Part shown: positions 1 through 64,000 of the stretch, in pieces
Numbering within the stretch: the stretch's first letter is position 1
Layout: each line of letters starts with the position of its first letter
Assembly (NCBI GenBank): GCA_002070105.1
Contig: MWCQ01000005.1
Location: 62,001 to 126,000 of the forward strand
DNA length: 64,000 nt
Direction of reading: 5' to 3'
Origin: Firmicutes bacterium ADurb.Bin193
GTDB lineage: Bacteria; Bacillota; Clostridia; Monoglobales; Firm-18
Translations under genes and position numbers: made by a program
The notes under the pieces: generated by a model
The model's input: the letters and a program-made list of their open reading frames with translations, nothing else
Databases searched by the model: none
Told to the model about the DNA's origin: nothing

Positions 1-1
1 T

Positions 2-616
2 ACCCACACCTCCGAGGCATTTGCCCCGACAGATAAAAACTATTATGTCCCGACCGACCCCGACCGAACCGAGGACAACAACTACAACATAACGCGTGTC
101 GGCGCCGAAATGGCAAAAACACTCAACGAAATGGGAATACAAACCCTCCACGATACGACCGGGCATGACTATCCGTCCTATAACGGCTCATATAAAAACT
201 GCCTTGCCACAGTCCAAAGCTATCTTAAAAAATATCCGTCAATAAAAATAGTTCTTGACATTCACCGCGACGGAATGACAACGGCGGACGGAAAAAAGCT
301 TAAGGTCTGCACGACCCTGGACGGCAAAAAAACAGCGCAGGTTATGATACTGTGCGGAACGGACGCAAACGGGCTTGACCATCATCTATGGCGCGAGAAT
401 TTTAAGCTTGCGCTTAAAATACAGGCAAAGATGACCGATATGTATCCCTCCCTTGCCCGCCCCTTAATGCTTGTGAAGGAGCGGTATAATATGAACACAA
501 CGACAGGCTCCCTGCTGATAGAGGTAGGAAGCAACGGCAACACATTGGAGGAGGCAATAAACGGCGGTCATTATGCGGCAAAGGCGATAGGCAAGCTACT
601 GGGCGAACTTCAATAA
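2..616 (+). CDS. spoIIP: Stage II sporulation protein P, C-terminal part (5' end outside window)
   Basis: SpoIIP is a membrane-anchored amidase/endopeptidase that, with SpoIID and SpoIIM, degrades septal peptidoglycan so that the mother cell can engulf the forespore. The reading frame is open from base 2, so 204 residues of the C-terminal catalytic part are visible and the N-terminal signal anchor is missing. The fragment opens with the Thr-His-Thr-Ser-Glu metal-site motif and later carries 'VLDIHRDG' and 'LLIEVGSNGNTLEEA', as in the amidase_3-like fold of SpoIIP. It is followed after 20 bases by a possible small ORF. Family assignment is firm. It shows that the organism is a spore former. 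Confidence 0.9.
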   Translation, partial: THTSEAFAPTDKNYYVPTDPDRTEDNNYNITRVGAEMAKTLNEMGIQTLHDTTGHDYPSYNGSYKNCLATVQSYLKKYPSIKIVLDIHRDGMTTADGKKLKVCTTLDGKKTAQVMILCGTDANGLDHHLWRENFKLALKIQAKMTDMYPSLARPLMLVKERYNMNTTTGSLLIEVGSNGNTLEEAINGGHYAAKAIGKLLGELQ

Positions 617-636
617 GTTTACCGAAGGAGAAAAAC

Positions 637-846
637 ATGAGCAGAGCAAAAAGACAGGCGCAGCATTACGCCGCTTCAAGATTTTCAACCATTTCATCCG
701 AAACAAAAAAAACAGCATTAGTGATAATGCTGTTTATCTATACGGTTATTTGCGGAATTATCATAGCCGATTGCGGGACAAGCGCAATCGCGGGTTTTTC
801 ACGGGCTTTGTTAGTCAATAAAATTATTGATATTATACGCCTTTAG
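637..846 (+). CDS. Possible small membrane protein (69 aa), uncertain
   Basis: An ATG ORF with a good Shine-Dalgarno (GAAGGAG, about 8 bases upstream) directly after spoIIP. The product would have a basic N-terminus and one hydrophobic segment at about residues 27-45. I do not recognise it. Against it: two hairpins that look like terminators (711-734, and 768-790 followed by T5) lie inside the ORF, and its last 12 codons overlap the convergent ECF gene. Either the ORF is spurious or the hairpins are not terminators. Confidence 0.35.
   Translation: MSRAKRQAQHYAASRFSTISSETKKTALVIMLFIYTVICGIIIADCGTSAIAGFSRALLVNKIIDIIRL
703..734 (-). terminator. Rho-independent terminator for the ECF S-component gene
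   Basis: Perfect 10-bp inverted repeat AACAGCATTA/TAATGCTGTT with a 4-base loop at 711-734. Read on the minus strand it is followed by a run of eight T, about 80 bases past the stop of the transporter gene. Confidence 0.7.
768..799 (+). terminator. Possible terminator downstream of spoIIP
   Basis: 8-bp stem CGATTGCG/CGCAATCG (768-775, 783-790) with a 7-base loop, then CGGGTTTTT. It would end the spoIIP transcript but lies inside the doubtful 69-aa ORF. Confidence 0.45.
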
Positions 847-1314
847 CTTTTGCACAAGATAAAGCCCCACGGGCAGGCTTAAAGCATACTCAAAAAACAG
901 ATAGGGCACGCTCGCTATAATCGGGGCAACCCAGTTTCCGAATATAAAGCCCTCGGCTATATAGTACCCGCCGACTGCGATAACCCCCGCGACGGTATAA
1001 AGAAGCCACTTTACGGCGCCCTTCTTATAATATCCGATACCGACAACAACACCGATAAGAAATTTAATTATAATCGTAGAGGGAACCCACACCGAATAAC
1101 CTCCGAGAAAATCGGCAAGAGATGAACCGACGCTTCCGACAATCCCTCCGAAAACAGGGCTGAATATACATGAGGCGACAATAATAATAATCGTTCCTGC
1201 GTTTAAATAACCGTAGCCTACGGGGATTTTTACATAGAGAGTACATAGCAGTACCAATGCTGACATAAGTCCCATATAAGCAATCCTTTTGTAAGTGACT
1301 TTTTTCATTTTCAT
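811..1314 (-). CDS. ECF transporter S component
   Basis: A 167-residue, very hydrophobic protein with about five or six membrane segments. It is the substrate-binding (S) subunit of an energy-coupling-factor vitamin importer; the shared EcfA/A'/T module is not in this window. The middle part, with 'GYLNAGT', 'GGIVGSVGSSLADFLGGY' and a following 'WVPSTIIIKFLIG', matches the ECF_trnsprt/HmpT-like S-component pattern (substrate often a pyrimidine, pantothenate or folate precursor). The ligand cannot be told from sequence. The start at 1314 has a GGAAAGGG purine tract upstream. It is convergent with spoIIP and divergent from the aro operon. Confidence 0.8.
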   Translation of the reverse strand: MKMKKVTYKRIAYMGLMSALVLLCTLYVKIPVGYGYLNAGTIIIIVASCIFSPVFGGIVGSVGSSLADFLGGYSVWVPSTIIIKFLIGVVVGIGYYKKGAVKWLLYTVAGVIAVGGYYIAEGFIFGNWVAPIIASVPYLFFEYALSLPVGLYLVQKLKAYNINNFID

Positions 1315-1447
1315 TTCCCCACCCTTTCCTCTGTTTTATTAAAGTCCTTATTTCTTTGAGTTATCGCTTATTATAACACCGCGCCTTAAATATTTCAAGA
1401 AAAAATTTCAGCCATATTCCGAAAAAATCCGCTAAAATCGGCTACAC

Positions 1448-1476
1448 TTGACGGATTTGTTTTTTTCTATTATAAT
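1448..1476 (+). promoter_or_regulatory. Sigma-A promoter of the aromatic amino acid operon
   Basis: TTGACG (1448-1453), 17-base spacer, TATAAT (1471-1476). Transcription would start near 1483, giving a leader of about 27 nt to aroF. No T-box or attenuator fits in such a short leader, so feedback control is more likely at the enzyme level. Confidence 0.8.
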
Positions 1477-1509
1477 TACTGCATAATTATTCCTAAAGGG
1501 TGATGACCT

Positions 1510-2523
1510 ATGATTATTATTCTAAAACCCAATTCGGGAGACAATGAAATAAAAAAAGTAACATCTTCTCTTGAAGGGTATAAGGTATCGTTTCATATCT
1601 CGAAGGGTCAGCATACCACAATCATAGGGCTTGTGGGTGATATTTCCGCCATCGACCGTGAGATGATAGAAACAAATCCTTATGTCGAGCGTGTGATGAC
1701 GGTTTCCGAGCCGTTTAAAAAAAGCAACAGGAAATTCCACCCCGAAAACACCGTCATAAGTGTATGCCAAAGGGAGATAGGCGGAAAACACCTTGCGATT
1801 ATTGCCGGACCCTGCTCGGTTGAATCGGAGGAACAGATTTACAGTATAGCCCAATCGGTCAAACAAAGCGGCGCAATGTTCCTGCGTGGCGGGGCGTTTA
1901 AGCCGAGGACATCGCCCTATGCGTTTCAGGGTCTTGAAGCAGAGGGAATCAGACTTTTGAAATTAGCGAGGGAAAAAACCGGACTTCCGATTGTGACTGA
2001 AATAATGTCGCCTAAGTTTGTCGGGCTTTTTGAGGCGGATGTCGATATAATACAGATAGGCGCAAGGAATATGCAAAACTTTGACCTTTTAAAAGAGGTC
2101 GGGCGGACGAAAAAGCCCATACTTTTGAAAAGAGGGCTTGCAAACACGATTGAAGAGTGGCTTATGTCGGCGGAGTACATCATGGCGGGCGGCAATCCGA
2201 ATGTAATTCTCTGCGAGAGGGGAATCAGAACATTTGAAACCTACACGCGCAATACTCTTGACATAAGCGCAATTCCGGTTATAAAAAAACTTTCTCACCT
2301 TCCCGTTATTGTCGATCCTTCTCACGCAACGGGTGCAAGCTGGCTTGTTGAGCCTCTTGCGAAGGCGGCGGTTGCCGCGGGTGCGGACGGAGTTATCATA
2401 GAGGTTCACAACAACCCCGAATGTGCGCTTTGCGACGGGCCCCAGTCAATAAAGCCCGAGGTTTTTGAAAATATAATGAAAAAGCTTGCCGTATATGCAA
2501 AAGCAGAGGGGCGAGAGCTTTAA
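1510..2523 (+). CDS. aroF: 3-deoxy-7-phosphoheptulonate synthase (DAHP synthase, type I-beta)
   Basis: Catalyses the first shikimate-pathway step, condensing phosphoenolpyruvate with erythrose 4-phosphate to DAHP, in the cytoplasm. It has 337 residues. Residues 1-70 form the ferredoxin-like domain which in Thermotoga-type enzymes mediates Tyr/Phe feedback inhibition. The TIM barrel follows, with 'AGPCSVES' at 99-106 and the substrate-binding 'RGGAFKPRTSPYAFQG' at 126-141, and later 'ILLKRGL' and 'VIVDPSHATG'. The start ATG follows AAAGGGTGATG. It is first in the operon, behind a strong promoter, with tyrA 22 bases downstream. The family assignment is secure; regulation by Tyr/Phe is inferred from the domain layout. 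Confidence 0.95.
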   Translation: MIIILKPNSGDNEIKKVTSSLEGYKVSFHISKGQHTTIIGLVGDISAIDREMIETNPYVERVMTVSEPFKKSNRKFHPENTVISVCQREIGGKHLAIIAGPCSVESEEQIYSIAQSVKQSGAMFLRGGAFKPRTSPYAFQGLEAEGIRLLKLAREKTGLPIVTEIMSPKFVGLFEADVDIIQIGARNMQNFDLLKEVGRTKKPILLKRGLANTIEEWLMSAEYIMAGGNPNVILCERGIRTFETYTRNTLDISAIPVIKKLSHLPVIVDPSHATGASWLVEPLAKAAVAAGADGVIIEVHNNPECALCDGPQSIKPEVFENIMKKLAVYAKAEGREL

Positions 2524-2545
2524 TGTAACGAAACGGAGAACGGAT

Positions 2546-3379
2546 ATGAAGGAATTAACCGTAACGATAGTCGGATTAGGGCTTATCGGGGGAAGTATTG
2601 CCCGAAGCCTTAAGTCTCATGTAAAAAAGCTGTACGCCATCGACAGAGATAAAAGCATAATCGATTTTGCCGTCGGGCAGGGGGTTATAGACCCTTCGCC
2701 AAAAGACCCGTTGTGCGAAAGCGATGTTGTGATTCTTTGCATATACCCCGCCGCCGCTCTTGACTTCTTAAGAGAAAACAAAGACCGTATAAAAAAAGGT
2801 GCGGTTGTTACGGATGTAGTGGGTATAAAAACTCCGCTTATGGAGCTTTACAATGAGCTTAAGCCCGATTTTACCTACATAGGAGGACACCCCATGGCGG
2901 GGCGTGAGGTTTCGGGCTTTATCAATTCCGACGGAGGCTTGTTCGAAGGGGCAAGCTTTATTATGACCCCTTGCGAGGGAGCGGGGGAGGGTGCTGTCTC
3001 CGTTGTGGAGGCGATTGCCACAGCGATAGGCTGTCGCATTGTAATACGCACGACGACGGAAGACCACGACAGAATTATTGCCTACACAAGTCAGCTTCCC
3101 CATGTCATTGCGACGGCAATGTGTGACACACCGCTCCTTGTAAAGCATAAAAACTTCACGGGCGGAAGCTTTGAGGATGTTACGCGGGTTGCCAAAATCA
3201 ACGAATATCTTTGGGCAGAGCTTTTTATATCCAACAGAGAGTATCTTACCGAGGAAATTGACCGTTTTACGAAATCGCTGGGTAGAATTAAAACCGCGAT
3301 AGAGGCATGCGACAGCGATGGCCTTATGCGGATAATGCGCAAGGTGAGGCAGGACAAGGAGATGATAGACAATGCGTAG
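2546..3379 (+). CDS. tyrA: Prephenate dehydrogenase
   Basis: Oxidatively decarboxylates prephenate to 4-hydroxyphenylpyruvate with NAD+, the tyrosine branch of the pathway. It has 277 residues: an N-terminal Rossmann domain with 'GLGLIGGS' at residues 10-17, the 'GGHPMAGREVSG' motif in the middle, and a helical prephenate dehydrogenase domain with the conserved 'SQLPHVIA' region. There is no C-terminal ACT domain, so it is the short form. I chose the ATG at 2546 (GGAGAACGG just upstream); an in-frame start 60 bases earlier would overlap aroF. The 3' end overlaps aroB by 8 bases, implying translational coupling. Confidence 0.93.
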   Translation: MKELTVTIVGLGLIGGSIARSLKSHVKKLYAIDRDKSIIDFAVGQGVIDPSPKDPLCESDVVILCIYPAAALDFLRENKDRIKKGAVVTDVVGIKTPLMELYNELKPDFTYIGGHPMAGREVSGFINSDGGLFEGASFIMTPCEGAGEGAVSVVEAIATAIGCRIVIRTTTEDHDRIIAYTSQLPHVIATAMCDTPLLVKHKNFTGGSFEDVTRVAKINEYLWAELFISNREYLTEEIDRFTKSLGRIKTAIEACDSDGLMRIMRKVRQDKEMIDNA

Positions 3380-4391
3380 GCTTTGCGTTGATTTGGGCGG
3401 CAGAAGCTATGACATATTAATAGAAAAGGGAATAATAGACAAGGGCGGGCAATACATAAACAGCAAAAAGACCGCCGTTATAACCGACGAAAATGTAAAT
3501 ACGCTTTACGGAGAAAGGTTTTTGGCGTCTTTAGAGGGCGACACAAAAATTTTAGTACTTCCCGCAGGGGAGGAAACAAAATCACTTGACAGACTTCGCG
3601 AGGTTTACAATTTTCTTTTGGAGTTCAAAATAACGAGAAGCGACACGGTTGTCGCGCTTGGAGGCGGCGTTATAGGCGACCTTGCGGGCTTTGCGGCGGC
3701 GACGGTTTTGCGGGGCGTACCGTTTGTTCAGGTTCCGACCTCGCTTTTGGCGCAGGTAGACAGCTCCGTGGGCGGTAAGGTTGCGGTAAACTCAACCTAC
3801 GGAAAAAACCTTATCGGTGCGTTTCATCAGCCCAAAACCGTGCTCATAGACCCCGAATGTCTTAAAACGCTTGACAAAAGATTTATCGCCGACGGTATGG
3901 CGGAGGTCATAAAATACGGCTGTATCCGTGACGAAAAGCTGTTTTCGCTTTTGGAGGGCGGCGATATATGGGACAGTATAGAGGATGTAATAATGACCTG
4001 CTGTGACATAAAGCGCGCTGTGGTGGAAAAGGACGAGTTTGACACGGGTGAGCGGATGATACTTAATTTCGGGCATACCCTCGGTCACGCCATTGAGAAT
4101 TATTACGGCTATGGGAGATATACCCATGGCGAGGCTGTTGCGATCGGTATGTATAATATAACCTTGGGCGGAGAAAAAATCAAAGTAACGCCCGAAGGCA
4201 CGGCCGAAAGGATTAAAGGCGTGCTTATAAGATACGGGCTTCCGTATGCTCTTGATGTGCCGCGCAATGCGCTTTTGAATACCATTGCCCTGGACAAAAA
4301 ATCGGAAAATGACAGGATAAACCTTGTGCTTCTCGATAGGATAGGAAAAGCTGTAATTAAAAACATGCCAAAGGACGAAATTCCGTTTTAG
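3372..4391 (+). CDS. aroB: 3-dehydroquinate synthase
   Basis: Converts DAHP to 3-dehydroquinate (second shikimate step), using NAD+ and a divalent metal. It has 339 residues, close to the usual size. Visible motifs are the glycine-rich NAD site 'VALGGGVIGDLAGF', 'VPTSLLAQVDSSVGGK', and the metal-ligand stretch 'NFGHTLGHAIEN'. The start overlaps the tyrA stop by 8 bases. Dehydroquinase (aroD) and shikimate dehydrogenase (aroE) are absent from this operon and must lie elsewhere. Confidence 0.95.
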   Translation: MRRLCVDLGGRSYDILIEKGIIDKGGQYINSKKTAVITDENVNTLYGERFLASLEGDTKILVLPAGEETKSLDRLREVYNFLLEFKITRSDTVVALGGGVIGDLAGFAAATVLRGVPFVQVPTSLLAQVDSSVGGKVAVNSTYGKNLIGAFHQPKTVLIDPECLKTLDKRFIADGMAEVIKYGCIRDEKLFSLLEGGDIWDSIEDVIMTCCDIKRAVVEKDEFDTGERMILNFGHTLGHAIENYYGYGRYTHGEAVAIGMYNITLGGEKIKVTPEGTAERIKGVLIRYGLPYALDVPRNALLNTIALDKKSENDRINLVLLDRIGKAVIKNMPKDEIPF

Positions 4392-4439
4392 CCGCATGAT
4401 TCAAAGCAAAAACGGTATCCGGAAAGGATTGTGCCTTAT

Positions 4440-5723
4440 ATGAAAAGCGTAACCATAACCCCCTCGAAGATAAGCGGAAGCGTGACGGTGCCCCCGTCAA
4501 AATCCCTTTGTCACCGTGCGATTATCTGCGCATCTCTTGCGGCGGGCGTAAGCGAAATCGAAAACATAGGAACATCGGATGATATTGAGGTAACGATTGA
4601 GAATATGAAAAGGCTCGGCGCGGTCATACGAAAAAGCGGTAAACGCCTTATAATAGACGGCACCGATACATTAAAAACGCAGGGACCGCTAACACTCGAC
4701 TGTAACGAAAGCGGCTCCACCCTTCGGTTTTTGATACCGCTCGCCCTGCACTGCGAGGGACCTGTAACCTTTACGGGCACGGGGAGGCTTCCCGTACGCC
4801 CGCTTGACACATTTTACGGCGTTTTCAAAAGGTTCGGTATTCCATATCAAAACACCGACGGAAAGCTTCCGCTCACCGTTTCAAAGGGCGATATAAGCGG
4901 AGTTATCGAAATCGAGGGCAATATAAGCAGTCAGTTTATAAGCGGACTTTTAATGGCTCTGCCCCTCTATGATTTTAACAGCGAAATAAGGATAACCGCT
5001 CCTCTTGAATCAAGGGGATATGTCGATATGACGATTGATGTAATGCGAAGGTTCGGCGTCGAGGTCAGAAACAATAATTATCACACATTCAAAGTCCAGG
5101 GCGGGCAAAGCTATAAAAATGCCGTCTATACAGTTGAGGGTGATTTTTCGCAGGCGGCGTTTTTCCTTGCCGCCGGCGCACTGGGGAGCTTTACTATCTG
5201 TAAGGGGCTTAACCCCTCAAGTATTCAGGGCGACAGAGAGATAATAAACATCATAAAACGCATGGGCGGTGAAATAGTAATCGAAAAGGACGGTATCGCC
5301 GCCGTTCCCTCAAAGCTGTACGGCTGTGAAATTGACGCCTCACAAACGCCTGATTTGGTACCCGTTTTGGCTGTTTTGGGCGCATTGGCGGAGGACGAGA
5401 CGGTTATAAACAACGCCACGCGCCTCAGGATAAAGGAAAGCGACAGATTAAGCGCGATAGCGGAGCAGCTTAACGCCCTCGGAGCGACCGTTATCGAAAA
5501 GACCGACGGGCTTGTGATAGAGGGGATAGATACACTTTCGGGCGGCACGGTCAGCAGTTGCAACGACCACAGAATAGCAATGAGCATAGCGATTGCCTCA
5601 ACCTGCTGCAACGAGGAGATTGTGATAAACCAAAGCGACTGCGTTAAAAAATCCTACCCCCATTTTTGGGAGGATTTTCAGATGTTGGGAGGAAAAGTTG
5701 ATGAGTGGAATGTGGGGGAATAA
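4440..5723 (+). CDS. aroA: 3-phosphoshikimate 1-carboxyvinyltransferase (EPSP synthase)
   Basis: Transfers the enolpyruvyl group of PEP to shikimate 3-phosphate. It has 427 residues from the ATG at 4440, chosen because GGAAAGGA ends 11 bases upstream; a GTG at 4431 is in frame but only 2 bases from that site. Motifs: 'PPSKSLCHRA' near the N-terminus, 'NESGSTLRFLIP', 'QFISGLLMALP', 'DASQTPDLVPVLAVL' and the C-terminal 'KESDRLSAIAEQL' and 'CNDHRIAMS'. The 3' end overlaps aroC by 23 bases, as expected of coupled translation. Confidence 0.95.
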   Translation: MKSVTITPSKISGSVTVPPSKSLCHRAIICASLAAGVSEIENIGTSDDIEVTIENMKRLGAVIRKSGKRLIIDGTDTLKTQGPLTLDCNESGSTLRFLIPLALHCEGPVTFTGTGRLPVRPLDTFYGVFKRFGIPYQNTDGKLPLTVSKGDISGVIEIEGNISSQFISGLLMALPLYDFNSEIRITAPLESRGYVDMTIDVMRRFGVEVRNNNYHTFKVQGGQSYKNAVYTVEGDFSQAAFFLAAGALGSFTICKGLNPSSIQGDREIINIIKRMGGEIVIEKDGIAAVPSKLYGCEIDASQTPDLVPVLAVLGALAEDETVINNATRLRIKESDRLSAIAEQLNALGATVIEKTDGLVIEGIDTLSGGTVSSCNDHRIAMSIAIASTCCNEEIVINQSDCVKKSYPHFWEDFQMLGGKVDEWNVGE

Positions 5724-6675
5724 CCTTAAAATAAGCATATTCGGCGAATCCCACGGCGAGGCGGTGGGGATTACCATGTGCGGTCTTCCCGCGGGGCTTG
5801 CGGTCGATTATGATTTTATAGCGGCGGAGCTTTTGCGCCGCGCGGGCGGGTATGACGCTTTGTCCACCACCCGCAGGGAGCCTGACGAGTTCAGATTTAT
5901 AAGCGGAGTTTTTAACGGTAAAATATCAGGTTCTACCGTATGCTGTATAATTCCCAACACAGATACCCGCTCTGCCGACTACGAGAAAATGAAGGGCAAA
6001 ATGAGGCCTTCCCACGCCGATTACACCGCTTTTGTAAAGTACGGCGGGAACAACGACTATCGGGGCGGCGGGCATTTTTCGGGGCGTGTAACTGCGGCGC
6101 TTGTCGTTGCGGGTGCTTTGGCAAAGGCATATCTTAAAACGAAGGGTGTTGAGATAGAGGGACGGCTTGTGACAGAGGGCCTGGATGAAAAAATCCTTGC
6201 GGCTAAGGCGGAATGTGACAGTGTCGGCGGGGTTGCCGAGGCGGTCGCGCGCGGAGTTCCCGCGGGTGTGGGAAGCCCCTTCTTTGACAGTGTCGAAAGC
6301 GTAATATCCCACCTTCTTTTTTCAATCCCAGGCGTAAAGGGTGTGGAGTTCGGCGCAGGCTTTGCGCTTGCGGATATGAGAGGAAGCGAGGCAAACGACC
6401 AGATGTACGCCGAAAACGGCAGGGTTATGACCTATACAAACAATTCGGGCGGAATAAACGGCGGAATAACGAACGGAATGCCGATAGTCGTAAGGGCGGC
6501 GTTTCGCCCGACACCCTCCATTGCGAAGGAGCAAAAAACCGTTGAAATGCCCTCAATGGAAAATGTAATTCTATCCGTTCACGGGCGGCACGACCCCTGC
6601 ATAGCAAGGCGCGGCGCTGTTGTTGTGGAGAGCGCGCTGGCGATAGGCATTGCGGATTTGATGCTGGGCGCATAA
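5701..6675 (+). CDS. aroC: Chorismate synthase
   Basis: Makes chorismate from EPSP by 1,4-anti elimination with reduced FMN. It has 324 residues from the ATG at 5701, which has GGGAGG 8 bases upstream (a TTG at 5698 is less likely). This is shorter than the roughly 360-390 residues of E. coli-type enzymes, because the segment before 'DSVGGVAEAVARGVPAG' is compact; all signature blocks are present: 'FGESHGEAVG', 'RREPDEF', 'HADYTAFVKYG', 'DYRGGGHFSGR', 'GGINGGITNG', and 'GRHDPCIARR'. I therefore read it as a complete compact form, not a deletion. It starts inside aroA. Confidence 0.94.
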   Translation: MSGMWGNNLKISIFGESHGEAVGITMCGLPAGLAVDYDFIAAELLRRAGGYDALSTTRREPDEFRFISGVFNGKISGSTVCCIIPNTDTRSADYEKMKGKMRPSHADYTAFVKYGGNNDYRGGGHFSGRVTAALVVAGALAKAYLKTKGVEIEGRLVTEGLDEKILAAKAECDSVGGVAEAVARGVPAGVGSPFFDSVESVISHLLFSIPGVKGVEFGAGFALADMRGSEANDQMYAENGRVMTYTNNSGGINGGITNGMPIVVRAAFRPTPSIAKEQKTVEMPSMENVILSVHGRHDPCIARRGAVVVESALAIGIADLMLGA

Positions 6676-6715
6676 CCTCCGCAGAAAAGAAGACATGGAA
6701 AGGGTGGCTTGTGCT

Positions 6716-7477
6716 ATGGATATAAACGAACTTCGGGCAATGATTGATGAAATAGATGCCGAGATATTAAAACTCTTTGAGCGGCGAATGGAAGCCTCCA
6801 AAAAAATCGGCGAATATAAAAAGGAAAAAAATCTTCCGCTTTACGACGAGCAAAGAGAAATCGCTCTTTTGCAAAGCAGGGCGAAGATGATGAAAAATGA
6901 CAGCCTTGACCCCTATGTCAAACAGCTATTCAAAACGATTATGCAGCTTAGCAAGGGCTATCAGTTCCAGACCGTAACGGACAAAAATATTGTGCTAATC
7001 GGTATGATGGGAAGCGGAAAGACAAGCAAGGGACGCCTTCTTGCCGAGAGGCTCGGAATGGCGTTTTCCGATATTGATACCGAAATAGAAAAGGATGCGG
7101 GAATGACAATCTCCGAAATCTTTGAAATGCACGGTAAATTCAAGTTTCGCGAGATGGAGAGCAAGAAAATAGAAGAGCTTTCCTCCCTTTCCCGCCATGT
7201 CATTTCGACGGGCGGCGGTGTTGTGCTGAGCGATTCAAATATGACAAAGCTGAAGAAAAACGGCATAGTGGTTTTCATAAACCGCAATATAGACGAGATT
7301 GTACGGACGATTGACACAAAAAAGCGCCCGCTTTTAGCGAAAGGGGCGCATGCCCTCTATGCGATATACAACGAGCGCCTACCGCTTTATAAAAGGTGGA
7401 GCGATTATGAGATTACCGATGAGGACAAGTCGGTCGAGGATAGTGTTGACGATTTGATAAAGACAATTTTCAGGTAG
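6716..7477 (+). CDS. aroQK: Bifunctional chorismate mutase / shikimate kinase
   Basis: A 253-residue fusion. Residues 1-85 are an AroQ-type helical chorismate mutase (chorismate to prephenate): 'LRAMIDEIDAEILKLFERRM' and the following Lys/Arg-rich helix. Residues 90-253 are shikimate kinase: Walker A 'GMMGSGKTSKGR', 'FSDIDTEIE' for shikimate binding, 'FREMESKKIEEL', and 'STGGGVVLSD'. Start: ATG 6716 has AAAGGGTGG about 9 bases upstream; the earlier ATG at 6695 has no good site. The fusion ties an early (step 5) and a post-chorismate activity to the same operon. It is the last gene before a 34-base gap. Confidence 0.9.
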   Translation: MDINELRAMIDEIDAEILKLFERRMEASKKIGEYKKEKNLPLYDEQREIALLQSRAKMMKNDSLDPYVKQLFKTIMQLSKGYQFQTVTDKNIVLIGMMGSGKTSKGRLLAERLGMAFSDIDTEIEKDAGMTISEIFEMHGKFKFREMESKKIEELSSLSRHVISTGGGVVLSDSNMTKLKKNGIVVFINRNIDEIVRTIDTKKRPLLAKGAHALYAIYNERLPLYKRWSDYEITDEDKSVEDSVDDLIKTIFR

Positions 7478-7511
7478 GGTAAGTCTTACGCTTTTTTTAA
7501 GGAGCATTTTT

Positions 7512-8216
7512 ATGAAAATAACCGTAATCTACGGGAATACAAGGCGGGGCAGCACATGGCACTGTGCGGATCTGATTGTGCGGGAGCTTTCACGCCATAC
7601 AAAAACAGAGGTGACGGAGTTTTATCTTCCCAAGGATATGCCTCATTTTTGCTGCGGCTGTTTTTCCTGCTTTTACAGCGGTGAGCATACCTGTCCTCAT
7701 TATCAAAGCGTGCACCCGATTGCCGGGGCGCTTTTGCGGGCCGACCTTATAATACTGACCTCGCCCGTCTATGCGATGAATATAAGCGGGGCGTTAAAGG
7801 CAATGCTTGACCATTTATGCTATATGTGGCTAAGCCACAGACCCGACCCGAGGATGTTTGATAAAATCGCCCTGACGGTATCAACCACCGCAGGCGCAGG
7901 GCTTAAAAGCGCGACCGAAACCATGCGAAACAGCTTGAAATTCTGGGGCGTAAAAAGGATATTTTCCTACACGGGCATTTCTTCCGCATCCGAATGGGAC
8001 GAGGTTTCACCCGAAAAGCTGGAAAAAATAAAAAAACAGACTGCGGCTGTGGCGAAGCGCATCGCAAAGGCGGCGGAAAACATCGGTAAGCTGCGCCCGC
8101 CCCTGTTCAGAACGGTGTTTTTTGCCATGATGGCGGGGATGATGAAAAAGAATACATGGAACCCGTATGACAAAAAGCATTGGGTGGACAACCGCTGGTT
8201 AAAGGATGGTGTGTAA
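7512..8216 (+). CDS. Flavodoxin-fold NAD(P)H-dependent oxidoreductase
   Basis: A 234-residue member of the NADPH-dependent FMN reductase/multimeric flavodoxin family. The N-terminus 'ITVIYGNTRRGSTWHCADLI' is the FMN phosphate loop, and 'LTSPVYAMNISGALKAMLDHL' is the second flavin-contact region. A Cys-rich stretch (residues about 47-63, five Cys in 'HFCCGCFSCFYSGEHTC') is typical of the iron-sulfur flavoprotein-like branch. The C-terminal third is an added helical tail. Substrate unknown. It lies 34 bases after the aro operon on the same strand and may be co-transcribed; nothing ties it to aromatic synthesis. Confidence 0.8.
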   Translation: MKITVIYGNTRRGSTWHCADLIVRELSRHTKTEVTEFYLPKDMPHFCCGCFSCFYSGEHTCPHYQSVHPIAGALLRADLIILTSPVYAMNISGALKAMLDHLCYMWLSHRPDPRMFDKIALTVSTTAGAGLKSATETMRNSLKFWGVKRIFSYTGISSASEWDEVSPEKLEKIKKQTAAVAKRIAKAAENIGKLRPPLFRTVFFAMMAGMMKKNTWNPYDKKHWVDNRWLKDGV

Positions 8217-8418
8217 TATTTTTACTTATCGGAAATTGGATAAAACGCAATTACAGAAAAATCCAATGCATTTCCTTGATTCCCCAAGACGGATAAAAAA
8301 AGAGGATTGATGTTTCCGAACAAGACTTTTTTGCAATGACATTGTCTTTATACTGTCGAATTTTGTCTGATTCACGATACAAAGTCGGGTTTTGAATATA
8401 GATTTATGATAATGGCTA

Positions 8419-8447
8419 TTGATTAATTTGAGGGCTTGGCTTACAAT
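8419..8447 (+). promoter_or_regulatory. Promoter of first tandem secreted-protein gene
   Basis: TTGATT (8419-8424), 17-base spacer, TACAAT (8442-8447), about 60 bases before the start codon at 8510, which has an AGGAGG site. I see no other feature in the rest of the gap 8217-8418. Confidence 0.6.
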
Positions 8448-8509
8448 AGTAACATAAATACATCTTCCACCAATATAAAAATTAAGTGGACATATAAGGA
8501 GGTAAAAAA

Positions 8510-9688
8510 ATGAAAAAAAGTAATTTGGCGAGATTGATTTGTATGGTACTGGCGCTTACGGTTTTATTGACGGCAAATGTTTTTGCGATAGGTACAGATC
8601 AGGTATCTGTAATCTATGATCCGGTTTCTTCTATAACCTATGATTTTAATGACGGTGCTGTTCCGGGCTTGTTCGCATTACCTACTTCCAACAACGCCAA
8701 ATATGGGAAAATGACTTTTAGTGAAGAGGTAGAGGGAGACAGATATCTCATCTTTGAAGATGGTAATCTTAATAATAAAGGTCAGGGAAGGACTGACTAC
8801 TCAATCCAGGTTTGCCACGCTCCGATGTCCATAGAATACGACTTTTGCATTCCCGAATACACAAAGACGGCTGCCGGCGACAATATTCCGGCGATGATTC
8901 TTTTTATTACCAACTATTCTTCGCCGGGAGTCAAAGGTACGCAGGGTTCCGGAAAAACCGCGATGTCGCTCACATGCGACAAGGATGAAAACGGGGATCT
9001 TAAATTTTCGGTGGTTGTATCGGGCGCTGCTATTGAGGGTGTCTTCGAAGATCCGTTGTCATTTGACACCTGGTATAGAGTGAAGATAGACGCCCATGCT
9101 GAAAAGTATCAGGCAGTCGTTTCTCTTTATGACAGCTCCGGCGAATTGATTGACAAAACAGGCACAATAACCGTGGCAAACAGCACATACTCAACCGATG
9201 TAACTCCCGACGGTTTTGTTGGGCTTTCCTTTGCTACGGGCTCGCAGACAGCGAATGTTTCGGCCGAAGAGCAGTCCAAAATCTATATAGACAATTTCAC
9301 ATTTACCCGTGAGAGGTTTTCCTTCTCTTCAAAGCCTGCAATCTCACAGGACGGCGACGAAATAACCGCTTCGGTGGTTGTTAGAAACGAAATTGCGGAG
9401 GAAACTACTGCGCCCGCGCTTATACTTGCGCTGTTTGACGCCAAGGGCAAGCTTGTCGGCATTAGCGTAAACGACAGCGAGCCGATTGCCGCAAGGACAG
9501 ATCCGGGCCTTCCGACAACTACAAATGTTGCTTGGCCTAACGGGTTTGCTCTGCCGGCTGAGGCAACCGTAACTTGCACGCTGCCCAAGGGCGACGCTGC
9601 TACGGCTTCTGCTTACCTATGGACAGATGTAGATACCGGAATGCAGCCTTACTGTGTTGTGTCCGATATTTTAACCGTCAGTGAATAA
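8510..9688 (+). CDS. Secreted protein A of a tandem paralogous trio
   Basis: A 392-residue exported protein of unknown function. Residues 1-26 are a signal peptide (KKS, hydrophobic core, cleavage after 'NVFA'). Residues about 38-265 look like a jelly-roll, LamG/concanavalin-type beta domain: 'YDFNDGAVPGLF', 'DTWYRVKIDA', 'IYIDNFTFTRERF'. Residues about 270-392 form a small beta-sandwich domain with 'ALILALFDAKGKLVGI' and 'ASAYLWTD', a pattern I know from the C-termini of many clostridial extracellular proteins. No catalytic motif or cell-wall anchor is visible. ATG start with AGGAGG. From 8701 to 9601 the DNA is identical to protein B. Confidence 0.75.
   Translation: MKKSNLARLICMVLALTVLLTANVFAIGTDQVSVIYDPVSSITYDFNDGAVPGLFALPTSNNAKYGKMTFSEEVEGDRYLIFEDGNLNNKGQGRTDYSIQVCHAPMSIEYDFCIPEYTKTAAGDNIPAMILFITNYSSPGVKGTQGSGKTAMSLTCDKDENGDLKFSVVVSGAAIEGVFEDPLSFDTWYRVKIDAHAEKYQAVVSLYDSSGELIDKTGTITVANSTYSTDVTPDGFVGLSFATGSQTANVSAEEQSKIYIDNFTFTRERFSFSSKPAISQDGDEITASVVVRNEIAEETTAPALILALFDAKGKLVGISVNDSEPIAARTDPGLPTTTNVAWPNGFALPAEATVTCTLPKGDAATASAYLWTDVDTGMQPYCVVSDILTVSE
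8701..9601 (+). repeat. About 900-bp direct repeat, copy in gene A
   Basis: Base-for-base identical, as far as I can read, to 10245-11145. It covers the beta domain and most of the C-terminal domain, with divergence starting abruptly at both ends. Confidence 0.85.
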
Positions 9689-9860
9689 AAAGCCGCTTTG
9701 TGGTGCTGACCTCTTATATTTCACAGCTTACAATCCGGGTCGATGTCTAATATAATTACAGATAAAACGATGCCGTATTTTAGCTGATTAGCGACTATTC
9801 GATAAAAACAAAATAACGGGGTGGCATCACACCCGGAAGTTACTTGGGTTTTTACAATCT

Positions 9861-9894
9861 ACAAAGCCTCCGCTTGTTTTAAGGGAGGCTTTGT
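9861..9894 (+). terminator. Terminator after gene A
   Basis: ACAAAGCCTCC / GGAGGCTTTGT, 11-bp perfect stem, about 170 bases after the stop. Related hairpins follow genes B and C. Confidence 0.65.
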
Positions 9895-9897
9895 TAT

Positions 9898-10047
9898 TAG
9901 TTAAGGTTTGCATTACTCGGCATATACTTTAGAAAGCTATTTTGAAAATTGACAGACCGAAAGCAACGACGGCAACGGCAATATTTTAGAAGTATATTAG
10001 TTGATTTCCAAGCTTAAAATAAATATTATTAATATGAGGGGGTCTGA
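9898..10047 (+). promoter_or_regulatory. Conserved upstream region of gene B (paralogous to that of gene C)
   Basis: This stretch aligns with 11358-11509 before gene C: both have TTGAC followed by a degenerate GACCGAAAGC / GGTCGATAGC block, a CGGCAA or TGGCAA with a 17-base spacer to TATATT or TATAAT, and 'AGTTGATTTCC'. It may be a shared promoter/operator. The equivalent region before gene A is different. Confidence 0.45.
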
Positions 10048-10050
10048 AAA

Positions 10051-11229
10051 TTGAGAAAAAAGAATTTGGTAAAATTTATCAGCATGGTATTGGCGCTTAT
10101 GGTTTTTTCGGCGGCAAATGTCTTTGCGGCTGCGGGTGAGTCGGACCAGGTATCTGTAATCTATGACCCTGTTTCGGTAACCTATGACTTTAATGAAGGT
10201 GCTGTTCCGGGCTTGTTCGCATTACCTGCTTCCAACAACGCCAGATATGGGAAAATGACTTTTAGTGAAGAGGTAGAGGGAGACAGATATCTCATCTTTG
10301 AAGATGGTAATCTTAATAATAAAGGTCAGGGAAGGACTGACTACTCAATCCAGGTTTGCCACGCTCCGATGTCCATAGAATACGACTTTTGCATTCCCGA
10401 ATACACAAAGACGGCTGCCGGCGACAATATTCCGGCGATGATTCTTTTTATTACCAACTATTCTTCGCCGGGAGTCAAAGGTACGCAGGGTTCCGGAAAA
10501 ACCGCGATGTCGCTCACATGCGACAAGGATGAAAACGGGGATCTTAAATTTTCGGTGGTTGTATCGGGCGCTGCTATTGAGGGTGTCTTCGAAGATCCGT
10601 TGTCATTTGACACCTGGTATAGAGTGAAGATAGACGCCCATGCTGAAAAGTATCAGGCAGTCGTTTCTCTTTATGACAGCTCCGGCGAATTGATTGACAA
10701 AACAGGCACAATAACCGTGGCAAACAGCACATACTCAACCGATGTAACTCCCGACGGTTTTGTTGGGCTTTCCTTTGCTACGGGCTCGCAGACAGCGAAT
10801 GTTTCGGCCGAAGAGCAGTCCAAAATCTATATAGACAATTTCACATTTACCCGTGAGAGGTTTTCCTTCTCTTCAAAGCCTGCAATCTCACAGGACGGCG
10901 ACGAAATAACCGCTTCGGTGGTTGTTAGAAACGAAATTGCGGAGGAAACTACTGCGCCCGCGCTTATACTTGCGCTGTTTGACGCCAAGGGCAAGCTTGT
11001 CGGCATTAGCGTAAACGACAGCGAGCCGATTGCCGCAAGGACAGATCCGGGCCTTCCGACAACTACAAATGTTGCTTGGCCTAACGGGTTTGCTCTGCCG
11101 GCTGAGGCAACCGTAACTTGCACGCTGCCCAAGGGCGACGCTGCTTTAGCCGTTGCTTACCTTTGGACTGATATAGGCACCTCTATGCAGATTTACAGCA
11201 GTGCCTCTGAGGTTTTAACCATCAGTTAA
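10051..11229 (+). CDS. Secreted protein B of the tandem trio (mosaic)
   Basis: A 392-residue exported protein, TTG start with GAGGGGG upstream. The signal peptide (RKKNLVKF..., about 26 residues) resembles that of protein C (RKKNLVKL...), whereas residues about 65-365 are identical to protein A; the last 26 residues differ again ('DIGTSMQIYSSASEVL'). So the gene is a mosaic, best explained by gene conversion from A or by unequal crossing-over. Domains are as in A: jelly-roll beta domain then a small beta-sandwich domain. Function unknown; a cell-surface or carbohydrate-binding role is a guess from the fold. Confidence 0.75.
   Translation: MRKKNLVKFISMVLALMVFSAANVFAAAGESDQVSVIYDPVSVTYDFNEGAVPGLFALPASNNARYGKMTFSEEVEGDRYLIFEDGNLNNKGQGRTDYSIQVCHAPMSIEYDFCIPEYTKTAAGDNIPAMILFITNYSSPGVKGTQGSGKTAMSLTCDKDENGDLKFSVVVSGAAIEGVFEDPLSFDTWYRVKIDAHAEKYQAVVSLYDSSGELIDKTGTITVANSTYSTDVTPDGFVGLSFATGSQTANVSAEEQSKIYIDNFTFTRERFSFSSKPAISQDGDEITASVVVRNEIAEETTAPALILALFDAKGKLVGISVNDSEPIAARTDPGLPTTTNVAWPNGFALPAEATVTCTLPKGDAALAVAYLWTDIGTSMQIYSSASEVLTIS
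10245..11145 (+). repeat. About 900-bp direct repeat, copy in gene B
   Basis: Matches 8701-9601 without a mismatch that I can see; offset 1,544 bases. Confidence 0.85.
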
Positions 11230-11320
11230 TAAAAAAGCCGCTTAAATAGGGCTTACCTTTCGATAAAAACTGAATAATAAGACAAAAGCGTATCCCCTTG
11301 GAATTACTTATAATTAAATT

Positions 11321-11355
11321 TACAAGGTCTTCGCTTATTTTAAGGGAGGCTTTGT
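11321..11355 (+). terminator. Terminator after gene B
   Basis: ACAAGGTCTTC / GGAGGCTTTGT. Compared with the hairpin after gene A, three positions in the left arm have changed but each still pairs as G-U, so the stem is kept. Confidence 0.55.
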
Positions 11356-11509
11356 ATTTGGTTAAGGGTCGTATGACCCGGAATATACTTTCGAAAGTTT
11401 TTGGAAATTGACCGGTCGATAGCGGCGATGGCAATGACAATAATTACGAAATATAATAGTTGATTTCCAGGCTTTATATAATTATTACACTTATATAGGA
11501 GGCAAAACA

Positions 11510-12703
11510 TTGAGAAAAAAGAATTTGGTAAAATTAATCAGCATGGTATTGGCACTTGTGGTTTTCTCGGCGATAAATGTATCCTCGGCACAGATTTTTA
11601 CATTTATTAATCCGGCTACATTCACGGAGGATTGCGAGACATTTTCGGGCTATGTAAACACCGCTTCCGGGGGGAAAAGCTGCTTTGTGGGAATGGGTTC
11701 TAATGTTTCAGTACTTACAACTAAGACCGATAGCAATAACCCGCAGATTAACCAGTACTTGGAGGTTAAAGACCATTCGAATAATGGTTTTGGCAGGGCT
11801 AATATTATTGCCGCGGGCGGAACTACCGGTCCTTCGACCTGGTCGTTTAACATCCGTGTTCCGGATTATACTATTGATACCAAAATTCCGTTTGTAAAAA
11901 TAGGGTTTAACGACAGGTTAACTGCAAATTCGATACTTAGTGATCAGAAAGAGGTTTGTGCCATTACTTTTATACATGACGACAACGGCGATTTGCAGCT
12001 GCAAGTAAATGACGGAACCAGCTTTAAGATTGGCGGGACATCCGTAGATGTTGACTTGTTTGATCCCTTGGAATTTGACACCTGGTACACCTTTACATTT
12101 GATGTTGATCCCAACACAGCGCAATATACCTTCACGGTAGGCGATATAGACGGAACTCCGCTTGACGGCTACTCCGCATCAAGAGAAGTAAAGACCAATA
12201 CTACGGGAAGCAGCATTAGCACAACCCCTCTTATGGGAGGCATTATAATAGGTGCAGGTGCTTCTGCGGGTGCTGACGGCGACCCTGTACTCCATTTTGA
12301 TAATGTAAGAATAACAAGAAACCAGTTTGCTGTTGTAGACCTGCCTGTAATCAGTGACATTACCGAAGGTAATGTTACAGCTACGGCTACGGTAACAAAC
12401 GACCTGCCTTTGGAAGCGACATCTCCGGTTCTGGTGCTTGCGCTGTATGACGCGAAAGGTAAGCTGATTGGCATAACGACCGATTCAAAGGCAATGGCGG
12501 CAAGAGACATAGCTGACCCGCCTCCCGCCAATCAGAGCACTGGTTCTTATTGGGATGCCGCTGTAGTATCCGAAACTCTTACCTGCGAGCTTGAAGCAGG
12601 TGACGCCGTAAGGGCAACTGCCAATATCTGGAGCGCCGTTTACGGAGAGAACAGCATGATACCTTATATAACCCCTGTTAATAAATCTTTAATAACCGAT
12701 TAA
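11510..12703 (+). CDS. Secreted protein C of the tandem trio
   Basis: A 397-residue exported protein, TTG start 7 bases after AGGAGG. Signal peptide of about 24 residues ending 'NVSSA'. The order of parts matches A and B: a LamG-like beta domain (about 35-275; 'FDTWYTFTFDV', 'LHFDNVRITRNQF') and the C-terminal beta-sandwich domain ('VLVLALYDAKGKLIGI', 'ATANIWSAV'). Sequence identity to A/B is much lower, so this is the old duplicate, whereas A/B is recent or homogenised. No enzymatic motif is visible. Confidence 0.75.
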   Translation: MRKKNLVKLISMVLALVVFSAINVSSAQIFTFINPATFTEDCETFSGYVNTASGGKSCFVGMGSNVSVLTTKTDSNNPQINQYLEVKDHSNNGFGRANIIAAGGTTGPSTWSFNIRVPDYTIDTKIPFVKIGFNDRLTANSILSDQKEVCAITFIHDDNGDLQLQVNDGTSFKIGGTSVDVDLFDPLEFDTWYTFTFDVDPNTAQYTFTVGDIDGTPLDGYSASREVKTNTTGSSISTTPLMGGIIIGAGASAGADGDPVLHFDNVRITRNQFAVVDLPVISDITEGNVTATATVTNDLPLEATSPVLVLALYDAKGKLIGITTDSKAMAARDIADPPPANQSTGSYWDAAVVSETLTCELEAGDAVRATANIWSAVYGENSMIPYITPVNKSLITD

Positions 12704-12768
12704 TTTGAGGTTATATCAGTCACACATCGGATTCAAATAGGATTATAGAAACATGTATTATTAAACTC

Positions 12769-12802
12769 ACAAAGCCTCCTCTTATTTAAGGGGAGGTTTT
12801 GT
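12769..12802 (+). terminator. Terminator after gene C
   Basis: ACAAAGCCTCC(TC) / GGGAGGTTTTGT-type stem with an A/T-rich loop; third member of the A/B/C terminator series and convergent with the DMT transporter gene. Confidence 0.6.
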
Positions 12803-12839
12803 CGTTCATTCAAAATGACACCATATCAAGAATAGCATA

Positions 12840-13736
12840 TTATTCAGCCTGAATTTTTGGCTTAATACTGCCGCCCGATAGGCTTAAAACCGTCAGCCCC
12901 GCTAAGATAATACATGCGCCTGTTATTACATACGGGGTAATAGGCTCGTGCAGGAATAACCAGGGCCAAATCAAGCTGAATAAAGACTGTAAATTGATTA
13001 TAATTGCCGCCGCAAAGAAATTAACCTTATGTATTATATTCGAAAAAATCAAAAAACTTATACCGGTTATAAAACCGAGCGCAACTAAGGCAACAACCGA
13101 CAGAGGATTAACGCTTTTTGCAATATGAAATGAAAACGGAACAGGGGTGGCCGTTAAAAAAGTGCACAGAAAAAGCATTGAAAGATTCATGTTTTCAGAG
13201 CTCATTTTATTAATAAGAATTCTTTGGCTTAGCATGTGCGTCCCCGTACCTATGGCAGACAGCGCGAACAGCAGGGTAATTATGCCGCTTGTGTTTAGAA
13301 TATCAAAAACAGGCAGCCCATTCCAACTTATAAGGACTACTCCGCTTACACAAAGAATTGCGGCTATAAGTTTAGGAAGGTTTATCTTCTCCCTTAAGAA
13401 AACACAGGAGATTATAAAAAGGTATATTGCCTGCAAAGGTGCGGAAATGACAAAGCCGTAAGCATAACCTAAAGTTATGGCAAGATTTTCACAAATATAA
13501 TTTGCGCTTTTTGCTACCGCTCCGATCCAGATCCATTTGTTTTTGAAATATAATTTCGGTTTACCGCCCGATAAGTATATGTATAGAAGCAAAAACACAA
13601 TGCCGAACAGAAATCGGCAAAGGGAAATAGCGCTGTTGCTAAAATCAGCCGAAGCAACCTTCACCAATACTGCGACAATACTCCACATAAAAATAGGTAT
13701 AAGTAAAAGCAAATAATAAATAAATAATCCCTCCAA
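12840..13736 (-). CDS. DMT-superfamily (EamA) transporter
   Basis: A 298-residue membrane protein with about ten hydrophobic segments arranged as two EamA repeats, the usual size for drug/metabolite transporters. The N-terminal repeat has 'SIVAVLVKVASADFSNSAISLCRFL', and the second has 'LSLIWPWLFLHEPITPYVITGACIIL', the typical final 'E-P-(x)n-GA-x-I-L-x-G' pattern. Such proteins export or import amino acids, sugars phosphates or nucleotides; the substrate cannot be called. It is followed upstream by the SdpI-like gene on the same strand (45-base gap), possibly one transcript. Confidence 0.82.
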   Translation of the reverse strand: MEGLFIYYLLLLIPIFMWSIVAVLVKVASADFSNSAISLCRFLFGIVFLLLYIYLSGGKPKLYFKNKWIWIGAVAKSANYICENLAITLGYAYGFVISAPLQAIYLFIISCVFLREKINLPKLIAAILCVSGVVLISWNGLPVFDILNTSGIITLLFALSAIGTGTHMLSQRILINKMSSENMNLSMLFLCTFLTATPVPFSFHIAKSVNPLSVVALVALGFITGISFLIFSNIIHKVNFFAAAIIINLQSLFSLIWPWLFLHEPITPYVITGACIILAGLTVLSLSGGSIKPKIQAE

Positions 13737-13780
13737 AGGTTCTGACGGTAAAAAATTTCTTATCTGAATTTTGCTTTTCG

Positions 13781-14416
13781 TTATGAGCCGATTTTTCTAA
13801 ATTCCATATATGAATATACGGCGATAACCATTATTCCGACAGCCAGTCCCGCAATCGGAACTGCAAAGTTAAAAGGAGGAGGCAGTATCACGCAGACAAT
13901 AAACAAAAGCCCGAATGCAAAAAATATGCAACCGCCGAATTTATGTGTTTTCTCCCAAACAGTTTCGTTTGCCAGGGTCCACGGCAGTCGTATTCCGAAA
14001 AAGTAGTTGGGTCTTATTTGAGGCATAAATCCTCCAATAACAACAAACATAGCCCCCAACGCTATAGGCATAATAATATTAACGGGAACGCGCGTACCGA
14101 AAGACTCAAGCACGGTTATTGCAAAAATAACCGCCATTATTGTAACCGCCGAAATCATTACGGCGGGATAAGCCATTCCCGACGCCTCAATGTTCCCGCG
14201 CTTCGGGTCAATCCTCGGAAGGTAATACAGCCCGAAGGTTAAGACAAGCGAAATCACGGGCATCAAAAAAATCATAAATTTCCCGCCAAAGCCGTCCGCC
14301 TGCCCCGACGCCCCCCAGTGGGTAGGTATCCTCGCAGGCAGTATATTATATATGCAAATCGCCGTGACAAACAATATTATGGTTATACCTATACAGATTT
14401 GAAAAGCTCTTTTCAT
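13781..14416 (-). CDS. SdpI/YhfL-family (DUF1648) membrane protein
   Basis: A 211-residue protein with about six membrane segments. The N-terminal DUF1648 signature 'LPARIPTHWGASGQADGFG' and the C-terminal SdpI-like motif 'NYFFGIRLPWTLANETVWEKTHKFGG' are both clear. SdpI of Bacillus subtilis is the immunity protein and signal receptor for the SdpC cannibalism toxin, but most members have no known toxin partner, and none is visible here. It is divergent from the OsmC gene. Confidence 0.85.
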   Translation of the reverse strand: MKRAFQICIGITIILFVTAICIYNILPARIPTHWGASGQADGFGGKFMIFLMPVISLVLTFGLYYLPRIDPKRGNIEASGMAYPAVMISAVTIMAVIFAITVLESFGTRVPVNIIMPIALGAMFVVIGGFMPQIRPNYFFGIRLPWTLANETVWEKTHKFGGCIFFAFGLLFIVCVILPPPFNFAVPIAGLAVGIMVIAVYSYMEFRKIGS

Positions 14417-14498
14417 TTTCTGCCGCCCTCCTTTTTGAACTATCGATTACATTGTATGTCCCGCCCCTTAAAATGTCAATACCCTATAAATATTATTG

Positions 14499-14527
14499 TT
14501 GCAACTTTCACCTTTTTTTGGTATTAT
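14499..14527 (+). promoter_or_regulatory. Promoter of the OsmC-family gene
   Basis: TTGCAA (14499-14504), 17-base spacer, TATTAT (14522-14527); about 30 bases before the ATG. Confidence 0.6.
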
Positions 14528-14557
14528 GATGATATCAAAATAAAAGGGGGACAGGGC

Positions 14558-14983
14558 ATGAATACATTGCAGGTTCAGTTAAAATCCATTGACGACAAGG
14601 TAAAGTTTTCATCGGTATCACGGCAAAACGACGAGGTTATCACAGACTATTTCCCACCGTTCGGAACGGGCGAGGGCTACACACCGTTGGAGCTTATACT
14701 TATAAGCCTTTCGTCATGTCTGGGCACGGTTTTGTTAACCCTTATCCGGGGGAAAATGCAAAAGGAGATAATATCATACAAAACCAATGCTACGGGCATC
14801 ATAAAGGAAGAACACCCGAAGGCGTTTTCGCAGATTGACCTTGAGCTTATTATAGAGTCGAAGGATGTGGAGGAGTCCGACATAGAGCGTGCACTCTACG
14901 CCGCAGAGGAAAAGCTTTGCCCTGTTTGGGCGATGATAAGGGGTAATGTAAAGGTTAATGTTACATATAAAATAATAAGATAA
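14558..14983 (+). CDS. OsmC/Ohr-family protein
   Basis: A 141-residue OsmC-fold protein. The two conserved cysteines that reduce (organic) hydroperoxides in this family are visible in 'LISLSSCLGTVLL' and 'EEKLCPVWAM'. The start ATG at 14558 has AAAGGGGG upstream; the longer open frame running back to 14318 overlaps the divergent gene and is not coding. Likely cytoplasmic, in oxidative-stress defence; substrate not defined. Followed by a hairpin at 15018. Confidence 0.85.
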   Translation: MNTLQVQLKSIDDKVKFSSVSRQNDEVITDYFPPFGTGEGYTPLELILISLSSCLGTVLLTLIRGKMQKEIISYKTNATGIIKEEHPKAFSQIDLELIIESKDVEESDIERALYAAEEKLCPVWAMIRGNVKVNVTYKIIR

Positions 14984-15017
14984 AACAAAAGCGCATTACA
15001 AATAGTTTTAAACCGAA

Positions 15018-15051
15018 TAAGCATCCACCCGTAAAAAGGTTGGATGCTTAT
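15018..15051. terminator. Bidirectional hairpin between convergent genes
   Basis: TAAGCATCCA / TGGATGCTTA stem with a loop of about 14 bases, placed between the OsmC gene and the sulfatase operon end. T-tracts are weak. Confidence 0.5.
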
Positions 15052-15083
15052 TATTACTCGCTCATTGTGTTTTAAACTCTAAA

Positions 15084-16532
15084 TCATGTCCTAAAAGCCG
15101 AATAATCGGCTATAAATCTCTCATATAAATTGTCGGGCAAGGCTATAAGATCATTGGTGGCAAGCATATAGTGTTTTAGCTTATCAAGCATATCTTCTAT
15201 AAGCTTTTTATACTCAGGCTCAAAAGCAAGATTTACAAGCTCCTGACTGTCATGGACCACATCATACAGCTCAATAAAGGTTTCGTCCTTAAAGATGTCC
15301 ACAATAAGTTTATAATTCCCCGAAATGGCGCACCTCTGGAAATTCCCCCTCGCCCCGTTGCCGTCAAACTGAATAAAAATCGTGTCACGGTCAAGGGCTT
15401 TTCCATGCAGGGCGGGCATAAGCGATACACCCGACATACCTTTGGGGGGATTTAACCCTAAACAGTCGCACAGTGTGGGAAGAACATCTATTGCGGAAAC
15501 AAGCTCGTCGCTTTGGATACCCTCAAAAGCCATTTCCCTGGGGAATTTTATATAAAGCGGAATCCTTACCGACTCCTCATACATACACATCTTCTGCCAC
15601 AGGCAGTGAGAGCCCAGCATTTCCCCGTGGTCGCTTGTAAATATTATAAGCGTATCGTCGTAAATCCCCTGTGCCTTCAGTTCATCGACTATCATACCGA
15701 CACAGTCGTCCAAAAGCGACACAAGTCCCAGATACACGGGCCATATTTTTTCCCAATCCTCACGGCTATACCTTGTCCCGATAGCTCCGGTAAGGTTGTA
15801 TAGCTGAAGCGGGGACTGGTTTGTGCCCCACTTGCCGACATTTTCGGGCAGATTAACTTCCTTCACTCTTGAAAACCAGGGTTCGGGTATCTGAAGCGGC
15901 GGGTGCGGCGCCAAAAACATTGCGTTCAGTAAAAACGGCTTCGCCCTGTCCCTTTTGCGCATTGCTTCAATCGCACCGTTTACGAAGAACCCGTCAAAGA
16001 AATACTCAAAGCCCTCCTCATACCTTCCCGTAGCCGGAATCGAGTATGTCTTTTTGCGGGTAATCCTTCCCTGCGCCATTTCAGGCAGCACACCTTTGAA
16101 CATAGCCCCGCCGGGACTTTTTTTGTTATTATCCTTTAAAAATTTCCTGTAATCATGTCCGCTGTGCGTCCAATGGGTTTTTGCATCGGGCGATTTCTCG
16201 ATTCCGTCCTCGTTGTAAAAATGCTGCTTTCCTATGTGCCAGCTGTCCCAGTCCTGCTCCATAATGCCGAACAGGTTTTCAATCCCCGAACGCACATATC
16301 CGTATTTTTTGTCAACAGGCTCCCACGGATTTAGAATACTGCCTGTTTCATTGGGATACCTGCCGGTAAAGAACGAGCCCCTTGCGGGAACGCACAGAGG
16401 CGAGGTACAGTATGCCCTGTTAAAAATCACGCCCTCGTGCCCGATACGATCAATATTCGGCGTATATCCCTTGCCCAACACATCGGCGCGCAGTTGGTCG
16501 GCCATAATAATAACCACATTCGGCTTTTTCAT
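15084..16532 (-). CDS. Sulfatase (Cys-type, alkaline-phosphatase superfamily)
   Basis: A 482-residue sulfate-ester hydrolase. 'VVIIMADQLRADVL' provides metal ligands, and Cys47 in 'CVPARGSFFTGRYP' is the residue converted to formylglycine; later 'FTSDHGEMLGSH' completes the metal site. No signal peptide is seen, so it is cytoplasmic or exported by another route. The start at 16532 follows AGAAGGGG and lies 16 bases after the stop of the next sulfatase, so the two are co-transcribed. A formylglycine-generating maturase is needed but not in the window. Substrate unknown, probably a sulfated sugar. Confidence 0.9.
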   Translation of the reverse strand: MKKPNVVIIMADQLRADVLGKGYTPNIDRIGHEGVIFNRAYCTSPLCVPARGSFFTGRYPNETGSILNPWEPVDKKYGYVRSGIENLFGIMEQDWDSWHIGKQHFYNEDGIEKSPDAKTHWTHSGHDYRKFLKDNNKKSPGGAMFKGVLPEMAQGRITRKKTYSIPATGRYEEGFEYFFDGFFVNGAIEAMRKRDRAKPFLLNAMFLAPHPPLQIPEPWFSRVKEVNLPENVGKWGTNQSPLQLYNLTGAIGTRYSREDWEKIWPVYLGLVSLLDDCVGMIVDELKAQGIYDDTLIIFTSDHGEMLGSHCLWQKMCMYEESVRIPLYIKFPREMAFEGIQSDELVSAIDVLPTLCDCLGLNPPKGMSGVSLMPALHGKALDRDTIFIQFDGNGARGNFQRCAISGNYKLIVDIFKDETFIELYDVVHDSQELVNLAFEPEYKKLIEDMLDKLKHYMLATNDLIALPDNLYERFIADYSAFRT

Positions 16533-16548
16533 TAAAACCCCTTCTTTC

Positions 16549-17937
16549 TTACTGACTTTTGTTATGCTTTCTCCAGTGCTCCAAATCAGGGTAATCACTG
16601 CTGAAATACTGCTGATTTGTGAAACCGGGCGCGTTGGGCGCACTGACGGTCGGCAAAAACCTTTTCAGGTTTTCCTTAATATGCGCATAGTTCGGGTTTT
16701 GTGCAAGGTTGTTCCACTCAAATCGGTCATACAATCTATTGTACAGCTCCTCCGAACCGTCAAAATACCTTATGTATTTCCAAAACTCGGAGGTAATACA
16801 GTGCGAGTCCCTGCCGTGGGTTGTGATGGCGGGTATATCCCAATCGGCTTCGGGGTTGTCAAGCAGAGGCACAATGCTTGTACCCTCAAGCTCTTGTGTG
16901 GGCTTTCCTAAATTGCATAGCTCATTCAGCGTGGGATAAAGGTCGATTAGGCTGACCGGCTTTGTGCATATCCTGTTTTGAGTTTTGCCGGGGCAGGATA
17001 CAATAAGCGGAACCCTTGTAGACTCACCCCAAAGCGTAAATTTCTTATAGGTGTGCTTTTCGCCGAAATGCCAGCCGTTGTCGCCCCAAAACACAATTAT
17101 GGTATTGTCGGCGTAGGGGCTTTTTTCAAGCGCGTCAAGCACCCTTCCTACCTGAGCGTCCATATGGCTGACACAGGCGAGATAGGCGTGAAGCACATCC
17201 TTTTCCATATGGTTTTCCCTTATGTATTGGGTGATTTTCTTCTTCACCAGACGCTTTCCGGCGTCGGGGATGTCGTCAAGGTCATCCTCTTTTATATAAA
17301 TATCCTGCAGCTTGTCCTTTTCATAAAGCTCAAAGTACTTCCTCGGACACACAAAGGGAAGGTGCGGCTTATAAAGACCGAGACCCAAAAAGAAGGGCCT
17401 ATCATATTCCTTTGAAAGCTGCTCTATCGCCCATGAGGCGTGCGCATAGTCGCCGCACTCCTCCTCAGGTATATCTCTCGGTCCGAACACCATACCATAG
17501 TTTTCTTTTGATTTAGGCTCCGCTTCGCCGTTAAATGTAAGGGTGGAGTTTTCAAACGACGGCCAGTATTCGTGCCACTCCGAAGGGTCGGGCCCGTGCG
17601 GAAGCGGCATATGGTGAATTTTGCCCGTACCCATTACATAGTATCCGTTGTTCATAAAATGCTTGGGCAGGGTGACGGCGTCGGCAAGCATGGGGATTGA
17701 ACGAAGCGGCTGAAAGCCGTAGGCGCCGGAGGTGGAAGGGCGTATGCCCGTAAGAAGGCTGTTCCTTGACGGCGCACACATAGGCGCCTGGCAATGAGCG
17801 TTGGCAAACAGCACGCCCCTTGCGGCAAGCCTGTCTATATTCGGAGTTTTCGCCTGCGGATATGAAAGCATACAGCCGGCAAAATCCCTAAAGTCATCCG
17901 CAACGATAAAGAGAACATTCGGTTTTTTGTTTTCCAT
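16549..17937 (-). CDS. Sulfatase, iduronate-2-sulfatase-like
   Basis: A 462-residue sulfatase. 'VLFIVADDFRD' holds metal-binding Asp residues; Cys54 in 'CAPSRNSLLTGIRPSTSG' is the formylglycine precursor; 'FWGDNGWHFGEK' is the second metal site and 'YKKFTLWGESTRVPL' follows it, a pattern of the iduronate-2-sulfatase (S1_7-like) branch. No signal peptide. Middle gene of the three-gene operon. Together with the downstream sulfatase (branch different) and the propeller protein it suggests stepwise desulfation of an oligosaccharide. The 2-O-sulfo-uronate specificity is only an inference from branch resemblance. Confidence 0.9.
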   Translation of the reverse strand: MENKKPNVLFIVADDFRDFAGCMLSYPQAKTPNIDRLAARGVLFANAHCQAPMCAPSRNSLLTGIRPSTSGAYGFQPLRSIPMLADAVTLPKHFMNNGYYVMGTGKIHHMPLPHGPDPSEWHEYWPSFENSTLTFNGEAEPKSKENYGMVFGPRDIPEEECGDYAHASWAIEQLSKEYDRPFFLGLGLYKPHLPFVCPRKYFELYEKDKLQDIYIKEDDLDDIPDAGKRLVKKKITQYIRENHMEKDVLHAYLACVSHMDAQVGRVLDALEKSPYADNTIIVFWGDNGWHFGEKHTYKKFTLWGESTRVPLIVSCPGKTQNRICTKPVSLIDLYPTLNELCNLGKPTQELEGTSIVPLLDNPEADWDIPAITTHGRDSHCITSEFWKYIRYFDGSEELYNRLYDRFEWNNLAQNPNYAHIKENLKRFLPTVSAPNAPGFTNQQYFSSDYPDLEHWRKHNKSQ

Positions 17938-17974
17938 TTTGAAAAACTCCTTTAGATTGTATTGTAAAGCAGGT

Positions 17975-19135
17975 TTATATAAGATTGCTGATGTCCATGC
18001 AGTATATATGCCTGCCGCCTTCGTGGGTGGAATCCAAGGTGATAAGTGTTCCGTCCCTGTTAAACCTTGGGTGCAGGTCGCATCTTATATCCCTAAATGC
18101 CTTAGGGTCTGAGAAAAAAGATGCCAGGGTAATGCCTTTTCTCTGTTTTACGCTGTAAAGATACAACTCCCGATAGCCTTCTATGGGATAGCTGTCGTAT
18201 AAAATCCACTGCCTGTCGGACGAATAGCTGCAATGCCCGTCCCTTTTGAAAAACTCATCGTCCATTATTTCTACATTATCGGTTTTGTCCTTCATAAGGC
18301 ACAGGTGTCGCCTGTCATTATGCTTTGTGTGTATCAGGATATGCTGCGGATCACGCCAGCAGTAATGCGATGCGTATGTAAAGCCCGAAAGGAAGAAAAC
18401 ATCGCTGCCGTCGGTATTCGCGGTACCTATGGATGTTTCCCACGAAATGCCGTCTGAAAAATATCTTGTCAAAAATATAAATCGGGTTCCGTCGTTGTTA
18501 AAGGTAATATGGTTTATAAGGATTTTATTGTCGCCGTCGATTTCAAAGCGGCTTTTCATAAGCTCCCATATTGTGTTAAGCGACAAAATGAGCTTACTTT
18601 TCCCCGTATTCAGGTCTATAAGAAAAATCCCGTCATCATCAGGGTGATTTTCATTATAGTGCTTATCCCTAACCCCCGCATAGCCGTACCCCTGTCGAAA
18701 ATCAAACATTCTGTCAAAATTTATGCTTAAAGCGTATCTGCCGAATGCATCAACATTTGCGACGGGCCTGTCCAACAGCCTCTCGCTGCCTGTATGTATG
18801 TTTTTAATTACGCCGCGGTAATGCTCCCCAAAGCGCGCGTTAAAAATAATTTCATCCGTAGGATTTGACGGATTCCATTGAAGCATGGCCCCTTGCTGAA
18901 AATTCCAGGCAGAGGTCTTGGCAAGGGGTATAAACGAAAGGTCGTGAGAGCCAATCATCCCAAGCTCGGCTACATCGTTCTTTTCGGGAAGCCTCTCCCA
19001 AAAATTTACCTTATGACACAAATGATACCTGCCCGTAAGATCCCACGGTTGCAAATCGTAGTACCCGAAAAAGCTGTGCCCGGGGGGATTGGTAAGCCTT
19101 TTAAGTTCGATGCCGCTATTATACAACTTCAACAT
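17975..19135 (-). CDS. TolB-like beta-propeller protein next to sulfatases
   Basis: A 386-residue protein with repeated beta-propeller blades ('NNDGTRFIFLTR', 'SSDRQWILYDSYP', 'NRDGTLITLDST'), like the oligogalacturonate-lyase/TolB class. The N-terminal 'GHSFFGYYDLQPWDLTGRY' and 'QQGAMLQWNP' blocks recur in proteins encoded near sulfatases and glycan lyases. Histidines in 'SHDLSF', 'SHYCW' and 'DGHCSYSSD' could bind metal or substrate. No signal peptide. First gene of the operon. It may be a uronate lyase/hydrolase acting on the desulfated sugar, but I cannot prove activity; a non-catalytic binding role is the alternative. Confidence 0.65.
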   Translation of the reverse strand: MLKLYNSGIELKRLTNPPGHSFFGYYDLQPWDLTGRYHLCHKVNFWERLPEKNDVAELGMIGSHDLSFIPLAKTSAWNFQQGAMLQWNPSNPTDEIIFNARFGEHYRGVIKNIHTGSERLLDRPVANVDAFGRYALSINFDRMFDFRQGYGYAGVRDKHYNENHPDDDGIFLIDLNTGKSKLILSLNTIWELMKSRFEIDGDNKILINHITFNNDGTRFIFLTRYFSDGISWETSIGTANTDGSDVFFLSGFTYASHYCWRDPQHILIHTKHNDRRHLCLMKDKTDNVEIMDDEFFKRDGHCSYSSDRQWILYDSYPIEGYRELYLYSVKQRKGITLASFFSDPKAFRDIRCDLHPRFNRDGTLITLDSTHEGGRHIYCMDISNLI

Positions 19136-19565
19136 AATACGCCCTTGCTTTCTATAAAGAATCCTGCGATATTTTTATTATATACTAACAAGCATGTTTT
19201 TACTATTGATAATATTACTAAAATTTAATAATTTTTTAAGGCAGATGATAATAAAATTGCGCCGCCGCCAAGCATTCAAACATATATTATAACTGTTATT
19301 GCAAGACTTGACAATTATATCGCCCGAACCAAAAAATCTACAAAAAACACTAAACAGGCGCGGTGCATTTCGGGCATAAAAATCGCCATTAGCACAAGCT
19401 AAGAGCACAAGGGGACGGTTTGTTGATAATAACTACTTTGAATATATTGTAAAGTTTTTCATTAGCAAAAAATAATCACAATTTTTCGCTTTTCATTTTT
19501 GTTTTTTATCTTGAAAAACCTAATTAAAGAAAAATGAAGAAAGAAGAAAGAAGAGAGAAGAATAC
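19136..19565. other. AT-rich intergenic stretch
   Basis: About 430 bases upstream of the sulfatase operon with no convincing ORF or RNA gene. It ends in a purine-rich AAGAAAGAAGAAAG tract. Confidence 0.5.
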
Positions 19566-19607
19566 AAAACGAAAAGCCTGTCGATAAACCGACAGGCTTT
19601 TCGTTTT
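19566..19607. terminator. Long perfect hairpin
   Basis: 18-bp perfect stem beginning AAAACGAAAAGCCTGTCG (19566-19583) and its complement (19590-19607), 6-base loop, A-run on one side and T-run on the other: a bidirectional Rho-independent terminator. Confidence 0.75.
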
Positions 19608-19788
19608 GGTGGAGGCGGGGAGAGCAACCCGTCTGCTGCGCCTTCGGCTTGCATACTTTTCACTCGCCTACCCAAACGCTTTGCGTTTCGGTACCGTCTC
19701 GTGCCTTTTTGCTAAAAATGTGCCACCGGCACATTTTATTTACGCAAAAACCCTCTCGGGGTTCGACTCCCTTCAACTGATTAACCAC
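19605..19788. repeat. tmRNA-end-like fragment and hairpin-rich dispersed sequence
   Basis: The first 16 bases TTTGGTGGAGGCGGGG (from 19605) equal those at the ssrA 3' end (22388 onward), in the same orientation, followed by a weaker match. Near the right end (about 19760) a GGGGTTCGACTCCC T-arm-like piece appears in the opposite orientation. Between them are short palindromes (AAACGCTTTGCGTTT; GTGCCACCGGCAC). No complete tRNA can be folded. It is either an attachment-site scar or a dispersed repeat. Confidence 0.5.
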
Positions 19789-19825
19789 AAATAAAAGGGG
19801 TACGCTTTGCATACCCCTTTTATTT
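19789..19825. terminator. Terminator of the LRR protein gene
   Basis: 14-bp perfect stem AAATAAAAGGGGTA / TACCCCTTTTATTT with a 9-base loop; about 90 bases beyond the stop of the minus-strand LRR gene. Confidence 0.7.
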
Positions 19826-19917
19826 ATGTCTATAAGCACGGTTTTTGATACAATTTAATTATTCTAATCCGAGGGGTTACATAAATTGGTTAGGGTGTTG
19901 CATTTGCTTGAAGATTT

Positions 19918-21996
19918 TTAGTAGTTAATTGAGACAGTCTGTGTATTTTCGTCCCATTCGACAGTAGCCCCTAAGTTTTCCGCTACGGCTCGCGTGGGAA
20001 CTAAGGTGTGACTGTTGACGAGTTGCGCTGGAACATCAAGATTAATGATTTCGTCGTTTTTAATAAGAATACTGCTCCCGATTTGCAAAGATATCGTTAT
20101 ATCATTTTTTACAGCTACAACTGTTTGGGTTTCACCGTTCCAATCAACATCCGCACCCAAAGCTTCAAAAATCTTACGCATTGGAACCATTGTTCTGTCA
20201 TTTATTAACTGTGGAGGCACATCAAAGCTTAAATCAACTTCGTTTAACTGCACTTTCACAATCGGTATAAAGTTTTTTTCTTGATTATTGGCAAAGATTT
20301 CAGCTGTTGATCCATAATAACCATATATTGTTTTAAGGTTATCACAACCGTCAAATGTTGGGTGAAAAACTTTCTCGGACACTGGAGGGTCATTAGCGCC
20401 TCCACCAGGTATTGCAGGTCTGATATACTCGGTTTCTTCAATAATTGTATTGGGATTATTAAATATTACAGTTTCTAAATTTACACAACCGAAAAACGCC
20501 TCATAACCAACTCTTGCAACACTTCCGGGTATGTTGGCAGAGGTTAAGCTTGTGCAACCAGTAAAAGTGTAATCAAGAATTCTATCAGCATTATTTGATA
20601 TATGTAATGTTTCCAGATTTGAACAACCGTCAAATGCATTCAGACCGATGTATTCTACACTGTCAGGCATATTAACGGCAGTCAGGCTTGAACACCCCGC
20701 AAACGCACCACTCACAATTTTTGTAACACTGTCGGGTATATCAATTGAATTTAAACTCGCACAGTTGTAAAACGCGGATTGCCCTATTTCCGTGGTGCTT
20801 TTCGGTATATTGATTGATTTCAAATTGCTACAGCCGGAAAACCATTGATAACCGATTTCCGTAACATTATCGGACATTCTAACGTCGGTCAAGCCTGTGC
20901 AGTTTTCAAATACACACATGCCCACAATACCTGTTACACTGTCCGGTATTATTAGTGAAGTTAAACTTACACAATCCTTAAAGGCGTAGCTACCGATGCT
21001 CTCTACACTGTCGGGGATATCAACGGAAGTCAAACCTGTACAGCCATTAAACACAGAATGTTCGATACTTTTAACGCCGTACTGCATAACAACTGTTTTT
21101 AGATTTGCGAGGTTTCTAAATGCGTAACTGCCAATACTTTTGACACTTCCAGGTATATTTATATCTATTAGACCTGTGCAACCCACAAACGCATCAGTAT
21201 CAATACTTTCAACGCCGTCCGGTATAATCATTTTAGTTAGATTCGCACATTTTTCAAAAGCAGACCTACTTATACGCTTAACCCCTTTTGACAAAGTTAT
21301 TTCCGACAAGTCTACGCAATCTCTAAACGCCTCATCAAAAATTTCCACAACACCGACAGGGATATTAACAGCGCCTGATTTCCCGGGGGGGCATAATATT
21401 AGCCTTGTTTTATCCTTGTTATATAATATTCCTTGCTCATCTGAGGTGTAATACGCGTTATCCACGGCAACAATTATTTCCGTCAAATTTGTACAACCAG
21501 CAAATAAATTATTGTTATATACATAATAGGAATTATTTTCAGGAAAATGGGTCTTGCCTAATTCAATAACGCCACGAGGGATAGTGATTGATTTTAATTT
21601 AGGGCAATCTCTAAAAGCCGCAACACCTATATGCGCAACGCTATCGGGTATATTAATTGAGGTTAAGTTCTTACAGCCACCCAACGCGCCGTTCCAAATA
21701 TGCGTTATACCGTTTGATATTGTAACAGACTTTAATGTTTCATTTTTTTCGTAAATGCTTTGAGATGTATATAACGGATGTCCTATTCCCGTAACAGTAT
21801 GTCCGTCTATTATATCGGGTATTACCAAAACTTCAGCCGTGCCGGTGTACTTAACAATATGAGTGCCACTATAAAGGCCATTCTCATAAACAATGTATTC
21901 AAAATCCCCCGATGTTTCCCATGCCATTACATTTAATGTCGGAAAAAGTAATGTTATCATAATAATTGTAATCGCCAAACTTAAAATTCGTTTCAT
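19918..21996 (-). CDS. BspA-type leucine-rich-repeat surface protein with copper-amine-oxidase-like C-terminal domain
   Basis: A 692-residue exported protein. Residues 1-25 are a signal peptide. Residues about 60-560 are roughly 20 LRR_5 (Treponema pallidum/BspA type) repeats of 23 residues with the core 'ItsIdIPdSVtsIGsyAFkgCtsL'-like pattern, for example 'SVESIGSYAFKDCVSLTSL'. Residues about 590-692 match the Cu_amine_oxidN1 domain ('DRTMVPMRKIFEALGADVDW' then 'HTLVPTRAVAENLGATVEW'), a cell-wall-associated module in clostridia. Start: ATG at 21996, 9 bases after GGAGGTG. Probably adhesion or interaction with other cells. It is more AT-rich than neighbours, hinting at transfer. Confidence 0.85.
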   Translation of the reverse strand: MKRILSLAITIIMITLLFPTLNVMAWETSGDFEYIVYENGLYSGTHIVKYTGTAEVLVIPDIIDGHTVTGIGHPLYTSQSIYEKNETLKSVTISNGITHIWNGALGGCKNLTSINIPDSVAHIGVAAFRDCPKLKSITIPRGVIELGKTHFPENNSYYVYNNNLFAGCTNLTEIIVAVDNAYYTSDEQGILYNKDKTRLILCPPGKSGAVNIPVGVVEIFDEAFRDCVDLSEITLSKGVKRISRSAFEKCANLTKMIIPDGVESIDTDAFVGCTGLIDINIPGSVKSIGSYAFRNLANLKTVVMQYGVKSIEHSVFNGCTGLTSVDIPDSVESIGSYAFKDCVSLTSLIIPDSVTGIVGMCVFENCTGLTDVRMSDNVTEIGYQWFSGCSNLKSINIPKSTTEIGQSAFYNCASLNSIDIPDSVTKIVSGAFAGCSSLTAVNMPDSVEYIGLNAFDGCSNLETLHISNNADRILDYTFTGCTSLTSANIPGSVARVGYEAFFGCVNLETVIFNNPNTIIEETEYIRPAIPGGGANDPPVSEKVFHPTFDGCDNLKTIYGYYGSTAEIFANNQEKNFIPIVKVQLNEVDLSFDVPPQLINDRTMVPMRKIFEALGADVDWNGETQTVVAVKNDITISLQIGSSILIKNDEIINLDVPAQLVNSHTLVPTRAVAENLGATVEWDENTQTVSINY

Positions 21997-22047
21997 TTGC
22001 AAATACACCTCCAGCATCATATTTGAGTTTAATTTCTTGTTACTTCC

Positions 22048-22075
22048 ATTATAACACTAATTTACTAAAATTCAA
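22048..22075 (-). promoter_or_regulatory. Promoter of the LRR protein gene
   Basis: On the minus strand TTGAAT (22075-22070), 16-base spacer, TATAAT (22053-22048), about 50 bases before the start codon. The remaining gap up to 22336 is AT-rich and I see nothing else in it. Confidence 0.6.
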
Positions 22076-22330
22076 TAAAATATGTACCCTTTCAACAACA
22101 TTTTAAGGCAATCCTTCTTTTTTTGAAAAGTTAACCTTTTAACGATTGTACCCAACCTTTTAATTATTCTCGGCTTTTTAGGTAGGGGGTTACATTTTAG
22201 GGGCTTTAAAAAATCATACAATCGGTCAAAATAATAGAAAACTAAGCCATTTCATAAAGGAAATAAATGTGGTGGCTATAGAATAACAACCTTAGAAATG
22301 GCTTGAATACAGGCTTTTTTGCATTTACAA

Positions 22331-22361
22331 ACAACAAAACCACCCTTTAAAAGAGTGGTTT
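22331..22361 (-). terminator. Terminator of ssrA
   Basis: AAACCAC / GTGGTTT stem, extended by CTTT/AAAG across a mismatch, followed on the minus strand by TTTGTTGTTT; about 30 bases beyond the tmRNA 3' end. Confidence 0.65.
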
Positions 22362-22389
22362 AAATTGTATCACTTTGTGTGTGATGATT

Positions 22390-22731
22390 TGGTGGAGGCG
22401 GGGGGAGTCGAACCCCCGTCCGAAAGCACGCCACAAGACTTTCTACGAGTGTAGTTTGTGTTCAACATTCCCTCCGCCCGAAGCACACAAACAAGCTTCG
22501 GGTTTTAGTAGCTTCATTTTTCATGGGCGCGGCAAAGCTTACGCGCCTCACGTTCACCACTGAATGACGCCCTTATCCGGGCTGTGGTACTCCCGGTAAG
22601 AACGGCCGCCTAATTAGGCAGCGTAAGCTAAATTATCGTTAGCGTTTAATTATTTTTTGGGCTTTTATAGCGGCGCCCACCGCTACTCGCTTATCCTGCT
22701 TAAATGCCCCCGTCGAAACCATTGCGCCCCC
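22390..22731 (-). ncRNA. ssrA: Transfer-messenger RNA (tmRNA)
   Basis: tmRNA rescues stalled ribosomes by acting as a tRNA-Ala and then as a mRNA for a degradation tag. The 342-nt gene has a 5' GGGGGCG acceptor strand pairing with CGCCTCC before ACCA at the 3' end, and a T-arm GGGGGTTCGACTCCCCC. The tag frame begins GCT and reads ANDNLAYAA then TAA. Pseudoknot-forming GC-rich segments follow. CCA is encoded. The 5' end lies one base after the smpB stop codon, so the RNA must be cut from a joint transcript by RNase P, or it starts from a promoter inside smpB. Confidence 0.95.
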
Positions 22732-22732
22732 A

Positions 22733-23227
22733 TTATTCCCTGTTCCTCTCCTTTAAGGAACGGTCTATCGCGCGCTTTGCATCACGACTTGCCGCATCCT
22801 CACGCTTGTCATAGAGCTTTTTACCCTTTGCAAGCGCGATTTCAAGCTTAACCTTTGAGCCTTTAAAGTACACGCCGAGCGGAATTATTGAATATCCCTG
22901 CTGCATCGAAAGCCCCAAAAGCCTGTTAATCTCACGCCTGTGAAGGAGGAGCTTTCGCACCCTTAAAGGGTCTTTATTAAAAACATTTCCCTTTTCATAG
23001 GGACTTATATGCATTCCCCTGACAAACATCTCGCCGTTGTCAACCGTGGCATAGCTGTCCTTTAAATTAACCTTGCCCTGACGGACGCTTTTAACCTCCG
23101 TTCCGAAAAGCTCTATACCCGCCTCAAGAGTATCCTCTATAAAATAATCATGCCTTGCCTTTTTGTTTTGCGCCACGGGCTTTATGCCCGCTGCGGGTGC
23201 GGGTTTTTTGTTTGGACTTTCTCCCAT
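22733..23227 (-). CDS. smpB: SsrA-binding protein
   Basis: SmpB binds the tRNA-like part of tmRNA and delivers it to stalled ribosomes. It has 164 residues: a short Lys/Pro/Ala-rich N-terminal extension, then the OB-fold starting at '[20 protein letters not shown]', with '[19 protein letters not shown]' and the basic C-terminal tail '[20 protein letters not shown]' that enters the mRNA channel. The ATG at 23227 has GAGGTG 10 bases upstream and lies 80 bases inside the end of rnr. The stop is one base from ssrA. Confidence 0.95.
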
Positions 23228-24833
23228 TTTTCCGTTTCACCTCTTTATGCGCCGCTTCGGAATCTTTATCGTCCTCCGCCCTTTGCTTTTTGCGCAAGGG
23301 CTTTTTCTCATTAAACGCCTCAACAGGCACAAAATCTATCTGTTTTACATCCTTTGCAACCCTTGCAAGACGGACCCTTATACTCTCGCCGATGCGGTAT
23401 GTCCTGCGGGTATGCCTTCCCACAAGCGTCATGGTAGCCTCATCAAACTCGTAATAATCGTCGTTAAGGTCCGACATTCTTATAAGTCCCTCAATCGTAT
23501 TGGGAAGCTGAATGAATATCCCGAAGGAGGTTACCGAGGATATAATTCCGTCAAAATCCTGCCCGACCTTATCCTCCATATACTCGCACATTTTGTATGA
23601 AACCCAGTCACGCTCCGCCTCAACCGCCCCGACCTCGGTATCGGAGGACTGCTCGGCGGCATCCTTTGTAAGCTTTGCATACAGGGCGATTCGCTTTTTG
23701 TCAAGCCTTCCGTTTAGCCACTCGCGCAAAATGCGGTGAACCATCAAATCGGGATACCGTCTGATCGGCGAGGTAAAATGGCAGTAGTAATCGGCCGCAA
23801 GACCGAAATGCCCAAGGTTTTCGTTACTGTAACGCGCCTTCATAAACGAGCGGAGCATCATTGTGCTTAGCATAAGCTGTTCCGGCTTTCCCTCTATCTG
23901 AAAAAGAAGGTTTTGCATTGCCTTGGGGCTTATACTCTTTTTCATTTTAAACCTGTAATTCATACTACGCACAAGGTTAACAAACCGTTCAATCTTATCC
24001 TCGGTGGGTTTTTCGTGAACCCTGTAAACAAGCGGAAGCTCAAGACTTGACATATGTCTTGCAACCGTTTCGTTTGCGGCAAGCATAAACTCCTCGATTA
24101 TCTTGTTTGACACGGTGTTTTCATAGAGTTTTACATCGACTGCCCTGCCGTCGTCATCGGTTATAATCTTAGGTTCGGGAAAATCAAAATCAATACTGCC
24201 CCGCCTCATTCGCTTGTCGCGGAGGATAAGCGCAAGCTCACGCATAAGCTCAAATGTCGGCACAAGGTCGGAAAACTCGCTCCTTGCCGCCATATCGCCG
24301 TCCAAAACCTTCGTAACCTTTGTATAGGTCATTCTCGCCTTGCTGACTATAAAGCTTTCGCAAAGCTCATAATCGATAACGCCGCCGCTTTCGTCAATGG
24401 TCATAAAGCATGAAACGGTAAGGCGGGGCTTGTGAGGATTAAGACTGCAAAGCCCGTTGGACAGCTTTTTCGGAAGCATCGGCACAACCTTGTCAACCAA
24501 ATAAACGCTTGTCCCGCGGTTGAATGCCTCATCGTCAAGCTCGGTATTGGCCCTGACATACCAGCTTACATCGGCTATATGAACGCCAAGAAGATAGTTG
24601 CCGTCCGAAAGCCGCTCGACGCTTATTGCATCGTCAAGATCCTTCGCATCCTCCCCGTCGATTGTAACAATAGTCATATCGCTGAGGTCTCTTCTTCGGG
24701 CAAATTCTTCTTCCGGTATCTGTTCGGGTATTTTGGAAACCTCGTCCATCACGGCAAGAGGGAATTCCTGTGTTAATCCATGTTGCCTTAGCAACTCTTT
24801 AAATTCCGTAAAAGTCCGACTCCTTTCAATCAT
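23148..24833 (-). CDS. rnr: Ribonuclease R lacking the N-terminal domains
   Basis: A 561-residue 3'-5' exoribonuclease. The RNB catalytic domain starts almost at once: '[26 protein letters not shown]' (residues about 46-71) holds the catalytic Asp residues, followed by '[20 protein letters not shown]' and '[16 protein letters not shown]'; an S1 domain (about 440-520) and a Lys/Arg-rich tail end it. RNase R normally has over 700 residues, with a winged helix and two cold-shock domains first; these are missing. Only 60 bases separate its start from the secG terminator, so there is no room for them. It overlaps smpB by 80 bases. A GAAAGGAG lies just inside the ORF with no suitable start after it. 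Confidence 0.85.
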
Positions 24834-24892
24834 ATAGGGATGTTATCCCGATAAAAGCGTAATACTGCGCAAGCACACATTCCCCATAAGTT

Positions 24893-24914
24893 AAAAAAAC
24901 CGCCGTAAAGGCGG
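24893..24914 (-). terminator. Terminator of secG
   Basis: CCGCC / GGCGG stem with a 5-base loop, then seven T on the minus strand, 12 bases past the secG stop. It separates secG from rnr. Confidence 0.7.
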
Positions 24915-24925
24915 CTTTTGCTGAT

Positions 24926-25156
24926 TTATTTGATAAAAGCAAGCACAATCGATGTTATAAGGAATATAACCGCGACAACTGTTGTCAGCCTGTTAAGCAT
25001 GGCATCAATCGTCCTGCCCTTGTTTTTACCGAAAAATGTTTCAGCACCGCCCGCAATCGACCCCGAAAGACCGAAGCTTTTACCCGATTGTAAAAGTACT
25101 ATTACTATCAGGATAACAGCAACAAGTATATGAAGTATTGTAACCGCCGTTGACAT
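24926..25156 (-). CDS. secG: Preprotein translocase subunit SecG
   Basis: A 76-residue subunit of the SecYEG export channel. Two hydrophobic helices (about 5-22 and 55-74) flank the characteristic loop 'LLQSGKSFGLSGSIAGGAETFFGKNKGR', seen here in part as 'LSGSIAGGAETFFGK'. Size and layout are standard. It is preceded by copy 3 of the two-hairpin leader described below and followed by its own terminator; rnr, smpB and ssrA come next, as in many Firmicutes. Confidence 0.93.
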   Translation of the reverse strand: MSTAVTILHILVAVILIVIVLLQSGKSFGLSGSIAGGAETFFGKNKGRTIDAMLNRLTTVVAVIFLITSIVLAFIK

Positions 25157-25179
25157 ATTATCTTTCCTCCTTTATCTGC

Positions 25180-25294
25180 AATCGTATACATTAAAACATA
25201 GGTGCAATTCGCCAGTCGAATTGCCTCGCACCGTTTCAATAGATGCAACGGGATAAAACCGAAAGGTTTTATTACCTTGAGCGCATTTATTATA
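25180..25294 (-). ncRNA. Structured leader element, copy 3 (upstream of secG)
   Basis: Minus strand, beginning at TATAAT (25294-25289). Hairpin 1: arms AATAAATGC / GCATCTATT enclose GGTAATAAAACC / GGTTTTATCCC with a 4-base loop. Hairpin 2: GAAAC ... GTTTT enclose GGTGC and GCAATTCG / CGAATTGC, then CACCTATG. It matches copies 1 (36899) and 2 (46715) in plan, with many base differences that keep pairing. The leader reaches to about 25 bases before the secG start. Confidence 0.7.
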
Positions 25295-25317
25295 GCACAT
25301 ATACATATAGAATGCAA
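25289..25317 (-). promoter_or_regulatory. Promoter at the leader element, copy 3
   Basis: TTGCAT (25317-25312), 17-base spacer, TATAAT (25294-25289). The -10 is the first conserved part of the element; the spacer and -35 are not shared with the other copies. Confidence 0.7.
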
Positions 25318-25369
25318 GAGTTAATTTCCTTCCCGAAATGGCATAATTACAGGTTGAATCCGCCGCAGA

Positions 25370-25954
25370 CTACAACAGGTATTTAAGCGCGTGCCTTATG
25401 GTGTCCTCAAGCGACAAATTCCCTCCTGCGCTTTTTACCGCCTTCGCGGCGGCGGGGGGGGAGTACCCTAAAACGACAAGCGCCTCTATCGCCTCACTTT
25501 CAAGGTTTGTCGACGGGATTATGTCGATTATGTTGTTACGGATAAAGTCCTCCGTCTTAATTTTATCCTTAAGCTCAAGAATTATTCGTTGGGCAAGCTT
25601 TTGCCCTACCCCCTGCGCTTTTGTGACGGTTTTGTAATCGCCCGTTGCGATTGCGAGGGCAAGGTCCTCGCCCGAAACGGATGAAAGAATGTTAAGCGCC
25701 GCCTTTGGCCCAACACCGCTTACCGATATAAGAAGCTCAAAGGTAGAGCGTTCCTCTGCCGTGGTAAAGCCGTAAATCTCGAAGATATCCTCTCTTACAT
25801 GGAGATGGGTGTAAAAACAAACCGAATCGCCCGCTTTGCCCGCTTCACGAAGGCTTTTCGCGCTTGTCGAAATCTTATAACCTATTCCCGAAGCATCGAC
25901 GACGGCGTATGTTTCGCCCACACGGGCAAGACTGCCCTTTATGTAATCGTACAT
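25370..25954 (-). CDS. ruvA: Holliday junction branch migration protein RuvA
   Basis: RuvA binds four-way DNA junctions and loads the RuvB motor. It has 194 residues with the three usual domains: an OB fold at 1-62 ('YIKGSLARVGETYAVVDASGIGY'-like start), two helix-hairpin-helix motifs in the middle ('LLISVSGVGPKAALNIL' and 'AQGVGQKLAQRIILEL'), and the C-terminal UBA-like domain ('EAIEALVVLGYSPPAAAKAV') that contacts RuvB. It starts 13 bases after the topoisomerase gene. ruvB is not adjacent, unlike in most Firmicutes. Confidence 0.94.
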   Translation of the reverse strand: MYDYIKGSLARVGETYAVVDASGIGYKISTSAKSLREAGKAGDSVCFYTHLHVREDIFEIYGFTTAEERSTFELLISVSGVGPKAALNILSSVSGEDLALAIATGDYKTVTKAQGVGQKLAQRIILELKDKIKTEDFIRNNIIDIIPSTNLESEAIEALVVLGYSPPAAAKAVKSAGGNLSLEDTIRHALKYLL

Positions 25955-25966
25955 ATATACACTCTC

Positions 25967-27949
25967 CTAACTCACATCGGTAAGGTCGATATATTTTGCG
26001 CCGTTTTTGGCGATATGGTTTTTTCTGCCCTGAAGATTGTCACCGAGCAAAAGCTCAAACTTTGCCTGCGCAAGGGACGCGTCATCCTCCGGCATTACCC
26101 GTATAAGACGGCGCGTTTCGGGGTTCATCGTAGTTTCCCACATCATTTCGGGCTGATTCTCGCCAAGCCCCTTGCTCCTTTGAATGGTGTATTTTTTGTC
26201 GCCTATTTTGCTGATTATCCGTGCTTTTTCCGCCTCGTTGTAGGCAAAATAGACCTTGTTGCCGCTTGTGATTTCAAAAAGAGGGGATTCTGCGATATAA
26301 ACAAGCCCCTTTTCGATAAGCGTGGGCATAAGCCTGTAAAACATGGTGAGTATAAGAGTCCGTATCTGATACCCGTCCACATCGGCATCGGTACAGATAA
26401 TAATCTTGCTCCAGCGAAGATTCTCAAGCTCAAATGTATTAAAATCCTTGTTGTGCTTGGATTTAGCCTCCACGCCGCAACCCAATACCCTGACAAGGTC
26501 AAGAATAATATCGTTCTTAAAAATCTTCTCGAAATCGGATTTTAAACAGTTGAGAATCTTGCCCCGTACAGGAATAATCGCCTGAAATTCGGCATCCCGA
26601 CCGAGCTTGCATGAGCCGAGAGCCGAGTCACCCTCGACTATATAGAGCTCCCGCCGTTTCACATCCTTGGTGCGGCAGTCAACGAATTTCTGAACACGGC
26701 TTGTTACATCGTTGTTGCCGCTTAGCATCTTTTTAACGCTTATACGCTGTTTTTCCGCACTTTCTCTGCTTCGCTTGTTGATTAAAACCTGGTCGCATAT
26801 CTTCTCTGCATCGCTTTTATTCTCTATAAAATAAACCTCAAGCTGATTTCGCAGAAAGTCGGTCATAGCCTCCTGAATAAACTTGTTGGTTATAGACTTT
26901 TTCGTCTGATTTTCATAGCTTGTAACGGTTGAAAACGAGTTGCTGACAAGACAAAGACAGTCGGCAATATCGGCAAAAAGAATTTTGCTTTCGTTTTTGT
27001 TGTACTTTCCCGCACTTTTTATATACTGGTCGATAACACTTACAAATGCGCTTTTTACCGCTTTGTCGGGTGAGCCGCCATGCTCTAAAAAGCTTGAGTT
27101 GTGATAATACTCTATCATATTCACTTCGTTGTTAAAGCAAAATGCAACGGTAAGCTTAACCTTATAGTCGGGCTTGTCCTCACGGTCACGCCCCATACGC
27201 TCGGCCTCAAAATACTGAACATCGGTCAGCGCCTTTTCCCCGGCTATTTCTCGCACATAATCCGTAATGCCGTTTTCATAAACAAAGGTGTATTCGTCAA
27301 AGCCGCCGTCCTCTTTTTCGTCCAAAAGTCTGAACACGATTCCTGCGTTTACAACCGCCTGCTTTTTCAATACATTAAGATAGTATTCGAGGGGAATATC
27401 AATATCGGTAAAAACATCCGTGTCGGGCTTCCATTTTGTTTTCGTCCCCGTAGCCTTAAAGCGGGTCGGCTCACTTTGCAGACCGCCCACATTTTCGCCC
27501 TTTTCAAAATGAAGGCGGTGGATTTGTCCGTCACGCCTTATTTCAACATCCATATACTCCGATGCGTACTGGGTTGCGCAAGCACCGAGCCCGTTAAGCC
27601 CCAGCGAGAACTCATAGTTGTTTCCGCTGTTGTTGTTATACTTTCCGCCCGCGTACATTTCACAAAAAACAAGCTCCCAGTTATATCTGCTCTCTTTTTC
27701 GTTATAGCCGACGGGGATTCCCCGCCCGAAGTCCTCAACCTGAACGGAGCCGTCGCAAAAACGGGTTACGATAATCGTATCACCGTAGCCCTCTCTTGCC
27801 TCGTCTATTGAATTCGATAAAATCTCAAACACGGAGTGGCAGCAACCCTCAATACCGTCCGAGCCGAAAATAACGCCGGGTCGTTTTCTGACCCTGTCCG
27901 CGCCTTTTAATGAGGATATCGAGCTGTCATCGTACCGCTTAGTTGCCAT
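25967..27949 (-). CDS. Type IIA DNA topoisomerase subunit B (GyrB/ParE family)
   Basis: ATPase and TOPRIM subunit of a DNA gyrase or topoisomerase IV. It has 660 residues from the ATG at 27949 (GGTGA upstream; a GTG four codons earlier is possible). GHKL ATPase motifs: 'EILSNSIDEAREG', 'VEDFGRGIPVGYN', 'LGLNGLGACATQYASEY'. TOPRIM motifs: 'YIVEGDSALGSC' and 'ICTDADVDGYQIRTL'. The sequence is divergent from canonical GyrB and looks like the second B subunit present in many clostridia. The partner A subunit (parC/gyrA) usually follows, but here ruvA does. Whether it pairs with a distant subunit cannot be seen. Confidence 0.88.
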   Translation of the reverse strand: MATKRYDDSSISSLKGADRVRKRPGVIFGSDGIEGCCHSVFEILSNSIDEAREGYGDTIIVTRFCDGSVQVEDFGRGIPVGYNEKESRYNWELVFCEMYAGGKYNNNSGNNYEFSLGLNGLGACATQYASEYMDVEIRRDGQIHRLHFEKGENVGGLQSEPTRFKATGTKTKWKPDTDVFTDIDIPLEYYLNVLKKQAVVNAGIVFRLLDEKEDGGFDEYTFVYENGITDYVREIAGEKALTDVQYFEAERMGRDREDKPDYKVKLTVAFCFNNEVNMIEYYHNSSFLEHGGSPDKAVKSAFVSVIDQYIKSAGKYNKNESKILFADIADCLCLVSNSFSTVTSYENQTKKSITNKFIQEAMTDFLRNQLEVYFIENKSDAEKICDQVLINKRSRESAEKQRISVKKMLSGNNDVTSRVQKFVDCRTKDVKRRELYIVEGDSALGSCKLGRDAEFQAIIPVRGKILNCLKSDFEKIFKNDIILDLVRVLGCGVEAKSKHNKDFNTFELENLRWSKIIICTDADVDGYQIRTLILTMFYRLMPTLIEKGLVYIAESPLFEITSGNKVYFAYNEAEKARIISKIGDKKYTIQRSKGLGENQPEMMWETTMNPETRRLIRVMPEDDASLAQAKFELLLGDNLQGRKNHIAKNGAKYIDLTDVS

Positions 27950-27988
27950 ATGATCACCCACTGATTATTGTACAATAATTTTGCTCTC

Positions 27989-28017
27989 TTGTAAAGGTTT
28001 ATTATTTATGTTAAAAT
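27989..28017 (+). promoter_or_regulatory. Promoter of rnhA
   Basis: TTGTAA (27989-27994), 17-base spacer, TAAAAT (28012-28017); 21 bases before the ATG, with GGCGGTGA as ribosome site. Confidence 0.65.
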
Positions 28018-28038
28018 ATTCAAAAAGGCGGTGAATCG

Positions 28039-28476
28039 ATGAAAAGCGTTAAAATATATACGGACGGTGCGTGCAGCGGAAATCCGGGGCCGGGCGGCTG
28101 GGGCACGATTTTAAGCTTTAACGGGACAGAAAAGGAACTGAGCGGGGCAGAGGCGCTTACCACCAACAACAGAATGGAGCTCACGGCGGCGATTATGGGG
28201 CTTGAGGCGCTTAAGGAACCCTGCCATGTGACTTTATACAGCGACTCGAAGTATCTGATTGATGCGATTACGCTGGGCTGGGCGGAGAAATGGCGCCAAA
28301 ACGGCTGGATGCGGACCAAAAAGGACAAGGCGCTTAACATTGATTTGTGGGAAAGGCTTTTAGCGCTTTTGGAAAAGCACAGAGTTGAGTTTGAGTGGGT
28401 CAGAGGTCATGCGGGGCACCCCGAAAATGAGCGGTGTGACCGCCTTGCAAACGAGGCAATCAAAAAGCTGAAATGA
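28039..28476 (+). CDS. rnhA: Ribonuclease HI
   Basis: Cuts the RNA strand of RNA-DNA hybrids with two metal ions. It has 145 residues, the E. coli length. The catalytic set is visible: Asp in '[17 protein letters not shown]', Glu in 'NRMELTAAI', Asp in '[11 protein letters not shown]' and Asp in '[11 protein letters not shown]', plus the catalytic-loop His in '[10 protein letters not shown]'. The basic handle region '[12 protein letters not shown]' is present. It has its own promoter and is divergent from the topoisomerase gene. Confidence 0.96.
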
Positions 28477-28501
28477 CAAAGCCTTTATGAGTAAATTTTT
28501 G

Positions 28502-28530
28502 TTGATATAATAGTTTTTTTGATGTAAAAT
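28502..28530 (+). promoter_or_regulatory. Promoter of the amidohydrolase gene
   Basis: TTGATA (28502-28507), 17-base spacer, TAAAAT (28525-28530); ribosome site AAGGAG follows at once. Confidence 0.6.
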
Positions 28531-28551
28531 GATAAGGAGCTGGCTAATAAA

Positions 28552-29349
28552 ATGGTTATAGATTTCCACACACATATATTTCCCGACAAAATTGCACAGA
28601 AAACGATTGAGATACTTAGCCGGCGCGCAGGGCTTGCGGCGTACACGGACGGTACACTCGGCGCGCTAAAGCGTTCAATGGCGGAGGCAGGTGTTGACAT
28701 TTCCGTAGTGCTTCCCATTGCGACAAAGCCCTCACAGGCAAACACCATCAATACATATGCCGCCGAAATAACAGGTAGGGACGGCATTATCTCCTTCGGA
28801 AGCGTTCACCCGTTTTCACCCGACTGGAAAGATGAGCTTGACGAGGTTTATAGTCTTGGGCTTAAGGGCATTAAGCTTCACCCAGACTATCAGGAATTCT
28901 ATGTTGACGATGAGACGGTTTTCCCCGTCATTGAATACGCAAAAAGTCTCGGACTGATCATAGTCTTTCACAGCGGATTTGACATCGGACTGCCCGAGCC
29001 CGTTCACTGTACTCCGGATCGGGCAAAAAGGCTTGTTGATGCCGTCGGCGGTGGGAATCTTGTATTTGCTCACACGGGAGGCTATGAAAGATGGGACGAG
29101 GTTTGCGAGCATCTTGTAGGGTTGGATGTTTATTTTGATATTAGCTTTACGCTCGGTAAGCTTTCGGACAAAAAACTTTTAGAGATAATTACAAACCACG
29201 GGGTAAAAAAATGCCTTTTTGCCACCGACTCGCCCTGGGGGATTCAGAAGGACGATGTGGAGGCTGCGGCGCGTCTCGGTTTGCAAAAAGACGATTATAA
29301 TGATATAATGTATAACAACGCCGCAAGGCTTTTGGGGTTAACGCAATAG
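28552..29349 (+). CDS. Amidohydrolase-2 family metal-dependent hydrolase
   Basis: A 265-residue TIM-barrel hydrolase or decarboxylase of the amidohydrolase_2 family. Metal ligands are suggested by 'DFHTHIFP' at the N-terminus, His in 'GIKLHPDYQ', 'FHSGFDIG', 'FAHTGGY' and Asp in 'FATDSPWG'. The family includes decarboxylases such as ACMSD and gamma-resorcylate decarboxylase; the substrate is unknown here. It is probably co-transcribed with the next gene (39-base gap), although no functional link is evident. Confidence 0.85.
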   Translation: MVIDFHTHIFPDKIAQKTIEILSRRAGLAAYTDGTLGALKRSMAEAGVDISVVLPIATKPSQANTINTYAAEITGRDGIISFGSVHPFSPDWKDELDEVYSLGLKGIKLHPDYQEFYVDDETVFPVIEYAKSLGLIIVFHSGFDIGLPEPVHCTPDRAKRLVDAVGGGNLVFAHTGGYERWDEVCEHLVGLDVYFDISFTLGKLSDKKLLEIITNHGVKKCLFATDSPWGIQKDDVEAAARLGLQKDDYNDIMYNNAARLLGLTQ

Positions 29350-29388
29350 AAATGCCTTCCTAGCAATCGGTAAAAAGGAGGAAAGGTC

Positions 29389-30249
29389 TTGAAAAAAAGA
29401 AGAATAATTACTATCCTTGCTTTTTTACTTATTGCTTTGGGCTTGCTTGCGGTCACCTCATGCAATAACTTCGGCACTTCTGCAAATCGTCAAAGGGGTC
29501 TTACTGAGCTTCACTTTATAGATGTCGGGCAGGGTGACAGTATTTTTATTAGGCTTCCCAACGGCAGGACAATGCTTGTGGATGCGGGTACTAAAAACGC
29601 AGAGCAGACTGTTACGCGCTATATTAAATCAAAAAAGGTTTCCAGGATAGATATTTTGATTGCAACCCATCCGCATGAGGACCATATAGGCGCAATGACA
29701 GGAGTAATAAACGAGTTTGAAATCGGCAGTATATATATGCCTAAGGTTTCGGCAAACACAAAGACCTTTGAAAGCCCTCTCGGCGCAATAAAAAGCAAGG
29801 GACTTTCGGTTAATTCCGCAAAGGGCGGTATGGTTTTATCCGATTCGGGCGATTTCAAAACAGAGTTTTTGGCGCCGAACGGTAACAGCTACAACGAGTT
29901 AAACGACTACTCCGCGGTTTTGAAAATCACACACGGCAGTACATCATTTCTTTTAACCGGCGATGCGGAAAAAACAAGCGAGGACGAAATGATTCGCGGC
30001 GGGTATAATCTTTCGGCGGATGTTTTGAAGGTCGGACACCACGGAAGCCACACATCCTCCTCACCCGAATTTTTAAGTGCGGTTTCCCCGCAGATAGCAG
30101 TTATCTCATGCGGGAGGGACAACTCATACGGACATCCTGCCGAAAATACGCTTTTGGCTTTAGCGGATATAAAAGCAGAGGTTTACCGAACGGATGAAAA
30201 AGGAACAATAGTAATAACAAGCGATGGCAAAAACATAAAGGTAAGGTAA
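29389..30249 (+). CDS. ComEC/Rec2-like metallo-beta-lactamase-fold lipoprotein
   Basis: A 286-residue protein with a TTG start 6 bases after AGGAGGAAA. The signal peptide ends in a lipobox-like 'AVTSC', with Cys25 the lipidation site. The rest is the MBL-fold hydrolase of the ComEC type: 'HFIDVGQGDSIFIRLPNG', metal motif 'THPHEDHIG', 'LLTGDAE' and 'KVGHHGSHTSS'. The DNA channel part of ComEC is absent, so it is not the transformation pore itself; it may be an extracellular nuclease or phosphodiesterase. The adjacent DUF3006 gene is its usual partner. Confidence 0.85.
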   Translation: MKKRRIITILAFLLIALGLLAVTSCNNFGTSANRQRGLTELHFIDVGQGDSIFIRLPNGRTMLVDAGTKNAEQTVTRYIKSKKVSRIDILIATHPHEDHIGAMTGVINEFEIGSIYMPKVSANTKTFESPLGAIKSKGLSVNSAKGGMVLSDSGDFKTEFLAPNGNSYNELNDYSAVLKITHGSTSFLLTGDAEKTSEDEMIRGGYNLSADVLKVGHHGSHTSSSPEFLSAVSPQIAVISCGRDNSYGHPAENTLLALADIKAEVYRTDEKGTIVITSDGKNIKVR

Positions 30250-30288
30250 CATTGATAAAGGCTTTGAGGGACAGAAACGGAGAGTGTT

Positions 30289-30486
30289 ATGAAGGTTATA
30301 ATAGACAGGTTTGAGGGCGATTTTGCCGTTGTGGAGCTACCCGACAAAACGACTGTGAATATGCCGAGGGTTTTGGTTCCCGGCGCGGGCGAAGGCGATG
30401 TTATAACAATAGAGCGGGAAAAGGCATGCACCGACGAGCGAAGGAAGAAAATCAGCGCTCTTATGGACGAGGTATGGAATGATTAG
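30289..30486 (+). CDS. DUF3006 protein
   Basis: A 65-residue protein matching the small DUF3006 family: 'VIIDRFEGDFAVVEL' followed by 'VPGAGEGDVITIE', a beta-barrel-like unit. Genes of this family typically stand next to ComEC-like MBL hydrolases, as here, but the biochemical role is not known. The stop overlaps the rlmN start by 8 bases, so translation is coupled. Confidence 0.8.
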   Translation: MKVIIDRFEGDFAVVELPDKTTVNMPRVLVPGAGEGDVITIEREKACTDERRKKISALMDEVWND

Positions 30487-31525
30487 TCTTAACGATTTAA
30501 CGCTTTCAGAGCTTGAAAACGAAATAACGGGGCTTGGCGAGCCTAAATTCAGAGCGGCGCAGATTTTCAGCTGGTTTTCAAAGGGAATTTCAGGCTTTGA
30601 CGAGATGAGCGACCTTTCAAAACCGCTCAGGCAGAGGCTTTCCGAAAATTACGGGATCAGGGCTGCCGTAATAGAGAAAAAACTATCCTCCGCCAAAGAC
30701 GGGACCGACAAATACCTGCTTCGCCTCGGTGACGGCAACATAATAGAAAGCGTTGCAATGAAGTATAAACACGGCATATCCGTCTGCCTTTCTACGCAGG
30801 TCGGCTGTCGCATGGGCTGTGCATTTTGCGCCTCTGCCCTGGGCGGGTCGGTAAGGAACCTTTCTCCGGGCGAGATTTTGGGACAGGCGGCGGCTTTGCA
30901 AAGGGATTTGGGTGAGCGGATTTCGAACATTGTCCTTATGGGTATCGGCGAGCCTCTGGACAACTATGAAAATGTTATACGCTTTTTGAAAAATGTAAAT
31001 AACCCCTTGGGGATGAATATAGGCTACCGTCACATTTCGCTTTCGACCTGCGGGCTTGTTGACCGTATTTACGATCTGGCAAAAGAAAACATGCCTATAA
31101 CGCTTTCGGTTTCGCTTCATGCCCCCAACGACGAAATACGGTCAAAGCTAATGCCGATAAACAAAAAATACCCTGTGGCAAAGCTTATCGCGGCTTGCAG
31201 GGAATATACAAGAATTACGAATAGAAGAATTTCGTTTGAATATATACTAATAGACGGCGTCAACGACGGCGAGACGCAGGCAGGCGAGCTATCGGAGTCG
31301 TTGTTGGGTATGCTTTGCCATGTAAATCTTATACCCGCAAACCCCGTAACGGAGTCGGGGCTGAAAAAAAGCCCGCCCAAAAGGGTTGAGGCCTTCAAAA
31401 ACAGGCTTCTGCGGCATCGGATAAATGTTACGGTAAGGCGCGCCCTCGGTACGGATATTGACGCTTCCTGCGGACAGCTTCGTCGAAAACACAAAAATGC
31501 ACAGCAGCAACAAGGTTGGTGTTAA
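30479..31525 (+). CDS. rlmN: 23S rRNA (adenine2503-C2)-methyltransferase
   Basis: Radical-SAM enzyme that methylates A2503 in 23S rRNA (and A37 in some tRNAs). It has 348 residues: an N-terminal helical RNA-binding domain (1-90, 'KFRAAQIFSWFSKG'), then the CxxxCxxC cluster motif in 'CRMGCAFCASALGG' (about residues 111-118), 'VLMGIGEPLDNYENV', and the catalytic Cys near the C-terminus ('GTDIDASCGQL'). Length and motifs are standard. It opens the classical translation/kinase operon that runs to spoVM. Confidence 0.95.
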   Translation: MISLNDLTLSELENEITGLGEPKFRAAQIFSWFSKGISGFDEMSDLSKPLRQRLSENYGIRAAVIEKKLSSAKDGTDKYLLRLGDGNIIESVAMKYKHGISVCLSTQVGCRMGCAFCASALGGSVRNLSPGEILGQAAALQRDLGERISNIVLMGIGEPLDNYENVIRFLKNVNNPLGMNIGYRHISLSTCGLVDRIYDLAKENMPITLSVSLHAPNDEIRSKLMPINKKYPVAKLIAACREYTRITNRRISFEYILIDGVNDGETQAGELSESLLGMLCHVNLIPANPVTESGLKKSPPKRVEAFKNRLLRHRINVTVRRALGTDIDASCGQLRRKHKNAQQQQGWC

Positions 31526-31526
31526 T

Positions 31527-32225
31527 TTGAGAAAGTACAGTGCGAAAACGGATGTAGGGAAAACCAGAACAAACAATCAGGACAATTACTATGTCGGAGA
31601 CAACTGGTGCGTTGTGGCGGACGGTATGGGCGGGCACAACGGCGGTGAGGTTGCAAGCAAGACGGTAATTGATGTAATAAGGCGTGCGCTTATGCAGCGG
31701 ACGATTTCTCCCGATGCGCTTTTAAGGGATGCCGTGTGCAGTGCGAACACCGCAATATATGATATGTCGGTTAGCGACCCGACCCTTGTCGGAATGGGAA
31801 GCACGGTAGTTTTGTGCTATATTGAAGGCGACGAGGCGATTATAGCACATGTCGGCGACAGCAGGGCTTATCACATATCCTCCGAGGGAATGAATCAGGT
31901 TACAAACGACCACTCGATTGTTCAGGAGCTTATAGAAAGCGGTACGATTACTCCCGTGGAGGCGAAAACACATCCGCAAAAAAACCTGATAACCCGCGCG
32001 GTCGGAACAGACAGGACGATTGAAGTGGATATAGACCGAGTTAAGTTTAGCGAGGGTGATTATCTTCTTATCTGCACGGACGGGCTTACCTCCTTCGTGA
32101 GTGACGATATAATCGAAAAGGTTATAAGAGAAAATGACATTGATGAGGCGGCTTCACAGCTTGTAAGCCTTGCCAACAGCGGCGGCGGGTCGGACAATAT
32201 AACGGTAATTCTAATTGAGCTTTAA
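31527..32225 (+). CDS. prpC: PP2C-type protein serine/threonine phosphatase
   Basis: Partner phosphatase of the PASTA kinase that follows. It has 232 residues. Metal-binding motifs: 'TNNQDNYYV', 'VVADGMGGHNGGEVAS', 'AHVGDSRAY', 'LICTDGLTSFV' and 'GGSDNITVI'. I place the start at TTG 31527, two bases after the rlmN stop, with AAGGTTGGTG before it; longer in-frame starts would overlap rlmN. It reverses phosphorylation by PrkC in vegetative growth and germination. Confidence 0.93.
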   Translation: MRKYSAKTDVGKTRTNNQDNYYVGDNWCVVADGMGGHNGGEVASKTVIDVIRRALMQRTISPDALLRDAVCSANTAIYDMSVSDPTLVGMGSTVVLCYIEGDEAIIAHVGDSRAYHISSEGMNQVTNDHSIVQELIESGTITPVEAKTHPQKNLITRAVGTDRTIEVDIDRVKFSEGDYLLICTDGLTSFVSDDIIEKVIRENDIDEAASQLVSLANSGGGSDNITVILIEL

Positions 32226-32237
32226 GGAGGCGGGACG

Positions 32238-34157
32238 GTGATAGGGAAAATACTAAGCGGCAGATATGAAATAATTGAAGAAATCGGGAACGGCGGAATG
32301 GCACAGGTTTTTAAGGCGCGTTGCCGGCTTCTGAACCGTTTTGTCGCCGTAAAGATTTTGCGCCCCGAATTCGCAAGCGACGGCGAATTTCTTGCACGGT
32401 TTAAAACCGAGGCCCAGGCGGCGGCGGCCCTGTCCCACAACAACATTGTAAGCATTTACGATGTAGGGCGTGAGGACGGGCTTGAGTACATTGTTATGGA
32501 ATATGTCGAGGGAATGACCTTAAAAGAATATATAAAAGAAAACAAAATGTTAAGCTGGCAGCAAACGGTTGACTTTGCGATTCAGATTTGTCATGCGCTA
32601 AGCAGCGCACACAAAAACGGAATTGTGCACCGCGACATAAAACCTCAAAACATAATATTAACACCAGAGGGTGTATTAAAGGTTACGGATTTCGGTATTG
32701 CAAGGGCGGCCACCGCATCTTCCGTCACCATAACCGGCAACACAATGGGGAGTGTCCACTACCTCTCGCCCGAGCAGGCAAGGGGTGGGTATACCGACGC
32801 AAAGAGCGACATATACTCTCTCGGAATAGTAATGTATGAAATGGTAACGGGCAGGCTTCCCTTTGAGGGGGAAACGCCTGTTACGGTTGCCATAAAGCAG
32901 ATACAGGAAAAGCCCGTTTCGCCCAAGGAGTATAATATTGCGGTACCGCTTGCGGTTGAAACGATTATACTCAAGGCAATGAATAAGGACCAGTCAATGC
33001 GGTATCAGTCCGCTGGAGAGATGCTTTCCGATTTGGAAAAGGCGCGGACCAATCCCAACATTGCCTTTAAGCCGAGGGAGTTTGACACAACCGACATTAC
33101 CAAAAAAATACCCCTTGTGAAGGCCGACGACAAAGTAACACCTTCAGCCGACACAAAAAAAATAAATACGGGGGCGTATGTTGCTTCCGAAAAAGAGGGG
33201 GCTATGAAAAAATCCGATAAAAAAGCAATAATATGGGCAATTATAACATCTATCATAATTGTCGGGGCGCTTATAATAGGGTCGCTTGCGGTAGTTTTCC
33301 CCGACATCTTCGGAGGACGGACAAATGAAATAACCATTCCTGACCTTACAAACAAATCTTATGAGGATGTTAAGGAGCAATATGCAGGGCAGGGTATAAT
33401 CGTTACCGTCGCCCGTACCGATAACGACTCTGAAAAAGAGGCGGGAACAATACTTTCGCAAGACCCGAAGGCAGGCAAGATTGTTAAGATTCCTTCGGGA
33501 CAGGACGGCATTTCAGTCGAGGTTGTGATAAGCGGGGGCAAGAAGGAATACATCCTCGCAAACTATGAGAAAAAAGGGTTTATCGAAACAAAGCTTGAGC
33601 TTGAGAGCTTTGGCATAGTTGTTTCGGAACAGCGGGAGGAGAGCGATAATATTGCCGAAGGAATGATTATCCGCACAGTCCCCGGCGCTAATACAAGGGT
33701 AAAGGCGGGTGACACCGTAACCCTGTTTGTCAGCAGCGGTGCGGGGGATACCGTTATTATGCCGAATCTCGTCGGGCTTAATGTTCAGCAGGCAAAAATG
33801 ATGATTGCGGAAAACAAGCTTTTGGAGGGTACCGTTACCGAAGCCGACAGCGACAAGGCAAAAGGAATTGTTATAAAACAGAGCCATGAGGCAAATACAA
33901 ATGTAAAAACTTATGAGAGGATTGATCTTACCATAAGCCGCGGTCCGGGATTACAGACTAAATTCGTCGGTATCTCCGTGCCGCAAAACAAGCCGACAAC
34001 AAGGGTTAAGGTTGTTCAGAACGGAGCGGTAATACATGACGCTGTTCATCGCGCCTCCGAGGTTGCGTTCGACATCCCCGTAACGGGGATTGGCACGGTC
34101 GGGCTTGAGCTTTATTACGACGGTATTTTGGACCGTACGCTAATGGTGGATTTATGA
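32238..34157 (+). CDS. prkC: Serine/threonine protein kinase with PASTA domains
   Basis: A 639-residue membrane kinase. GTG start 7 bases after AAGGAGG. Residues about 10-270 are the kinase domain: 'IGNGGMAQVFKA', Lys in 'VAVKILRPE', 'VHRDIKPQNI', 'VTDFGIARA', 'MGSVHYLSPEQARG'. A Thr/Lys-rich linker follows, one membrane helix at about 332-354, then three extracellular PASTA domains (about 367-430, 440-500, 505-570) that sense muropeptides or lipid II. In spore formers the kinase also triggers germination. It lies between prpC and rsgA as in Bacillus; rsgA overlaps its stop by 4 bases. Confidence 0.96.
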   Translation: MIGKILSGRYEIIEEIGNGGMAQVFKARCRLLNRFVAVKILRPEFASDGEFLARFKTEAQAAAALSHNNIVSIYDVGREDGLEYIVMEYVEGMTLKEYIKENKMLSWQQTVDFAIQICHALSSAHKNGIVHRDIKPQNIILTPEGVLKVTDFGIARAATASSVTITGNTMGSVHYLSPEQARGGYTDAKSDIYSLGIVMYEMVTGRLPFEGETPVTVAIKQIQEKPVSPKEYNIAVPLAVETIILKAMNKDQSMRYQSAGEMLSDLEKARTNPNIAFKPREFDTTDITKKIPLVKADDKVTPSADTKKINTGAYVASEKEGAMKKSDKKAIIWAIITSIIIVGALIIGSLAVVFPDIFGGRTNEITIPDLTNKSYEDVKEQYAGQGIIVTVARTDNDSEKEAGTILSQDPKAGKIVKIPSGQDGISVEVVISGGKKEYILANYEKKGFIETKLELESFGIVVSEQREESDNIAEGMIIRTVPGANTRVKAGDTVTLFVSSGAGDTVIMPNLVGLNVQQAKMMIAENKLLEGTVTEADSDKAKGIVIKQSHEANTNVKTYERIDLTISRGPGLQTKFVGISVPQNKPTTRVKVVQNGAVIHDAVHRASEVAFDIPVTGIGTVGLELYYDGILDRTLMVDL

Positions 34158-35023
34158 TAAACGGTGTAATAGTTAAGGGAATCGGCGGATTTTATTATGT
34201 TCAATCGGACAGGGGCGTTGCCGAGTGCAGGGCGAGGGGGAAATTCAGAAAAGCCCAAATAAGCCCCATGGTTGGTGACAAAGTCGGAATCAGCATAGTA
34301 AACGAAAATCCCCTTCAAGGTGCGATAGAGGAGATTTATCCGCGCAAAAATTTTCTTATCCGTCCCCCCGTCGCAAATGTTGATACGGTAGTTATCGTAA
34401 TCGCCACCGCAAGCCCCAACCCCGACTACTGCATGGTGGATAAGCTTATTGTGACGGCGGAAAAGGCAGGCATAGAGATAATCATTGCGGTCAACAAAAC
34501 CGACATTGCAAAGCCGGATAATATTATAGAGGTATATGAAAAAGCCGGTTTTCAGACAATCAGCGTCTGTGCGGAGAAAAACGAGGGTATAAACGGGCTT
34601 CGGGCGCTTATTAGCGGAAAGACCGTCGCCTTTGCGGGGAATTCGGGGGTCGGTAAGTCAAGCCTTCTTAACAGGCTGGGCTTTGACCTTGAAACCGGCG
34701 AGGTGAGTAAAATAGAGCGGGGAAAACACACAACCCGCCATGCGGAGCTTTTGCCTCTTGATACTGGCGGTTATGTTATAGACACCCCGGGGTTTTCGCT
34801 TTTGGAGGTCTCCGACATAAAAGCGAGTGAGCTTAAGGATTATTTCAGGGAGTTTAAGGATTTGGGCGACTGTCGTTTTTCCGGCTGTGTTCATATCGGG
34901 GCAAAGCCCTCCGATTGCGCCGTTTCCGCCGCAGTCGGGCGGGGCGAAATCTGCCCGTCAAGATACGAAAGCTATTTAAGCATCTATGATTCATTAAAGG
35001 ATATAAAGGATTGGGAGCTTTAA
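34154..35023 (+). CDS. rsgA: Ribosome small subunit biogenesis GTPase RsgA
   Basis: Circularly permuted GTPase that checks late 30S assembly. It has 289 residues: an N-terminal OB fold (1-65), then the motifs in permuted order: G4 'VNKTD', G1 'GNSGVGKSSLLN', G3 'IDTPGF'. The C-terminal zinc knuckle is 'CRFSGCVHIGAKPSDC' (three Cys and one His). The start overlaps the prkC stop (ATGA). It belongs to the conserved prkC-rsgA-rpe-thiN order. Confidence 0.95.
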   Translation: MINGVIVKGIGGFYYVQSDRGVAECRARGKFRKAQISPMVGDKVGISIVNENPLQGAIEEIYPRKNFLIRPPVANVDTVVIVIATASPNPDYCMVDKLIVTAEKAGIEIIIAVNKTDIAKPDNIIEVYEKAGFQTISVCAEKNEGINGLRALISGKTVAFAGNSGVGKSSLLNRLGFDLETGEVSKIERGKHTTRHAELLPLDTGGYVIDTPGFSLLEVSDIKASELKDYFREFKDLGDCRFSGCVHIGAKPSDCAVSAAVGRGEICPSRYESYLSIYDSLKDIKDWEL

Positions 35024-35068
35024 AATTAAAGCGTTTTCGACAAGCGTACACCACGGGAGGGATACTTT

Positions 35069-35737
35069 ATGATAAAAATTTCGCCTTCACTGCTTGCGGC
35101 GGACATTTCCCGTCTTGGCGAGTCGGTGAAAAAAATAGAAAAATATATTGATATGCTTCATATTGATGTTATGGACGGGCATTTCGTACCGAATATAAGC
35201 TACGGTATTCCCGTGGTTGATGGCATGAGGAAGGCCACCCGCCTTGAGCTTGATGTTCATCTTATGATTGAACATCCGCTTTTGTATATCGAAAAATTTT
35301 CAAAAGCGGGGGCGGACATTATAACGGTACATATCGAGTCGCCCGACGACTGCGCAAAGTGTGTTTCTCTTATAAAATCACTCGGAAAAAAGGCGGGTGT
35401 TGCGCTTAATCCCGACACTCCGCCCGAAAGAATAAGTCACCTTATAAGCGATATTGATATGGTTTTGCAGATGACCGTTTTCCCCGGCTTCGGCGGGCAG
35501 AACATGGACAGACGGGCAATAGACAATATAAAGATAATAAGAGGTATGATAGGGAATGACAAAGATCTTCAGGTTGACGGCGGAATATATGCCGAAAACT
35601 GCGGCGAAGTCGTAAAATGCGGCGCAAATGTTATTGTGTCCGGCACGGGGATATTCGGAAGCAAAAACCCCGTCGCGGCGGTGAAGGAGCTTAAAAAGCA
35701 GGCATTGGCGGCATATCGGGAGGGAATTCTTATATAG
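35069..35737 (+). CDS. rpe: Ribulose-phosphate 3-epimerase
   Basis: Interconverts ribulose 5-phosphate and xylulose 5-phosphate in the pentose phosphate pathway. It has 222 residues of TIM barrel. Metal and catalytic residues lie in 'LHIDVMDGHFVPNISYG', 'LDVHLMIEHP', 'MTVFPGFGGQ' and 'QVDGGIYAENC'. Start ATG with GGGAGGG upstream. It supplies the pathway that also yields erythrose 4-phosphate for aroF. Confidence 0.95.
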   Translation: MIKISPSLLAADISRLGESVKKIEKYIDMLHIDVMDGHFVPNISYGIPVVDGMRKATRLELDVHLMIEHPLLYIEKFSKAGADIITVHIESPDDCAKCVSLIKSLGKKAGVALNPDTPPERISHLISDIDMVLQMTVFPGFGGQNMDRRAIDNIKIIRGMIGNDKDLQVDGGIYAENCGEVVKCGANVIVSGTGIFGSKNPVAAVKELKKQALAAYREGILI

Positions 35738-35739
35738 GT

Positions 35740-36369
35740 ATGAGAGCATGGGTTTTTGGTGCGGCTTCGGACAAGGCAGAGGACATAATATTTTGCAAAA
35801 GAATTAAATTTAATGAGAATGACCTTATAATATGCGCCGACGGAGGGTACGACAAGGCGGCGCTTATCGGAATAACGCCCGATATAGTAATAGGTGATAT
35901 GGATTCGTTAAAGGGCAAAATACCCGACGGCGTTAAGAGGATTGTCCACCCTTCGGCGAAGGACAAAACGGATATGGACCTTTGCATAGACTATGCCTTG
36001 GAAAGCGGTTGCAACGAAATTATTTTGCTTTGCGCATTCGGAGGAAGGATTGATCACAGTATAGCCTCGCTTATATCCCTAAGGCGCATTACGGAGTCCG
36101 GCGCAGAGGGAATGCTTTTAACAGCAAGGAGCAAGGTTTTTCTTATAAAGGAAAAGACACGAATAAAAAAAGAAGGATATTCAAAGCTTTCGATTATTCC
36201 CGTAACCGATATCGCGCGCGGCGTAACAACGGAGGGCCTTTGGTACCCGCTTGAAAACGCCGAGCTTAAACAGACCGACAACCTCGGCATAAGCAACGCC
36301 TTTAGCGCAAACGAGGCGGTTGTCGATGTAAAGGACGGAATACTGTGTATTATATGTGAAACGGACTAA
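35740..36369 (+). CDS. thiN: Thiamine pyrophosphokinase
   Basis: Transfers pyrophosphate from ATP to thiamine. It has 209 residues; ATP/Mg motifs 'ICADGGYDKAALIGI', 'VIGDMDSLKG', 'KDKTDMDLCIDYAL' and 'AFGGRIDHSIASL' are all typical of the N-terminal catalytic domain, and the C-terminal beta domain has 'TTEGLWYPLENAEL'. It starts 2 bases after the rpe stop. It corresponds to YloS of Bacillus, which also precedes spoVM. Confidence 0.93.
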   Translation: MRAWVFGAASDKAEDIIFCKRIKFNENDLIICADGGYDKAALIGITPDIVIGDMDSLKGKIPDGVKRIVHPSAKDKTDMDLCIDYALESGCNEIILLCAFGGRIDHSIASLISLRRITESGAEGMLLTARSKVFLIKEKTRIKKEGYSKLSIIPVTDIARGVTTEGLWYPLENAELKQTDNLGISNAFSANEAVVDVKDGILCIICETD

Positions 36370-36452
36370 TTTGTCACAAATGCAAAGCGCCCCGAATATA
36401 CTGTATCAAGCAAAGTGATTTTCTTGCATACGGTATGGAAGGAGGCGCCTCT

Positions 36453-36611
36453 TTGTTAAGACGATGCTTTCATCACAGCGGACTTGGAATTATACTGGCA
36501 GTAATCGGGGCGACTGTTCTGGCGGCCTTTATGCTTCCTATATGGTTTTTAGCGGTATGTGAGGCGGCGCTTTTGGTGGCTGTGGGGCTTTTGTTTCTCA
36601 AAAAATTTTAA
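36453..36611 (+). CDS. 52-residue two-helix membrane protein between thiN and spoVM
   Basis: A small ORF with TTG start, preceded by AAGGAGG (36438-36446 region). The product has two hydrophobic segments (about residues 11-27 and 30-49) with a Pro-containing turn, a basic N-terminus with 'RRCFHH', and ends in Lys-Lys-Phe. I do not recognise it. Its position, 15 bases before spoVM in the same direction, and the strong ribosome site suggest a real gene co-expressed with spoVM, possibly a spore-envelope membrane protein. That role is inference from context only. Confidence 0.65.
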   Translation: MLRRCFHHSGLGIILAVIGATVLAAFMLPIWFLAVCEAALLVAVGLLFLKKF

Positions 36612-36626
36612 AGCGAGGTGTTTTTT

Positions 36627-36698
36627 TTGAAGATTATAGTGCTTAAAATGCCGAAATTCTTGGGCGGAATACTAAAGAAGCTTCTTCGGATTACATAA
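36627..36698 (+). CDS. spoVM: Stage V sporulation protein M
   Basis: A 23-residue amphipathic peptide that marks the convex forespore membrane and anchors the ATPase SpoIVA, so that spore coat and cortex form. The sequence reads MKIIVLKMPKFLGGILKKLL then three more residues; it lines up with the 26-residue Bacillus peptide, keeping Pro9, 'KFLGGI' and the basic face. TTG start at 36627, 6 bases after GCGAGGTG. The position after thiN is also conserved. Too short for usual gene finders. Confidence 0.9.
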   Translation: MKIIVLKMPKFLGGILKKLLRIT

Positions 36699-36723
36699 AA
36701 TTATTATAGTAGCAGAATAAATT

Positions 36724-36841
36724 AAAAAAGCGTTTCGGCGCGAAGCGATTTCCGAAACGCATCCTCTCGCCGCGCGGGCGTAAGCGCAGGCGGATTCATT
36801 CCGCCAAAGCGCAGAAATTGCGCATGCTTGCGCAATTTCAT
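36724..36841 (+). repeat. Dispersed palindromic repeat, copy 1
   Basis: About 118 bases made of consecutive hairpins: GCGTTTCGG / CCGAAACGC, a GC-rich GCGCGGGCG part, GGCGGA / TCCGCC with a short loop, and GAAATTGCGCA / TGCGCAATTTC. Copy 2 (40861-40976) is about 80 percent identical in the opposite orientation. No coding content. Confidence 0.8.
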
Positions 36842-36849
36842 ATAGATTT

Positions 36850-36874
36850 AAAAAAGTGCCGACGGCACTTTTTT
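36850..36874. terminator. Bidirectional terminator after spoVM
   Basis: AAAAAAGTGCC / GGCACTTTTTT, 11-bp perfect stem with GAC loop. Confidence 0.75.
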
Positions 36875-36875
36875 G

Positions 36876-36904
36876 TTGAATTATGGAATCAACAATGGTA
36901 TAAT
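36876..36904 (+). promoter_or_regulatory. Promoter at the leader element, copy 1
   Basis: TTGAAT (36876-36881), 17-base spacer, TATAAT (36899-36904). Confidence 0.7.
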
Positions 36905-37010
36905 AAATGCAAAAAGGAAATAAAGCCTTATCGGCTTTATCCCGATGCATTTATTGAATCGGTGTGAAGCAAGCCGATTGGCGGCTTGCATATATGATTT
37001 AATAATCGCA
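36899..37010 (+). ncRNA. Structured leader element, copy 1 (upstream of DUF975 gene)
   Basis: Starts at TATAAT. Hairpin 1: arms AATAAATGCA (36902-36911) / TGCATTTATT (36946-36955) around ATAAAGCC / GGCTTTAT. Hairpin 2: GAATC / GATTT around GCAAGCCG (36969-36976) / CGGCTTGC (36982-36989), followed by TATG. In copy 2 the inner hairpin-1 pair G-C is A-T, a compensatory change. The leader ends about 70 bases before the start codon. Confidence 0.7.
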
Positions 37011-37081
37011 GGTTGTTATATTACATAGAAAACGCATATACACTAATATAAATAAAAATATTATTATTGGGGGGCGTTTGT

Positions 37082-37834
37082 ATGTGGAGCAGGCAGGAAC
37101 TTAAAACCCGCGCAAAGGAAGTTTTAAAGGGGTCTTACTGGAAGGCGTTTTTAGTTAGCATACTTATTCTTTTCACAAGCGGAGGCGGCGGAGGCGGCGG
37201 GAACATAAACTTACCCAACAACAGCAATGCTCCCGGAAGTATGTACGGGTATAATGCAGCGAATATATTTGACACAATTCCGTTAAATCTTATAGCTGTA
37301 TTTATCGCAATAATTTTCTTTGCCATACTTATTGGAATCGGTATACGGATTTTTTTAGGTTATCCCGTAGAAGTCGGCGGAAGGAAATATTTTATTCGCG
37401 CGGCTGAGGGGCATGTGAGCATAAACTACCTTTCCCTCGTTTTCAAAAAAGTACATTATCTGAATGTTGTAAAGACAATGTTTTTAAAGGACCTGTATAT
37501 TTTCCTGTGGTTTTTGCTTTTTATTATACCGGGCATTGTAAAGGGCTATGCATACTCGATGGTTCCGTATATTATGGCGGAGAATCCCGGTATGGACTAT
37601 AAGCGCGCCATTGAAATCAGCAACAATATGACATACGGTCATAAATTCAAAATGTGGGTGCTTGACCTTTCGTTTATCGGCTGGTTCCTGCTCGGCTCGC
37701 TTGCTCTTTTTGTGGGAACGGTTTTCGTAATTCCCTATGTGTTTTCCACAAAGGCGGAGCTTTATCTTGTTTTGAAGAAAAATGCTTTGGACAATGGTAT
37801 TTGTCTTAACCAAGAGTTTGTTTACGAAGGATAA
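37082..37834 (+). CDS. DUF975 family integral membrane protein
   Basis: A 250-residue membrane protein. The first 25 residues ('WSRQELKTRAKEVLKGSYWKAF') are the typical amphipathic start of DUF975, followed by about five to six membrane segments; 'YSMVPYIMAENPGMDYKRAIEISNNMTYGHK' (seen in part as 'NPGMDYKRAIEISNNMT') is the family hallmark. A run of seven glycines lies at about residues 35-41. Function unknown. Start at ATG 37082 with GGGGGGCG upstream. It is expressed from the structured-leader promoter (copy 1). Confidence 0.82.
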   Translation: MWSRQELKTRAKEVLKGSYWKAFLVSILILFTSGGGGGGGNINLPNNSNAPGSMYGYNAANIFDTIPLNLIAVFIAIIFFAILIGIGIRIFLGYPVEVGGRKYFIRAAEGHVSINYLSLVFKKVHYLNVVKTMFLKDLYIFLWFLLFIIPGIVKGYAYSMVPYIMAENPGMDYKRAIEISNNMTYGHKFKMWVLDLSFIGWFLLGSLALFVGTVFVIPYVFSTKAELYLVLKKNALDNGICLNQEFVYEG

Positions 37835-37852
37835 AATGTCAGGGGGAAAAGT

Positions 37853-38266
37853 ATGATTACCGTCAGCAAAGGCATGAAGGAAAAGATTTTATATCTTTTT
37901 TTCGGCGGTCTTACAACGGTTGTAAACATGGGGTCATATTTTGTGCTTGTGAATGCTTTTGGTGTTCACTACCTTGTAAGCAACGCCGTTGCATTTGTTT
38001 TGGCGGTCGTTTTCGCATATATAACCAACAGAAAATATGTTTTTGAAGCCCCCGCAAGGTCGAGGGAAAAGATTATAATCGAGGCGGCGGGGTTTTTCGG
38101 TTTTCGGGGGCTTTCGGGTCTTGCTGATATGCTTTTTATGTTCCTTATGGTTGATGTGATGGGGATAAACAATACAATCTCCAAGATATGCGTAAATGTG
38201 TTTGTGGTTATAATAAACTATTTATTCAGCAAATTTATCATATTCAGACCTACGAAAAATGAATAA
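37853..38266 (+). CDS. GtrA-family membrane protein
   Basis: A 137-residue protein with four membrane helices and the GtrA signature 'FGGLTTVVNMGSYFVLV' and 'YITNRKYVFEA'. GtrA-like proteins flip or help transfer lipid-linked sugars for surface polysaccharide or teichoic acid glycosylation. No glycosyltransferase is adjacent. It is 18 bases downstream of the DUF975 gene and ends before a strong terminator. Confidence 0.85.
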   Translation: MITVSKGMKEKILYLFFGGLTTVVNMGSYFVLVNAFGVHYLVSNAVAFVLAVVFAYITNRKYVFEAPARSREKIIIEAAGFFGFRGLSGLADMLFMFLMVDVMGINNTISKICVNVFVVIINYLFSKFIIFRPTKNE

Positions 38267-38280
38267 GCATAAGCGGCGGT

Positions 38281-38336
38281 AATAAAGTGCCTGAAAGTCC
38301 GTTAGCAGCGTGGATTTACAGGCTTTATTCTTTTTT
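38281..38336 (+). terminator. Terminator of the DUF975-GtrA transcript
   Basis: AATAAAG(T)GCCTG / CAGGCTTTATT stem, extended inward, then CTTTTTT. Confidence 0.7.
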
Positions 38337-38368
38337 ACTAACATCGTTATATAAAAGGAGAAGTCTAT

Positions 38369-40840
38369 ATGGACAAGGTCACCTTAAAAAGATTTACTCA
38401 AAAAACAAGAAGGGCAATAACAGACCGCCTGTCCCATGTATGCGGTGAAAACCTTGAAAGCAACGCATATATAATTTTCGCCCGAATGATAACCTCGCTT
38501 TGCCTTAATGCCAATGGCTTTACGGATTCGGGGCGTTTTGCGTTTGAAATTCCCGAAGACCTTAAAGCGGCGTATGACGAGATATATGCGGATATAAAGC
38601 CTGTTTTGGCGGAAACGGACCGAAGCGTTTTCAAAAACCCCGAGGTTATCGGAAGGCTTTATCAAAGTTTTATTTCCGACCTTAAGGATGATGCCTTTGC
38701 CCTTTTGCAAAAAAACATCAAGATTACCAAGGAAACCCTTCCGGCCGCAACGCAGATTTTCACACCCGGGTGGATAGCAAAATACCTTGTAAACAAGGCA
38801 CTTTGCGAGATAAAAGATAAGCGCGCTCTTGAGCAAATAAAGCTTATCGACCCTTGCATGGGCTGCGGAAATATTTTATTATATGCCTTTGACGAGTTTA
38901 TGGGGCTTTACAGGGAGCGGGGTGAAGCCGAAGGCAATGCAGCAAGGCTGATTCTTGAAAAAAACCTTTGGGGGCTTGACATTGATGAAGCGGTTTGCGC
39001 CCTTGCCCGATTTTCGCTTTTTGTTAAGGCGGCGCAGTATGACCCCGCAATTTTAAGCGAAGAAATCAACACAAATCTTTTGTGCATACAAGAGGATGAC
39101 GGTATTTTTGCCGATGCAAAGCAGTTCGGAAGCCTTGTGAAAATCAAAGAAACATCAAAAGAGCACCCGCTATATAATCAGGCGGCCGTACTGTCGCAAA
39201 AGTATGATGCCGTCGTGACAAATCCGCCCTACATGGGGCGAAAAAGCCTCAACCCAAAGCTTCGGGAATTTATCGCACAAAACTATCCGGAGGGAAAATC
39301 GGAGCTTTATGCCGCATTTATCATGTCCTGTATAGAGATGCTTGCGGAGGGCGGGGTGTGCGCAATGATTACCCTTCACACATGGCTTTTTATAAGCTCG
39401 TTTTACGGTTTGCGAAGGTATGTTTTGGACAATACCTCAATTATATCAATGCTTCATACGGGCGCCGCAACCTTTGAGGAGCTTAACGCCTTTAACGCCC
39501 TTGCCGTGGCGTTTTGTCTAAAAAAAGGCAAGGACAGCCGAAAGTCGGAATTTATAAGGCTTTCCCAATACTACAACGCAAAGGAAAAAATTAAAAACAT
39601 AGATAACCTTGAAAACAGATTTCTTCTTTGTCAAAGTGATTTTGACAAACTTCAAAAGAGCCCTTTTATCTACTGGATTTCCGACAAGGTCAGGGATACA
39701 TTCGCGAAAAATAAGCCGCTTTCCTCCTTCGCAAGCCTGCGACAGGGGCTTGCGACGGGCGACAACAAGCGTTTTGTACGCTATTGGCATGAGGTAAATA
39801 AAGAGGATATTGCTTTTTCGTGCGGCTCGATTTCGGAGTTTCACAAAACGGGCAAAAAATATGCCCCCTACAACAAGGGCGGGGGCTTCAGAAAGTGGTA
39901 CGGCGCAAACAATATCGTTATTGCATTTGACAGCGAAAGCTATGAAACCCTGTTAAGGCAGGGTAATCACCTTCCGTCAAGAGAGTTTTATTTTCGTGAG
40001 GGAATAACATGGTCGCTTTTCGGGTTTGAAAATTTCAGCGTACGCTTTAAGCCCCGGGGCTTTGTGTTTGATGTGTCGGGCTCGTCGATGTTCCCCGAAG
40101 CGGAAAATCAAAAATATATTCTTGCGTTTCTGGCAAGCAAGGTGTCTTTTTTCTTCCTTCGCACCATAGCGCCCACGGTGAATTTTCAGGTAGGGAACAT
40201 TGCAAGCCTTCCGCTTATTATTGACAACAGAGAAAAAGAGAAAATCGAAGCGCTTGCGGATGAAAATATTGCGATTTCAAAGTCGGACTGGGACAGCTTT
40301 GAAGAATCCTGGGATTTTTCAAAACATCCCCTCGCACAAAGAGGGCTTTTATCCGAAAACTTTGAGCAATGGCGCAAAGAAGCGCAAAAAAGATATGATA
40401 CTCTTGTTAAAAATGAGGAGGAGCTTAACCGTATATTTATAAAAATTTACGGCCTTGAAGAAGAAATGTCCCCAGATGTTTCGGCAAGGGACATTACAAT
40501 ACGCAGGGCGGACCTAAAGCGAGACATAAAATCATTTATATCATACAGCATAGGCTGTATGTTCGGGCGGTTTAAGGATGGAGGACGGGGCTTTATACGA
40601 AAGGACGAGTTTTTTGATTTGTTTGTCCGCTTTATCGAAAGCGAATTGGGTTATACCGATAAAAACCTTGATTTTATCGCAAAGGCGCTCGGTTCCGGCA
40701 AGCCGCGGGATGTCTTGGATAATTATTTTAATCGGAATTTTTATGCCGACCACCTTAAAACTTATAAAAACCGCCCGATTTATATTTGCGAAGAGGACGG
40801 ATTTAGATACATACATGCAAAAAAACAGGAAGGCTTATAA
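38369..40840 (+). CDS. PglX-like class I adenine-specific DNA methyltransferase (orphan)
   Basis: An 823-residue N6-adenine methyltransferase resembling BREX PglX. SAM-binding motif I is 'DPCMGCGNILLYAFDEF' and the catalytic motif IV is 'VVTNPPYMGRKS'; 'QIFTPGWIAKYLVNKAL' precedes motif I as in PglX and type IIG enzymes. The part after about 430 is the target-recognition region. PglX is usually about 1,150-1,200 residues; the ending 'KTYKNRPIYICEEDGFRYIHAKKQ' corresponds to a PglX segment followed by a further C-terminal part, so this one is short. No pglZ, brxA/B/C/L or nuclease is present, so it is likely a solitary methylase. A palindromic repeat lies just after it. Confidence 0.85.
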   Translation: MDKVTLKRFTQKTRRAITDRLSHVCGENLESNAYIIFARMITSLCLNANGFTDSGRFAFEIPEDLKAAYDEIYADIKPVLAETDRSVFKNPEVIGRLYQSFISDLKDDAFALLQKNIKITKETLPAATQIFTPGWIAKYLVNKALCEIKDKRALEQIKLIDPCMGCGNILLYAFDEFMGLYRERGEAEGNAARLILEKNLWGLDIDEAVCALARFSLFVKAAQYDPAILSEEINTNLLCIQEDDGIFADAKQFGSLVKIKETSKEHPLYNQAAVLSQKYDAVVTNPPYMGRKSLNPKLREFIAQNYPEGKSELYAAFIMSCIEMLAEGGVCAMITLHTWLFISSFYGLRRYVLDNTSIISMLHTGAATFEELNAFNALAVAFCLKKGKDSRKSEFIRLSQYYNAKEKIKNIDNLENRFLLCQSDFDKLQKSPFIYWISDKVRDTFAKNKPLSSFASLRQGLATGDNKRFVRYWHEVNKEDIAFSCGSISEFHKTGKKYAPYNKGGGFRKWYGANNIVIAFDSESYETLLRQGNHLPSREFYFREGITWSLFGFENFSVRFKPRGFVFDVSGSSMFPEAENQKYILAFLASKVSFFFLRTIAPTVNFQVGNIASLPLIIDNREKEKIEALADENIAISKSDWDSFEESWDFSKHPLAQRGLLSENFEQWRKEAQKRYDTLVKNEEELNRIFIKIYGLEEEMSPDVSARDITIRRADLKRDIKSFISYSIGCMFGRFKDGGRGFIRKDEFFDLFVRFIESELGYTDKNLDFIAKALGSGKPRDVLDNYFNRNFYADHLKTYKNRPIYICEEDGFRYIHAKKQEGL

Positions 40841-40850
40841 CCTTCCTTTT
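40828..40850 (+). terminator. Terminator of the methyltransferase gene
   Basis: GGAAGG / CCTTCC stem overlapping the stop codon, followed by TTTT. Confidence 0.6.
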
Positions 40851-40860
40851 ATATTCATAG

Positions 40861-40976
40861 GAAATTGCGCAAACCCGGCGCAATTTCTGCGCCACGGCGG
40901 AATGAATCCGCCTACGCTTACGCTCGCGCGGCGAGCGGATGCGTTTCGGGAAGAGCTACGCGCCGAAACGCTTTAT
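40861..40976 (-). repeat. Dispersed palindromic repeat, copy 2
   Basis: Reverse-oriented counterpart of 36724-36841, with the same hairpin series. It supplies the last codons and stop of tcdA and begins 20 bases after the methyltransferase stop. A 13-base piece of its outer end (ATAGGAAATTGCG) recurs at about 46269. Confidence 0.8.
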
Positions 40977-41720
40977 TATACACAAATCCTTTATAACCTC
41001 CGAGGCGAGGATAAGCCCCGCAACCGATGGGACGAATGAAACACTTCCGGGAATCTGCCTCTTTACAGCTCCAAAGCCCGTATTTAATTCCTTTTCCGTA
41101 TTAAATTTTTGTCCTTCTGCTTGTGACAGAGGCTTTAGCGGAGGCTCCTTTGAGTACACAGCCTTAAGCGAGTCAATCCCTCTTGCCTTAAGCTCTTTTC
41201 GCATGACCCTCGCAAGCGGACAGACCGAGGTTTTATAAATGTCCGAAACCGTAAACGCCGTCGGGTCAAGCTTGTTGCCCGCACCCATACTGCTTATTAC
41301 GGGAACTCCCGTTTTTTTTGCGTTTACTATTATAAGAATTTTTGAGGATACGGTATCTATCGCGTCTACAATATAGTCATATTCCGAAAAATCAAATTCA
41401 CTCTCCGTATCCTTGTTGTAAAAAAGCTGAAAAGCATTTACCTTTACATCGGGGTTAATCTCCAAAATTCGCTTTTTCATGACCTCAACCTTCGGCATAC
41501 CGACTGTTTTGGTTGTTGCGATAAGCTGTCTGTTTATATTTGACGGGCATACGATGTCGCCGTCCACAAGACCGAAAGAGCCGATACCGCACCGCGCAAG
41601 AGCTTCAACGGCAAACGACCCGACCCCGCCCGTCCCGAAGACCGCCACGCGCGAGCTTTTAAGTATTTTTATGCTGTCCTCACCGAGTAACAGAGAGGTC
41701 CTTTCAAAAATATCCTGCAA
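40956..41720 (-). CDS. tcdA: tRNA threonylcarbamoyladenosine dehydratase (TcdA/CsdL)
   Basis: E1-like enzyme that cyclises t6A37 of tRNA to ct6A using ATP. It has 254 residues with the ThiF/MoeB-type nucleotide motif 'VAVFGTGGVGSFAVEALARCG', 'DGDIVCPSNINRQ', 'DYIVDAIDTVSSK' and the family's 'GAGNKLDPT' and 'VCPLARVMRKELKARG'. The final codons for 'KRFGA' and the stop come from the inserted palindromic repeat, so the natural C-terminus was probably changed slightly; the catalytic part is intact. Confidence 0.93.
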   Translation of the reverse strand: MQDIFERTSLLLGEDSIKILKSSRVAVFGTGGVGSFAVEALARCGIGSFGLVDGDIVCPSNINRQLIATTKTVGMPKVEVMKKRILEINPDVKVNAFQLFYNKDTESEFDFSEYDYIVDAIDTVSSKILIIVNAKKTGVPVISSMGAGNKLDPTAFTVSDIYKTSVCPLARVMRKELKARGIDSLKAVYSKEPPLKPLSQAEGQKFNTEKELNTGFGAVKRQIPGSVSFVPSVAGLILASEVIKDLCIIKRFGA

Positions 41721-41746
41721 GCCTATACACCGCCGGTTTATATTAT

Positions 41747-43786
41747 TTAAAGAATATTCTTAATCTGATAAATGACATTGTCGCCGTTTGAGGTAATCAA
41801 AAGATAGCTGCATTCAGCAAGGGAGGTATACTTGCTTGATTTTACATCCTTAACCCCTTTAAGGCTGAAATATCTTATACCGTTTTCAATTTTTATCGAA
41901 TTGTCTTCGCCGCTATATACGACAAAAACATTCTTTCCCTTGTCAACAAGCTTTTCCTCAAGCACTTTCTTAAAAAGAATAAGCTCCGCCCCGTCCGTAA
42001 AACCCTCGCTGTTCGGGGGCAGACTTAGGGTTATTATGATGTTGTTTGCTTTGACATTGTCTAACTGGGACAAAAACCTTGACCACTGCCCCTCCTCCGA
42101 TTTTTCAAGACCTCCTTGCCTGTTGTCAAGCTGAATAATCAAGTTTTCCTTTTTATATGCCGCATAGTAATACTCGCCTGAAACGAGCGGAGGCTTAATC
42201 CTCTTTACGATATCCTCCCTCGCCTTGCCCATAAGGCAAACCGCATCAGCCTCATCATTCACCTTTGAAACAAAGCGGTAGGCATACAACCTTCCGAGAA
42301 GGGTGCTGTAATCGGTGCTCCCCAAAACCGCAATACTTGTACCTTCCATTTGAGTTTTGGGCGAAAAGCGCATAATATCCGTTTCGGGCATTTGCTTTGC
42401 GGGTCTTACATATTTTTTCAAGGTTACCTCAAGCTTTTTATGCTTCGCGGTGATTACCGCATTCCCCGAACTTAACGGATACAAAACGCCGTCATCGATA
42501 TACCCCTCGATACCGCTTAGTGTAAATTCCGCTTCGTCCTCATCAAATTCAAGGCTTTTATAGTACTTGTCATATATTTTAAGTTTGAGCTTTTGAGGCT
42601 CTTTGGCGTATATGGTTTTATTTTCGCAAATTATTTCCGCATATTCGGGCAAGCCGACAGGCGCGGACGAGATTACCCCCACGGCATTCGCAACTCTTCG
42701 CATAGCGCCGTCGGACACAGTGTTTTTAACTGTCGGCAAATCCTCGGACGGCGTCTTTGTAACAAAAGTCGTAGAGCCTCCGCCGTCAAGGTTAATGGCG
42801 TTGTAACAGCCGAGGGAGTACATGTATTCCCTGAGCTCCGTTAGGGTCATGCCCCTGCTTATGCTCTGCCTTCCGTCAACCGTTACAAGATAGATGATTT
42901 TACCCGACTTATCCGCACCCATGGCGGTTCTCGGCTGAGTGCCCGAAATATTATGGGTAACGGGTGCATCCTCACCGTTGCATATCAGAAGCGTGCCCCC
43001 TCCGACAGCCATTTTAAAGTCTTCGGGGTCGGGTTCGACCCATGTATCCGTTACAACCTTGTCGCCGACCTTGAAATGGTCCGTTATAAATGTATCGCCG
43101 TCCGCGGTTGAGGCTATTACATAGCCGTCCTCAGGGAATTCAACGCCTTGTTCGCCTGTCCTGATTTCCTTGACAACGCCTTTTTCCACAACCATCTCAA
43201 CCTTCGTAATCGGCGCTCCGGGTGAGCTGGGACCCCAGTCGCTGTTGAAAAGAACAAGTCCGCCTTCGTCAAAATACTTGTTTATATGGATTATCTGCTT
43301 TTTCTCTTCGTTGGGAGCGATAAGGTCTATATACTGATCCCAAAATCCCATTGAAACGATATTATTGTAGTCTGTCGCAACTGTCGCCATATTTTTCCCG
43401 CGGGCGGGAGTTGTAAGCATCTTTCCATCGTCAATCACAACCCCCAACGGTGCGGCCTTTGTTGGGTCACTCCCTGACGGCTGAAAAAAGTCGGCATTTA
43501 CGGCGGCAAGCGCACCCGCGCTTTTTGCAAGCTCCAAAACATTTTCTCTTGTGTTGATGCCCTTTTCGGATACAAGCGTTTTTAAATCCAGAAATTCTTC
43601 ATTCAGGTCAATTTTAAGAGTATGTATTTTATATCCCCCATTGTCCGTAAACCTTTGGGTTACGGTCTGGGTAACACCCCGCGTAATTATGGTCTCCTGT
43701 TTGTCCTCGTAAATTATCGAAGCGGCAAATGCCGTGTTGAAAAGAGAAACCGTCAAAACAACCAAAGCCAAAACTCTTTTTCGCAT
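41747..43786 (-). CDS. Secreted phosphodiester glycosidase (NAGPA domain) protein
   Basis: A 679-residue exported protein. Signal peptide at 1-21 ('LFNTAFAA'). Residues about 90-375 form the NAGPA domain, related to the mammalian enzyme that uncovers mannose 6-phosphate: 'AAVNADFF', 'GTQPRTAMGAD' and 'YNAINLDGGGSTTF' are the landmarks. In bacteria such proteins act on phosphodiester-linked sugars such as teichoic acids or exopolysaccharide, usually without proven substrate. The C-terminal 280 residues look like an Ig-like domain and a calcineurin-like region that I cannot assign. Start ATG with AAGGGGA upstream. Stands 27 bases from tcdA. Confidence 0.85.
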   Translation of the reverse strand: MRKRVLALVVLTVSLFNTAFAASIIYEDKQETIITRGVTQTVTQRFTDNGGYKIHTLKIDLNEEFLDLKTLVSEKGINTRENVLELAKSAGALAAVNADFFQPSGSDPTKAAPLGVVIDDGKMLTTPARGKNMATVATDYNNIVSMGFWDQYIDLIAPNEEKKQIIHINKYFDEGGLVLFNSDWGPSSPGAPITKVEMVVEKGVVKEIRTGEQGVEFPEDGYVIASTADGDTFITDHFKVGDKVVTDTWVEPDPEDFKMAVGGGTLLICNGEDAPVTHNISGTQPRTAMGADKSGKIIYLVTVDGRQSISRGMTLTELREYMYSLGCYNAINLDGGGSTTFVTKTPSEDLPTVKNTVSDGAMRRVANAVGVISSAPVGLPEYAEIICENKTIYAKEPQKLKLKIYDKYYKSLEFDEDEAEFTLSGIEGYIDDGVLYPLSSGNAVITAKHKKLEVTLKKYVRPAKQMPETDIMRFSPKTQMEGTSIAVLGSTDYSTLLGRLYAYRFVSKVNDEADAVCLMGKAREDIVKRIKPPLVSGEYYYAAYKKENLIIQLDNRQGGLEKSEEGQWSRFLSQLDNVKANNIIITLSLPPNSEGFTDGAELILFKKVLEEKLVDKGKNVFVVYSGEDNSIKIENGIRYFSLKGVKDVKSSKYTSLAECSYLLITSNGDNVIYQIKNIL

Positions 43787-43873
43787 ATGATTATCCCCTT
43801 AAGCTATGTTTAAAATGCTAATAATAAAGTATACAAGCTATCAATTATATTATACTCCCCTTTTTCCTTAATT

Positions 43874-45547
43874 TCAATGGTTTAATAAGGATGACTTTTG
43901 AAACTTTTTAACACCCTTTTTGAATGCTTCAAGGGTTTGCGGCGTTTCGTCAAGCCAGTAGGGGCGCGAAACGGTTTTTACCTTATCCGTGTAAACCTCA
44001 TAATCCGCATAGCTAAACCACACCGCAGCCTTTATCTGCGGATATCTGTGCAAATTTTCAAACATATTTTCTATCCATTTAGCCTTGTCGCCTCCGACAG
44101 AGCTTGACGAAAACTCGGTAATGATCCACGGGAATTTTTCAAAAGCGGGAAGACAGTTTTTTTGGATGGCATCGTAAATATCCTTAAATTCCCGCCACTT
44201 CTCATCCTTGTAATAGGTTCCGTTGTTATAGCCGGTAATTCCGAAAACCTGAACAAACTCATTTCCGGGATAAAAGGCGGTGCAGTCATTCCAGGCGCAG
44301 GGAGGATAGCTTCTGTCGTTGGGATTGAAAACCCAGATTGCGTTATTTACGCCCTCTTCCTCGAAAATACGATAAAATCTTTGCCAGTTGGCAATGTATA
44401 TTTCGGGGTCGCTCATGTTCACAACACCCGAATAACTTGTCCAGTCCGAGTTCGGCTCATTGTTCAGCCTGAAAAGGAACGGGTGCGAAAACGCCTTTGC
44501 AGACCTTGCGAATTTTCTGATTTCATCGTCCATTTTCCTCCTGTATATATCAAGAAACGGTGTGTAACCGAAAAGGTTTTCGTTGTTTGATGAGGTTGTC
44601 TGATAGGTAAGCTCCACAAGCCTGTTGTCGCTATGGTTTTTCTCCATGAAGCTTGTCGGAAATTCGCTTCCGAAATGCAGGTATGACAAAATTATGGGGA
44701 ATTTAAAGTCAAGCTTTTGTTCAAGCGCGGGAACGGTTTTGTCTATGCCCTTGTTATATATATCCTCCGAAAATATGCCCCAGTAAACCCCGTCATTCGC
44801 ACATAGCTTGTCATATACGCTTTTTGTTTGAGCTGACCAGTTAGGCGGGATAACGGGCGCAAAGTCTGTCTTTTTGTCAATGCTCCCGTGCGGTGAAAAG
44901 TATTTAAGCGAATTTATAACCTCATACGCCTGTTTTTCGAACTCTTCGTCGCCGGAGCTGTATTTGAACATAAGGCGGTAGAAATTTCGGGTTTTTGTTT
45001 GGTATATCGCATAAATGTACGCATCACGGATTATATCGCCGGGCTCGTTTATAACCGCCGAAATAATTTCGAGGTCTTTTTTGGGGTTTTCCTTTGTCAC
45101 CGAAATATTGTTCTTTTGTTGATACTCCGGGCTTAAAATAAATCTATTCAGATAGTGCGAGATATATTCATCGACATTTTCTTCAAAGGACCATTCCCTT
45201 GATACGGTAATCTGTCCCTTGTCGGACTCTGCCTGCATATAGGGGGTTAACACCGTAAGCTTGAAATCGTCGGGAAGGTCGAAGTAATAGCCCTCGGCAT
45301 AGTTTATGATACGGTTTTTGTCCTCGGCATGATATATTTTTGCCCCGCCCAAATCTGTTTCGCCCGAAATTGAAGCCAAGCCCTTCTTTTCGTTTCTAAG
45401 GAGCGGAAGCGTGGTTTTTATGATTATACGCTTTGCAATATTCTTTGCGGAGCGCATTGCAGCACTGTCCGAGCGGTAAAGGGCATACACCGGCAACAAT
45501 GTAGCCGCAAGTAAGAATATTATTAAGTGAGGCGTGTACCTTTTCAT
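43874..45547 (-). CDS. Glycoside hydrolase family 26-like protein
   Basis: A 557-residue protein with an N-terminal signal anchor (about 8-25). Residues 30-230 are an unassigned domain. Residues about 240-540 look like the GH-A clan barrel of GH26 (beta-mannanase family): acid/base Glu in 'LFRLNNEPNSDW', 'WVFNPND' with the aromatic platform, 'FYPGNEFVQVFGITGYN', and nucleophile Glu in 'WIITEFSSS'. Probably attached to the outside of the membrane, acting on beta-mannan or another glycan. Adjacent to, and same strand as, the NAGPA protein (87-base gap), so they may serve cell-wall or capsule turnover together. Confidence 0.8.
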   Translation of the reverse strand: MKRYTPHLIIFLLAATLLPVYALYRSDSAAMRSAKNIAKRIIIKTTLPLLRNEKKGLASISGETDLGGAKIYHAEDKNRIINYAEGYYFDLPDDFKLTVLTPYMQAESDKGQITVSREWSFEENVDEYISHYLNRFILSPEYQQKNNISVTKENPKKDLEIISAVINEPGDIIRDAYIYAIYQTKTRNFYRLMFKYSSGDEEFEKQAYEVINSLKYFSPHGSIDKKTDFAPVIPPNWSAQTKSVYDKLCANDGVYWGIFSEDIYNKGIDKTVPALEQKLDFKFPIILSYLHFGSEFPTSFMEKNHSDNRLVELTYQTTSSNNENLFGYTPFLDIYRRKMDDEIRKFARSAKAFSHPFLFRLNNEPNSDWTSYSGVVNMSDPEIYIANWQRFYRIFEEEGVNNAIWVFNPNDRSYPPCAWNDCTAFYPGNEFVQVFGITGYNNGTYYKDEKWREFKDIYDAIQKNCLPAFEKFPWIITEFSSSSVGGDKAKWIENMFENLHRYPQIKAAVWFSYADYEVYTDKVKTVSRPYWLDETPQTLEAFKKGVKKFQKSSLLNH

Positions 45548-45693
45548 AAAATATCACTCTTTCGTTGCCTATTGCATTAGGGTATTTTTTCCGAAAGAGA
45601 GTATTTCATACCTTGGTCAGGATAAAAAAGGCATACACAAATGACAGCATACACATTATTCAAAGGGTTAAGACCATTTTTTCAAATTAGCAC

Positions 45694-45722
45694 TTGATTT
45701 TCCGCTTTGGGTGTGTTAATAT
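45694..45722 (+). promoter_or_regulatory. Promoter of the tRNA pair
   Basis: TTGATT (45694-45699), 17-base spacer, TAATAT (45717-45722), 12 bases before tRNA-Arg. Confidence 0.6.
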
Positions 45723-45734
45723 ATATAGGCAGTT

Positions 45735-45811
45735 GCGCTGTTAGCTCAGTTGGATAGAGTGACTGACTACGAATCAGTAGGTCAGAGGTTCGAGTCCTCT
45801 ACAGCGCGCCA
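45735..45811 (+). tRNA. tRNA-Arg (ACG)
   Basis: 77-nt gene. Acceptor GCGCTGT / ACAGCGC, then G and encoded CCA; anticodon stem ACTGA / TCAGT around loop CTACGAA gives anticodon ACG; T-arm with GGTTCGAGTCC. The A34 would be edited to inosine. Confidence 0.97.
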
Positions 45812-45943
45812 CTTTTGCGGCGGGGGCTCCCCCAAAAAGCTATCCGTTTTCAAACAGTCGGGCGGTTTTTGTTTTTTCCGTATCGGGAAAACCCGCCCCG
45901 CGGTTTTAACGCCCGCGCCTTTAAGCCTTTTTAGGCATATCAT

Positions 45944-46019
45944 AGGGGTATAGTTCAGCTGGTAGAGCAACGGTCTCCAAAACCGTGTGTCGAGGGTTCG
46001 AATCCTTCTGCCCCTGCCA
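45944..46019 (+). tRNA. tRNA-Trp (CCA)
   Basis: 76-nt gene. Acceptor AGGGGTA / TGCCCCT, G, encoded CCA; anticodon stem ACGGT / ACCGT with loop CTCCAAA gives anticodon CCA; T-loop GGTTCGAATCC. Probably in one transcript with tRNA-Arg. Confidence 0.97.
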
Positions 46020-46022
46020 TGT

Positions 46023-46051
46023 CGGAGCAAAGTTCGCTTTGCTCCGTTTTT
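46023..46051 (+). terminator. Terminator of the tRNA operon
   Basis: CGGAGCAAAG / CTTTGCTCCG, 10-bp perfect stem with TTCG loop and T5. Confidence 0.85.
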
Positions 46052-46450
46052 GTTTGTACAAAAACCTCCGCCCGCTTCCTTGCTCCTCTTTTTCCGAAAA
46101 AAGTCACGCTTGCTGCGGCTATGCCATTGTAAACGCTGGTACAACGCCTTCGCTGCGCTACCAACCTTTTTCGGGCTGTGCGCTTACGGGGTAAAACATC
46201 CTTTTTGGTGTCTTTTCCCATACAAAAGCCCGTAACCACATAGGTTACAGGCTTTTGTGTTTTATACTTATAGGAAATTGCGAAAGTATGTAGTTTTACA
46301 ATTTACAATTTTAATTCTCGTATGTAATTATTAATTAATAAGTAGACAAATCGCTCAATAGATAGTAAAACATATCTACACCCCGCTTAAATTGAATAAT
46401 AGATCGAGCAGTTATAACGGATATTTACATACAAAGCAAAATGAGACAGG
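46052..46450. other. Intergenic region after the tRNAs
   Basis: No supported gene. It contains a hairpin ACAAAAGCC / GGCTTTTGT (46222-46258) that reads as a bidirectional terminator and, at about 46269, the 13-base edge of the palindromic repeat. ORFs here are translations across tRNA sequence. Confidence 0.5.
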
Positions 46451-46529
46451 AGTGAATTGAACATTGTCGAAGATTACGCTGACGGGCGGCGGGGGAAATT
46501 CCCTGCCGCCTGTTTTCAATCAATGGAAA
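46451..46529 (+). repeat. 79-bp direct repeat, left copy
   Basis: 76 of 79 bases equal 49046-49124. The core is a GC hairpin GGCGGC...GCCGCC followed by TGTTTT, which could act as a terminator. Confidence 0.85.
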
Positions 46530-46575
46530 AACACAAGGGAACGATACATAAGGGTACAGTTCTCTTGTGTTTTTT
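46527..46575 (+). terminator. Terminator-like hairpin
   Basis: AAAAACACAAGGGAAC / GTTCTCTTGTGTTTTT stem with one mismatch and a 16-base loop, ending in T6. Confidence 0.6.
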
Positions 46576-46690
46576 AAGGATTATTTAAACTTGATAAAAT
46601 AAGACAAATCGTTATTTTGCACTATTTTAGTTTTGAAATTTATGTTTTTTGGTATAAATAGCATTATATTTGCAATATAATGTTGAAATA

Positions 46691-46720
46691 TTGAAAGAAA
46701 GTGCATATATGGTATATAAT
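46691..46720 (+). promoter_or_regulatory. Promoter at the leader element, copy 2
   Basis: TTGAAA (46691-46696), 18-base spacer, TATAAT (46715-46720). Confidence 0.65.
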
Positions 46721-46822
46721 AAATGCAAACATGGTAATAAAACCTAATCGGTTTTATACCTATGCATTTATTGAATCGGTGTAAAGCAAGCCGATTTCAG
46801 GCTTGCGCCTATGATTCAATAT
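46715..46822 (+). ncRNA. Structured leader element, copy 2 (upstream of secreted protein)
   Basis: Starts at TATAAT. Hairpin 1: AATAAATGCA (46718-46727) / TGCATTTATT (46763-46772) around GGTAATAAAACC / GGTTTTATACC. Hairpin 2: GAATC (46773-46777) / GATTC (46813-46817) around GCAAGCC (46786-46792) / GGCTTGC (46800-46806), then GCCTATG. The start codon of the next gene is about 50 bases further on. Confidence 0.7.
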
Positions 46823-46871
46823 GGACTGTGAATATATATTCACAAATACATTATGTGAGGAGAGTGTAAAA

Positions 46872-48998
46872 ATGAAAAGGTTCACATTATCGGTAATGGT
46901 GCTAATGGCATTTCTCTGCGTTGTTTTGTTAAGTCCTTTTGCACCATCGGAATCGACACCGCTTGTCTCGGCGGCAGCAACATGGAAACCCTTTCCCGGG
47001 CGCCTTGCTTACAGCTGTGACGGAGGCTATCACGATAAAGACGATATTGCTGCTAACCCTTTTCTTCTGTTGCTTCTTTACAAAGCCGGTTTAGCAGACA
47101 AGCTGGTTCACTTCGAGTATGCAAATCACATCTGGCTTTCAGACGCTACACAACTTAATAGTCTTATATCCGCAACAAATGAAGCGGTAACCAGATTTGG
47201 TTTTAACCCGAATATATTCTACAACTGCATGAATGCGAACAAAGACCCCATTTATAACCATCTTAGGGATGAAATTCTTGCTTCTACCGCATCAAATCCT
47301 CTGACCATCTGCGGTGCGGGACCGATGCATACAATCTATCAGGCGCTCTCGCGAGCTAATGCTCAAGACCCGAGCAAGCTTCAGTATGTGACGGTTATTT
47401 CACATTCGCCCAAAACAGGTGATTTGAGCAGTAACAATGAGCACGGCTTGTATGACCATGCTAAGGCGCCCGACCCCACCCATACACATAAAAATCCGAC
47501 GGCTAAGGTATGGGATGATATCGCTGCTGATTTCCCCTCTGTAAAGCTTGTTATCATTCGCGGTCAGAACGGCCCCGGCACTACCGCTCTCGAAAGAAAT
47601 GCTCCTTATGATTTTCGTGTGGCAGATTCTTACAATGCAGAACAATGGATGGAAGATTCCACCGATGACGATATTCGTTGGGTATGGGAAAATATGAATG
47701 CTGTCCACGGCACTTTAAACGATGTGTCCGATGCGGGTATGGTATGGTATTGGATGACCGGCGGCGATGCGTATGGCGATTTCGTTAAGACGAAGGTTGC
47801 ATTAACAAGCGATTATATTCTTGATCTTAATTTTAATTCAGATACCTTATCAAGTCCGCCTTCAGGCTGGGTGGATATTACCGGCGATGTGACGATTGCC
47901 AATGTGCCGAGTGTGTCGTATGTTCCTGCCGTTCCGGATAAGGCAATGGAGAATACTCATTTTAAGGACAAGTGCATAAAGATAAATGACACGACCTCAA
48001 GCAGTTGCACCGCGACTAAAGTATTTGCGGATCAGTCTGCGGATTTTGTGGTGGACTATGATTTTATGGTTTCAACTGCTTCGGCGGATTATGTTGGTAT
48101 AGAAGTTAAAAACAGCACAGGAGATGCTGCGGTAATGGTAAAAACCGTTGGAAGCAATATAAGTTATAAAACCGGCGGATCATGGACACCCATTACAAGT
48201 TACACGCAAAACAAATGGCATCACATCACAATATATGCCAACAAAGGAACAAACAAATGCAGTATAATAGTTGACGGTAAGTTGGAAGTGGATAATTTGG
48301 ATATGGCGACTGTATCTAATCCAATAAACAATATAACATTCAAAACAGGCACTACTTATCAAGGCGTTGCATATTTTGATAATCTTAAAATATTCTCACC
48401 TTCCGCCGCACCAACCCCTACTCCGACACCCTCACCAACCCCAACACCGGCAGGCGACTATCTCATAGATGATAACTTCAATAACCAATCAGCAGGGAGT
48501 ACGCCGACAGGCTGGACGGTTAGCGGAGATGTGAAGGTTGCGAACATTCCGAGTGCTTCTGATAAAAGTATAAAGTTTAACGATACTGATGCAAGCACCT
48601 TAACAGCAGTTAAGGGTTTTGCACAGCAGACGGGCGCAATCACGGTTGAATACGACTTTATGGTGCCTGCAACGGTAGATTTTGCGGGGTTACAGCTTGA
48701 GGACGGAAGCGGGACGACAGCTATAGTACTAAAGACCAGGTACGGACAAATCGCCTATAAAAAATCAGACGATAGTTGGGCTAACCTTCAGGCATACAAT
48801 CCAAACACATGGTATAGCATCAGGATAGAAGCTGATGTCTCAACCGATACATACAGCGTCTATGTAAACGGCGTAGAGAGGGCGAACGGTGTAGCTTTTA
48901 ACAGAGCCGTATCGTCTATAGAGCAGATAAAATTCACAACAGGCAGTTCCTATACCGGTCTAATGTATGTGGACAATGTAAAGGTTTATAAGCCGTAA
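46872..48998 (+). CDS. Large secreted protein: nucleoside-hydrolase-like domain plus two LamG-like domains
   Basis: A 708-residue exported protein. ATG 46872 follows GAGGAGAG; signal peptide about 1-32. Residues about 38-300 resemble the nucleoside-hydrolase fold: 'YSCDGGYHDKDDIAANPF' recalls the D-x-D-x(3)-DD calcium site, although the first Asp is replaced by Cys-Asp order and the family match is weak. Then two LamG/CBM-like beta domains (about 310-515 and 545-708, each ending 'YFDNLKIF' or 'YVDNVKVY') joined by a Thr-Pro linker 'PTPTPTPSPTPTP'. Function unknown; likely binds or acts on a glycan or nucleoside-containing polymer outside the cell. It is bracketed by 79-bp direct repeats. Confidence 0.7.
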   Translation: MKRFTLSVMVLMAFLCVVLLSPFAPSESTPLVSAAATWKPFPGRLAYSCDGGYHDKDDIAANPFLLLLLYKAGLADKLVHFEYANHIWLSDATQLNSLISATNEAVTRFGFNPNIFYNCMNANKDPIYNHLRDEILASTASNPLTICGAGPMHTIYQALSRANAQDPSKLQYVTVISHSPKTGDLSSNNEHGLYDHAKAPDPTHTHKNPTAKVWDDIAADFPSVKLVIIRGQNGPGTTALERNAPYDFRVADSYNAEQWMEDSTDDDIRWVWENMNAVHGTLNDVSDAGMVWYWMTGGDAYGDFVKTKVALTSDYILDLNFNSDTLSSPPSGWVDITGDVTIANVPSVSYVPAVPDKAMENTHFKDKCIKINDTTSSSCTATKVFADQSADFVVDYDFMVSTASADYVGIEVKNSTGDAAVMVKTVGSNISYKTGGSWTPITSYTQNKWHHITIYANKGTNKCSIIVDGKLEVDNLDMATVSNPINNITFKTGTTYQGVAYFDNLKIFSPSAAPTPTPTPSPTPTPAGDYLIDDNFNNQSAGSTPTGWTVSGDVKVANIPSASDKSIKFNDTDASTLTAVKGFAQQTGAITVEYDFMVPATVDFAGLQLEDGSGTTAIVLKTRYGQIAYKKSDDSWANLQAYNPNTWYSIRIEADVSTDTYSVYVNGVERANGVAFNRAVSSIEQIKFTTGSSYTGLMYVDNVKVYKP

Positions 48999-49045
48999 GA
49001 AATAAACAATCCTTATTCGTAACATTTGCGGTGTAAAGTGGTCGT

Positions 49046-49124
49046 AGTGAATTGAACATAGTCGAAGATTACACTGACGGGCGGCGGGGAAAATTCCCTG
49101 CCGCCTGTTTTCAATCAATGGAAA
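49046..49124 (+). repeat. 79-bp direct repeat, right copy
   Basis: Three mismatches to 46451-46529; 48 bases after the stop of the secreted protein, so its GC hairpin may be that gene's terminator. Confidence 0.85.
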
Positions 49125-49321
49125 TATGAGTATAGTCAAGCGGACGATGTAACCGCTTTTGTAAAAAATATTTTGATTGAAAAAACTAACAAAAGATGAT
49201 ATATTATACCGGTAAACTATTATCGATAATGTCTTTTGAAATTTCAGACAAATTTCAATAGAAAAAAGCGCATATACTCCCTTGCACAAATCATATCGAA
49301 TATTGTGAGGAGGAAATCAAA

Positions 49322-50806
49322 GTGAAAAAGGTAATAATCATAGGCGCGGGAATCTCAGGGCTTACAGCGGGTGTATATGCACTGCAAAGCGGGTTTGATG
49401 TGACAATCTATGAATCTCATACAATACCGGGCGGCGCTTCGACAAGCTGGCGGCGGAAGGGATACTATTTTGAAGGCGGTATTCACTGGATGACAGGCAC
49501 ACTACCCGATACGCCGACAAATAAGGTGTGGAAAAACATCGGCGCGCTGAGCGACGACATTCCCATTCATGTTCGCGACCCGTTTTTAACATATGATTTC
49601 GATAGTCTGACAATTTGTCTGTATCGTGATATTGACAAGCTTCATAAGCATCTATTAAGCATTGCGCCCGAGGATAAAAAGGAGATTGAAAGACTGTTTC
49701 GGGATGTAAAAAAGATGTCAAAGATTTCTATGCCGATTATGGACATTAAGGGCGTAAAGGTCAGGGAAAAGTCGGGTGTACCGCTTTCGTCCATAATTAA
49801 AATGCTTCCGGCGTTTGCCCTCATACCGTTTTATTCAAAACAAGACAGCGGGGAATTTTCAAAGCGCTTCAGAGACCCAATGCTCTCGCAGTTTATTAAA
49901 ACCATAATAGGGCCCGAAAACAACGCATTAGGCATGGTGCTTACAATTGCAACCCTTGCAAGCGGCGACGGAGGTTACCCCGAGGGTGGCTCATTGGCAA
50001 TGGCTCGGCGCATTGCGGATAAATTTGAGGCTTTGGGCGGAACAATAAATTTCGGCTCACCCGTAAGCAAGGTTGTAACCAGAGACGGAAAGGCCGTTGG
50101 GGTTTTGCAGGGCGAAAACGAAATTCCTGCCGATGCGGTTATCGTTACGCAGGATACGCTTGCGGCTATCGATACGCTGTTTGAAACACCGATTAACGAA
50201 CCGTGGGCGGAAAAAATGCGAAAGGAAACAAAGCCCGTGCTCAACACATTTGTAAGCATCGGTGTTGAGGAAGAATTATCCGATTTACCCGAAAGCCTGT
50301 ACTTTAACCCCAAGGTTCCTTTCTATTGCGGAGGGCAGGAGCAAACCATCGTAAATATCAATAATTATGCCAAATTTAAGGACTATGCGCCCGACGGGTG
50401 CACGGCGATAACCTCGATAATCGGGGGCGATACCTATGAGTTTTGGAAGCAGTGTAAGCAAAACGGTACATATAATGAAGAAAAGGAAAGGCTTGCAAAT
50501 GCGCTTATCGAAATTATCGAAAACAAATGGCCGAGAATAAAAGGCAAAATTGCGGTATGGGATGTTGCAACCCCGCTTACATATGAGCGCTATTTAAGCT
50601 CCTACAAAGGCTCATGGATGTCGGTTATGGGAAAGGGCAGTAAGATGGAATCATATCCTACCAAGCCTAAAAGCATAAACAACCTGTATTTCGCGGGTCA
50701 GCGCCTTATGGTTCCGGGCGGTCTGCCCGTAGCGGCAGAAACGGGAAGGAAGGCAGTACAGTATTTGTGCAGGGATACCGACACGGTATTCCAGGGCAAG
50801 ATGTAG
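49322..50806 (+). CDS. FAD-dependent oxidoreductase, phytoene desaturase (CrtI)-like
   Basis: A 494-residue flavoprotein. The N-terminal dinucleotide-binding motif 'VIIIGAGISGLTAGVYALQ' continues to the conserved Glu of 'VTIYE' and 'GGASTSWRRKGYYFEGGIH', the pattern of the phytoene desaturase/amine oxidase family; the C-terminal FAD motif is 'NNLYFAGQRLMVPGGLPVAAETGRK' (in part 'GGLPVAAETGRKAVQYL'). GTG start after GAGGAGG. Carotenoid enzymes are not adjacent; in gut clostridia such proteins often have unknown substrates (retinol saturase-like or all-trans lipid reductases). Ends before a hairpin at 50821. Confidence 0.85.
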   Translation: MKKVIIIGAGISGLTAGVYALQSGFDVTIYESHTIPGGASTSWRRKGYYFEGGIHWMTGTLPDTPTNKVWKNIGALSDDIPIHVRDPFLTYDFDSLTICLYRDIDKLHKHLLSIAPEDKKEIERLFRDVKKMSKISMPIMDIKGVKVREKSGVPLSSIIKMLPAFALIPFYSKQDSGEFSKRFRDPMLSQFIKTIIGPENNALGMVLTIATLASGDGGYPEGGSLAMARRIADKFEALGGTINFGSPVSKVVTRDGKAVGVLQGENEIPADAVIVTQDTLAAIDTLFETPINEPWAEKMRKETKPVLNTFVSIGVEEELSDLPESLYFNPKVPFYCGGQEQTIVNINNYAKFKDYAPDGCTAITSIIGGDTYEFWKQCKQNGTYNEEKERLANALIEIIENKWPRIKGKIAVWDVATPLTYERYLSSYKGSWMSVMGKGSKMESYPTKPKSINNLYFAGQRLMVPGGLPVAAETGRKAVQYLCRDTDTVFQGKM

Positions 50807-50820
50807 ATGCAATAATATTT

Positions 50821-50846
50821 CACCCCCTCTTATAACAGAGGGGGTG
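50821..50846. terminator. Hairpin between convergent genes
   Basis: CACCCCCTC / GAGGGGGTG, 9-bp stem, 8-base loop; T-tracts are weak on both sides. Confidence 0.55.
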
Positions 50847-50879
50847 AATCTTTGGTTATATGAGAGGAAGAAGTAAGCC

Positions 50880-51716
50880 TTATCTAAAACTTTCCCGAAA
50901 ATCCTCAACTTCCTTTGTGAGTTTCAGATTATTCTTTTCCGCGAGCTCAACAAACTGCTTTAAGGATTTTGCAAGATTGCTGTCAGTGCCTTCTTCTAAA
51001 AATTTCTTATAGCCTAAAAGTGCATCATTTCTCATTACCTTTGTATCATAAGAGAAAAGCGGAGTATTATTAAGCCCGAAAAATACAAAGGTTTTATAAT
51101 ATTCGTATTTTTCCTTGATATCGTTAAAGCGCGCCGATGCAGGATATTTCTCGACAAACCTCTCCATTTCCACCGCGCGCCTTGCAAGCTCATCCCATGT
51201 AATTACCAGAGCCGCATCCTTTGCGGTGGGCTTATCGGACTGCTTTGCCATAATAGAGATATAGCTTTTCAAATCCTCCGAAGCCTTGTTTGACCAGCCC
51301 TTGTATTTTGCATAGTCGATAATAGGATAATACATACCCTCTGCGCTTTCAATCTTAAACCCGTTTTCCTCCGCGGACTTCAAAAGCTCGCTTATCGAAT
51401 CGGTAGAGCCGGTCGACAATGCTTTTTGAACATCCTCTTTGAAAAAGTCCTTTGAAATTGTTGTAAGAAGGTCGTTTTGAGCCGATTCAAGCTCTAAAAT
51501 CAAAGAATCCGTGCCTTCCTTTGTTAATGAATTAAGATTGGCAACTATAAATTCAAAAATTTCTTTAGGTTTAGGTTTTGTTGCCAAAAATTCTTCAATA
51601 TTTACCGTCTTTTCTTCGGTTATGGGGAGCTTTTGCCCTTTTTGCATGCACGCACTCATAGAAACAATTAAAGCACACACCAGCAAAATCCCGATAAACA
51701 GCCTTGTTTTTGTCAT
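50880..51716 (-). CDS. Putative lipoprotein, function unknown
   Basis: A 278-residue protein. ATG 51716 follows AGGAGG by 7 bases; a start six codons earlier would contain that site. The signal peptide ends in 'SMSAC', a lipobox with the Cys as lipidation site. The rest is largely helical and charged ('EELARRAVEMERFVEKYPASARF'-like helices), reminiscent of TPR-like or sporulation lipoproteins, but I cannot assign a family. It is the neighbour of the DUF3999/DUF2339 pair on the same strand, separated by 162 bases. Confidence 0.7.
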   Translation of the reverse strand: MTKTRLFIGILLVCALIVSMSACMQKGQKLPITEEKTVNIEEFLATKPKPKEIFEFIVANLNSLTKEGTDSLILELESAQNDLLTTISKDFFKEDVQKALSTGSTDSISELLKSAEENGFKIESAEGMYYPIIDYAKYKGWSNKASEDLKSYISIMAKQSDKPTAKDAALVITWDELARRAVEMERFVEKYPASARFNDIKEKYEYYKTFVFFGLNNTPLFSYDTKVMRNDALLGYKKFLEEGTDSNLAKSLKQFVELAEKNNLKLTKEVEDFRESFR

Positions 51717-51878
51717 TTTACAGCCTCCTAACATACTGTGTTTTTCCTATAATATCAATTTTTCAAGCGGTTTATACATTATACACCTTAATAAAAAGTT
51801 GTCTCGGCCTTCATATAATCACCCGATGGACAGATTATTCGGAATTTTCCCGCTTTGACTTTTCAAACACAGCCTATG

Positions 51879-53072
51879 TTATTCCGGCTTTTTCTTTAGC
51901 TTTAATAAGATTAGAAGGCCGAGCAAAACCGCAACAGCCACAATAACAATATTAAATATCAGATTATAATCATACTGCTTCGGTTCCTTCGGAATTTCGT
52001 CAAGCTTAACTTCCCTGACAGTCAGCGAATCGACAGCGCCCTTTAAAATATCATCCTTATAGGATGCGATGTCGTATATCGGGGCTTTTGCGGAATCGTT
52101 TTTTGCAAATTCAATGTAATAGTTTTTGCTTCCGTTATCCTCAAAAACAATTTCTTCGGCATAATATTTAGCGGTTATACCGTCAATGCTTATCGGCTTG
52201 TCATCGTTGTTTTTAATTATAATGGTCAAAACATCATTTTCAATCTTCTTTTTCCGGATAACAATATCGGTATCCGTATATGTAGTGTCCCCGAAGGATA
52301 AATTATAAATCTCTGCGGTAATCCCAAGCCCTTCCACCACAGCGTTTCTTTTAAACATACTGTTTGTTTTTATGGTTATGGTGTCTACAAACAGATTTTT
52401 AAGCCCCTCAATATACACATGGGTTTCCTTTTCCTTTTGCTCTATGCTGAACTTTGGCGATATTTCCTCCGCAAAATAGCTTTTTTCAAGGCTTGTAACG
52501 CTATAATACAAAGTGGCGGTATCAAATGCAATCTTTTCTAAATTGTTGCCAAGCTTAAAACGATAATGCGTATATTTTTGAGGAATACCGAACACAATCT
52601 CAAGCTTTGTTTTTCCGTCAACACTGTATAGCGTGTCATCCTTTATTTTTTCCCAATACCTGTTGTCATAGCTGCCGAAAACCTCGATTTTTTTAGCAAA
52701 GCCCGTGGTTTTTGTTGTAAGCACTATTGAAGTTGCGATAACATCCGTGCTTGGTATCTTTGCGATTCTATAATCAAAATAAAATGAATCATCCTTTGTA
52801 TAAGAATTTATAAGAGCAAGGGTGTATGTATAATTCTCTTTGCTTGTAGCGGAGCGGCTTGTGTTAATAAAGTACGGCACGATCTCGCCGTTGTCGTCTT
52901 TAACAAGCACATCGGACAAATTCTCATTCGCATTATTGCATATTTCGGGCGTAAGCCTGACGGATTTATATCTATTCGTGCCGCTGTTTGTAACCGTGGC
53001 GGTATGTGCGAATACTGTTGTATTAAGAAGCAGGGCAGTTATAAATACAAGGCTACATATCCTCTTTAACAT
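51879..53072 (-). CDS. DUF3999-like exported protein
   Basis: A 397-residue protein with signal peptide (about 1-22), two beta-rich domains of the discoidin type ('KKIEVFGSYDNRYWEKIKDD', 'KYTHYRFKLGNN') and one C-terminal membrane helix (about 373-392) with a Lys-rich tail. The layout matches DUF3999. Its start lies 20 bases inside the end of the DUF2339 gene, so the two are translationally coupled; DUF2339-DUF3999 pairs are known in other bacteria, with no known function. Probably envelope-associated. Confidence 0.75.
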   Translation of the reverse strand: MLKRICSLVFITALLLNTTVFAHTATVTNSGTNRYKSVRLTPEICNNANENLSDVLVKDDNGEIVPYFINTSRSATSKENYTYTLALINSYTKDDSFYFDYRIAKIPSTDVIATSIVLTTKTTGFAKKIEVFGSYDNRYWEKIKDDTLYSVDGKTKLEIVFGIPQKYTHYRFKLGNNLEKIAFDTATLYYSVTSLEKSYFAEEISPKFSIEQKEKETHVYIEGLKNLFVDTITIKTNSMFKRNAVVEGLGITAEIYNLSFGDTTYTDTDIVIRKKKIENDVLTIIIKNNDDKPISIDGITAKYYAEEIVFEDNGSKNYYIEFAKNDSAKAPIYDIASYKDDILKGAVDSLTVREVKLDEIPKEPKQYDYNLIFNIVIVAVAVLLGLLILLKLKKKPE

Positions 53073-55611
53073 TGCTTATATTCAGCTCCAATCTCTTATT
53101 AAAATACTGATAGACGAATGAAATACCGACCAGGGTTATACCCAGCGCAAAGTAGGAAACAATCTCCAACCCCTTTGTAAGACTTGCCAGATCAACCAAA
53201 AACAGTTTCGCAACCGCAAGAATAGAAAGCCCAAGCCCGAACCGCCTTAAAAAGGCGTATCTCTTGACAAAGCCCAGTATAATCCACGCCAGAGCGGTCA
53301 AAACACAAATAATGCTTATTGCCGCATTGGAAAATGCTAAATTATATTGGGTAATCAGGTTTTGCGTTAAAATAAGCACGAAATAACCCGAAACCACAAG
53401 CGGGAACCACTCGACCCCAAGCTTTCTCTCCATAACAATACACTTCATTAAATCATATAGCGCAAAAACTGAAAGAAGCGAGATTATAAGTAAAATTGCG
53501 GTTCCGACAATGGTTATCAGAATTGGCATTGGTGTAATATAACCAATCGGCGAGCGCCGGGAATTCAAGCCAAACAGCCACAAAATACCATACGCATACA
53601 TCAGTATCGATATAATTTTTACACCCGTATCCGATAAGATCCTGATTCTCGGCGCCGAGTATGCAATTAAAAAGGTTAAAACAATGGCAAGAGCCTGTGT
53701 TAAATATGATATGTCAAATAATGATATAGTAACATCTTTTTGTATTAAATAGAGTACTCCATCCCTATCATAAATAGAGTTAAACCATAAATTATATATT
53801 AAATTAACACTAACATAAATACCGTAAATCCATAAATTTATGATACACAGATATTTATAAACCTTTTCAAATTTGGTCGACAATGTCTTTTTATAAATGA
53901 AGCTGCCCAGTATAATCAGGCTTCCTAATGTGATTGCAAGATATTTATATCCGAACAAATATCTATATTTGCCCAAAACATCAACAATCAAAAATGCGCC
54001 CACGCACAGCGCGCCGATTATTAAGCCGCTCTTTTTGAAGCTCTTTTCGTTTTTAATTATTCCATAGCTTGCAAGCGCAACCCCCTCCGCAAGCCAACCG
54101 AGTGAATAAAACGCCTTGTCAAATTGAAGGGGAATAATAAGCACGACAAACGCAAAACCGGTTAAGTAAAACAATGCTCTTGTATTCTTCTCACCGCTGA
54201 ATTTTGTTTCGATAATCCTGCCGAGTAAAAGATAAACAAGTGCAAAAATAATTGCCAAAAGGCCGTTATACTTCTCAAGGCGGAACTTATCAAAAGCAAA
54301 ATACATGGTAATACTGCTGAAAAATGTATTTATTGCAAGAAGCGTAACATCGGATTTTTTGAATGTCAGCTTTTGAGTGTATGTACTTATAACGGGAATC
54401 AGTGTATAGATGGAAAATGCAAATATAATATACAAAATCCCGAAAACCGAGCCTATGTGCAAACCGTAAGGTAATTGCGAAATTATCAAAACAGTACCGA
54501 TTATATTAAGAATAAGTCCGATAAAGGCGCTTATTCTCCATTTTTTCTTAAACGAAATGATAAGCGCCAATAAATTCAGCAAAACAAAATACACCATAGC
54601 GCCGTAAATTATGTCTTTGTTGTCTATAACAGAGAACATGGGCAGATACCCGCCTATTAGCGCAAACATTAAAATGACCTGCGCATTATATCGTGTTGCA
54701 AGGACAAACGCACCGGCGGTAATCAGCACGCACAGTGTAATTGCGGGGTACATATCAAATCCTTCTATTTCAAGCCCGAAATAGCTTGTGGCAAGCGCCA
54801 CATATAAAACTGCCACACCGCCCGCTGTAATGCCCAGGGAAAAGACATTGGGATTTTTTCGGTTTAATATTTCGCCGACTACAAGCATAACCGCACCAAG
54901 CGTGAACATTGCAATTGCCTTAAATATATCCGGCATCTTTAAATATGTATATTGTGATGCGACAATTACGCCGATAACGATGAGGAAAATGCCAAGCTTA
55001 TTTATAAGGTTAAGCCCGACAAAGCTTTCTATGTTGTTCTTTTTAGCGTTTTCCTTTATCATGTTGTCGGTTATCTGCTCATTTTTCAGGCTTTCAAACT
55101 CAGCCTGCTCGTTTTCGGAAAAAACTCCGCTGTATTTATTCATCTGTGCCTTTGCTAGGGTGACCTTTTCATCAATCAGCGTTTTTAGCTCATCGAGCTT
55201 TTTATAAATTTCATCCCTTGTGTCGGTATTGCTTTGTTCAAGAGCTTTCGTCATTTCTTCGATTCTGCTTTTTACCCTGTATTCCAATGCCAAAAGGCGG
55301 TTTAGCTCATTTTCATAATTAGACTTAAAGTAAACATCTAATTTTTGCTTGGAATGATTTAAAATCGCAAGCCTTTCGTTGTAAACCTGCTCATAGAGTG
55401 CATTTTTCAAACCGCTGTTTTCCTGTAAAAGCCTGTCAAGGTTTTCTTTGGCTGATAAGTAGTCATCGGTAAGCTTTTGAAGCCGTGATTTAAGCTCATC
55501 GTTTTCCTTGGTCAGGTCACTGCCTTCAAGCGCCTGACATTCGGCCTCAAGCTCTGATAAAACCTCCTTTTGACGACTTATAATGCTTTTAAGGTTGTCT
55601 GCCATTCCCAT
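53053..55611 (-). CDS. DUF2339 polytopic membrane protein
   Basis: An 852-residue protein. Start ATG 55611, 8 bases after GGAGGTG (the open frame extends further upstream without a good site). Residues 1-190 are a long coiled coil (heptads such as 'LESELKSRLQKLTDDYL'-like, rich in Glu/Lys/Leu), followed by more than twenty closely spaced membrane helices, as in DUF2339 (PF10101). Function unknown; the large helix number recalls O-antigen or mannosyl transfer proteins. Coupled to the DUF3999 gene. Confidence 0.82.
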   Translation of the reverse strand: MGMADNLKSIISRQKEVLSELEAECQALEGSDLTKENDELKSRLQKLTDDYLSAKENLDRLLQENSGLKNALYEQVYNERLAILNHSKQKLDVYFKSNYENELNRLLALEYRVKSRIEEMTKALEQSNTDTRDEIYKKLDELKTLIDEKVTLAKAQMNKYSGVFSENEQAEFESLKNEQITDNMIKENAKKNNIESFVGLNLINKLGIFLIVIGVIVASQYTYLKMPDIFKAIAMFTLGAVMLVVGEILNRKNPNVFSLGITAGGVAVLYVALATSYFGLEIEGFDMYPAITLCVLITAGAFVLATRYNAQVILMFALIGGYLPMFSVIDNKDIIYGAMVYFVLLNLLALIISFKKKWRISAFIGLILNIIGTVLIISQLPYGLHIGSVFGILYIIFAFSIYTLIPVISTYTQKLTFKKSDVTLLAINTFFSSITMYFAFDKFRLEKYNGLLAIIFALVYLLLGRIIETKFSGEKNTRALFYLTGFAFVVLIIPLQFDKAFYSLGWLAEGVALASYGIIKNEKSFKKSGLIIGALCVGAFLIVDVLGKYRYLFGYKYLAITLGSLIILGSFIYKKTLSTKFEKVYKYLCIINLWIYGIYVSVNLIYNLWFNSIYDRDGVLYLIQKDVTISLFDISYLTQALAIVLTFLIAYSAPRIRILSDTGVKIISILMYAYGILWLFGLNSRRSPIGYITPMPILITIVGTAILLIISLLSVFALYDLMKCIVMERKLGVEWFPLVVSGYFVLILTQNLITQYNLAFSNAAISIICVLTALAWIILGFVKRYAFLRRFGLGLSILAVAKLFLVDLASLTKGLEIVSYFALGITLVGISFVYQYFNKRLELNISNVKEDM

Positions 55612-55718
55612 GCTTTTGCACCTCCAAAAATATTTGAAATATTTCTTCAATATTATATGATAAATGTAAAGGATTTTTGCGGTGTATGGCATTTTATAAC
55701 AATTTATATTACAATCTG

Positions 55719-56537
55719 TTAAGGCTGATGTATTATCTCAAGCTGACGCATATATTTTTCCGCTTTTAAGGTTAAGGCATTGACATCACCCGAAAAAATA
55801 GTCGGATTTTTGCCCAGCGCATTGCTTTTAGAAATCCCGAATTCATCATATGGGATAAGCCGAACTTTAACGGGGTTTTTGAGCGACATAAGATATGCCG
55901 CCATTTTTTCAAACTCTGTATCATCATGCACACCGGGGATAATAGGTATGGAAATCCAAAGCCTCTCAGGGATTTTTTCGTTAAGGTAAGCAATGTTTTC
56001 TTTTATTATCGTGTTGTCAACGCCGGTAAACTCTTTATGCTTCTCCGATGTAAAAAGCTTAAAGTCGGCGATTACAAGGTCGGCAGTATCCGCCAATTCC
56101 GCAACAACATCCAAAGGGGCAAAGCAAGAGGTTTCCACAGCGGTATGAATATTTTGATTTTTCAGGCGTAAAAGCAATTCCTTTACCGATGCCCACTGGG
56201 AAAGCGGTTCGCCGCCGCTTACAGTTACGCCCCCGCCGTTTTCGTAGTATATTTCATCCTTCATAACTTCCTGAATAATATCGTCAATTTTGGCATCATA
56301 ACCGACGCTCACCCTTGCGCCCGAAGGACATTCCGAAAGAATCTCCGATTTACCGAGGCAGACTTCACAGCCTATACACAGCTCTTTGAAAAACATCGTT
56401 TGCGTAGCGGGGCTTATTGATTCGGGATTATGACACCATGCACAATCAAGAGGACAGCCCTTTACAAATACAGTCGTACGAATTCCCGGACCGTCATGGA
56501 TACAAAATTTTTGTATATCGAATATTCTCAGCTTCAC
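55719..56537 (-). CDS. Glycyl-radical enzyme activating protein (radical SAM)
   Basis: A 272-residue activase that uses S-adenosylmethionine and a [4Fe-4S] cluster to form the glycyl radical on the neighbouring enzyme. The radical-SAM motif is in 'KGCPLDCAWCHNPES'; 'CIGCEVCLGKSEILSECP' is an auxiliary cluster region, and 'VTVSGGEPLSQW' is the SAM-binding GGE motif. I prefer the GTG at 56537 (AGGGGA 7 bases upstream, giving the usual start 'KLRIFDIQKFCIHDGPGIRTT'); an ATG at 56552 overlaps the enzyme's stop but has no ribosome site. Co-transcribed with the enzyme. Confidence 0.92.
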   Translation of the reverse strand: MKLRIFDIQKFCIHDGPGIRTTVFVKGCPLDCAWCHNPESISPATQTMFFKELCIGCEVCLGKSEILSECPSGARVSVGYDAKIDDIIQEVMKDEIYYENGGGVTVSGGEPLSQWASVKELLLRLKNQNIHTAVETSCFAPLDVVAELADTADLVIADFKLFTSEKHKEFTGVDNTIIKENIAYLNEKIPERLWISIPIIPGVHDDTEFEKMAAYLMSLKNPVKVRLIPYDEFGISKSNALGKNPTIFSGDVNALTLKAEKYMRQLEIIHQP

Positions 56538-56548
56538 GATTGTTCCCC

Positions 56549-58837
56549 TCACATTGACGCTTTTTTTGATGATGAACGAATTCGGGCAATAACACTTTCC
56601 TGAACTTCCTTTGACAGGGTTACAAAGCGGGCGCTAAGCCCAAACAGCCTAACCATTAAGTGTCCGTATTTTGAAGGATTGTCCATCGCATCCCGCAGTG
56701 TTTCTTCGTTTAGGAAATTAAGCCCCAGCTCTGCTCCTCCCTTTTTGAAGAAGCCCCTTATGACAGTTGTCAGTCTTTCAAGCCCTTCCTCACCATCAAA
56801 TAGCGAGGGGTCAAATTCCAGCACATTACTCACGCCGCCCGGGAAATCTGTAAAATCTATCGCACAAGCCGAATTAAGCAGTTGCGTGATGGTGCCTCTT
56901 TCGCCTAATGCAGAAGGTTGAAGCGTACCCGAAGTTATCGGGTCATCATACTTCCTTCCGCAGGGCGATGCACCAATATTATTGTTGCCTTTACTATTAT
57001 TGTAGTCCATGCTAAACAGCATAGGCCAGTAATTGTCACCGTAATAAGGAGTGCGGGAAGCAAGACAGGATGCAAAAAATGCGGTTTCACTTTTTGTAAT
57101 GGAATCAACCTCGGGATTATCCTGCCCAAAGCGGGGAAGCTTGTTTATAACATACTGCCTTAGCGCCTCTTGATTTTCCCAGTTATTTTTTAATATATCA
57201 ATAAATTCAGATAATCCGAGTTTTTTATCCTCATATACCAGTTTTTTTATTGCATACAGTGAATTTGTTATATCCGCAACCGAGCCCATCGGCTTCGCAA
57301 CCGCATTATATTTCGGAAGCCCCGCCGTAATATCAACGCCTTTTTCGACACCCCCGTGTGTAAGCAATGTAAGCCAGGGTCGGGGAAGAAAGAGGGGTTC
57401 AATTCTCTCGTCCTCCTCGGATACCGCAAGCGCACAGTCAATCACATACTGTATTTTCTTATGGTATACCTTCATCAGAGATTCAAAAGAATCAAAGCCT
57501 TCGGGAATATCATCAAACAGCTTATCCCCTGTAACCATGCAAATTCCCTTGTTGAGCACAAGCTCCAATACCTTCAGCGGTTTAAGCCCAAGCCCCATTG
57601 TTCTGAAATTTGTCCGACCGGGTATCATAACCTCCACACAACCCAGAGGCGCATAATCCCTTGCATCCTCAATGCTGACACCCTTGTTGGTAAGCGCGAG
57701 AATCATAATATCATCGTTGAATAAATCAGGCCGCCCGAATCCCTTCCTGACAACTTTTGCAACAGAACTCAAAAACTCAGCCGGAGTATTTTTATGTATT
57801 CTGACAGACATATCTACGGTTGCTTCTGTCAAAGCCATAGCTTCTAGGAGCATATATGAAAGCTCGTTTGTTCCATCGGTTCCGTCACTTTTTAATCCGC
57901 CTATTGTCATATTGCAGGATGACTGTGGCTTCCAGTTTTTTATAACAAAGTGGCAAACAATATCCATTGCCTCATCCTTAGTTAAAAAGCCACTTTCAAT
58001 ATCATTTTTCATGTAGGGGTAAAGATACTGATCCAATCTTCCGAAAGAGCACGCATCACCCCTTGAATCCAGCTGATCCATAAGGTGACTTAAATAGAGC
58101 AGTTGCAAGGCTTGAAGAAAATTTTCGGGCGCATGCCTTTTAATATGTGCCATATTTTGTGCGCCGTTCAGAAGCCGGTTTTTAATGGTTATATCCTCTG
58201 TTTCTTCTGCTTTGTTTTTTAATGCGACCGAATAACGATTACAGTAATCCGCCAAGGCCTCAAGCAGTCTTTTTATTGCCGTCCATTCATTTTTCTTATC
58301 CGGGTCATTTTCCCTTTTAATATTATGCGCAAGCTGTGATACAAGCTTATCAATGCCGTTATCTAAAAGTATCTTGTGGTCAGGAAGCGTATGTCCTACA
58401 ATAAAGCCGTTTGTAAGATTGGCAATGTTATATTTATATATCCATGAATAATTGTCCTTGATTTTATTTTTAATTTTTATGTTTCTGCCCTTCCAGTAAT
58501 TAATTTCTTCATAAACATCCTCGGGATAAACGCAATTTTCGTTATATCCTTGAACCTCTGGGAAAGCGGCGTTTAATTTCCACAGAGCATCGGGGGACAC
58601 ACCGTTATGAACGGGATATTGCCTGAATACCGGGCCATGAATCCATTCCTCTTCCAGAATAACTGTATCTGTATTTTGCAAGGCTCTTATAACAACCTCC
58701 GCCCTTTTTAAGACGGCGGGAAGGTCGGGGAAATTTTTATAAACCATTGTGGCTTGCTTACCACGAACGGAAGGATCAAAATCATCCTCCATTGCAGATG
58801 CCCGTTTTTTAAAATTCCGTGTATACTCATTCAACAT
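56549..58837 (-). CDS. Glycyl radical enzyme (PFL/dehydratase superfamily), substrate unknown
   Basis: A 762-residue glycyl radical enzyme. The active-site thiyl Cys400 lies in 'DYAPLGCVEVMIPG' and Glu402 follows it, the pattern of C-C/C-O/C-N eliminating enzymes (dehydratases, choline lyase) and not the adjacent Cys pair of pyruvate formate-lyase. Gly733 in 'VRLFGLSARF' is the radical site. The residues after Glu (V-M-I-P instead of P) do not fit choline, glycerol, hydroxyproline, isethionate or 1,2-propanediol enzymes that I know. First 250 residues hold the PFL-like domain. Start ATG with AGAGGGA. First in an operon with its activase and divergent from corrinoid methyltransferase genes. 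Confidence 0.9.
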   Translation of the reverse strand: MLNEYTRNFKKRASAMEDDFDPSVRGKQATMVYKNFPDLPAVLKRAEVVIRALQNTDTVILEEEWIHGPVFRQYPVHNGVSPDALWKLNAAFPEVQGYNENCVYPEDVYEEINYWKGRNIKIKNKIKDNYSWIYKYNIANLTNGFIVGHTLPDHKILLDNGIDKLVSQLAHNIKRENDPDKKNEWTAIKRLLEALADYCNRYSVALKNKAEETEDITIKNRLLNGAQNMAHIKRHAPENFLQALQLLYLSHLMDQLDSRGDACSFGRLDQYLYPYMKNDIESGFLTKDEAMDIVCHFVIKNWKPQSSCNMTIGGLKSDGTDGTNELSYMLLEAMALTEATVDMSVRIHKNTPAEFLSSVAKVVRKGFGRPDLFNDDIMILALTNKGVSIEDARDYAPLGCVEVMIPGRTNFRTMGLGLKPLKVLELVLNKGICMVTGDKLFDDIPEGFDSFESLMKVYHKKIQYVIDCALAVSEEDERIEPLFLPRPWLTLLTHGGVEKGVDITAGLPKYNAVAKPMGSVADITNSLYAIKKLVYEDKKLGLSEFIDILKNNWENQEALRQYVINKLPRFGQDNPEVDSITKSETAFFASCLASRTPYYGDNYWPMLFSMDYNNSKGNNNIGASPCGRKYDDPITSGTLQPSALGERGTITQLLNSACAIDFTDFPGGVSNVLEFDPSLFDGEEGLERLTTVIRGFFKKGGAELGLNFLNEETLRDAMDNPSKYGHLMVRLFGLSARFVTLSKEVQESVIARIRSSSKKASM

Positions 58838-58860
58838 AATATTATCCCTCTAACCTGTTA

Positions 58861-59613
58861 TTATTGGGCTATAGCCTTCCCGACCTTTAAAACCTCGTTG
58901 TCATATGAAGGTTCAACACAGAAGCCGGGGGGAACAACAATAAAATCCTTTTCGTCCCATTTGCCGTTTAGCATGTTATGAAGCAGGGAAGAGTCACCCT
59001 CCAAATAGTCATAATTCCACTTCATAAAGTGGGCGCACTCCTTGGTATAGTCAATACACTCCTGCGACTGAAGCTCTTTCCAGTTAACATATGTACAATA
59101 AGAGTATTTTGTCATCCAGTCCTGTTCGGTCTGTATTAAATAATCCGCATTTTCCTCACCGTATTTTTCGGTATATTCTCTGTAAATATTGTCATAACGC
59201 TCCTTTGAAGGCATGAGCGTATTTTCGATCCAGCCCGGCGTATACCAATAGATTCCGCCGCTGTGGGCGTCAAAGTATTCCCTGTATCTTTCCTTGCTGC
59301 CCAGAATAAGAGTGATACAGTCATGCGCCTTCGGAATTACAATCGTATGTCTTTTTGACGAAATCCCCGCCGTACCGTTGCTGCAAAGTCCGTAGCCGAT
59401 AACAATAGCATCAAAAGGCTTGCTGTTACAGCTGTGTATATCGCTTCCGCAGTCAATCTTATCAATCTCGTCCTGCAATATTTTGCGAAATTTGTCGGGC
59501 TCATCGTGAAAGCCCTGCCTGATGTATGTTATATCTATAAAATTAGGGCATTCGGCGCTTAAAAGCGAAAGCTCACGCTGCAACACCTTACATGCAATCA
59601 GTTTAAGGTTCAT
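58861..59613 (-). CDS. DUF1638 protein
   Basis: A 250-residue protein of the DUF1638 family, whose start 'LKLIACKVLQRELSLL' and 'DAIVIGYGLCSNGTAGI' (about residues 65-81) and 'KAHDCITLILGSKERY' are typical. From memory, these occur beside corrinoid methyltransferases of methanogens and acetogens, as they do here; function not known, possibly a metal-binding or corrinoid accessory protein (several Cys, His). ATG 59613 has AAGGGG 7 bases upstream. The gene is 23 bases before the glycyl radical enzyme, in one transcript, and divergent from the reductive activator gene. Confidence 0.85.
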   Translation of the reverse strand: MNLKLIACKVLQRELSLLSAECPNFIDITYIRQGFHDEPDKFRKILQDEIDKIDCGSDIHSCNSKPFDAIVIGYGLCSNGTAGISSKRHTIVIPKAHDCITLILGSKERYREYFDAHSGGIYWYTPGWIENTLMPSKERYDNIYREYTEKYGEENADYLIQTEQDWMTKYSYCTYVNWKELQSQECIDYTKECAHFMKWNYDYLEGDSSLLHNMLNGKWDEKDFIVVPPGFCVEPSYDNEVLKVGKAIAQ

Positions 59614-59663
59614 CAAACCACCCCTTACTTTATATTAAACTACAAAAAACATAAAAATACAAC

Positions 59664-59692
59664 TGTTTTTTTCTTGTTTTGTATGGTATAAT
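59664..59692 (+). promoter_or_regulatory. Promoter of the corrinoid gene set
   Basis: TATAAT (59687-59692) preceded by GG; a weak TGTTTT at 59664-59669 is the best -35 (17-base spacer). The 105-base space between divergent genes must also hold the opposite promoter and any regulator site. Confidence 0.4.
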
Positions 59693-59718
59693 TTAAGGAT
59701 GAGAGGAGTGGGGACGGC

Positions 59719-61110
59719 ATGAGGACGATTAATATTGGCGGAAAGAAAATTATATGCGATGATGGGGAAAACCTTTACAAAGCCCTGCTTCGCGGAGGCA
59801 TAAATTTTAACGCGTCATGCGGAGGTGTCGGAACCTGCGGAAAATGCTATGTTGATATAGACGGCGTGGGAAGGGTTAAAGCCTGCCAATACTCCGTTAA
59901 AGAGGATATTGCATTAAGCCTGTCGGTGCAAAAAATCGAGGCCTTGACAAAGGGAATGCTTCGTGATGTAAAGGCCGACAACAAAGCCGCATGTATAGCT
60001 GCGGACATTGGTACGACAACCGTTGTCGCATATCTTATAAAAGACGGTAAGATAAAGGATGCAATAAGCTCGGTAAATTCACAAAAACCCTACGGCGACG
60101 ATGTAATAACGCGTATAAAATACACAATCGACAATGAGGACGGGACGGACAGGCTTCACAGCCTTATTAAAAATCAGATTAAACAAATGGTATCGGAGCT
60201 TTCTGAGCGAAACGGGGCTTTGGTAAGCGACATGGCGATTGTCGGCAATACGACAATGCTTCATCTGTTTGCCGGTGTGTCGCCCGCGTCAATGGGCGTT
60301 GCTCCCTACACTCCCAAATTTACCGAACTTAAAAAAATCGGTAATGCAACCTTGTTGCCCTCCCTTTCCGCTTATGTGGGCGCAGACACGGTTGCGGCGA
60401 TTTTAGCGTCAGGTATGCACCTTTCGGACAAAAAATGCCTATTAATAGACATTGGCACAAACGGCGAAATCGCACTGGGTAATCGTGACAAAATCATAAC
60501 CTGTTCTGCGGCGGCGGGTCCCGCATTTGAGGGGGCGCAGATAAGCTGCGGCACGGGCGGCGTTGCGGGCGCGATTGACAGCGTTAAAATAAACGGAGGA
60601 ATAACCTATACAACAATAGGAGGTCTTCCTCCCGTCGGAATCTGCGGAAGCGGTATTCTTGACACCGTGGCGCAAATGCTGAAAGCGGGGCATATTGACA
60701 GCAGCGGGTATTTTGAGGACGAGATCCTATACATAGCCGACGGGGTCAGCATAACGGCAAACGACATAAGGCAGGTACAGCTTGCGAAGGCGGCGATTGC
60801 GGCGGGGATCGGGACGCTTGTTGAGCTTTCAAAAACGGATTTGTCCGAAATCGAAGTCTGCTATCTTGCGGGCGGGTTCGGAAGCTTTTTGAACAAACAA
60901 AGCGCATGCGACATAGGTCTGATTCCGAAGGAGCTTTTGGACAGGGTTGTTCCGATAGGCAATGCGGCCGGGATGGGCGCCGTACTGTGGAGTGTTTCCG
61001 ACGAATGTAAAAAAGAGGTTCAAGGGATTACGGACAAAGCCGAATACTTCGAGCTTTCCGAAAGCAGTATTTTCAACCGTTTGTTTATTGAAAATATGGC
61101 TTTTGAATAA
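59719..61110 (+). CDS. Reductive activator of corrinoid proteins (ASKHA ATPase with 2Fe-2S domain)
   Basis: A 463-residue protein that uses ATP to drive reduction of inactive Co(II) corrinoid to Co(I). Residues 1-75 are a plant-type ferredoxin domain with Cys34, Cys40, Cys43 and Cys56 in 'SCGGVGTCGKC' and 'KACQYS'. Residues about 92-463 are the ASKHA-fold ATPase: 'AADIGTTTVVAYL', 'IVGNTTMLHLFAGVSP', 'LLIDIGTNGEIAL' and 'CYLAGGFGSFLNK', as in RamA/AcsV-like proteins. It is shorter than the usual 600 residues, lacking the linker domain. ATG with GAGTGGGG. Confidence 0.9.
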   Translation: MRTINIGGKKIICDDGENLYKALLRGGINFNASCGGVGTCGKCYVDIDGVGRVKACQYSVKEDIALSLSVQKIEALTKGMLRDVKADNKAACIAADIGTTTVVAYLIKDGKIKDAISSVNSQKPYGDDVITRIKYTIDNEDGTDRLHSLIKNQIKQMVSELSERNGALVSDMAIVGNTTMLHLFAGVSPASMGVAPYTPKFTELKKIGNATLLPSLSAYVGADTVAAILASGMHLSDKKCLLIDIGTNGEIALGNRDKIITCSAAAGPAFEGAQISCGTGGVAGAIDSVKINGGITYTTIGGLPPVGICGSGILDTVAQMLKAGHIDSSGYFEDEILYIADGVSITANDIRQVQLAKAAIAAGIGTLVELSKTDLSEIEVCYLAGGFGSFLNKQSACDIGLIPKELLDRVVPIGNAAGMGAVLWSVSDECKKEVQGITDKAEYFELSESSIFNRLFIENMAFE

Positions 61111-61187
61111 AAAAATACAATAAATATTAAAAATGTTCAATAAACTTTTTGTTTAAGGTGTTATTATATATAAAGCGGTGATTTTTA

Positions 61188-62447
61188 TTGGAAGATAATC
61201 GTGATAATTTAAGGCTTATGCAGACAATTGAGCGGCAGCTTAAACAGTTCTCGGTCGCGACCGGAGTTAACTGCGTATGCGTACCGAGGGATGACGAGGG
61301 TTTTAACTATGAGGAAGGCTGTAAAATCTGCAAAACCATAAATGAAATAACGCAAAAAAAGGTTGACTGTAAAAAGGCGATAACCTACGGTGCATATCAG
61401 GCGGAACGCTTCGGCGGGAAATATATCTTTTATTGTCCCATGGGGCTTACATACTTTGCATCGCCCGTTTTTTCTGAGGGGAGCGTTTTTGCCGTGGCGG
61501 TTGGCGGGCCTGTTTTGCTTGTCGACAAGAACGAATATGTTTCAGAGGACATAATAAGCAGACTTGGCATAGAGGATTGCTATGAGCACAGAATAAAAAA
61601 GGATATCAGGAATGTCCCCAGGGTATCACCCGAAAGGGTAACCGCAATGTCGCAGACATTGTTTTGCGTATGTTCGTTTATAAGCGGTACAAAGCAGCTT
61701 CAGTATTTAACCGACGAAGAAACGATCGGCAACGACATGGCGAAATATATAAATTTTATCAGCACCATGGGCGGAAAGCCGTATGAAAGCTCATACCCCA
61801 TTCAAAAAGAGCGGGAGCTTTTGTCGCTTATATCCGTCGGTGACAGAGAAAAAGCGCAGGAAATTTTAGATGACATATTAAAGCACATTATCGAATACTC
61901 AAACCTTGATTTTGAAAATGCCAAGGCGCGTATTTTAGAGCTTGCGGTTTTGCTGTCAAGGGCGGCGCTTGAAGGCGGGGCGGATTTGGAGCAAATTTTC
62001 GGTATAAACTATAAATTCTTAAACCGTATAAACCAATTTAAGACGGTTGCCGAGCTTTCGCACTGGCTTTCGGATATAATGGTGCGCTTTACCGACTGTG
62101 TGTTTAACATAGTAAATATAAAGCACATGGATACGATTTATAAGGCGGTTGACTATATAAAGCGCAACTATTCAAGGAAAATCACGCTTGAGGAGGTTGC
62201 GGGTCATGTGTTTTTAAGCCCGTCGTATTTTTCCAAGGTTTTTAAAGAGGAGCTTAAAATAAGCTTTAACAACTATTTGAACCAGATAAGGATAGAAAAC
62301 AGCAAAAGGCTTCTTTTAAACGACAATATTGATATGATTAAAGTATCCGAGATGTCCGGCTTTGAGGAACAAAGCTATTATATAAAGGTTTTTAAAAAAA
62401 TTACAGGCGTAACTCCCGGTCAATACCGGCGAAGGTATGGAAAATAA
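61188..62447 (+). CDS. PocR-domain AraC-type transcription regulator
   Basis: A 419-residue regulator. Residues about 20-180 match the PocR sensory domain with the Cys cluster ('EEGCKICKTI', 'KKVDCKKAI', 'YIFYCPMGLTYFASPVF'); PocR of Salmonella senses 1,2-propanediol, and relatives near corrinoid methyltransferase genes are thought to sense methanol or methoxy compounds. Residues about 318-417 are the AraC DNA-binding domain ('ITLEEVAGHVFLSPSYFSKVFK', 'VSEMSGFEEQSYYIKVFKKI'). TTG start with AAGCGGTGA. Likely controls the whole cluster, including the divergent glycyl radical operon, in response to its substrate. Confidence 0.9.
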   Translation: MEDNRDNLRLMQTIERQLKQFSVATGVNCVCVPRDDEGFNYEEGCKICKTINEITQKKVDCKKAITYGAYQAERFGGKYIFYCPMGLTYFASPVFSEGSVFAVAVGGPVLLVDKNEYVSEDIISRLGIEDCYEHRIKKDIRNVPRVSPERVTAMSQTLFCVCSFISGTKQLQYLTDEETIGNDMAKYINFISTMGGKPYESSYPIQKERELLSLISVGDREKAQEILDDILKHIIEYSNLDFENAKARILELAVLLSRAALEGGADLEQIFGINYKFLNRINQFKTVAELSHWLSDIMVRFTDCVFNIVNIKHMDTIYKAVDYIKRNYSRKITLEEVAGHVFLSPSYFSKVFKEELKISFNNYLNQIRIENSKRLLLNDNIDMIKVSEMSGFEEQSYYIKVFKKITGVTPGQYRRRYGK

Positions 62448-62463
62448 TTTAGGAGGTAAATAA

Positions 62464-63096
62464 ATGAGCATTTTAAGTGAAATTTCGGAAAATCTGCAAA
62501 AGGGTAGAGCAAAGAATGTTAAAGAATTGGTCGCCCGGGCGATCGAAGAGAAATACACCGCAAAAGAGATACTTGAAGAAGGTCTGCTTGCGGGTATGAG
62601 CATTATCGGCGAAAAGTTTAAGAATAATGAGGTTTTTGTACCTGAGGTTTTGATAGCCGCGCGCGCCATGAATGCTGGTTCCGAAATTCTTAAGCCTCTG
62701 CTTGCGGAGGACGGTGTTGAGGCTGTGGGTAAGGTTGTGCTTGGCACGGTAAAGGGCGACCTTCACGACATCGGCAAAAACCTTGTAAGAATGATGATGG
62801 AGGGAAAGGGCCTTGAGGTTATAGACCTTGGCGTTGATGTTTCCGCAGAGAAGTTTGTCGAAACGGCGATTGCCGAAAAGGCACAGATTATTGCTTGCTC
62901 GGCGCTTTTAACAACCACGATGGGCGAAATCAAAACGGTTGTAGAAGCTGTTGAAAAAGCGGGAATCCGCGACAAAGTAACAATTATGATTGGCGGCGCA
63001 CCCGTTACGCAGTCTTTTTGCGAAAGCGTTAAAGCCGACATATATACACCGGATGCGGCTACTGCGGCGGAGGCTGCCGTTGCGGCAATTAATTAG
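62464..63096 (+). CDS. Corrinoid (B12-binding) methyl-carrier protein
   Basis: A 210-residue MtaC/MtbC-type protein. Residues 1-85 are the helical cap domain ('AKEILEEGLLAGMSIIGEKF', 'VFVPEVLIAARAMNAG'); residues about 90-210 are the Rossmann-like B12 domain with His101 in 'GDLHDIGKNLV' as lower axial cobalt ligand, and 'IIACSALLTTTMGEIKTVV', 'MIGGAPVTQSFCESV'. It carries methyl groups between two methyltransferases. It starts 16 bases after the regulator, with TAGGAGG. The MtaB/MttB-type substrate methyltransferase is not in the window. Confidence 0.95.
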   Translation: MSILSEISENLQKGRAKNVKELVARAIEEKYTAKEILEEGLLAGMSIIGEKFKNNEVFVPEVLIAARAMNAGSEILKPLLAEDGVEAVGKVVLGTVKGDLHDIGKNLVRMMMEGKGLEVIDLGVDVSAEKFVETAIAEKAQIIACSALLTTTMGEIKTVVEAVEKAGIRDKVTIMIGGAPVTQSFCESVKADIYTPDAATAAEAAVAAIN

Positions 63097-63112
63097 GAAT
63101 GGAGCTTAAAAC

Positions 63113-64000
63113 TTGAATATTCTAAAATGGATTGACGAAATAATAAACGCTACCGTTAAAAAGCCCATGCCTGTATTGTCCTTTCCGGGCGCAAGGCTTT
63201 TGGAAATTACGGTTCTTGAAATGATTAAAAGTGCCGACAATCAGGCAAGGTGCATGAAGGCTGTTGCCGATAGGTTTGATACTTTAGCCTCCGTAAGCCT
63301 TATGGATTTGTCCGTTGAGGCGGAGGCTTTCGGAAGCGAGGTAAAATTCGGCGAAAATGATGTTCCCACTGTTATCGGCTCAATTGTTGATACAAAAGAG
63401 GATGCGGAAAATCTGAAAATTCCGCGCGTAGGCGAGGGACGAACGGGCGTTTGCATAGAGGCTATAAAAAAAGCAAAGGCTTTAATCACCGACCGACCTG
63501 TTTTTGCGGGGGTTATAGGGCCCTTTTCCCTTTCGGGAAGGCTTATGGACATGACGGAAATTATGGTTAAAAGCCTGACAGAGCCTGAACTGACCCATGT
63601 AGTGCTTTCAAAGGCGACCGAATTTATAACCCGATACGCACTTTCGCTAAAGGCGGCGGGCGCCGACGGACTTATTATCGCAGAGCCTGCGGCGGGACTG
63701 CTTTCGCCTGCGATATGCAAGGAGTTTTCAAGCGGTTATGTTAAAAAAATAGTCGATGCGGTTTCGGACTACAGCTTTATTGTCATTTACCACAACTGCG
63801 GGAATACCCTTCCTCTGATTGATTCAATATTAAGCATTGGTGCAAAGGCATATCACTTCGGAAATGCGGTTGACATAGAAGAAATTCTTAAAAAAATGCC
63901 TAGTGATGTTCCCGTTATGGGGAATTTAAGCCCGTCCGAGCATCTCCTCGGAGGCACTCCCGCAACCGTTGCAAAGGCGACAAAGCAAATGCTTAAAAAG
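63113..64000 (+). CDS. Uroporphyrinogen-decarboxylase-family methyltransferase (MtaA/CmuA-like), 3' end outside window
   Basis: Open frame to the window end; 296 codons visible. TTG start at 63113 with GGAATGGAG upstream. UroD-fold proteins in this context move the methyl group from the corrinoid protein to coenzyme M, tetrahydrofolate or another acceptor. 'YHNCGNTLPLI' (H-x-C) holds two of the zinc ligands, as in MtaA, and 'GVIGPFSLSGRLM', 'SLKAAGADGLIIAEPAAGLLSP' (in part) are family hallmarks. The family also includes substrate-side methyltransferases such as the CmuA type, so direction of transfer cannot be told. Direct successor of the corrinoid protein. Confidence 0.9.
   Translation, partial: MNILKWIDEIINATVKKPMPVLSFPGARLLEITVLEMIKSADNQARCMKAVADRFDTLASVSLMDLSVEAEAFGSEVKFGENDVPTVIGSIVDTKEDAENLKIPRVGEGRTGVCIEAIKKAKALITDRPVFAGVIGPFSLSGRLMDMTEIMVKSLTEPELTHVVLSKATEFITRYALSLKAAGADGLIIAEPAAGLLSPAICKEFSSGYVKKIVDAVSDYSFIVIYHNCGNTLPLIDSILSIGAKAYHFGNAVDIEEILKKMPSDVPVMGNLSPSEHLLGGTPATVAKATKQMLKK

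Follow-up and report, generated by a model that had tools for sequence, protein, structure and literature searches.

A two-hairpin repeat at clostridial sigma-A promoters, probably a mobile DNA element with an internal guide

REPs are short palindromes that occur in inverted pairs. The element IS608 inserts exactly 3' of a tetranucleotide that is kept in its left flank, and its internal guides pair with the cleavage and target sites (PMC5934647). IS110 bridge-RNA elements encode a segment that can pair with the target as well as with the donor (PMC11208160). Here we analyse a two-hairpin unit that is present three times in a 64,000-nt stretch of clostridial DNA (the window) and again elsewhere in the same genome and in relatives. 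Based on genome comparison, we consider it probable that the unit, a pair of adjoining hairpins with a total length of about 95-110 nt, is a non-autonomous mobile DNA element inserted at extended -10 boxes and equipped with an internal guide. A literature search returned no description of such an element.

Two covarying hairpins at a shared -10 box

The window holds three copies, with TATAAT at 36899 and 46715 on the plus strand and at 25294 on the minus strand, and each combines TATAATAAATGC, two hairpins and a -35 box 17-18 nt away. In copy 1, on the plus strand, the -35 box of the host promoter (TTGAAT, 36876-36881) is followed after a 17-nt spacer by the left TATAAT (36899-36904), a -10 box common to host promoter and element that is a pre-existing target in relatives. 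Folding and covariation both support hairpin 1 (36903-36955), with outer stem ATAAATGC/GCATTTAT and inner stem ATAAAGCC/GGCTTTAT, and hairpin 2 (36954-37003), whose terminus is the right end TGATTTAAT (36995-37003). The central segment TTATTGAATC (36951-36960) is complementary to the right end and is a putative guide. Downstream lies a gene for a DUF975 membrane protein (37082-37834, plus strand). Copy 2, also on the plus strand, has its -35 box TTGAAA at 46691-46696, an 18-nt spacer and a whole unit (46715-46820) that runs from TATAAT up to the right end TGATTCAAT, upstream of a large protein gene with a sialidase-like CBM domain (46872-48998). Copy 3, on the minus strand, has TTGCAT at 25312-25317, a 17-nt spacer and a unit (25190-25294) from TATAAT (25294-25289) up to TGTTTTAAT, followed by secG (24926-25156). 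The first-pass annotation had located these copies and their -35 boxes correctly, and the covarying pairs it named are found in them. Compared with shuffled sequence, folding gave z scores of -5.4 for copy 1, -6.5 for copy 2 and a moderate -2.6 for copy 3. The window also contains a tmRNA gene (22390-22731, minus strand) and tRNA genes at 45735 and 45944.

The annotation had been unable to assign the unit to a riboswitch class, and we likewise found no Rfam family matching the element at gathering threshold over the window; at a relaxed threshold, copy 1 gave chance-level matches only. Its proposal of a selected two-hairpin structure is borne out by an alignment of 30 matches (28 distinct rows), in which 93.8% of pair cells are paired and 78 are double-changed, against 21 in shuffles and with none of 500 shuffles reaching 78, although relatedness of the units inflates the double-change counts. 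The stems keep 94-95% of their pairs, both in these 30 matches and in a later set of 76 units, and pairing falls to 31-41% when the partner is shifted by one column.

Covariation is seen in every stem, and one of these stems lies between the -10 box and the expected transcription start. In this outer stem of hairpin 1, coordinated changes fall at positions 3-5 after the -10 box, where the pairs in 76 units are A-U in 41 and U-A in 34, C-G in 39 and U-A in 32, and A-U in 58 and G-C in 17. A sigma-A transcript begins about 6-7 nt after the -10, so positions 3-5 should lie outside the RNA of that promoter. The constraint therefore acts at least partly on DNA, or on read-through RNA, and the structure is, as far as these alignments indicate, not only an mRNA structure. 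The overlap between the outer arm of hairpin 1 and the -10 box had been recognised before; we add that this arm lies upstream of the expected start site.

Distribution and empty sites

Our search began with a sequence pattern and went on to a covariance model, the kind of test the annotation had suggested, for which nine copies were used. In the window's 2.63-Mb genome it recovered 13 full copies with E of 1e-13 or better and one degenerate copy, two of these being in tandem, plus one copy of hairpin 1 only. By covariance model the family is present in 5 of the order's 51 genomes, counting that of the window, and it occurs in 20 of 391 sampled genomes of the class, in 8 of the 16 species of one genus and, in a phylum sample of 398 genomes, in the window's genome only. 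Copy number ranges from 0 to 55 per genome (55 in G149, 35 in G196, 23 in G429, 22 in G122 and 17 in G124), many of the comparison genomes being fragmented, with contigs that end inside arrays. G014, from the window's order, shares its two copies with the MAG 'Clostridiales bacterium Hm464_bin68'. IMG/VR viral contigs and plasmid and phage collections gave no copies to the patterns and query applied. The dispersal of copies among unrelated flanks, and the variation in copy number among close species, are the behaviour of a mobile element.

Some copies stand in distinctive surroundings. The hairpin-1-only copy in the window's genome (C4:78201; L202:1702-2846) is seemingly truncated and lies directly before a DNA cytosine methyltransferase gene, which is followed by genes possibly belonging to a restriction system. 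We considered this copy as one end of an autonomous element and rejected it, no matching hairpin 2 being seen; the genes between arrays in G149 and G122, considered in the same role, look like ordinary host genes. On contig C10 of the window's genome, a degenerate unit (L028) directly follows another complete promoter, TTGTCA-17-TATAAT-TGT-TATAATAAATTC. Two loci from different genera (L027 and L050) have similar upstream flanks and different downstream genes, and the yicC-like gene of L027 matches that of a further locus, L048.

Flanks of occupied sites were sought in sister species of a genus with 16 sequenced species. At hslO, G429 has the empty site TTATGTGTTATAATTGG, and G196 reads TTATGTGT-TATAAT, then a unit ending TTATGT, then TATAATTGG. 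At trpF, the G429 promoter TTGCAA...TATGCTATAAT lacks an insert and that of G196 is occupied, with one base being C in the empty site and T in the occupied one. A carboxyltransferase promoter, TTGAAA...ATGATATAAT, carries a unit in G428 and is empty in G423, G429, G196 and G295, and two more G429 copies have empty orthologous sites, at two loci. At aroH and ung the intergenic DNA is too divergent for such a comparison. The empty sites show an intact sigma-A promoter with a single TATAAT where the occupied relative reads TATAAT-element-TATAAT. These alignments are most simply explained if the unit was gained, by exact insertion into a -10 box that was already there; for any one case an exact loss is formally conceivable, but less so at the site that four relatives have empty.

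Clean empty sites in sister species thus indicate that the element moves and that -10 boxes are its precise landing sites. There is good support for both mobility and targeting, from species outside the window's own genus. The annotation had mentioned a DNA-level role in passing, and both the empty sites and the outer-stem covariation upstream of the start favour it. A helix-turn-helix gene at two loci (L139 and L210) has a near-identical promoter flank in two host families, with different unit types at the same -10 box, which suggests independent insertions after gene transfer.

Target choice, borders and arrays

The association with a sigma-A -10 box, a constant feature in the earlier reading, is upheld across the family. 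A -35 box matching at least 4 of 6 positions at 16-18 nt precedes 69% of the 72 leftmost units, compared to 17% of background TATAAT sites, and TG stands before N, the host base directly preceding TATAAT, in 64 of the 72 (12% in the background). Units are always in sense orientation to the promoter. A gene begins within 400 nt downstream of 45 of the 48 scored units, and the genes downstream are unrelated to each other.

The hairpins and promoter in the annotated plan of the unit stand; its right border needed refinement, since the right end of many units is TGNTATAATA again, a direct repeat of the left end. The ends TATAATAA... and ...TGNTATAATA are direct repeats, and terminal inverted repeats are absent. 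Units also form head-to-tail arrays of up to nine, about 94-104 nt apart (in G149 the right ends are 93-95 nt apart, mostly exactly 94). Tandem units share TGNTATAATA, and covariance-model matches overlap by 8 nt at every junction. Among the candidate orphan right ends listed for G149, G122 and G196, most appear to lie at array-unit spacing.

The central segment has the form TTATTGxAN'C. In 70 of 86 insertions N' is the complement of host base N; shuffling N' within genomes gave a mean of 58.9 and a maximum of 69 in 20,000 trials. The N at the right end fits N' in 80 of 86 arrays, and the internal junctions do so in 39 of 39. In 11 arrays the right base fits the guide and the left does not, which would follow if the host supplies the left base and the element supplies the right. 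In three arrays the left and right bases agree with each other and not with the guide; these arrays, together with the C/T difference at trpF, hint that the element may sometimes rewrite the left-flank base. At two loci (L104 and L289), orthologous G196 and G429 promoters are both occupied by different units, and the flanking N differs, each fitting its own unit, a pattern that may likewise reflect occasional rewriting of the left base.

Within arrays, N' is the same in all 91 unit pairs, although just 12 of these pairs have an identical hairpin 1 and 55 an identical stem code, and the nine-unit array of G149 is a mixture of two hairpin-1 types. As N' is shared though the hairpins differ, the arrays are built from different units of one specificity and are not simple duplications. 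The guide also faces the third base of TATAAT with a G-T wobble, and the second base, which sigma flips out in open complexes, often with a mismatch (x is A in 48 of 86 cases).

In the window's whole genome the N-N' match is weak (4 of 7 scored), and the window's right ends TGATTTAAT, TGATTCAAT and TGTTTTAAT have drifted off TATAAT towards better guide pairing. To judge from their sequences, the window copies look like older, possibly inactive insertions.

Mechanism, rival explanations and known systems

In our model the element enters a sigma-A promoter that is already present, directly 3' of its extended -10 box TGNTATAAT, and points the same way as that promoter. The -10 used as target is retained to the left of the unit, leaving -35 and -10 intact, and the element's own terminal TGNTATAAT restores a new target, allowing head-to-tail arrays. 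Mobility, the exact target, orientation, arrays, covariation and dependence on the guide letter all come from the sequence comparisons. The central segment TTATTGxAN'C is predicted to pair with the right end in hairpin 2 and could form equivalent pairs with the left flank, aligned with hairpin 1; most likely it serves as a guide for the cleavage and target sites on single-stranded DNA, in the manner of IS608. A plausible target is the exposed non-template strand of the promoter bubble, and active promoters may be chosen because their TATAAT strand is exposed in the open complex. A circular form, if made, would join the right and left ends of a unit as the junction TGNTATAATAAA.

The mobilising enzyme would be supplied in trans. 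The Y1 transposase family PF01797 is absent from G196 (35 copies, 98% complete), G124, G122, G151, G153 and G356, its presence does not track copy number, and it occurs in genomes that have no copies; no mobilising enzyme or autonomous relative was found in these comparisons. We tentatively raise the possibility that the family is mobile DNA of a new class, a parasite of transcription initiation: a folded single strand of about 100 nt would read the -10 through pairing with its own guide, probably in the open complex, insert with the promoter unbroken, rebuild its target and so stack into arrays, moved by an enzyme family not yet linked to mobility.

The main rival is a site-specific recombinase of tyrosine type, integron- or Xer-like, that integrates the folded strand at an NTATAAT core, the N-N' correspondence then being core identity and not guide pairing. 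The core is identical at both ends and at all array junctions and lies within a hairpin stem, as in folded attachment sites, and occasional rewriting of the left base would fit core exchange; however, no integrase arm sites were recognised, GTTATAA does not match the attC consensus GTTRRRY, and the left base differs from the right in 11 arrays. On balance we think this unlikely. We have greater doubts that the unit derives from a conventional IS200/IS605 element, has no autonomy and is moved by the Y1 transposase of that family. The two hairpins, an insertion point 3' of a short fixed sequence that stays in the left flank, and a guide-like segment pairing with the right end, as in IS608 (PMC5934647), would all suit this, but PF01797 is missing in six copy-bearing genomes and present in copy-free ones, and a single guide placed between the hairpins departs from that family, as do the tandem arrays.

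The annotation had taken the unit primarily for an mRNA leader or regulatory RNA class. A cis-regulatory leader, riboswitch-like or protein-binding, at the start of a set of mRNAs would explain the constant sense orientation, the gene within 400 nt in 45 of 48 scored units and the stable covarying stems. Against this, the family is sporadic, most relatives being without copies, and the same promoters are empty in sister species; the downstream genes are unrelated and form no coherent regulon; arrays reach nine units; the outer stem of hairpin 1 lies upstream of the expected start; and no Rfam class fits. An RNA-leader origin is largely refuted and now very improbable. Retro- or RNA-mediated spread, in which RNA from a captured promoter is copied back into other -10 boxes, could exploit the transcription that intact promoters imply at each occupied site. 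Transcription is, however, expected to start downstream of both the left TATAAT and hairpin 1's 5' arm, so that a unit could be copied into RNA in full only within arrays or through read-through; we give this route hardly any credence.

If a guide-bearing mobile element is indeed at work, it would represent natural guide-encoded DNA insertion of minimal size and single-base precision, with the target code in the element's own sequence and the promoter left undamaged. It would also directly provide housekeeping genes with new structured 5' leaders. For comparative RNA searches, the family is a warning that mobile DNA can pass for repeated, covarying leaders at promoters. The enzyme becomes a concrete target for discovery, as one genus includes both copy-rich (55) and copy-free species.

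Among known systems, the element resembles IS200/IS605 transposons (IS608, ISDra2) and their transposase-less derivatives in its end hairpins, the target kept on the left and the apparent internal-guide logic, and its pairing pattern and N-N' correspondence would be compatible with guide-to-cleavage-site pairing of that type. It differs in its 9-nt extended -10 target, in one central guide seemingly serving both ends, in a right end that equals the target and gives rise to arrays, and in having no matching distribution of Y1 transposase; we do not claim membership of that family. Like the REP/REPIN sequences associated with TnpA-REP, the units are short, non-autonomous, hairpin-forming and intergenic in many copies, but they are direct, asymmetric and promoter-bound, and PF01797, the family expected to detect TnpA-REP, was not found in several copy-rich genomes. 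Classical MITEs share the small non-coding form and the direct repeat at the borders after insertion; here terminal inverted repeats are lacking, the flanking repeat is always TATAAT, and units form head-to-tail arrays.

Integron attC sites are folded single-strand recombination sites in head-to-tail arrays, a likeness that for our element involves predicted folding. GTTATAA is, however, not a GTTRRRY/RYYYAAC core, no cassettes lie between the units, and the sites are many and scattered. As in IS110 bridge-RNA elements, an element segment would pair with both target and donor, but our element is about 100 nt long, has no recombinase gene and no CT core, and is bordered by a TATAAT repeat. With the cis-regulatory RNA families of Rfam it shares covarying hairpins at mRNA starts; it matches none of them, is mobile and lies partly outside the transcript.

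Follow-up and report, generated by a model that had tools for sequence, protein, structure and literature searches.

The window (the whole stretch of DNA that was analysed, 64,000 nucleotides) contains, between two tRNA genes and a gene for a FAD-dependent amine oxidase or phytoene-desaturase-like protein, a secreted-protein gene preceded by a promoter-like site and a structured leader element (Table 1). Both sides of this unit are occupied by a copy of the same 79-bp sequence in direct orientation, named T1 and T2 here. The pair had been noticed in an earlier sequence-only reading, and its coordinates, its 76 identical bases out of 79 and its spacing of 2,595 nt were all found to be exact, as was the statement that the repeats enclose one leader and one gene. 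T1 begins about 435 nt after the end of the second tRNA gene, which it does not overlap, and approximately 190 nt of A+T-rich sequence lie between T1 and the further hairpin on its left. Conservation within the leader family starts with the -10-like box of the promoter-like site. Nine neighbouring proteins between 38369 and 55692 were scanned against Pfam (small ORFs were left out), and no recombinase was identified among them, in agreement with the previous claim that no integrase or transposase is nearby.

Table 1. Features of the repeat-flanked locus, in window positions.
Feature	Position	Strand	Remarks
tRNA genes, left neighbours	45735-45808, 45944-46016	+	Arg and Trp by eye from anticodons
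Terminator-type hairpin behind second tRNA	46023-46046		Order read on + strand
Further hairpin	46222-46258		Order read on + strand
79-bp direct repeat, copy 1 (T1)	46451-46529	+	Hairpin of about 15 bp with flanks; no coding sequence directly ahead
Second terminator-type hairpin, unrelated to T1	46527-46574	+	21-nt arms, T run at end; directly 3' of T1
Promoter-like site, TTGAAA-18-TATAAT	46691-46720	+	Consensus match 11/12
Leader element, structured	46714-46822	+	One of 14 strong copies in the genome; no Rfam match
Secreted-protein gene, 708 aa	46872-48998	+	Signal-peptide-like start by eye; C-terminal PF22585
79-bp direct repeat, copy 2 (T2)	49046-49124	+	Starts 47 nt past the stop codon of the gene
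Right neighbour, FAD-dependent amine oxidase / phytoene-desaturase-like	49322-50806	+	

The domain at the C-terminus of the secreted protein is annotated as Sialidase-like_CBM, while its N-terminal 286 aa matched no Pfam family even at E ≤ 1. Pfam also reported a match to the neurotoxin receptor-binding N-domain, at 25.3 bits (cut-off 23.8) and with the last part of the profile only; this probably reflects a shared jelly-roll fold rather than an identity as toxin. The structure model of the N-terminal domain is of low confidence (mean pLDDT 54) and found no PDB match at E ≤ 0.001. A likeness to nucleoside hydrolases appeared in weak matches among many unrelated folds and was discounted as evidence. 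One paralogue of the N-terminal domain is present in the genome, on contig C10, with 53% identity (61% over the domain); it ends in a different 3' hairpin and has no copy of the leader or of the 79-bp repeat beside it. Because of this diverged paralogue in the same genome, the gene family may have been resident for long. In two surveys, one of 100 relatives (none in the 99 others) and one of 291 genomes of the class, the N-terminal domain was confined to its own genome, which marks the secreted-protein gene as accessory here. No relatives of the gene were found in viral_contigs, and a narrow scan of genome_contigs with two motifs confirmed none; distant homologues with 28-36% identity are located on three plasmid records, two from Persicobacter and one from Catenovulum. 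The GC3 of the gene (0.43) falls within the range of seven nearby genes (0.42-0.53), and composition therefore shows no recent foreign origin.

T1 and T2 differ at repeat positions 15 (T/A), 28 (G/A) and 45 (G/A), a divergence of 3.8% that leaves, from the mismatch positions, 34 nt as the longest perfectly identical run; so small a number of differences suggests, as far as the sequence can indicate, a recent event. The similarity ends sharply at both edges: of the ten bases that adjoin the repeat, 4 match on the left side and 1 matches on the right side. Approximately 10^-31.5 such pairs are expected in random 64-kb sequence, which excludes a chance origin. Direct pairs with a length of 50 bp or more, an identity of 85% or more and a distance of 500-20,000 bp were sought in 416 kb of the own genome (all of contig C5 and most of C1). 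Only four were present, namely T1/T2, a 1.2-kb tandem duplication, a pair of leader copies and a 52-bp pair. A search for further copies throughout the genome, which the sequence-only reading had proposed, returned exactly two at E ≤ 0.001, T1 and T2 themselves, in the 2.63 Mb of this draft assembly (2,628,739 bases in 58 contigs, with an estimated contamination of 4.77%). When the threshold was relaxed to E ≤ 10, two extra short matches of 20 and 31 query bases appeared, both at chance level, so that a dispersed repeat family is not present. In a set of 40 genomes (the own genome and 39 relatives), just short partial matches were obtained outside the own genome. A 25-mer taken from the repeat was absent from genome_contigs, its 26-nt hairpin was absent from viral_contigs, and the stretch carrying T1 gave no match when searched against phages; the parts of the literature covered by a brief search held nothing relevant.

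T1 and T2 form the same G+C-rich hairpin, with a stem of about 15 bp, and it is kept in T2 because the change from G to A at position 45 turns a G-U pair into an A-U pair. Compared with shuffled sequences, folding yielded z scores of -8.7 for T1 and the second hairpin together and -4.2 for T2. Like intrinsic (rho-independent) terminators, T2 presents a stable G+C-rich hairpin just past the stop codon, followed by T-rich sequence, and it is probably the 3' hairpin, and putative transcription terminator, of the secreted-protein gene. Unlike such terminators, the repeat has a short U-tract in its tail (TGTTTTC), conserves about 30 nt of pre-hairpin sequence between its copies and occurs as an extra copy ahead of the promoter of the gene. 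A scan for terminators that required 5 or more T in 8 reported the second hairpin (46546-46570) but neither T1 nor T2; with this result and the short U-tract, "terminator" is no more than a likely description of the two repeats.

The relatives listed for the study of synteny include no genome of the same genus. Orthologues of the GH26-like left neighbour were found in two of 16 genomes, the own one included in that number. In one of them (G001) the surrounding stretch has no tRNA gene and other neighbours, the gene after GH26 resembling by eye its NAGPA partner, and in the other (G002) a tRNA-Pro and again other neighbours were found. The right neighbour has a single orthologue at E ≤ 1e-60 among 50 genomes (in G012), in a different context, and a more distant DUF2339 neighbour occurs in two of 16 genomes (G003 and G012), with other surroundings in G003. 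Since the orthologues of the neighbours lie in other contexts, the order of the locus is not conserved among the relatives examined, and none of these presents an empty site.

The explanation that we prefer, and to which we give about an even chance, is that T1 and T2 are the scar of a single past recombination or duplication around an accessory promoter-leader-gene unit, and not a mobile-cassette system. An accessory unit consisting of promoter, leader, gene and T would have become part of a plastic intergenic region next to the two tRNA genes, by way of single-crossover integration at a resident T or through an insertion that duplicated the 79-bp joint. Both routes would give the order T-unit-T, in which T1 would be the extra copy, recently acquired and situated before the promoter of the gene, and today the two repeats might act as mere hairpin punctuation that isolates the unit. 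Judged from the sequence, this order, with its sharp edges and 3.8% divergence, would fit one duplication or recombination event. The accessory nature of the gene and the lack of synteny in the relatives examined make a past insertion compatible with the data; the missing empty site, the native-like GC3, the short U-tract and the diverged paralogue count against the preferred explanation. The identity and number of the repeats, the hairpins, the order of the features, the absence of a recombinase among the scanned neighbours and the patchy distribution of the gene were established directly; terminator activity, gain instead of loss, and a crossover mechanism are what we infer.

Integration at a resident T and insertion with a duplicated joint are not the only routes to T-unit-T, as a tandem pair that loses one of its members yields it too. 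It is possible, though in our estimate rather unlikely, that two adjacent genes each ended in T and that the upstream gene was deleted with T1 left behind. T2 is the natural 3' end of a gene, related genes exist in the genome, and the 1.2-kb tandem duplication on the same contig indicates that tandem duplication happens here; nevertheless, the match between the two sites ends precisely with the 79 bp, the hairpin behind the C10 paralogue is a different one, and the sequence upstream of T1 gave short matches only with the 3' part of the gene and with three related regions. A remnant of a lost gene was also sought at 46219-46450 by comparison with the 3' part of the gene, the paralogue regions and the rest of the window, again with short matches only; the notable one is 23 nt at 40847, part of an inverted repeat elsewhere in the window. 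Gain is moderately favoured over such loss because the gene is accessory and comes with a promoter-like site and a leader of its own, and because the sequence upstream of T1 shows no trace of a lost gene. The alternative put forward by the sequence-only reading, in which each repeat is the terminator of a gene-family member, is unsupported as a family trait, considering that the genome holds no third copy and that the hairpin of the paralogue differs. We consider it improbable that a small mobile hairpin element of the REP or MITE type was inserted twice: such intergenic palindromes resemble the repeat in being short, hairpin-forming sequences, and the compact hairpin, the sharp edges and a faint end symmetry (ATTGAACA / TGTTTTCAAT, by eye) agree with this, but REP and MITE elements are expected in many dispersed copies, whereas only two were present in 2.63 Mb, in the same orientation, 2.6 kb apart at one locus. 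In addition, no target-site duplication was seen by eye in the flanks, and none of the 39 other genomes has a full-length relative. An artefact of the draft assembly is the least credible of all the explanations; the draft status and the estimated contamination would allow it, but the three differences leave no identical run longer than 34 nt, and the repeat is far from the ends of its 149-kb contig.

A cassette that is still active, from which recombination between the repeats would remove the gene as a circle, would be suggested by the direct orientation and 96% identity of T1 and T2 and by the self-contained nature of the promoter-leader-gene-T unit. It is nonetheless very improbable indeed, because of the lack of a recombinase among the nine neighbouring proteins, of attC boxes and of more repeat copies in the genome, and because perfect identity extends over no more than 34 nt. 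The proposal that the gene could have been inserted, or could be excised, as a cassette is thus possible in its first part, as history only, and has no support as a system that still moves. Integron gene cassettes likewise consist of one gene with a hairpin-forming direct repeat (attC) on each side. The attC R-boxes have the motifs RYYYAAC / GTTRRRY. Neither motif was matched on either strand of T1 or T2, and no similar sites were found elsewhere in the genome; in further contrast to integron cassettes, no array or integrase was seen, the copies number two, and the stem is terminator-like and does not have the attC fold. Genomic islands and integrative elements whose att repeats are located at tRNA genes were considered as well, as the locus shares with them direct repeats near tRNA genes and an accessory gene in between. 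This candidate was rejected: the repeat misses the 3' end of the tRNA gene by the distance given above, no integrase occurs among the nine scanned proteins, and a single gene is enclosed.

A bolder version of the insertion reading, which we hold to be very improbable, is that a self-contained, portable expression unit entered the locus through recombination at its own 79-bp terminator-type repeat and may still leave it in the same way. If this were true, single genes would move by crossover at terminators, with no need for a dedicated recombinase, and an incoming gene would find a ready expression signal in the widespread leader. An empty site in sister strains, if found, would represent a clean single-gene exchange through a terminator repeat. 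Taken alone the repeat pair matters little, as a local scar that marks the tRNA-adjacent region as plastic.

The leader element was investigated across the own genome, where a DNA search gave 19 matches at E ≤ 1, weak ones included. With a model built from 13 copies, the matches at E ≤ 0.1 numbered 24. Fourteen of these are strong (E < 1e-10), the next match has an E of 7e-5, and among the weaker matches several are antisense on true copies. Besides the copy in Table 1, the window holds leaders at 36898-37005 (+) and 25188-25295 (-). All 14 strong copies are located upstream of a same-strand ORF: two are tandem copies ahead of one gene, and in two other cases the ORF is short, with 76 aa (SecG-like by eye) and 75 aa. 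The other genes with a leader are mutually unrelated by eye (YicC, metA-type, Wzz-type, SDR, iron-ADH-type and others). Six of 40 genomes, again including the own one, had a match to the model at E ≤ 0.001, the relatives being G001 (3 matches), G004 (10, among them overlapping or antisense ones; tandem copies also occur), G012 (1), G014 (2) and G039 (1, weak, 6.5e-4). The copies in relatives (L129-L140) bring the family to five genera of the order; a YicC-like gene carries the leader in G004 as well, and no same-strand ORF that reaches 100 aa follows closely after the copy in G012. In contig C28 of the own genome (G000), two tandem leaders before one gene (16764-17006; L013, L147) are 95% identical.

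The structure of the leader is accompanied by covariation. In the 13-copy alignment 7 of 31 pairs change on both sides, and none of 500 shuffles reached the observed score, while further pair types were not above shuffles (338/500). In an alignment of 28 rows from five genera, which was fitted to the structure via the model and in which one row is an antisense match, 9 of 19 pairs change on both sides (0/500 shuffles). The family starts at TATAAT, which overlaps the first stem, and this stem covaries. If TATAAT is the -10 box, the 5' arm of the first stem would be untranscribed, in conflict with its covariation. With a covarying structure, no matching Rfam family, positions before many unrelated genes and a presence in five genera, the leader outweighs the repeat pair, which is of low interest; the leader may represent a new regulatory class and is worth a separate study.

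The repeat bracket is not shared by the other leader genes that were inspected. At nine leader loci, the leader and its gene are bracketed neither by direct repeats (30 nt or longer) nor by inverted ones (35 nt or longer), the repeats present being located at a distance from the leader or else between tandem leaders, and the leaders at window position 25188 and at C1:194577 have no bracketing repeat of at least 35 nt. Some other repeats were observed along the way. In the window, inverted repeats of about 131 nt (86% identity) at 36723-36853 and 40847-40978 bracket approximately 4 kb with a leader (36898), DUF975-like and GtrA-like genes (by eye) and a gene for an Eco57I-type DNA methyltransferase, possibly an invertible or inserted segment. 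The motif ATAGGAAATTGCG is present at the inner edges of these inverted repeats (40857-40869 and, on the minus strand, 36831-36843) and upstream of T1 (46270-46282); with at most one mismatch, these three matches in the window compare with 0.24 expected. A tandem gene duplication of 1.2 kb with 94% identity is located at 8492-12800, with similar hairpins downstream of three units. Finally, contig C3 of the own genome contains a 139-nt inverted repeat (91%; L144, 2195-2332 and 2724-2862) about 3 kb from a leader copy.

Follow-up and report, generated by a model that had tools for sequence, protein, structure and literature searches.

A corrinoid methyltransfer module, a candidate part of a split methionine synthase, beside a glycyl radical enzyme of no characterised class in Firmicutes bacterium ADurb.Bin193

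The window (the whole 64,000-nucleotide stretch of contig MWCQ01000005.1 that was analysed) ends on its right in two divergent gene sets. We consider it somewhat probable that these are two systems sharing one divergent promoter region: a corrinoid shuttle that serves a split methionine synthase (MetH), and a glycyl radical enzyme (GRE) that acts as a polyol-type lyase. The evidence comes from gene content and active-site motifs, and from a comparison with related loci, where GRE and corrinoid genes are found apart.

Layout of the locus

The features are as follows:

55719..56552, minus strand: radical-SAM GRE-activating enzyme (activase); PF04055, and TIGR02494 above its cut-off
56549..58837, minus strand: GRE, uncharacterised eliminase subfamily; PF02901 and PF01228, subfamily alignment, tree and model
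58861..59616, minus strand: DUF1638 protein, putative corrinoid-methyltransfer accessory; PF07796
59617..59718, no strand: divergent intergenic region, 102 nt
59719..61110, plus strand: short RACo/RamA-type corrinoid reductive activator with 2Fe-2S and ASKHA domains; PF14574, PF17651 and PF13510
61188..62447, plus strand: PocR-AraC transcription regulator; PF10114 and PF12833
62464..63096, plus strand: corrinoid protein with B12 cap and B12-binding domains, MtgC/MtbC-like; profile matches
63113..64000, plus strand, running 114 nt beyond the window: MtaA/MtbA-like URO-D methyltransferase; profile matches and a His227-Cys229-Cys309 zinc motif

An earlier, sequence-only reading of this DNA had given the same genes, reading frames, orientations and families, and all of these were borne out in the sequence and by profile matches (E-values of 1e-123 for PFL-like and 5e-18 for Gly_radical in the GRE, and 1e-38 for DUF1638). 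The divergent arrangement also stands; the two opposed start codons are separated by 102 nt and not by the 105 bases given there. To the right of the URO-D gene lie frames which, named by reading and not by search, are BioY-like, IMPDH-like and Dus-like, followed by V-ATPase-like frames. No MtaB- or MttB-type enzyme, for which the same reading had proposed to look beyond position 64,000, was seen among the frames read there. The MttB-type methyltransferase family PF06253 has no matches in the genome, and amine demethylation of the MttB type (MtgB/MtgC/MtgA) was rejected on this ground.

A gap of 23 nt separates the DUF1638 gene from the GRE gene downstream of it on the same strand, and the GRE and activase frames share 4 nt at the GRE stop. 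This spacing suggests that DUF1638, GRE and activase form one operon. We argue from spacing because a scan for promoters and terminators gave sites that were not in excess over shuffles; none of the terminator-like sites that it listed falls in the DUF1638-GRE gap. An extended -10-like word, TGGTATAAT, can be read on the plus strand at 59684-59692 in the divergent region, and is absent from the sites listed by the scan. The GRE is probably transcribed behind DUF1638, an arrangement that, as far as found, occurs in this genome only. A corrinoid accessory placed operon-like upstream of the GRE argues for a link between the two gene sets, and we count it against the two-system reading.

The corrinoid genes and a split methionine synthase

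The genome has the gene content of a split methionine synthase: a stand-alone corrinoid protein, homocysteine and pterin domains in a separate protein, no complete MetH and no MetE, together with the partners expected of such an enzyme, a RamA-like activator and DUF1638. It is 99.8% complete, and its only PF02607 protein is the corrinoid protein of the module; MetE (PF01717) has no matches in it. On another contig there is a MetH half of 535 residues with the S-methyl_trans and Pterin_bind domains only. This is 58% identical to the MetH of a genome of the same family (G003), a 782-residue frame that is the sole PF02607 protein there, and it stops before the B12 part of that protein, the next gene following 36 nt on. 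PF02607 lies in a frame of at least 700 residues in 41 of the 43 genomes of the order that have this domain, the exceptions being G000 and G048. Elsewhere in the genome, a stand-alone methyl-THF:corrinoid methyltransferase (PRK07535) is followed by an MTHFR-like gene and then by ETF genes.

In Phaeobacter inhibens the split methionine synthase needs both DUF1638 and a RamA-like protein, and DUF1638 is linked to B12 reactivation, according to the available text of PMC5764234. In Ruegeria pomeroyi, MtgC serves methionine synthesis as well as betaine demethylation, and metF2 lies behind mtgD, as given in the available part of PMC12478193; the order of the folate methyltransferase and the MTHFR-like gene in the present genome is like that one. 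The likeness to both species extends to the separate corrinoid protein, the homocysteine and pterin domains located elsewhere, and the RamA-like and DUF1638 partners. Unlike in these species, the homocysteine and pterin domains are fused (535 residues), there is a URO-D protein instead of MttB, and a GRE lies next door.

The gene content therefore fits a role of the corrinoid genes in supplying the missing B12 part of the split methionine synthase. MetH has lost its B12 half, and the sole substitute found is this corrinoid protein of catabolic type, together with DUF1638 and RACo, as a candidate; since the genome has no other such corrinoid protein, we infer that it also serves the split MetH. 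RACo and DUF1638 would bring the corrinoid protein to the Co(I) state, the corrinoid protein would double as the cobalamin subunit of methionine synthase, and the methyl-THF:corrinoid methyltransferase near the MTHFR-like and ETF genes would tie it to folate. If true, this would extend the dual-use corrinoid logic of the marine Roseobacter group to an anaerobic lineage, and would give DUF1638, a family without assigned function, a simple test. The module has a role besides methionine synthesis, to judge by genomes that have a similar module and keep a full-length MetH.

Against the methionine-synthase role stand the possibility that methionine is taken up and the case of G048, which likewise has a stand-alone corrinoid protein only.

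The proposal that DUF1638 belongs with the corrinoid genes is supported, and no second DUF1638 match at E 1e-20 occurs in the genome. The RACo activator is 61% identical to that of G003, with which it pairs at 100/100 in the tree; the G003 gene has no adjoining corrinoid gene. Of 33 other loci, 19 have a PocR-AraC gene close to the corrinoid gene. Module proteins of other genomes resemble the corrinoid protein and the URO-D protein at up to 77% and 60% respectively. The nearest solved structure to the URO-D protein is MtaA. Its His-Cys-Cys zinc site is also present in all five URO-D relatives from such modules, and is lacking from the two other URO-D matches found in the genome with the window protein as query. 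This coordination sphere is described as a mark of S-methyltransferases in the available text of PMC10418091. The motif is thus pointing to methyl-sulfur or methyl-selenium chemistry, in which the URO-D protein would transfer a methyl group to or from the corrinoid, with a sulfur (or selenium) compound as the partner. It weakens a role in O-demethylation.

The combination of an MtaA-like His-Cys-Cys URO-D protein, a corrinoid protein and a reductive activase is like that of the mlp gene clusters described in a preprint by Kountz and Balskus. A type 1 mlp cluster has at least Mlp2 and Mlp3 as defined in the available text of PMC10418091, while there is one MtaA-like URO-D protein here. The halomethane and O-demethylase systems CdmBCA, MtvB and OdmB similarly unite a URO-D methyltransferase, a corrinoid protein and an activator. 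The present cluster differs from them in having no folate methyltransferase, in a URO-D protein nearest to MtaA, and in its S-methyltransferase-type zinc site.

The glycyl radical enzyme

The GRE has PFL-like and Gly_radical domains, and carries GCVE from residue 399, giving the thiyl Cys400 and, two residues on, Glu402, as the sequence-only reading had claimed; the radical Gly is in the loop R730-L-F-G733. With the adjoining radical-SAM activase (TIGR02494, 260.6 against a cut-off of 174.35), these features place it in the GRE superfamily, eliminase type. Its signature further comprises H149, D153, D261 and R412-T413-M414. It scores below all NCBIfam class cut-offs (best subfamily 394.8 against 678.2, best class 348.5 against 1100) and falls in a fully supported clade of its own, in agreement with the suggestion that it is an eliminase of no characterised class. 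HypD, CutC, HpfG/HpsG, PflD and the indoleacetate and HPA decarboxylases were rejected on these cut-offs and on low identity. A structure search with the predicted model (pLDDT 79) recovered the whole-length fold in glycerol dehydratase 1r8w, propanediol dehydratase 9rco, CutC 5fau and PflD/YbiW 8yjo/8id7 (Z 29.7-34.9, 698-717 residues aligned, 25-27% identity), and picks no class, the best rows being within 1-2 Z units of each other.

Cys-x-Glu, the Gly-radical loop and the activase partner are shared with glycerol dehydratase, propanediol dehydratase, CutC and PflD; the conserved R-T-M and R-L-F-G motifs are the enzyme's own. His149 and Asp153 align with His164 and Asp168 of glycerol dehydratase, and PflD is alike, sharing GCVE..IPGR and GH...D at 25-27% identity. 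PflD/YbiW (8yjo/8id7) is presumably a 1,5-anhydroglucitol-6-phosphate lyase, the substrate being taken from PDB titles. Among the residues to which we assume active-site roles in glycerol dehydratase (His164, His281, Ser282 and Asp447, numbered by counting on the alignment), only His164 is kept, the others being Asp261, Ala262 and Met414 here, and this class was rejected. Choline TMA-lyase was also rejected: the GRE has GHTLPD, containing His149, where CutC has GGDT, whose Asp we take to bind ammonium. The analogy with choline lyase drawn by the sequence-only reading is weakened accordingly. Thr413, 13 residues after the Cys, presumably corresponds to Thr502 of CutC, numbered as in PDB titles. 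To judge by these residues, the active site looks polyol-like and not choline-like.

On the two-system reading, the GRE and activase would constitute a C-O lyase (C-S or C-N less likely) with a substrate that is probably hydroxylated and sugar-like. The Cys400 thiyl radical would abstract H from the OH-bearing carbon, Glu402 would accept the proton of that hydroxyl, and the neighbouring substituent would be eliminated.

The enzyme represents a small, rare GRE subfamily that has a distinct active-site signature. It forms a clade (100/100 in the tree) with the only three close relatives found, from Poribacteria and Lentisphaerae (42-48% identity), and one intermediate. In its own order (51 genomes) and class (391 genomes) the best matches are 32% and 34% identical, and a single-protein scan of genome contigs gave no close relatives. 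A DNA-pattern scan with GCVE[LIVM][LIVM]IPG[RK-like] returned 15 stretches: three true relatives, seven other GREs (25-30%) and five without a GRE. Plasmids gave at best 28%, among 5 of 97 records listed, and viral contigs gave none. GH-like or sugar-isomerase-like genes lie near three of the four relatives; the relatives are few, and one locus (L088) ends about 500 nt past the activase. These genomes may be rich in GH genes anyway.

Relation between the two gene sets

The sequence-only reading envisaged a conserved pairing with recurring DUF1638-GRE-corrinoid synteny. This was not borne out: corrinoid genes lie beside none of the four GRE relatives, a GRE is present at none of the 33 corrinoid loci examined, and in 10 loci of DUF1638 relatives (matches from 53% identity down) none is beside a GRE, an outcome which that reading had itself named as counting against it. 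Neither a GRE paired with DUF1638 nor a GRE methylthio lyase was found in the literature searched. A new GRE-corrinoid pathway is thus unproven, and a radical enzyme adjoining methyltransferases is a caution against taking adjacency for a pathway. Given the operon-like set of DUF1638, GRE and activase, a functional link is nevertheless possible in this one genome, for example through a methylthio lyase feeding the corrinoid protein.

The model first proposed was that GRE cleavage releases a methylated product, and that the URO-D/corrinoid system then takes over its methyl group. The divergent adjacency speaks for it, as does the likelihood that DUF1638 and the GRE are transcribed together, and the folate methyltransferase elsewhere in the genome could complete the route. 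We regard it as improbable, given that the pairing was seen in one genome only, that His149 stands where CutC has Asp, that the frames read to the right include no MtaB, and that the genome lacks MttB. Very improbable, in our estimation, is the reverse order, in which a polyol or imino acid methylated at N, O or S (for instance an N-methyl-hydroxyproline) is demethylated and the GRE dehydrates the product. Methylated GRE substrates presumably exist, the solved GREs 8id1 and 8iof being, by their PDB titles, N-methyl-cis-4-hydroxyproline dehydratases; no paper on such an enzyme was found in the literature searched. These enzymes are only 23% identical to the GRE, the His-Cys-Cys site speaks against O-demethylation, and the genome lacks an MttB-type N-demethylase.

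Anaerobic methionine salvage would join the two sets differently: a GRE C-S lyase would act on a methylthio-alcohol or -polyol, and the methanethiol released would pass its methyl group through URO-D and the corrinoid protein to the split MetH and homocysteine (or to folate). This scheme, which we think quite unlikely, is consistent with a zinc site of the sulfur type, with one corrinoid protein shared by both uses, with the lack of MetE and with the apparent GRE-DUF1638 operon; if true, it would provide a radical analogue of the MarHDK route.

Finally, the GRE and activase may have landed behind DUF1638 by recombination, as plain neighbours without regulatory or metabolic tie, which we judge unlikely on the whole. 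The GRE's relatives are in distant phyla, with none above 34% in the order and class genomes, and GC3 of the GRE and activase (0.415 and 0.432) is below that of DUF1638 and the corrinoid genes (0.46-0.52). Against this, the DUF1638 gap is very short and none of the listed terminator-like sites falls within it, GC3 is similar (0.427) in the gene that flanks the GRE and activase on the opposite side, and the codon usage of the two genes fits that of the surrounding genes.

Gene organization at the locus

Profile searches of the window recovered every gene named in the sequence-only reading, in the order and on the strands given there:

55719–56552 (−), activase
56549–58837 (−), glycyl radical enzyme (GRE)
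58861–59616 (−), DUF1638 protein
59719–61110 (+), RACo activator
61188–62447 (+), PocR-AraC regulator
62464–63096 (+), corrinoid protein
63113 onwards (+), URO-D protein, ending 114 nt past the window

The divergent DUF1638 and RACo genes are separated by 102 nt rather than the 105 first counted. The GRE starts 23 nt beyond the end of DUF1638 and overlaps the activase by 4 nt, so that the three genes are probably one transcript. Cys400 and Glu402 of the GRE were verified in the sequence; the radical loop is R730-L-F-G733. To the right of the URO-D gene, past the window, the frames (named by reading) are BioY-like, IMPDH-like, Dus-like and V-ATPase-like, and no further methyltransferase was seen among them. 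Elsewhere, the window encodes a GH26-like protein (43874–45547) and two large proteins: one has lectin- or sialidase-CBM-like domains (46821–48998), the other carries an NPPY motif and by reading resembles an orphan adenine DNA methylase (38369–40840).

Classification and active site of the GRE

The GRE lies outside the known classes, as had been suspected: the highest of its NCBIfam class scores, 348.5, falls short of the cut-off of 1100. Its identity to the best-ranked solved relatives in a structure search is 23–27%; about 60% was used to separate classes in one SSN study (PMC6453916). The AlphaFold2 model (mean pLDDT 79) aligns with whole solved GREs from many classes at similar scores (Z 34.9 for propanediol dehydratase, 34.7 for CutC, 33.3 for glycerol dehydratase, 33.2 for YbiW, and 33.1 and 32.3 for N-methyl-hydroxyproline dehydratases), and the predicted fold thus singles out no class.

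Searches turned up no close relative in its own order (matches at E 1e-60 in 5 of 51 genomes including its own, best other 32%) or in a sample of the class (E 1e-90, 14 of 391 including its own, best other 34%). A motif pattern scan of a species-genome collection (84,980 species by its description) gave 15 stretches, three with true relatives, from Poribacteria (48% identity), Lentisphaerae RIFOXYA12 (45%) and another Lentisphaerae (42%); the scan needs the exact motif, and subfamily members with a different one escape it. G806 carries the relative at locus L089; among 288 genomes of its phylum, the only matches at E 1e-150 were in G806 itself and in G920, whose GRE (575 bits) is an intermediate. 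In a tree of 28 GREs from this analysis, with no solved reference among them, the window GRE and its three relatives form a clade (support 100/100), which the G920 GRE joins at 100/99. Invariant in these four are H149, D153, D261, APLGC400VE402VMIPGR408, R412-T413-M414 and MVRLFG. G806 alone, a Lentisphaerae genome of 10.6 Mb, yields 13 GRE matches at E 1e-40. A second uncharacterised group, with Y[YF]NMGCVE[IV]MIPG, occurs at L064, L066, L067, L072, L073 and L076; at L064 and L072 an alcohol-dehydrogenase-like gene directly follows the GRE.

In alignments, His149 and Asp153 correspond to His164 and Asp168 of glycerol dehydratase, whereas its His281, Ser282 and Asp447 are replaced by Asp261, Ala262 and Met414; CutC differs in having Asp at the position of His149. 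Given the functional roles that we take the aligned glycerol dehydratase and CutC residues to have, we read the putative substrate as hydroxylated and sugar-like rather than a quaternary amine. The neighbours of the relatives are in keeping with this: next to the GRE at L093 is a GH5-like gene, and next to that at L089 a homologue of it (26% over 606 aa); near the L090 GRE lie a sugar-isomerase-like gene, a 2-hydroxyacid dehydrogenase and a weakly GH42-like gene, and L093 has another sugar-isomerase-like gene. This evidence is weak, because the relatives' genomes may be rich in such genes.

The corrinoid genes and a proposed split methionine synthase

The solved structure closest to the window URO-D is MtaA. 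In the window protein, His227, Cys229 and Cys309 occupy the positions of the zinc motif, which is kept in all five module URO-D relatives; the two further URO-D proteins detected in the window's genome lack His-Cys-Cys. According to an mlp-cluster preprint, His-Cys-Cys is the mark of S-methyltransferases, with carboxylates or non-ligands at those positions in O-methyltransferases (PMC10418091). Since the motif marks S-methyltransferases, a methyl-sulfur or methyl-selenium substrate is more likely than a methoxy one.

The window corrinoid protein is the sole PF02607 match in its genome (99.8% complete). At the thresholds used, this genome gave a single match to each of RACo and DUF1638; PF06253 and PF01717 gave none. 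Of its two PF00809 matches, one is a stand-alone methyl-THF:corrinoid methyltransferase (PRK07535, 350.5 against 259), behind which come an MTHFR-like gene and then ETF-like genes. The other is a 535-aa protein of S-methyl_trans and Pterin_bind domains, that is, MetH without its B12 half (L119:8898–10505, contig C3), whose gene lies 5′ of a PBP1A-like gene and adjoins rplL-like genes; it is 58% identical to MetH of G003, from the same family, up to where the latter runs on into B12 domains. PF02607 is present in 43 of 51 genomes of the order and lies in a frame of at least 700 aa in 41 of these, the exceptions being this genome and G048. The sole PF02607 protein of G003 is a MetH-length frame, and in a tree the window RACo pairs with that of G003 (100/100).

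The split methionine synthase of P. inhibens depends on corrinoid, RamA-like and DUF1638 proteins (PMC5764234), and the corrinoid protein of R. pomeroyi works in both methionine synthesis and betaine demethylation, metF2 lying 3′ of mtgD (PMC12478193). Compared with these, the window genes and the two other loci make up the same set, minus the methyl donor enzyme. The corrinoid half is best read as a methyl shuttle that, in addition, completes methionine synthase.

Recurrence of the pairing

The conserved GRE–corrinoid pairing proposed earlier did not recur at the loci examined. No corrinoid protein, RACo or DUF1638 lies near any of the four GRE relatives (the intermediate included), and none of 33 corrinoid loci, several of which end at contig ends, has a GRE. 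At L089 a URO-D gene of 21% identity lies about 4 kb from the GRE, and at L090 there is an AraC regulator with similarity confined to the HTH part. The 33 loci comprise L113, L114 and 31 from PF02607 matches in the order, a subset picked mostly for a short stand-alone frame. The corrinoid protein was picked up by frame calling in 30 of them; PocR is present in 19, RACo in 14, MtaA-like URO-D in five, DUF1638 in four, folate methyltransferase in three and MttB in one. L165 carries DUF1638 (55%) and RACo-PocR-corrinoid in the divergent arrangement of the window, minus the GRE, and at L175 PocR-corrinoid-URO-D follow the window's order. From these counts and gene orders, the corrinoid half is a recurring module of which the GRE is no regular part.

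Our best reading is a new GRE subfamily, unrelated or only locally linked to the adjoining methyl shuttle. A link may exist, since DUF1638 and the GRE look co-transcribed; in that case, the sulfur-type zinc site of URO-D would suggest that the GRE releases methanethiol and not trimethylamine or methanol, a case we consider improbable.

Three corrinoid loci show further arrangements. At L179 (5747–7249), DUF1638 is immediately 5′ of a second corrinoid protein gene, with another corrinoid gene and URO-D within the same 7 kb. At L172 (9020–11874), a 406-aa protein with a homocysteine S-methyltransferase domain is encoded directly after RACo, with no gap between the two; a fused corrinoid protein and DUF2284 lie beside them. 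At L114 (2540–12018, genome G015), the same corrinoid/URO-D/RACo set has MttB and a BCCT transporter as neighbours, as would suit a betaine-type substrate.
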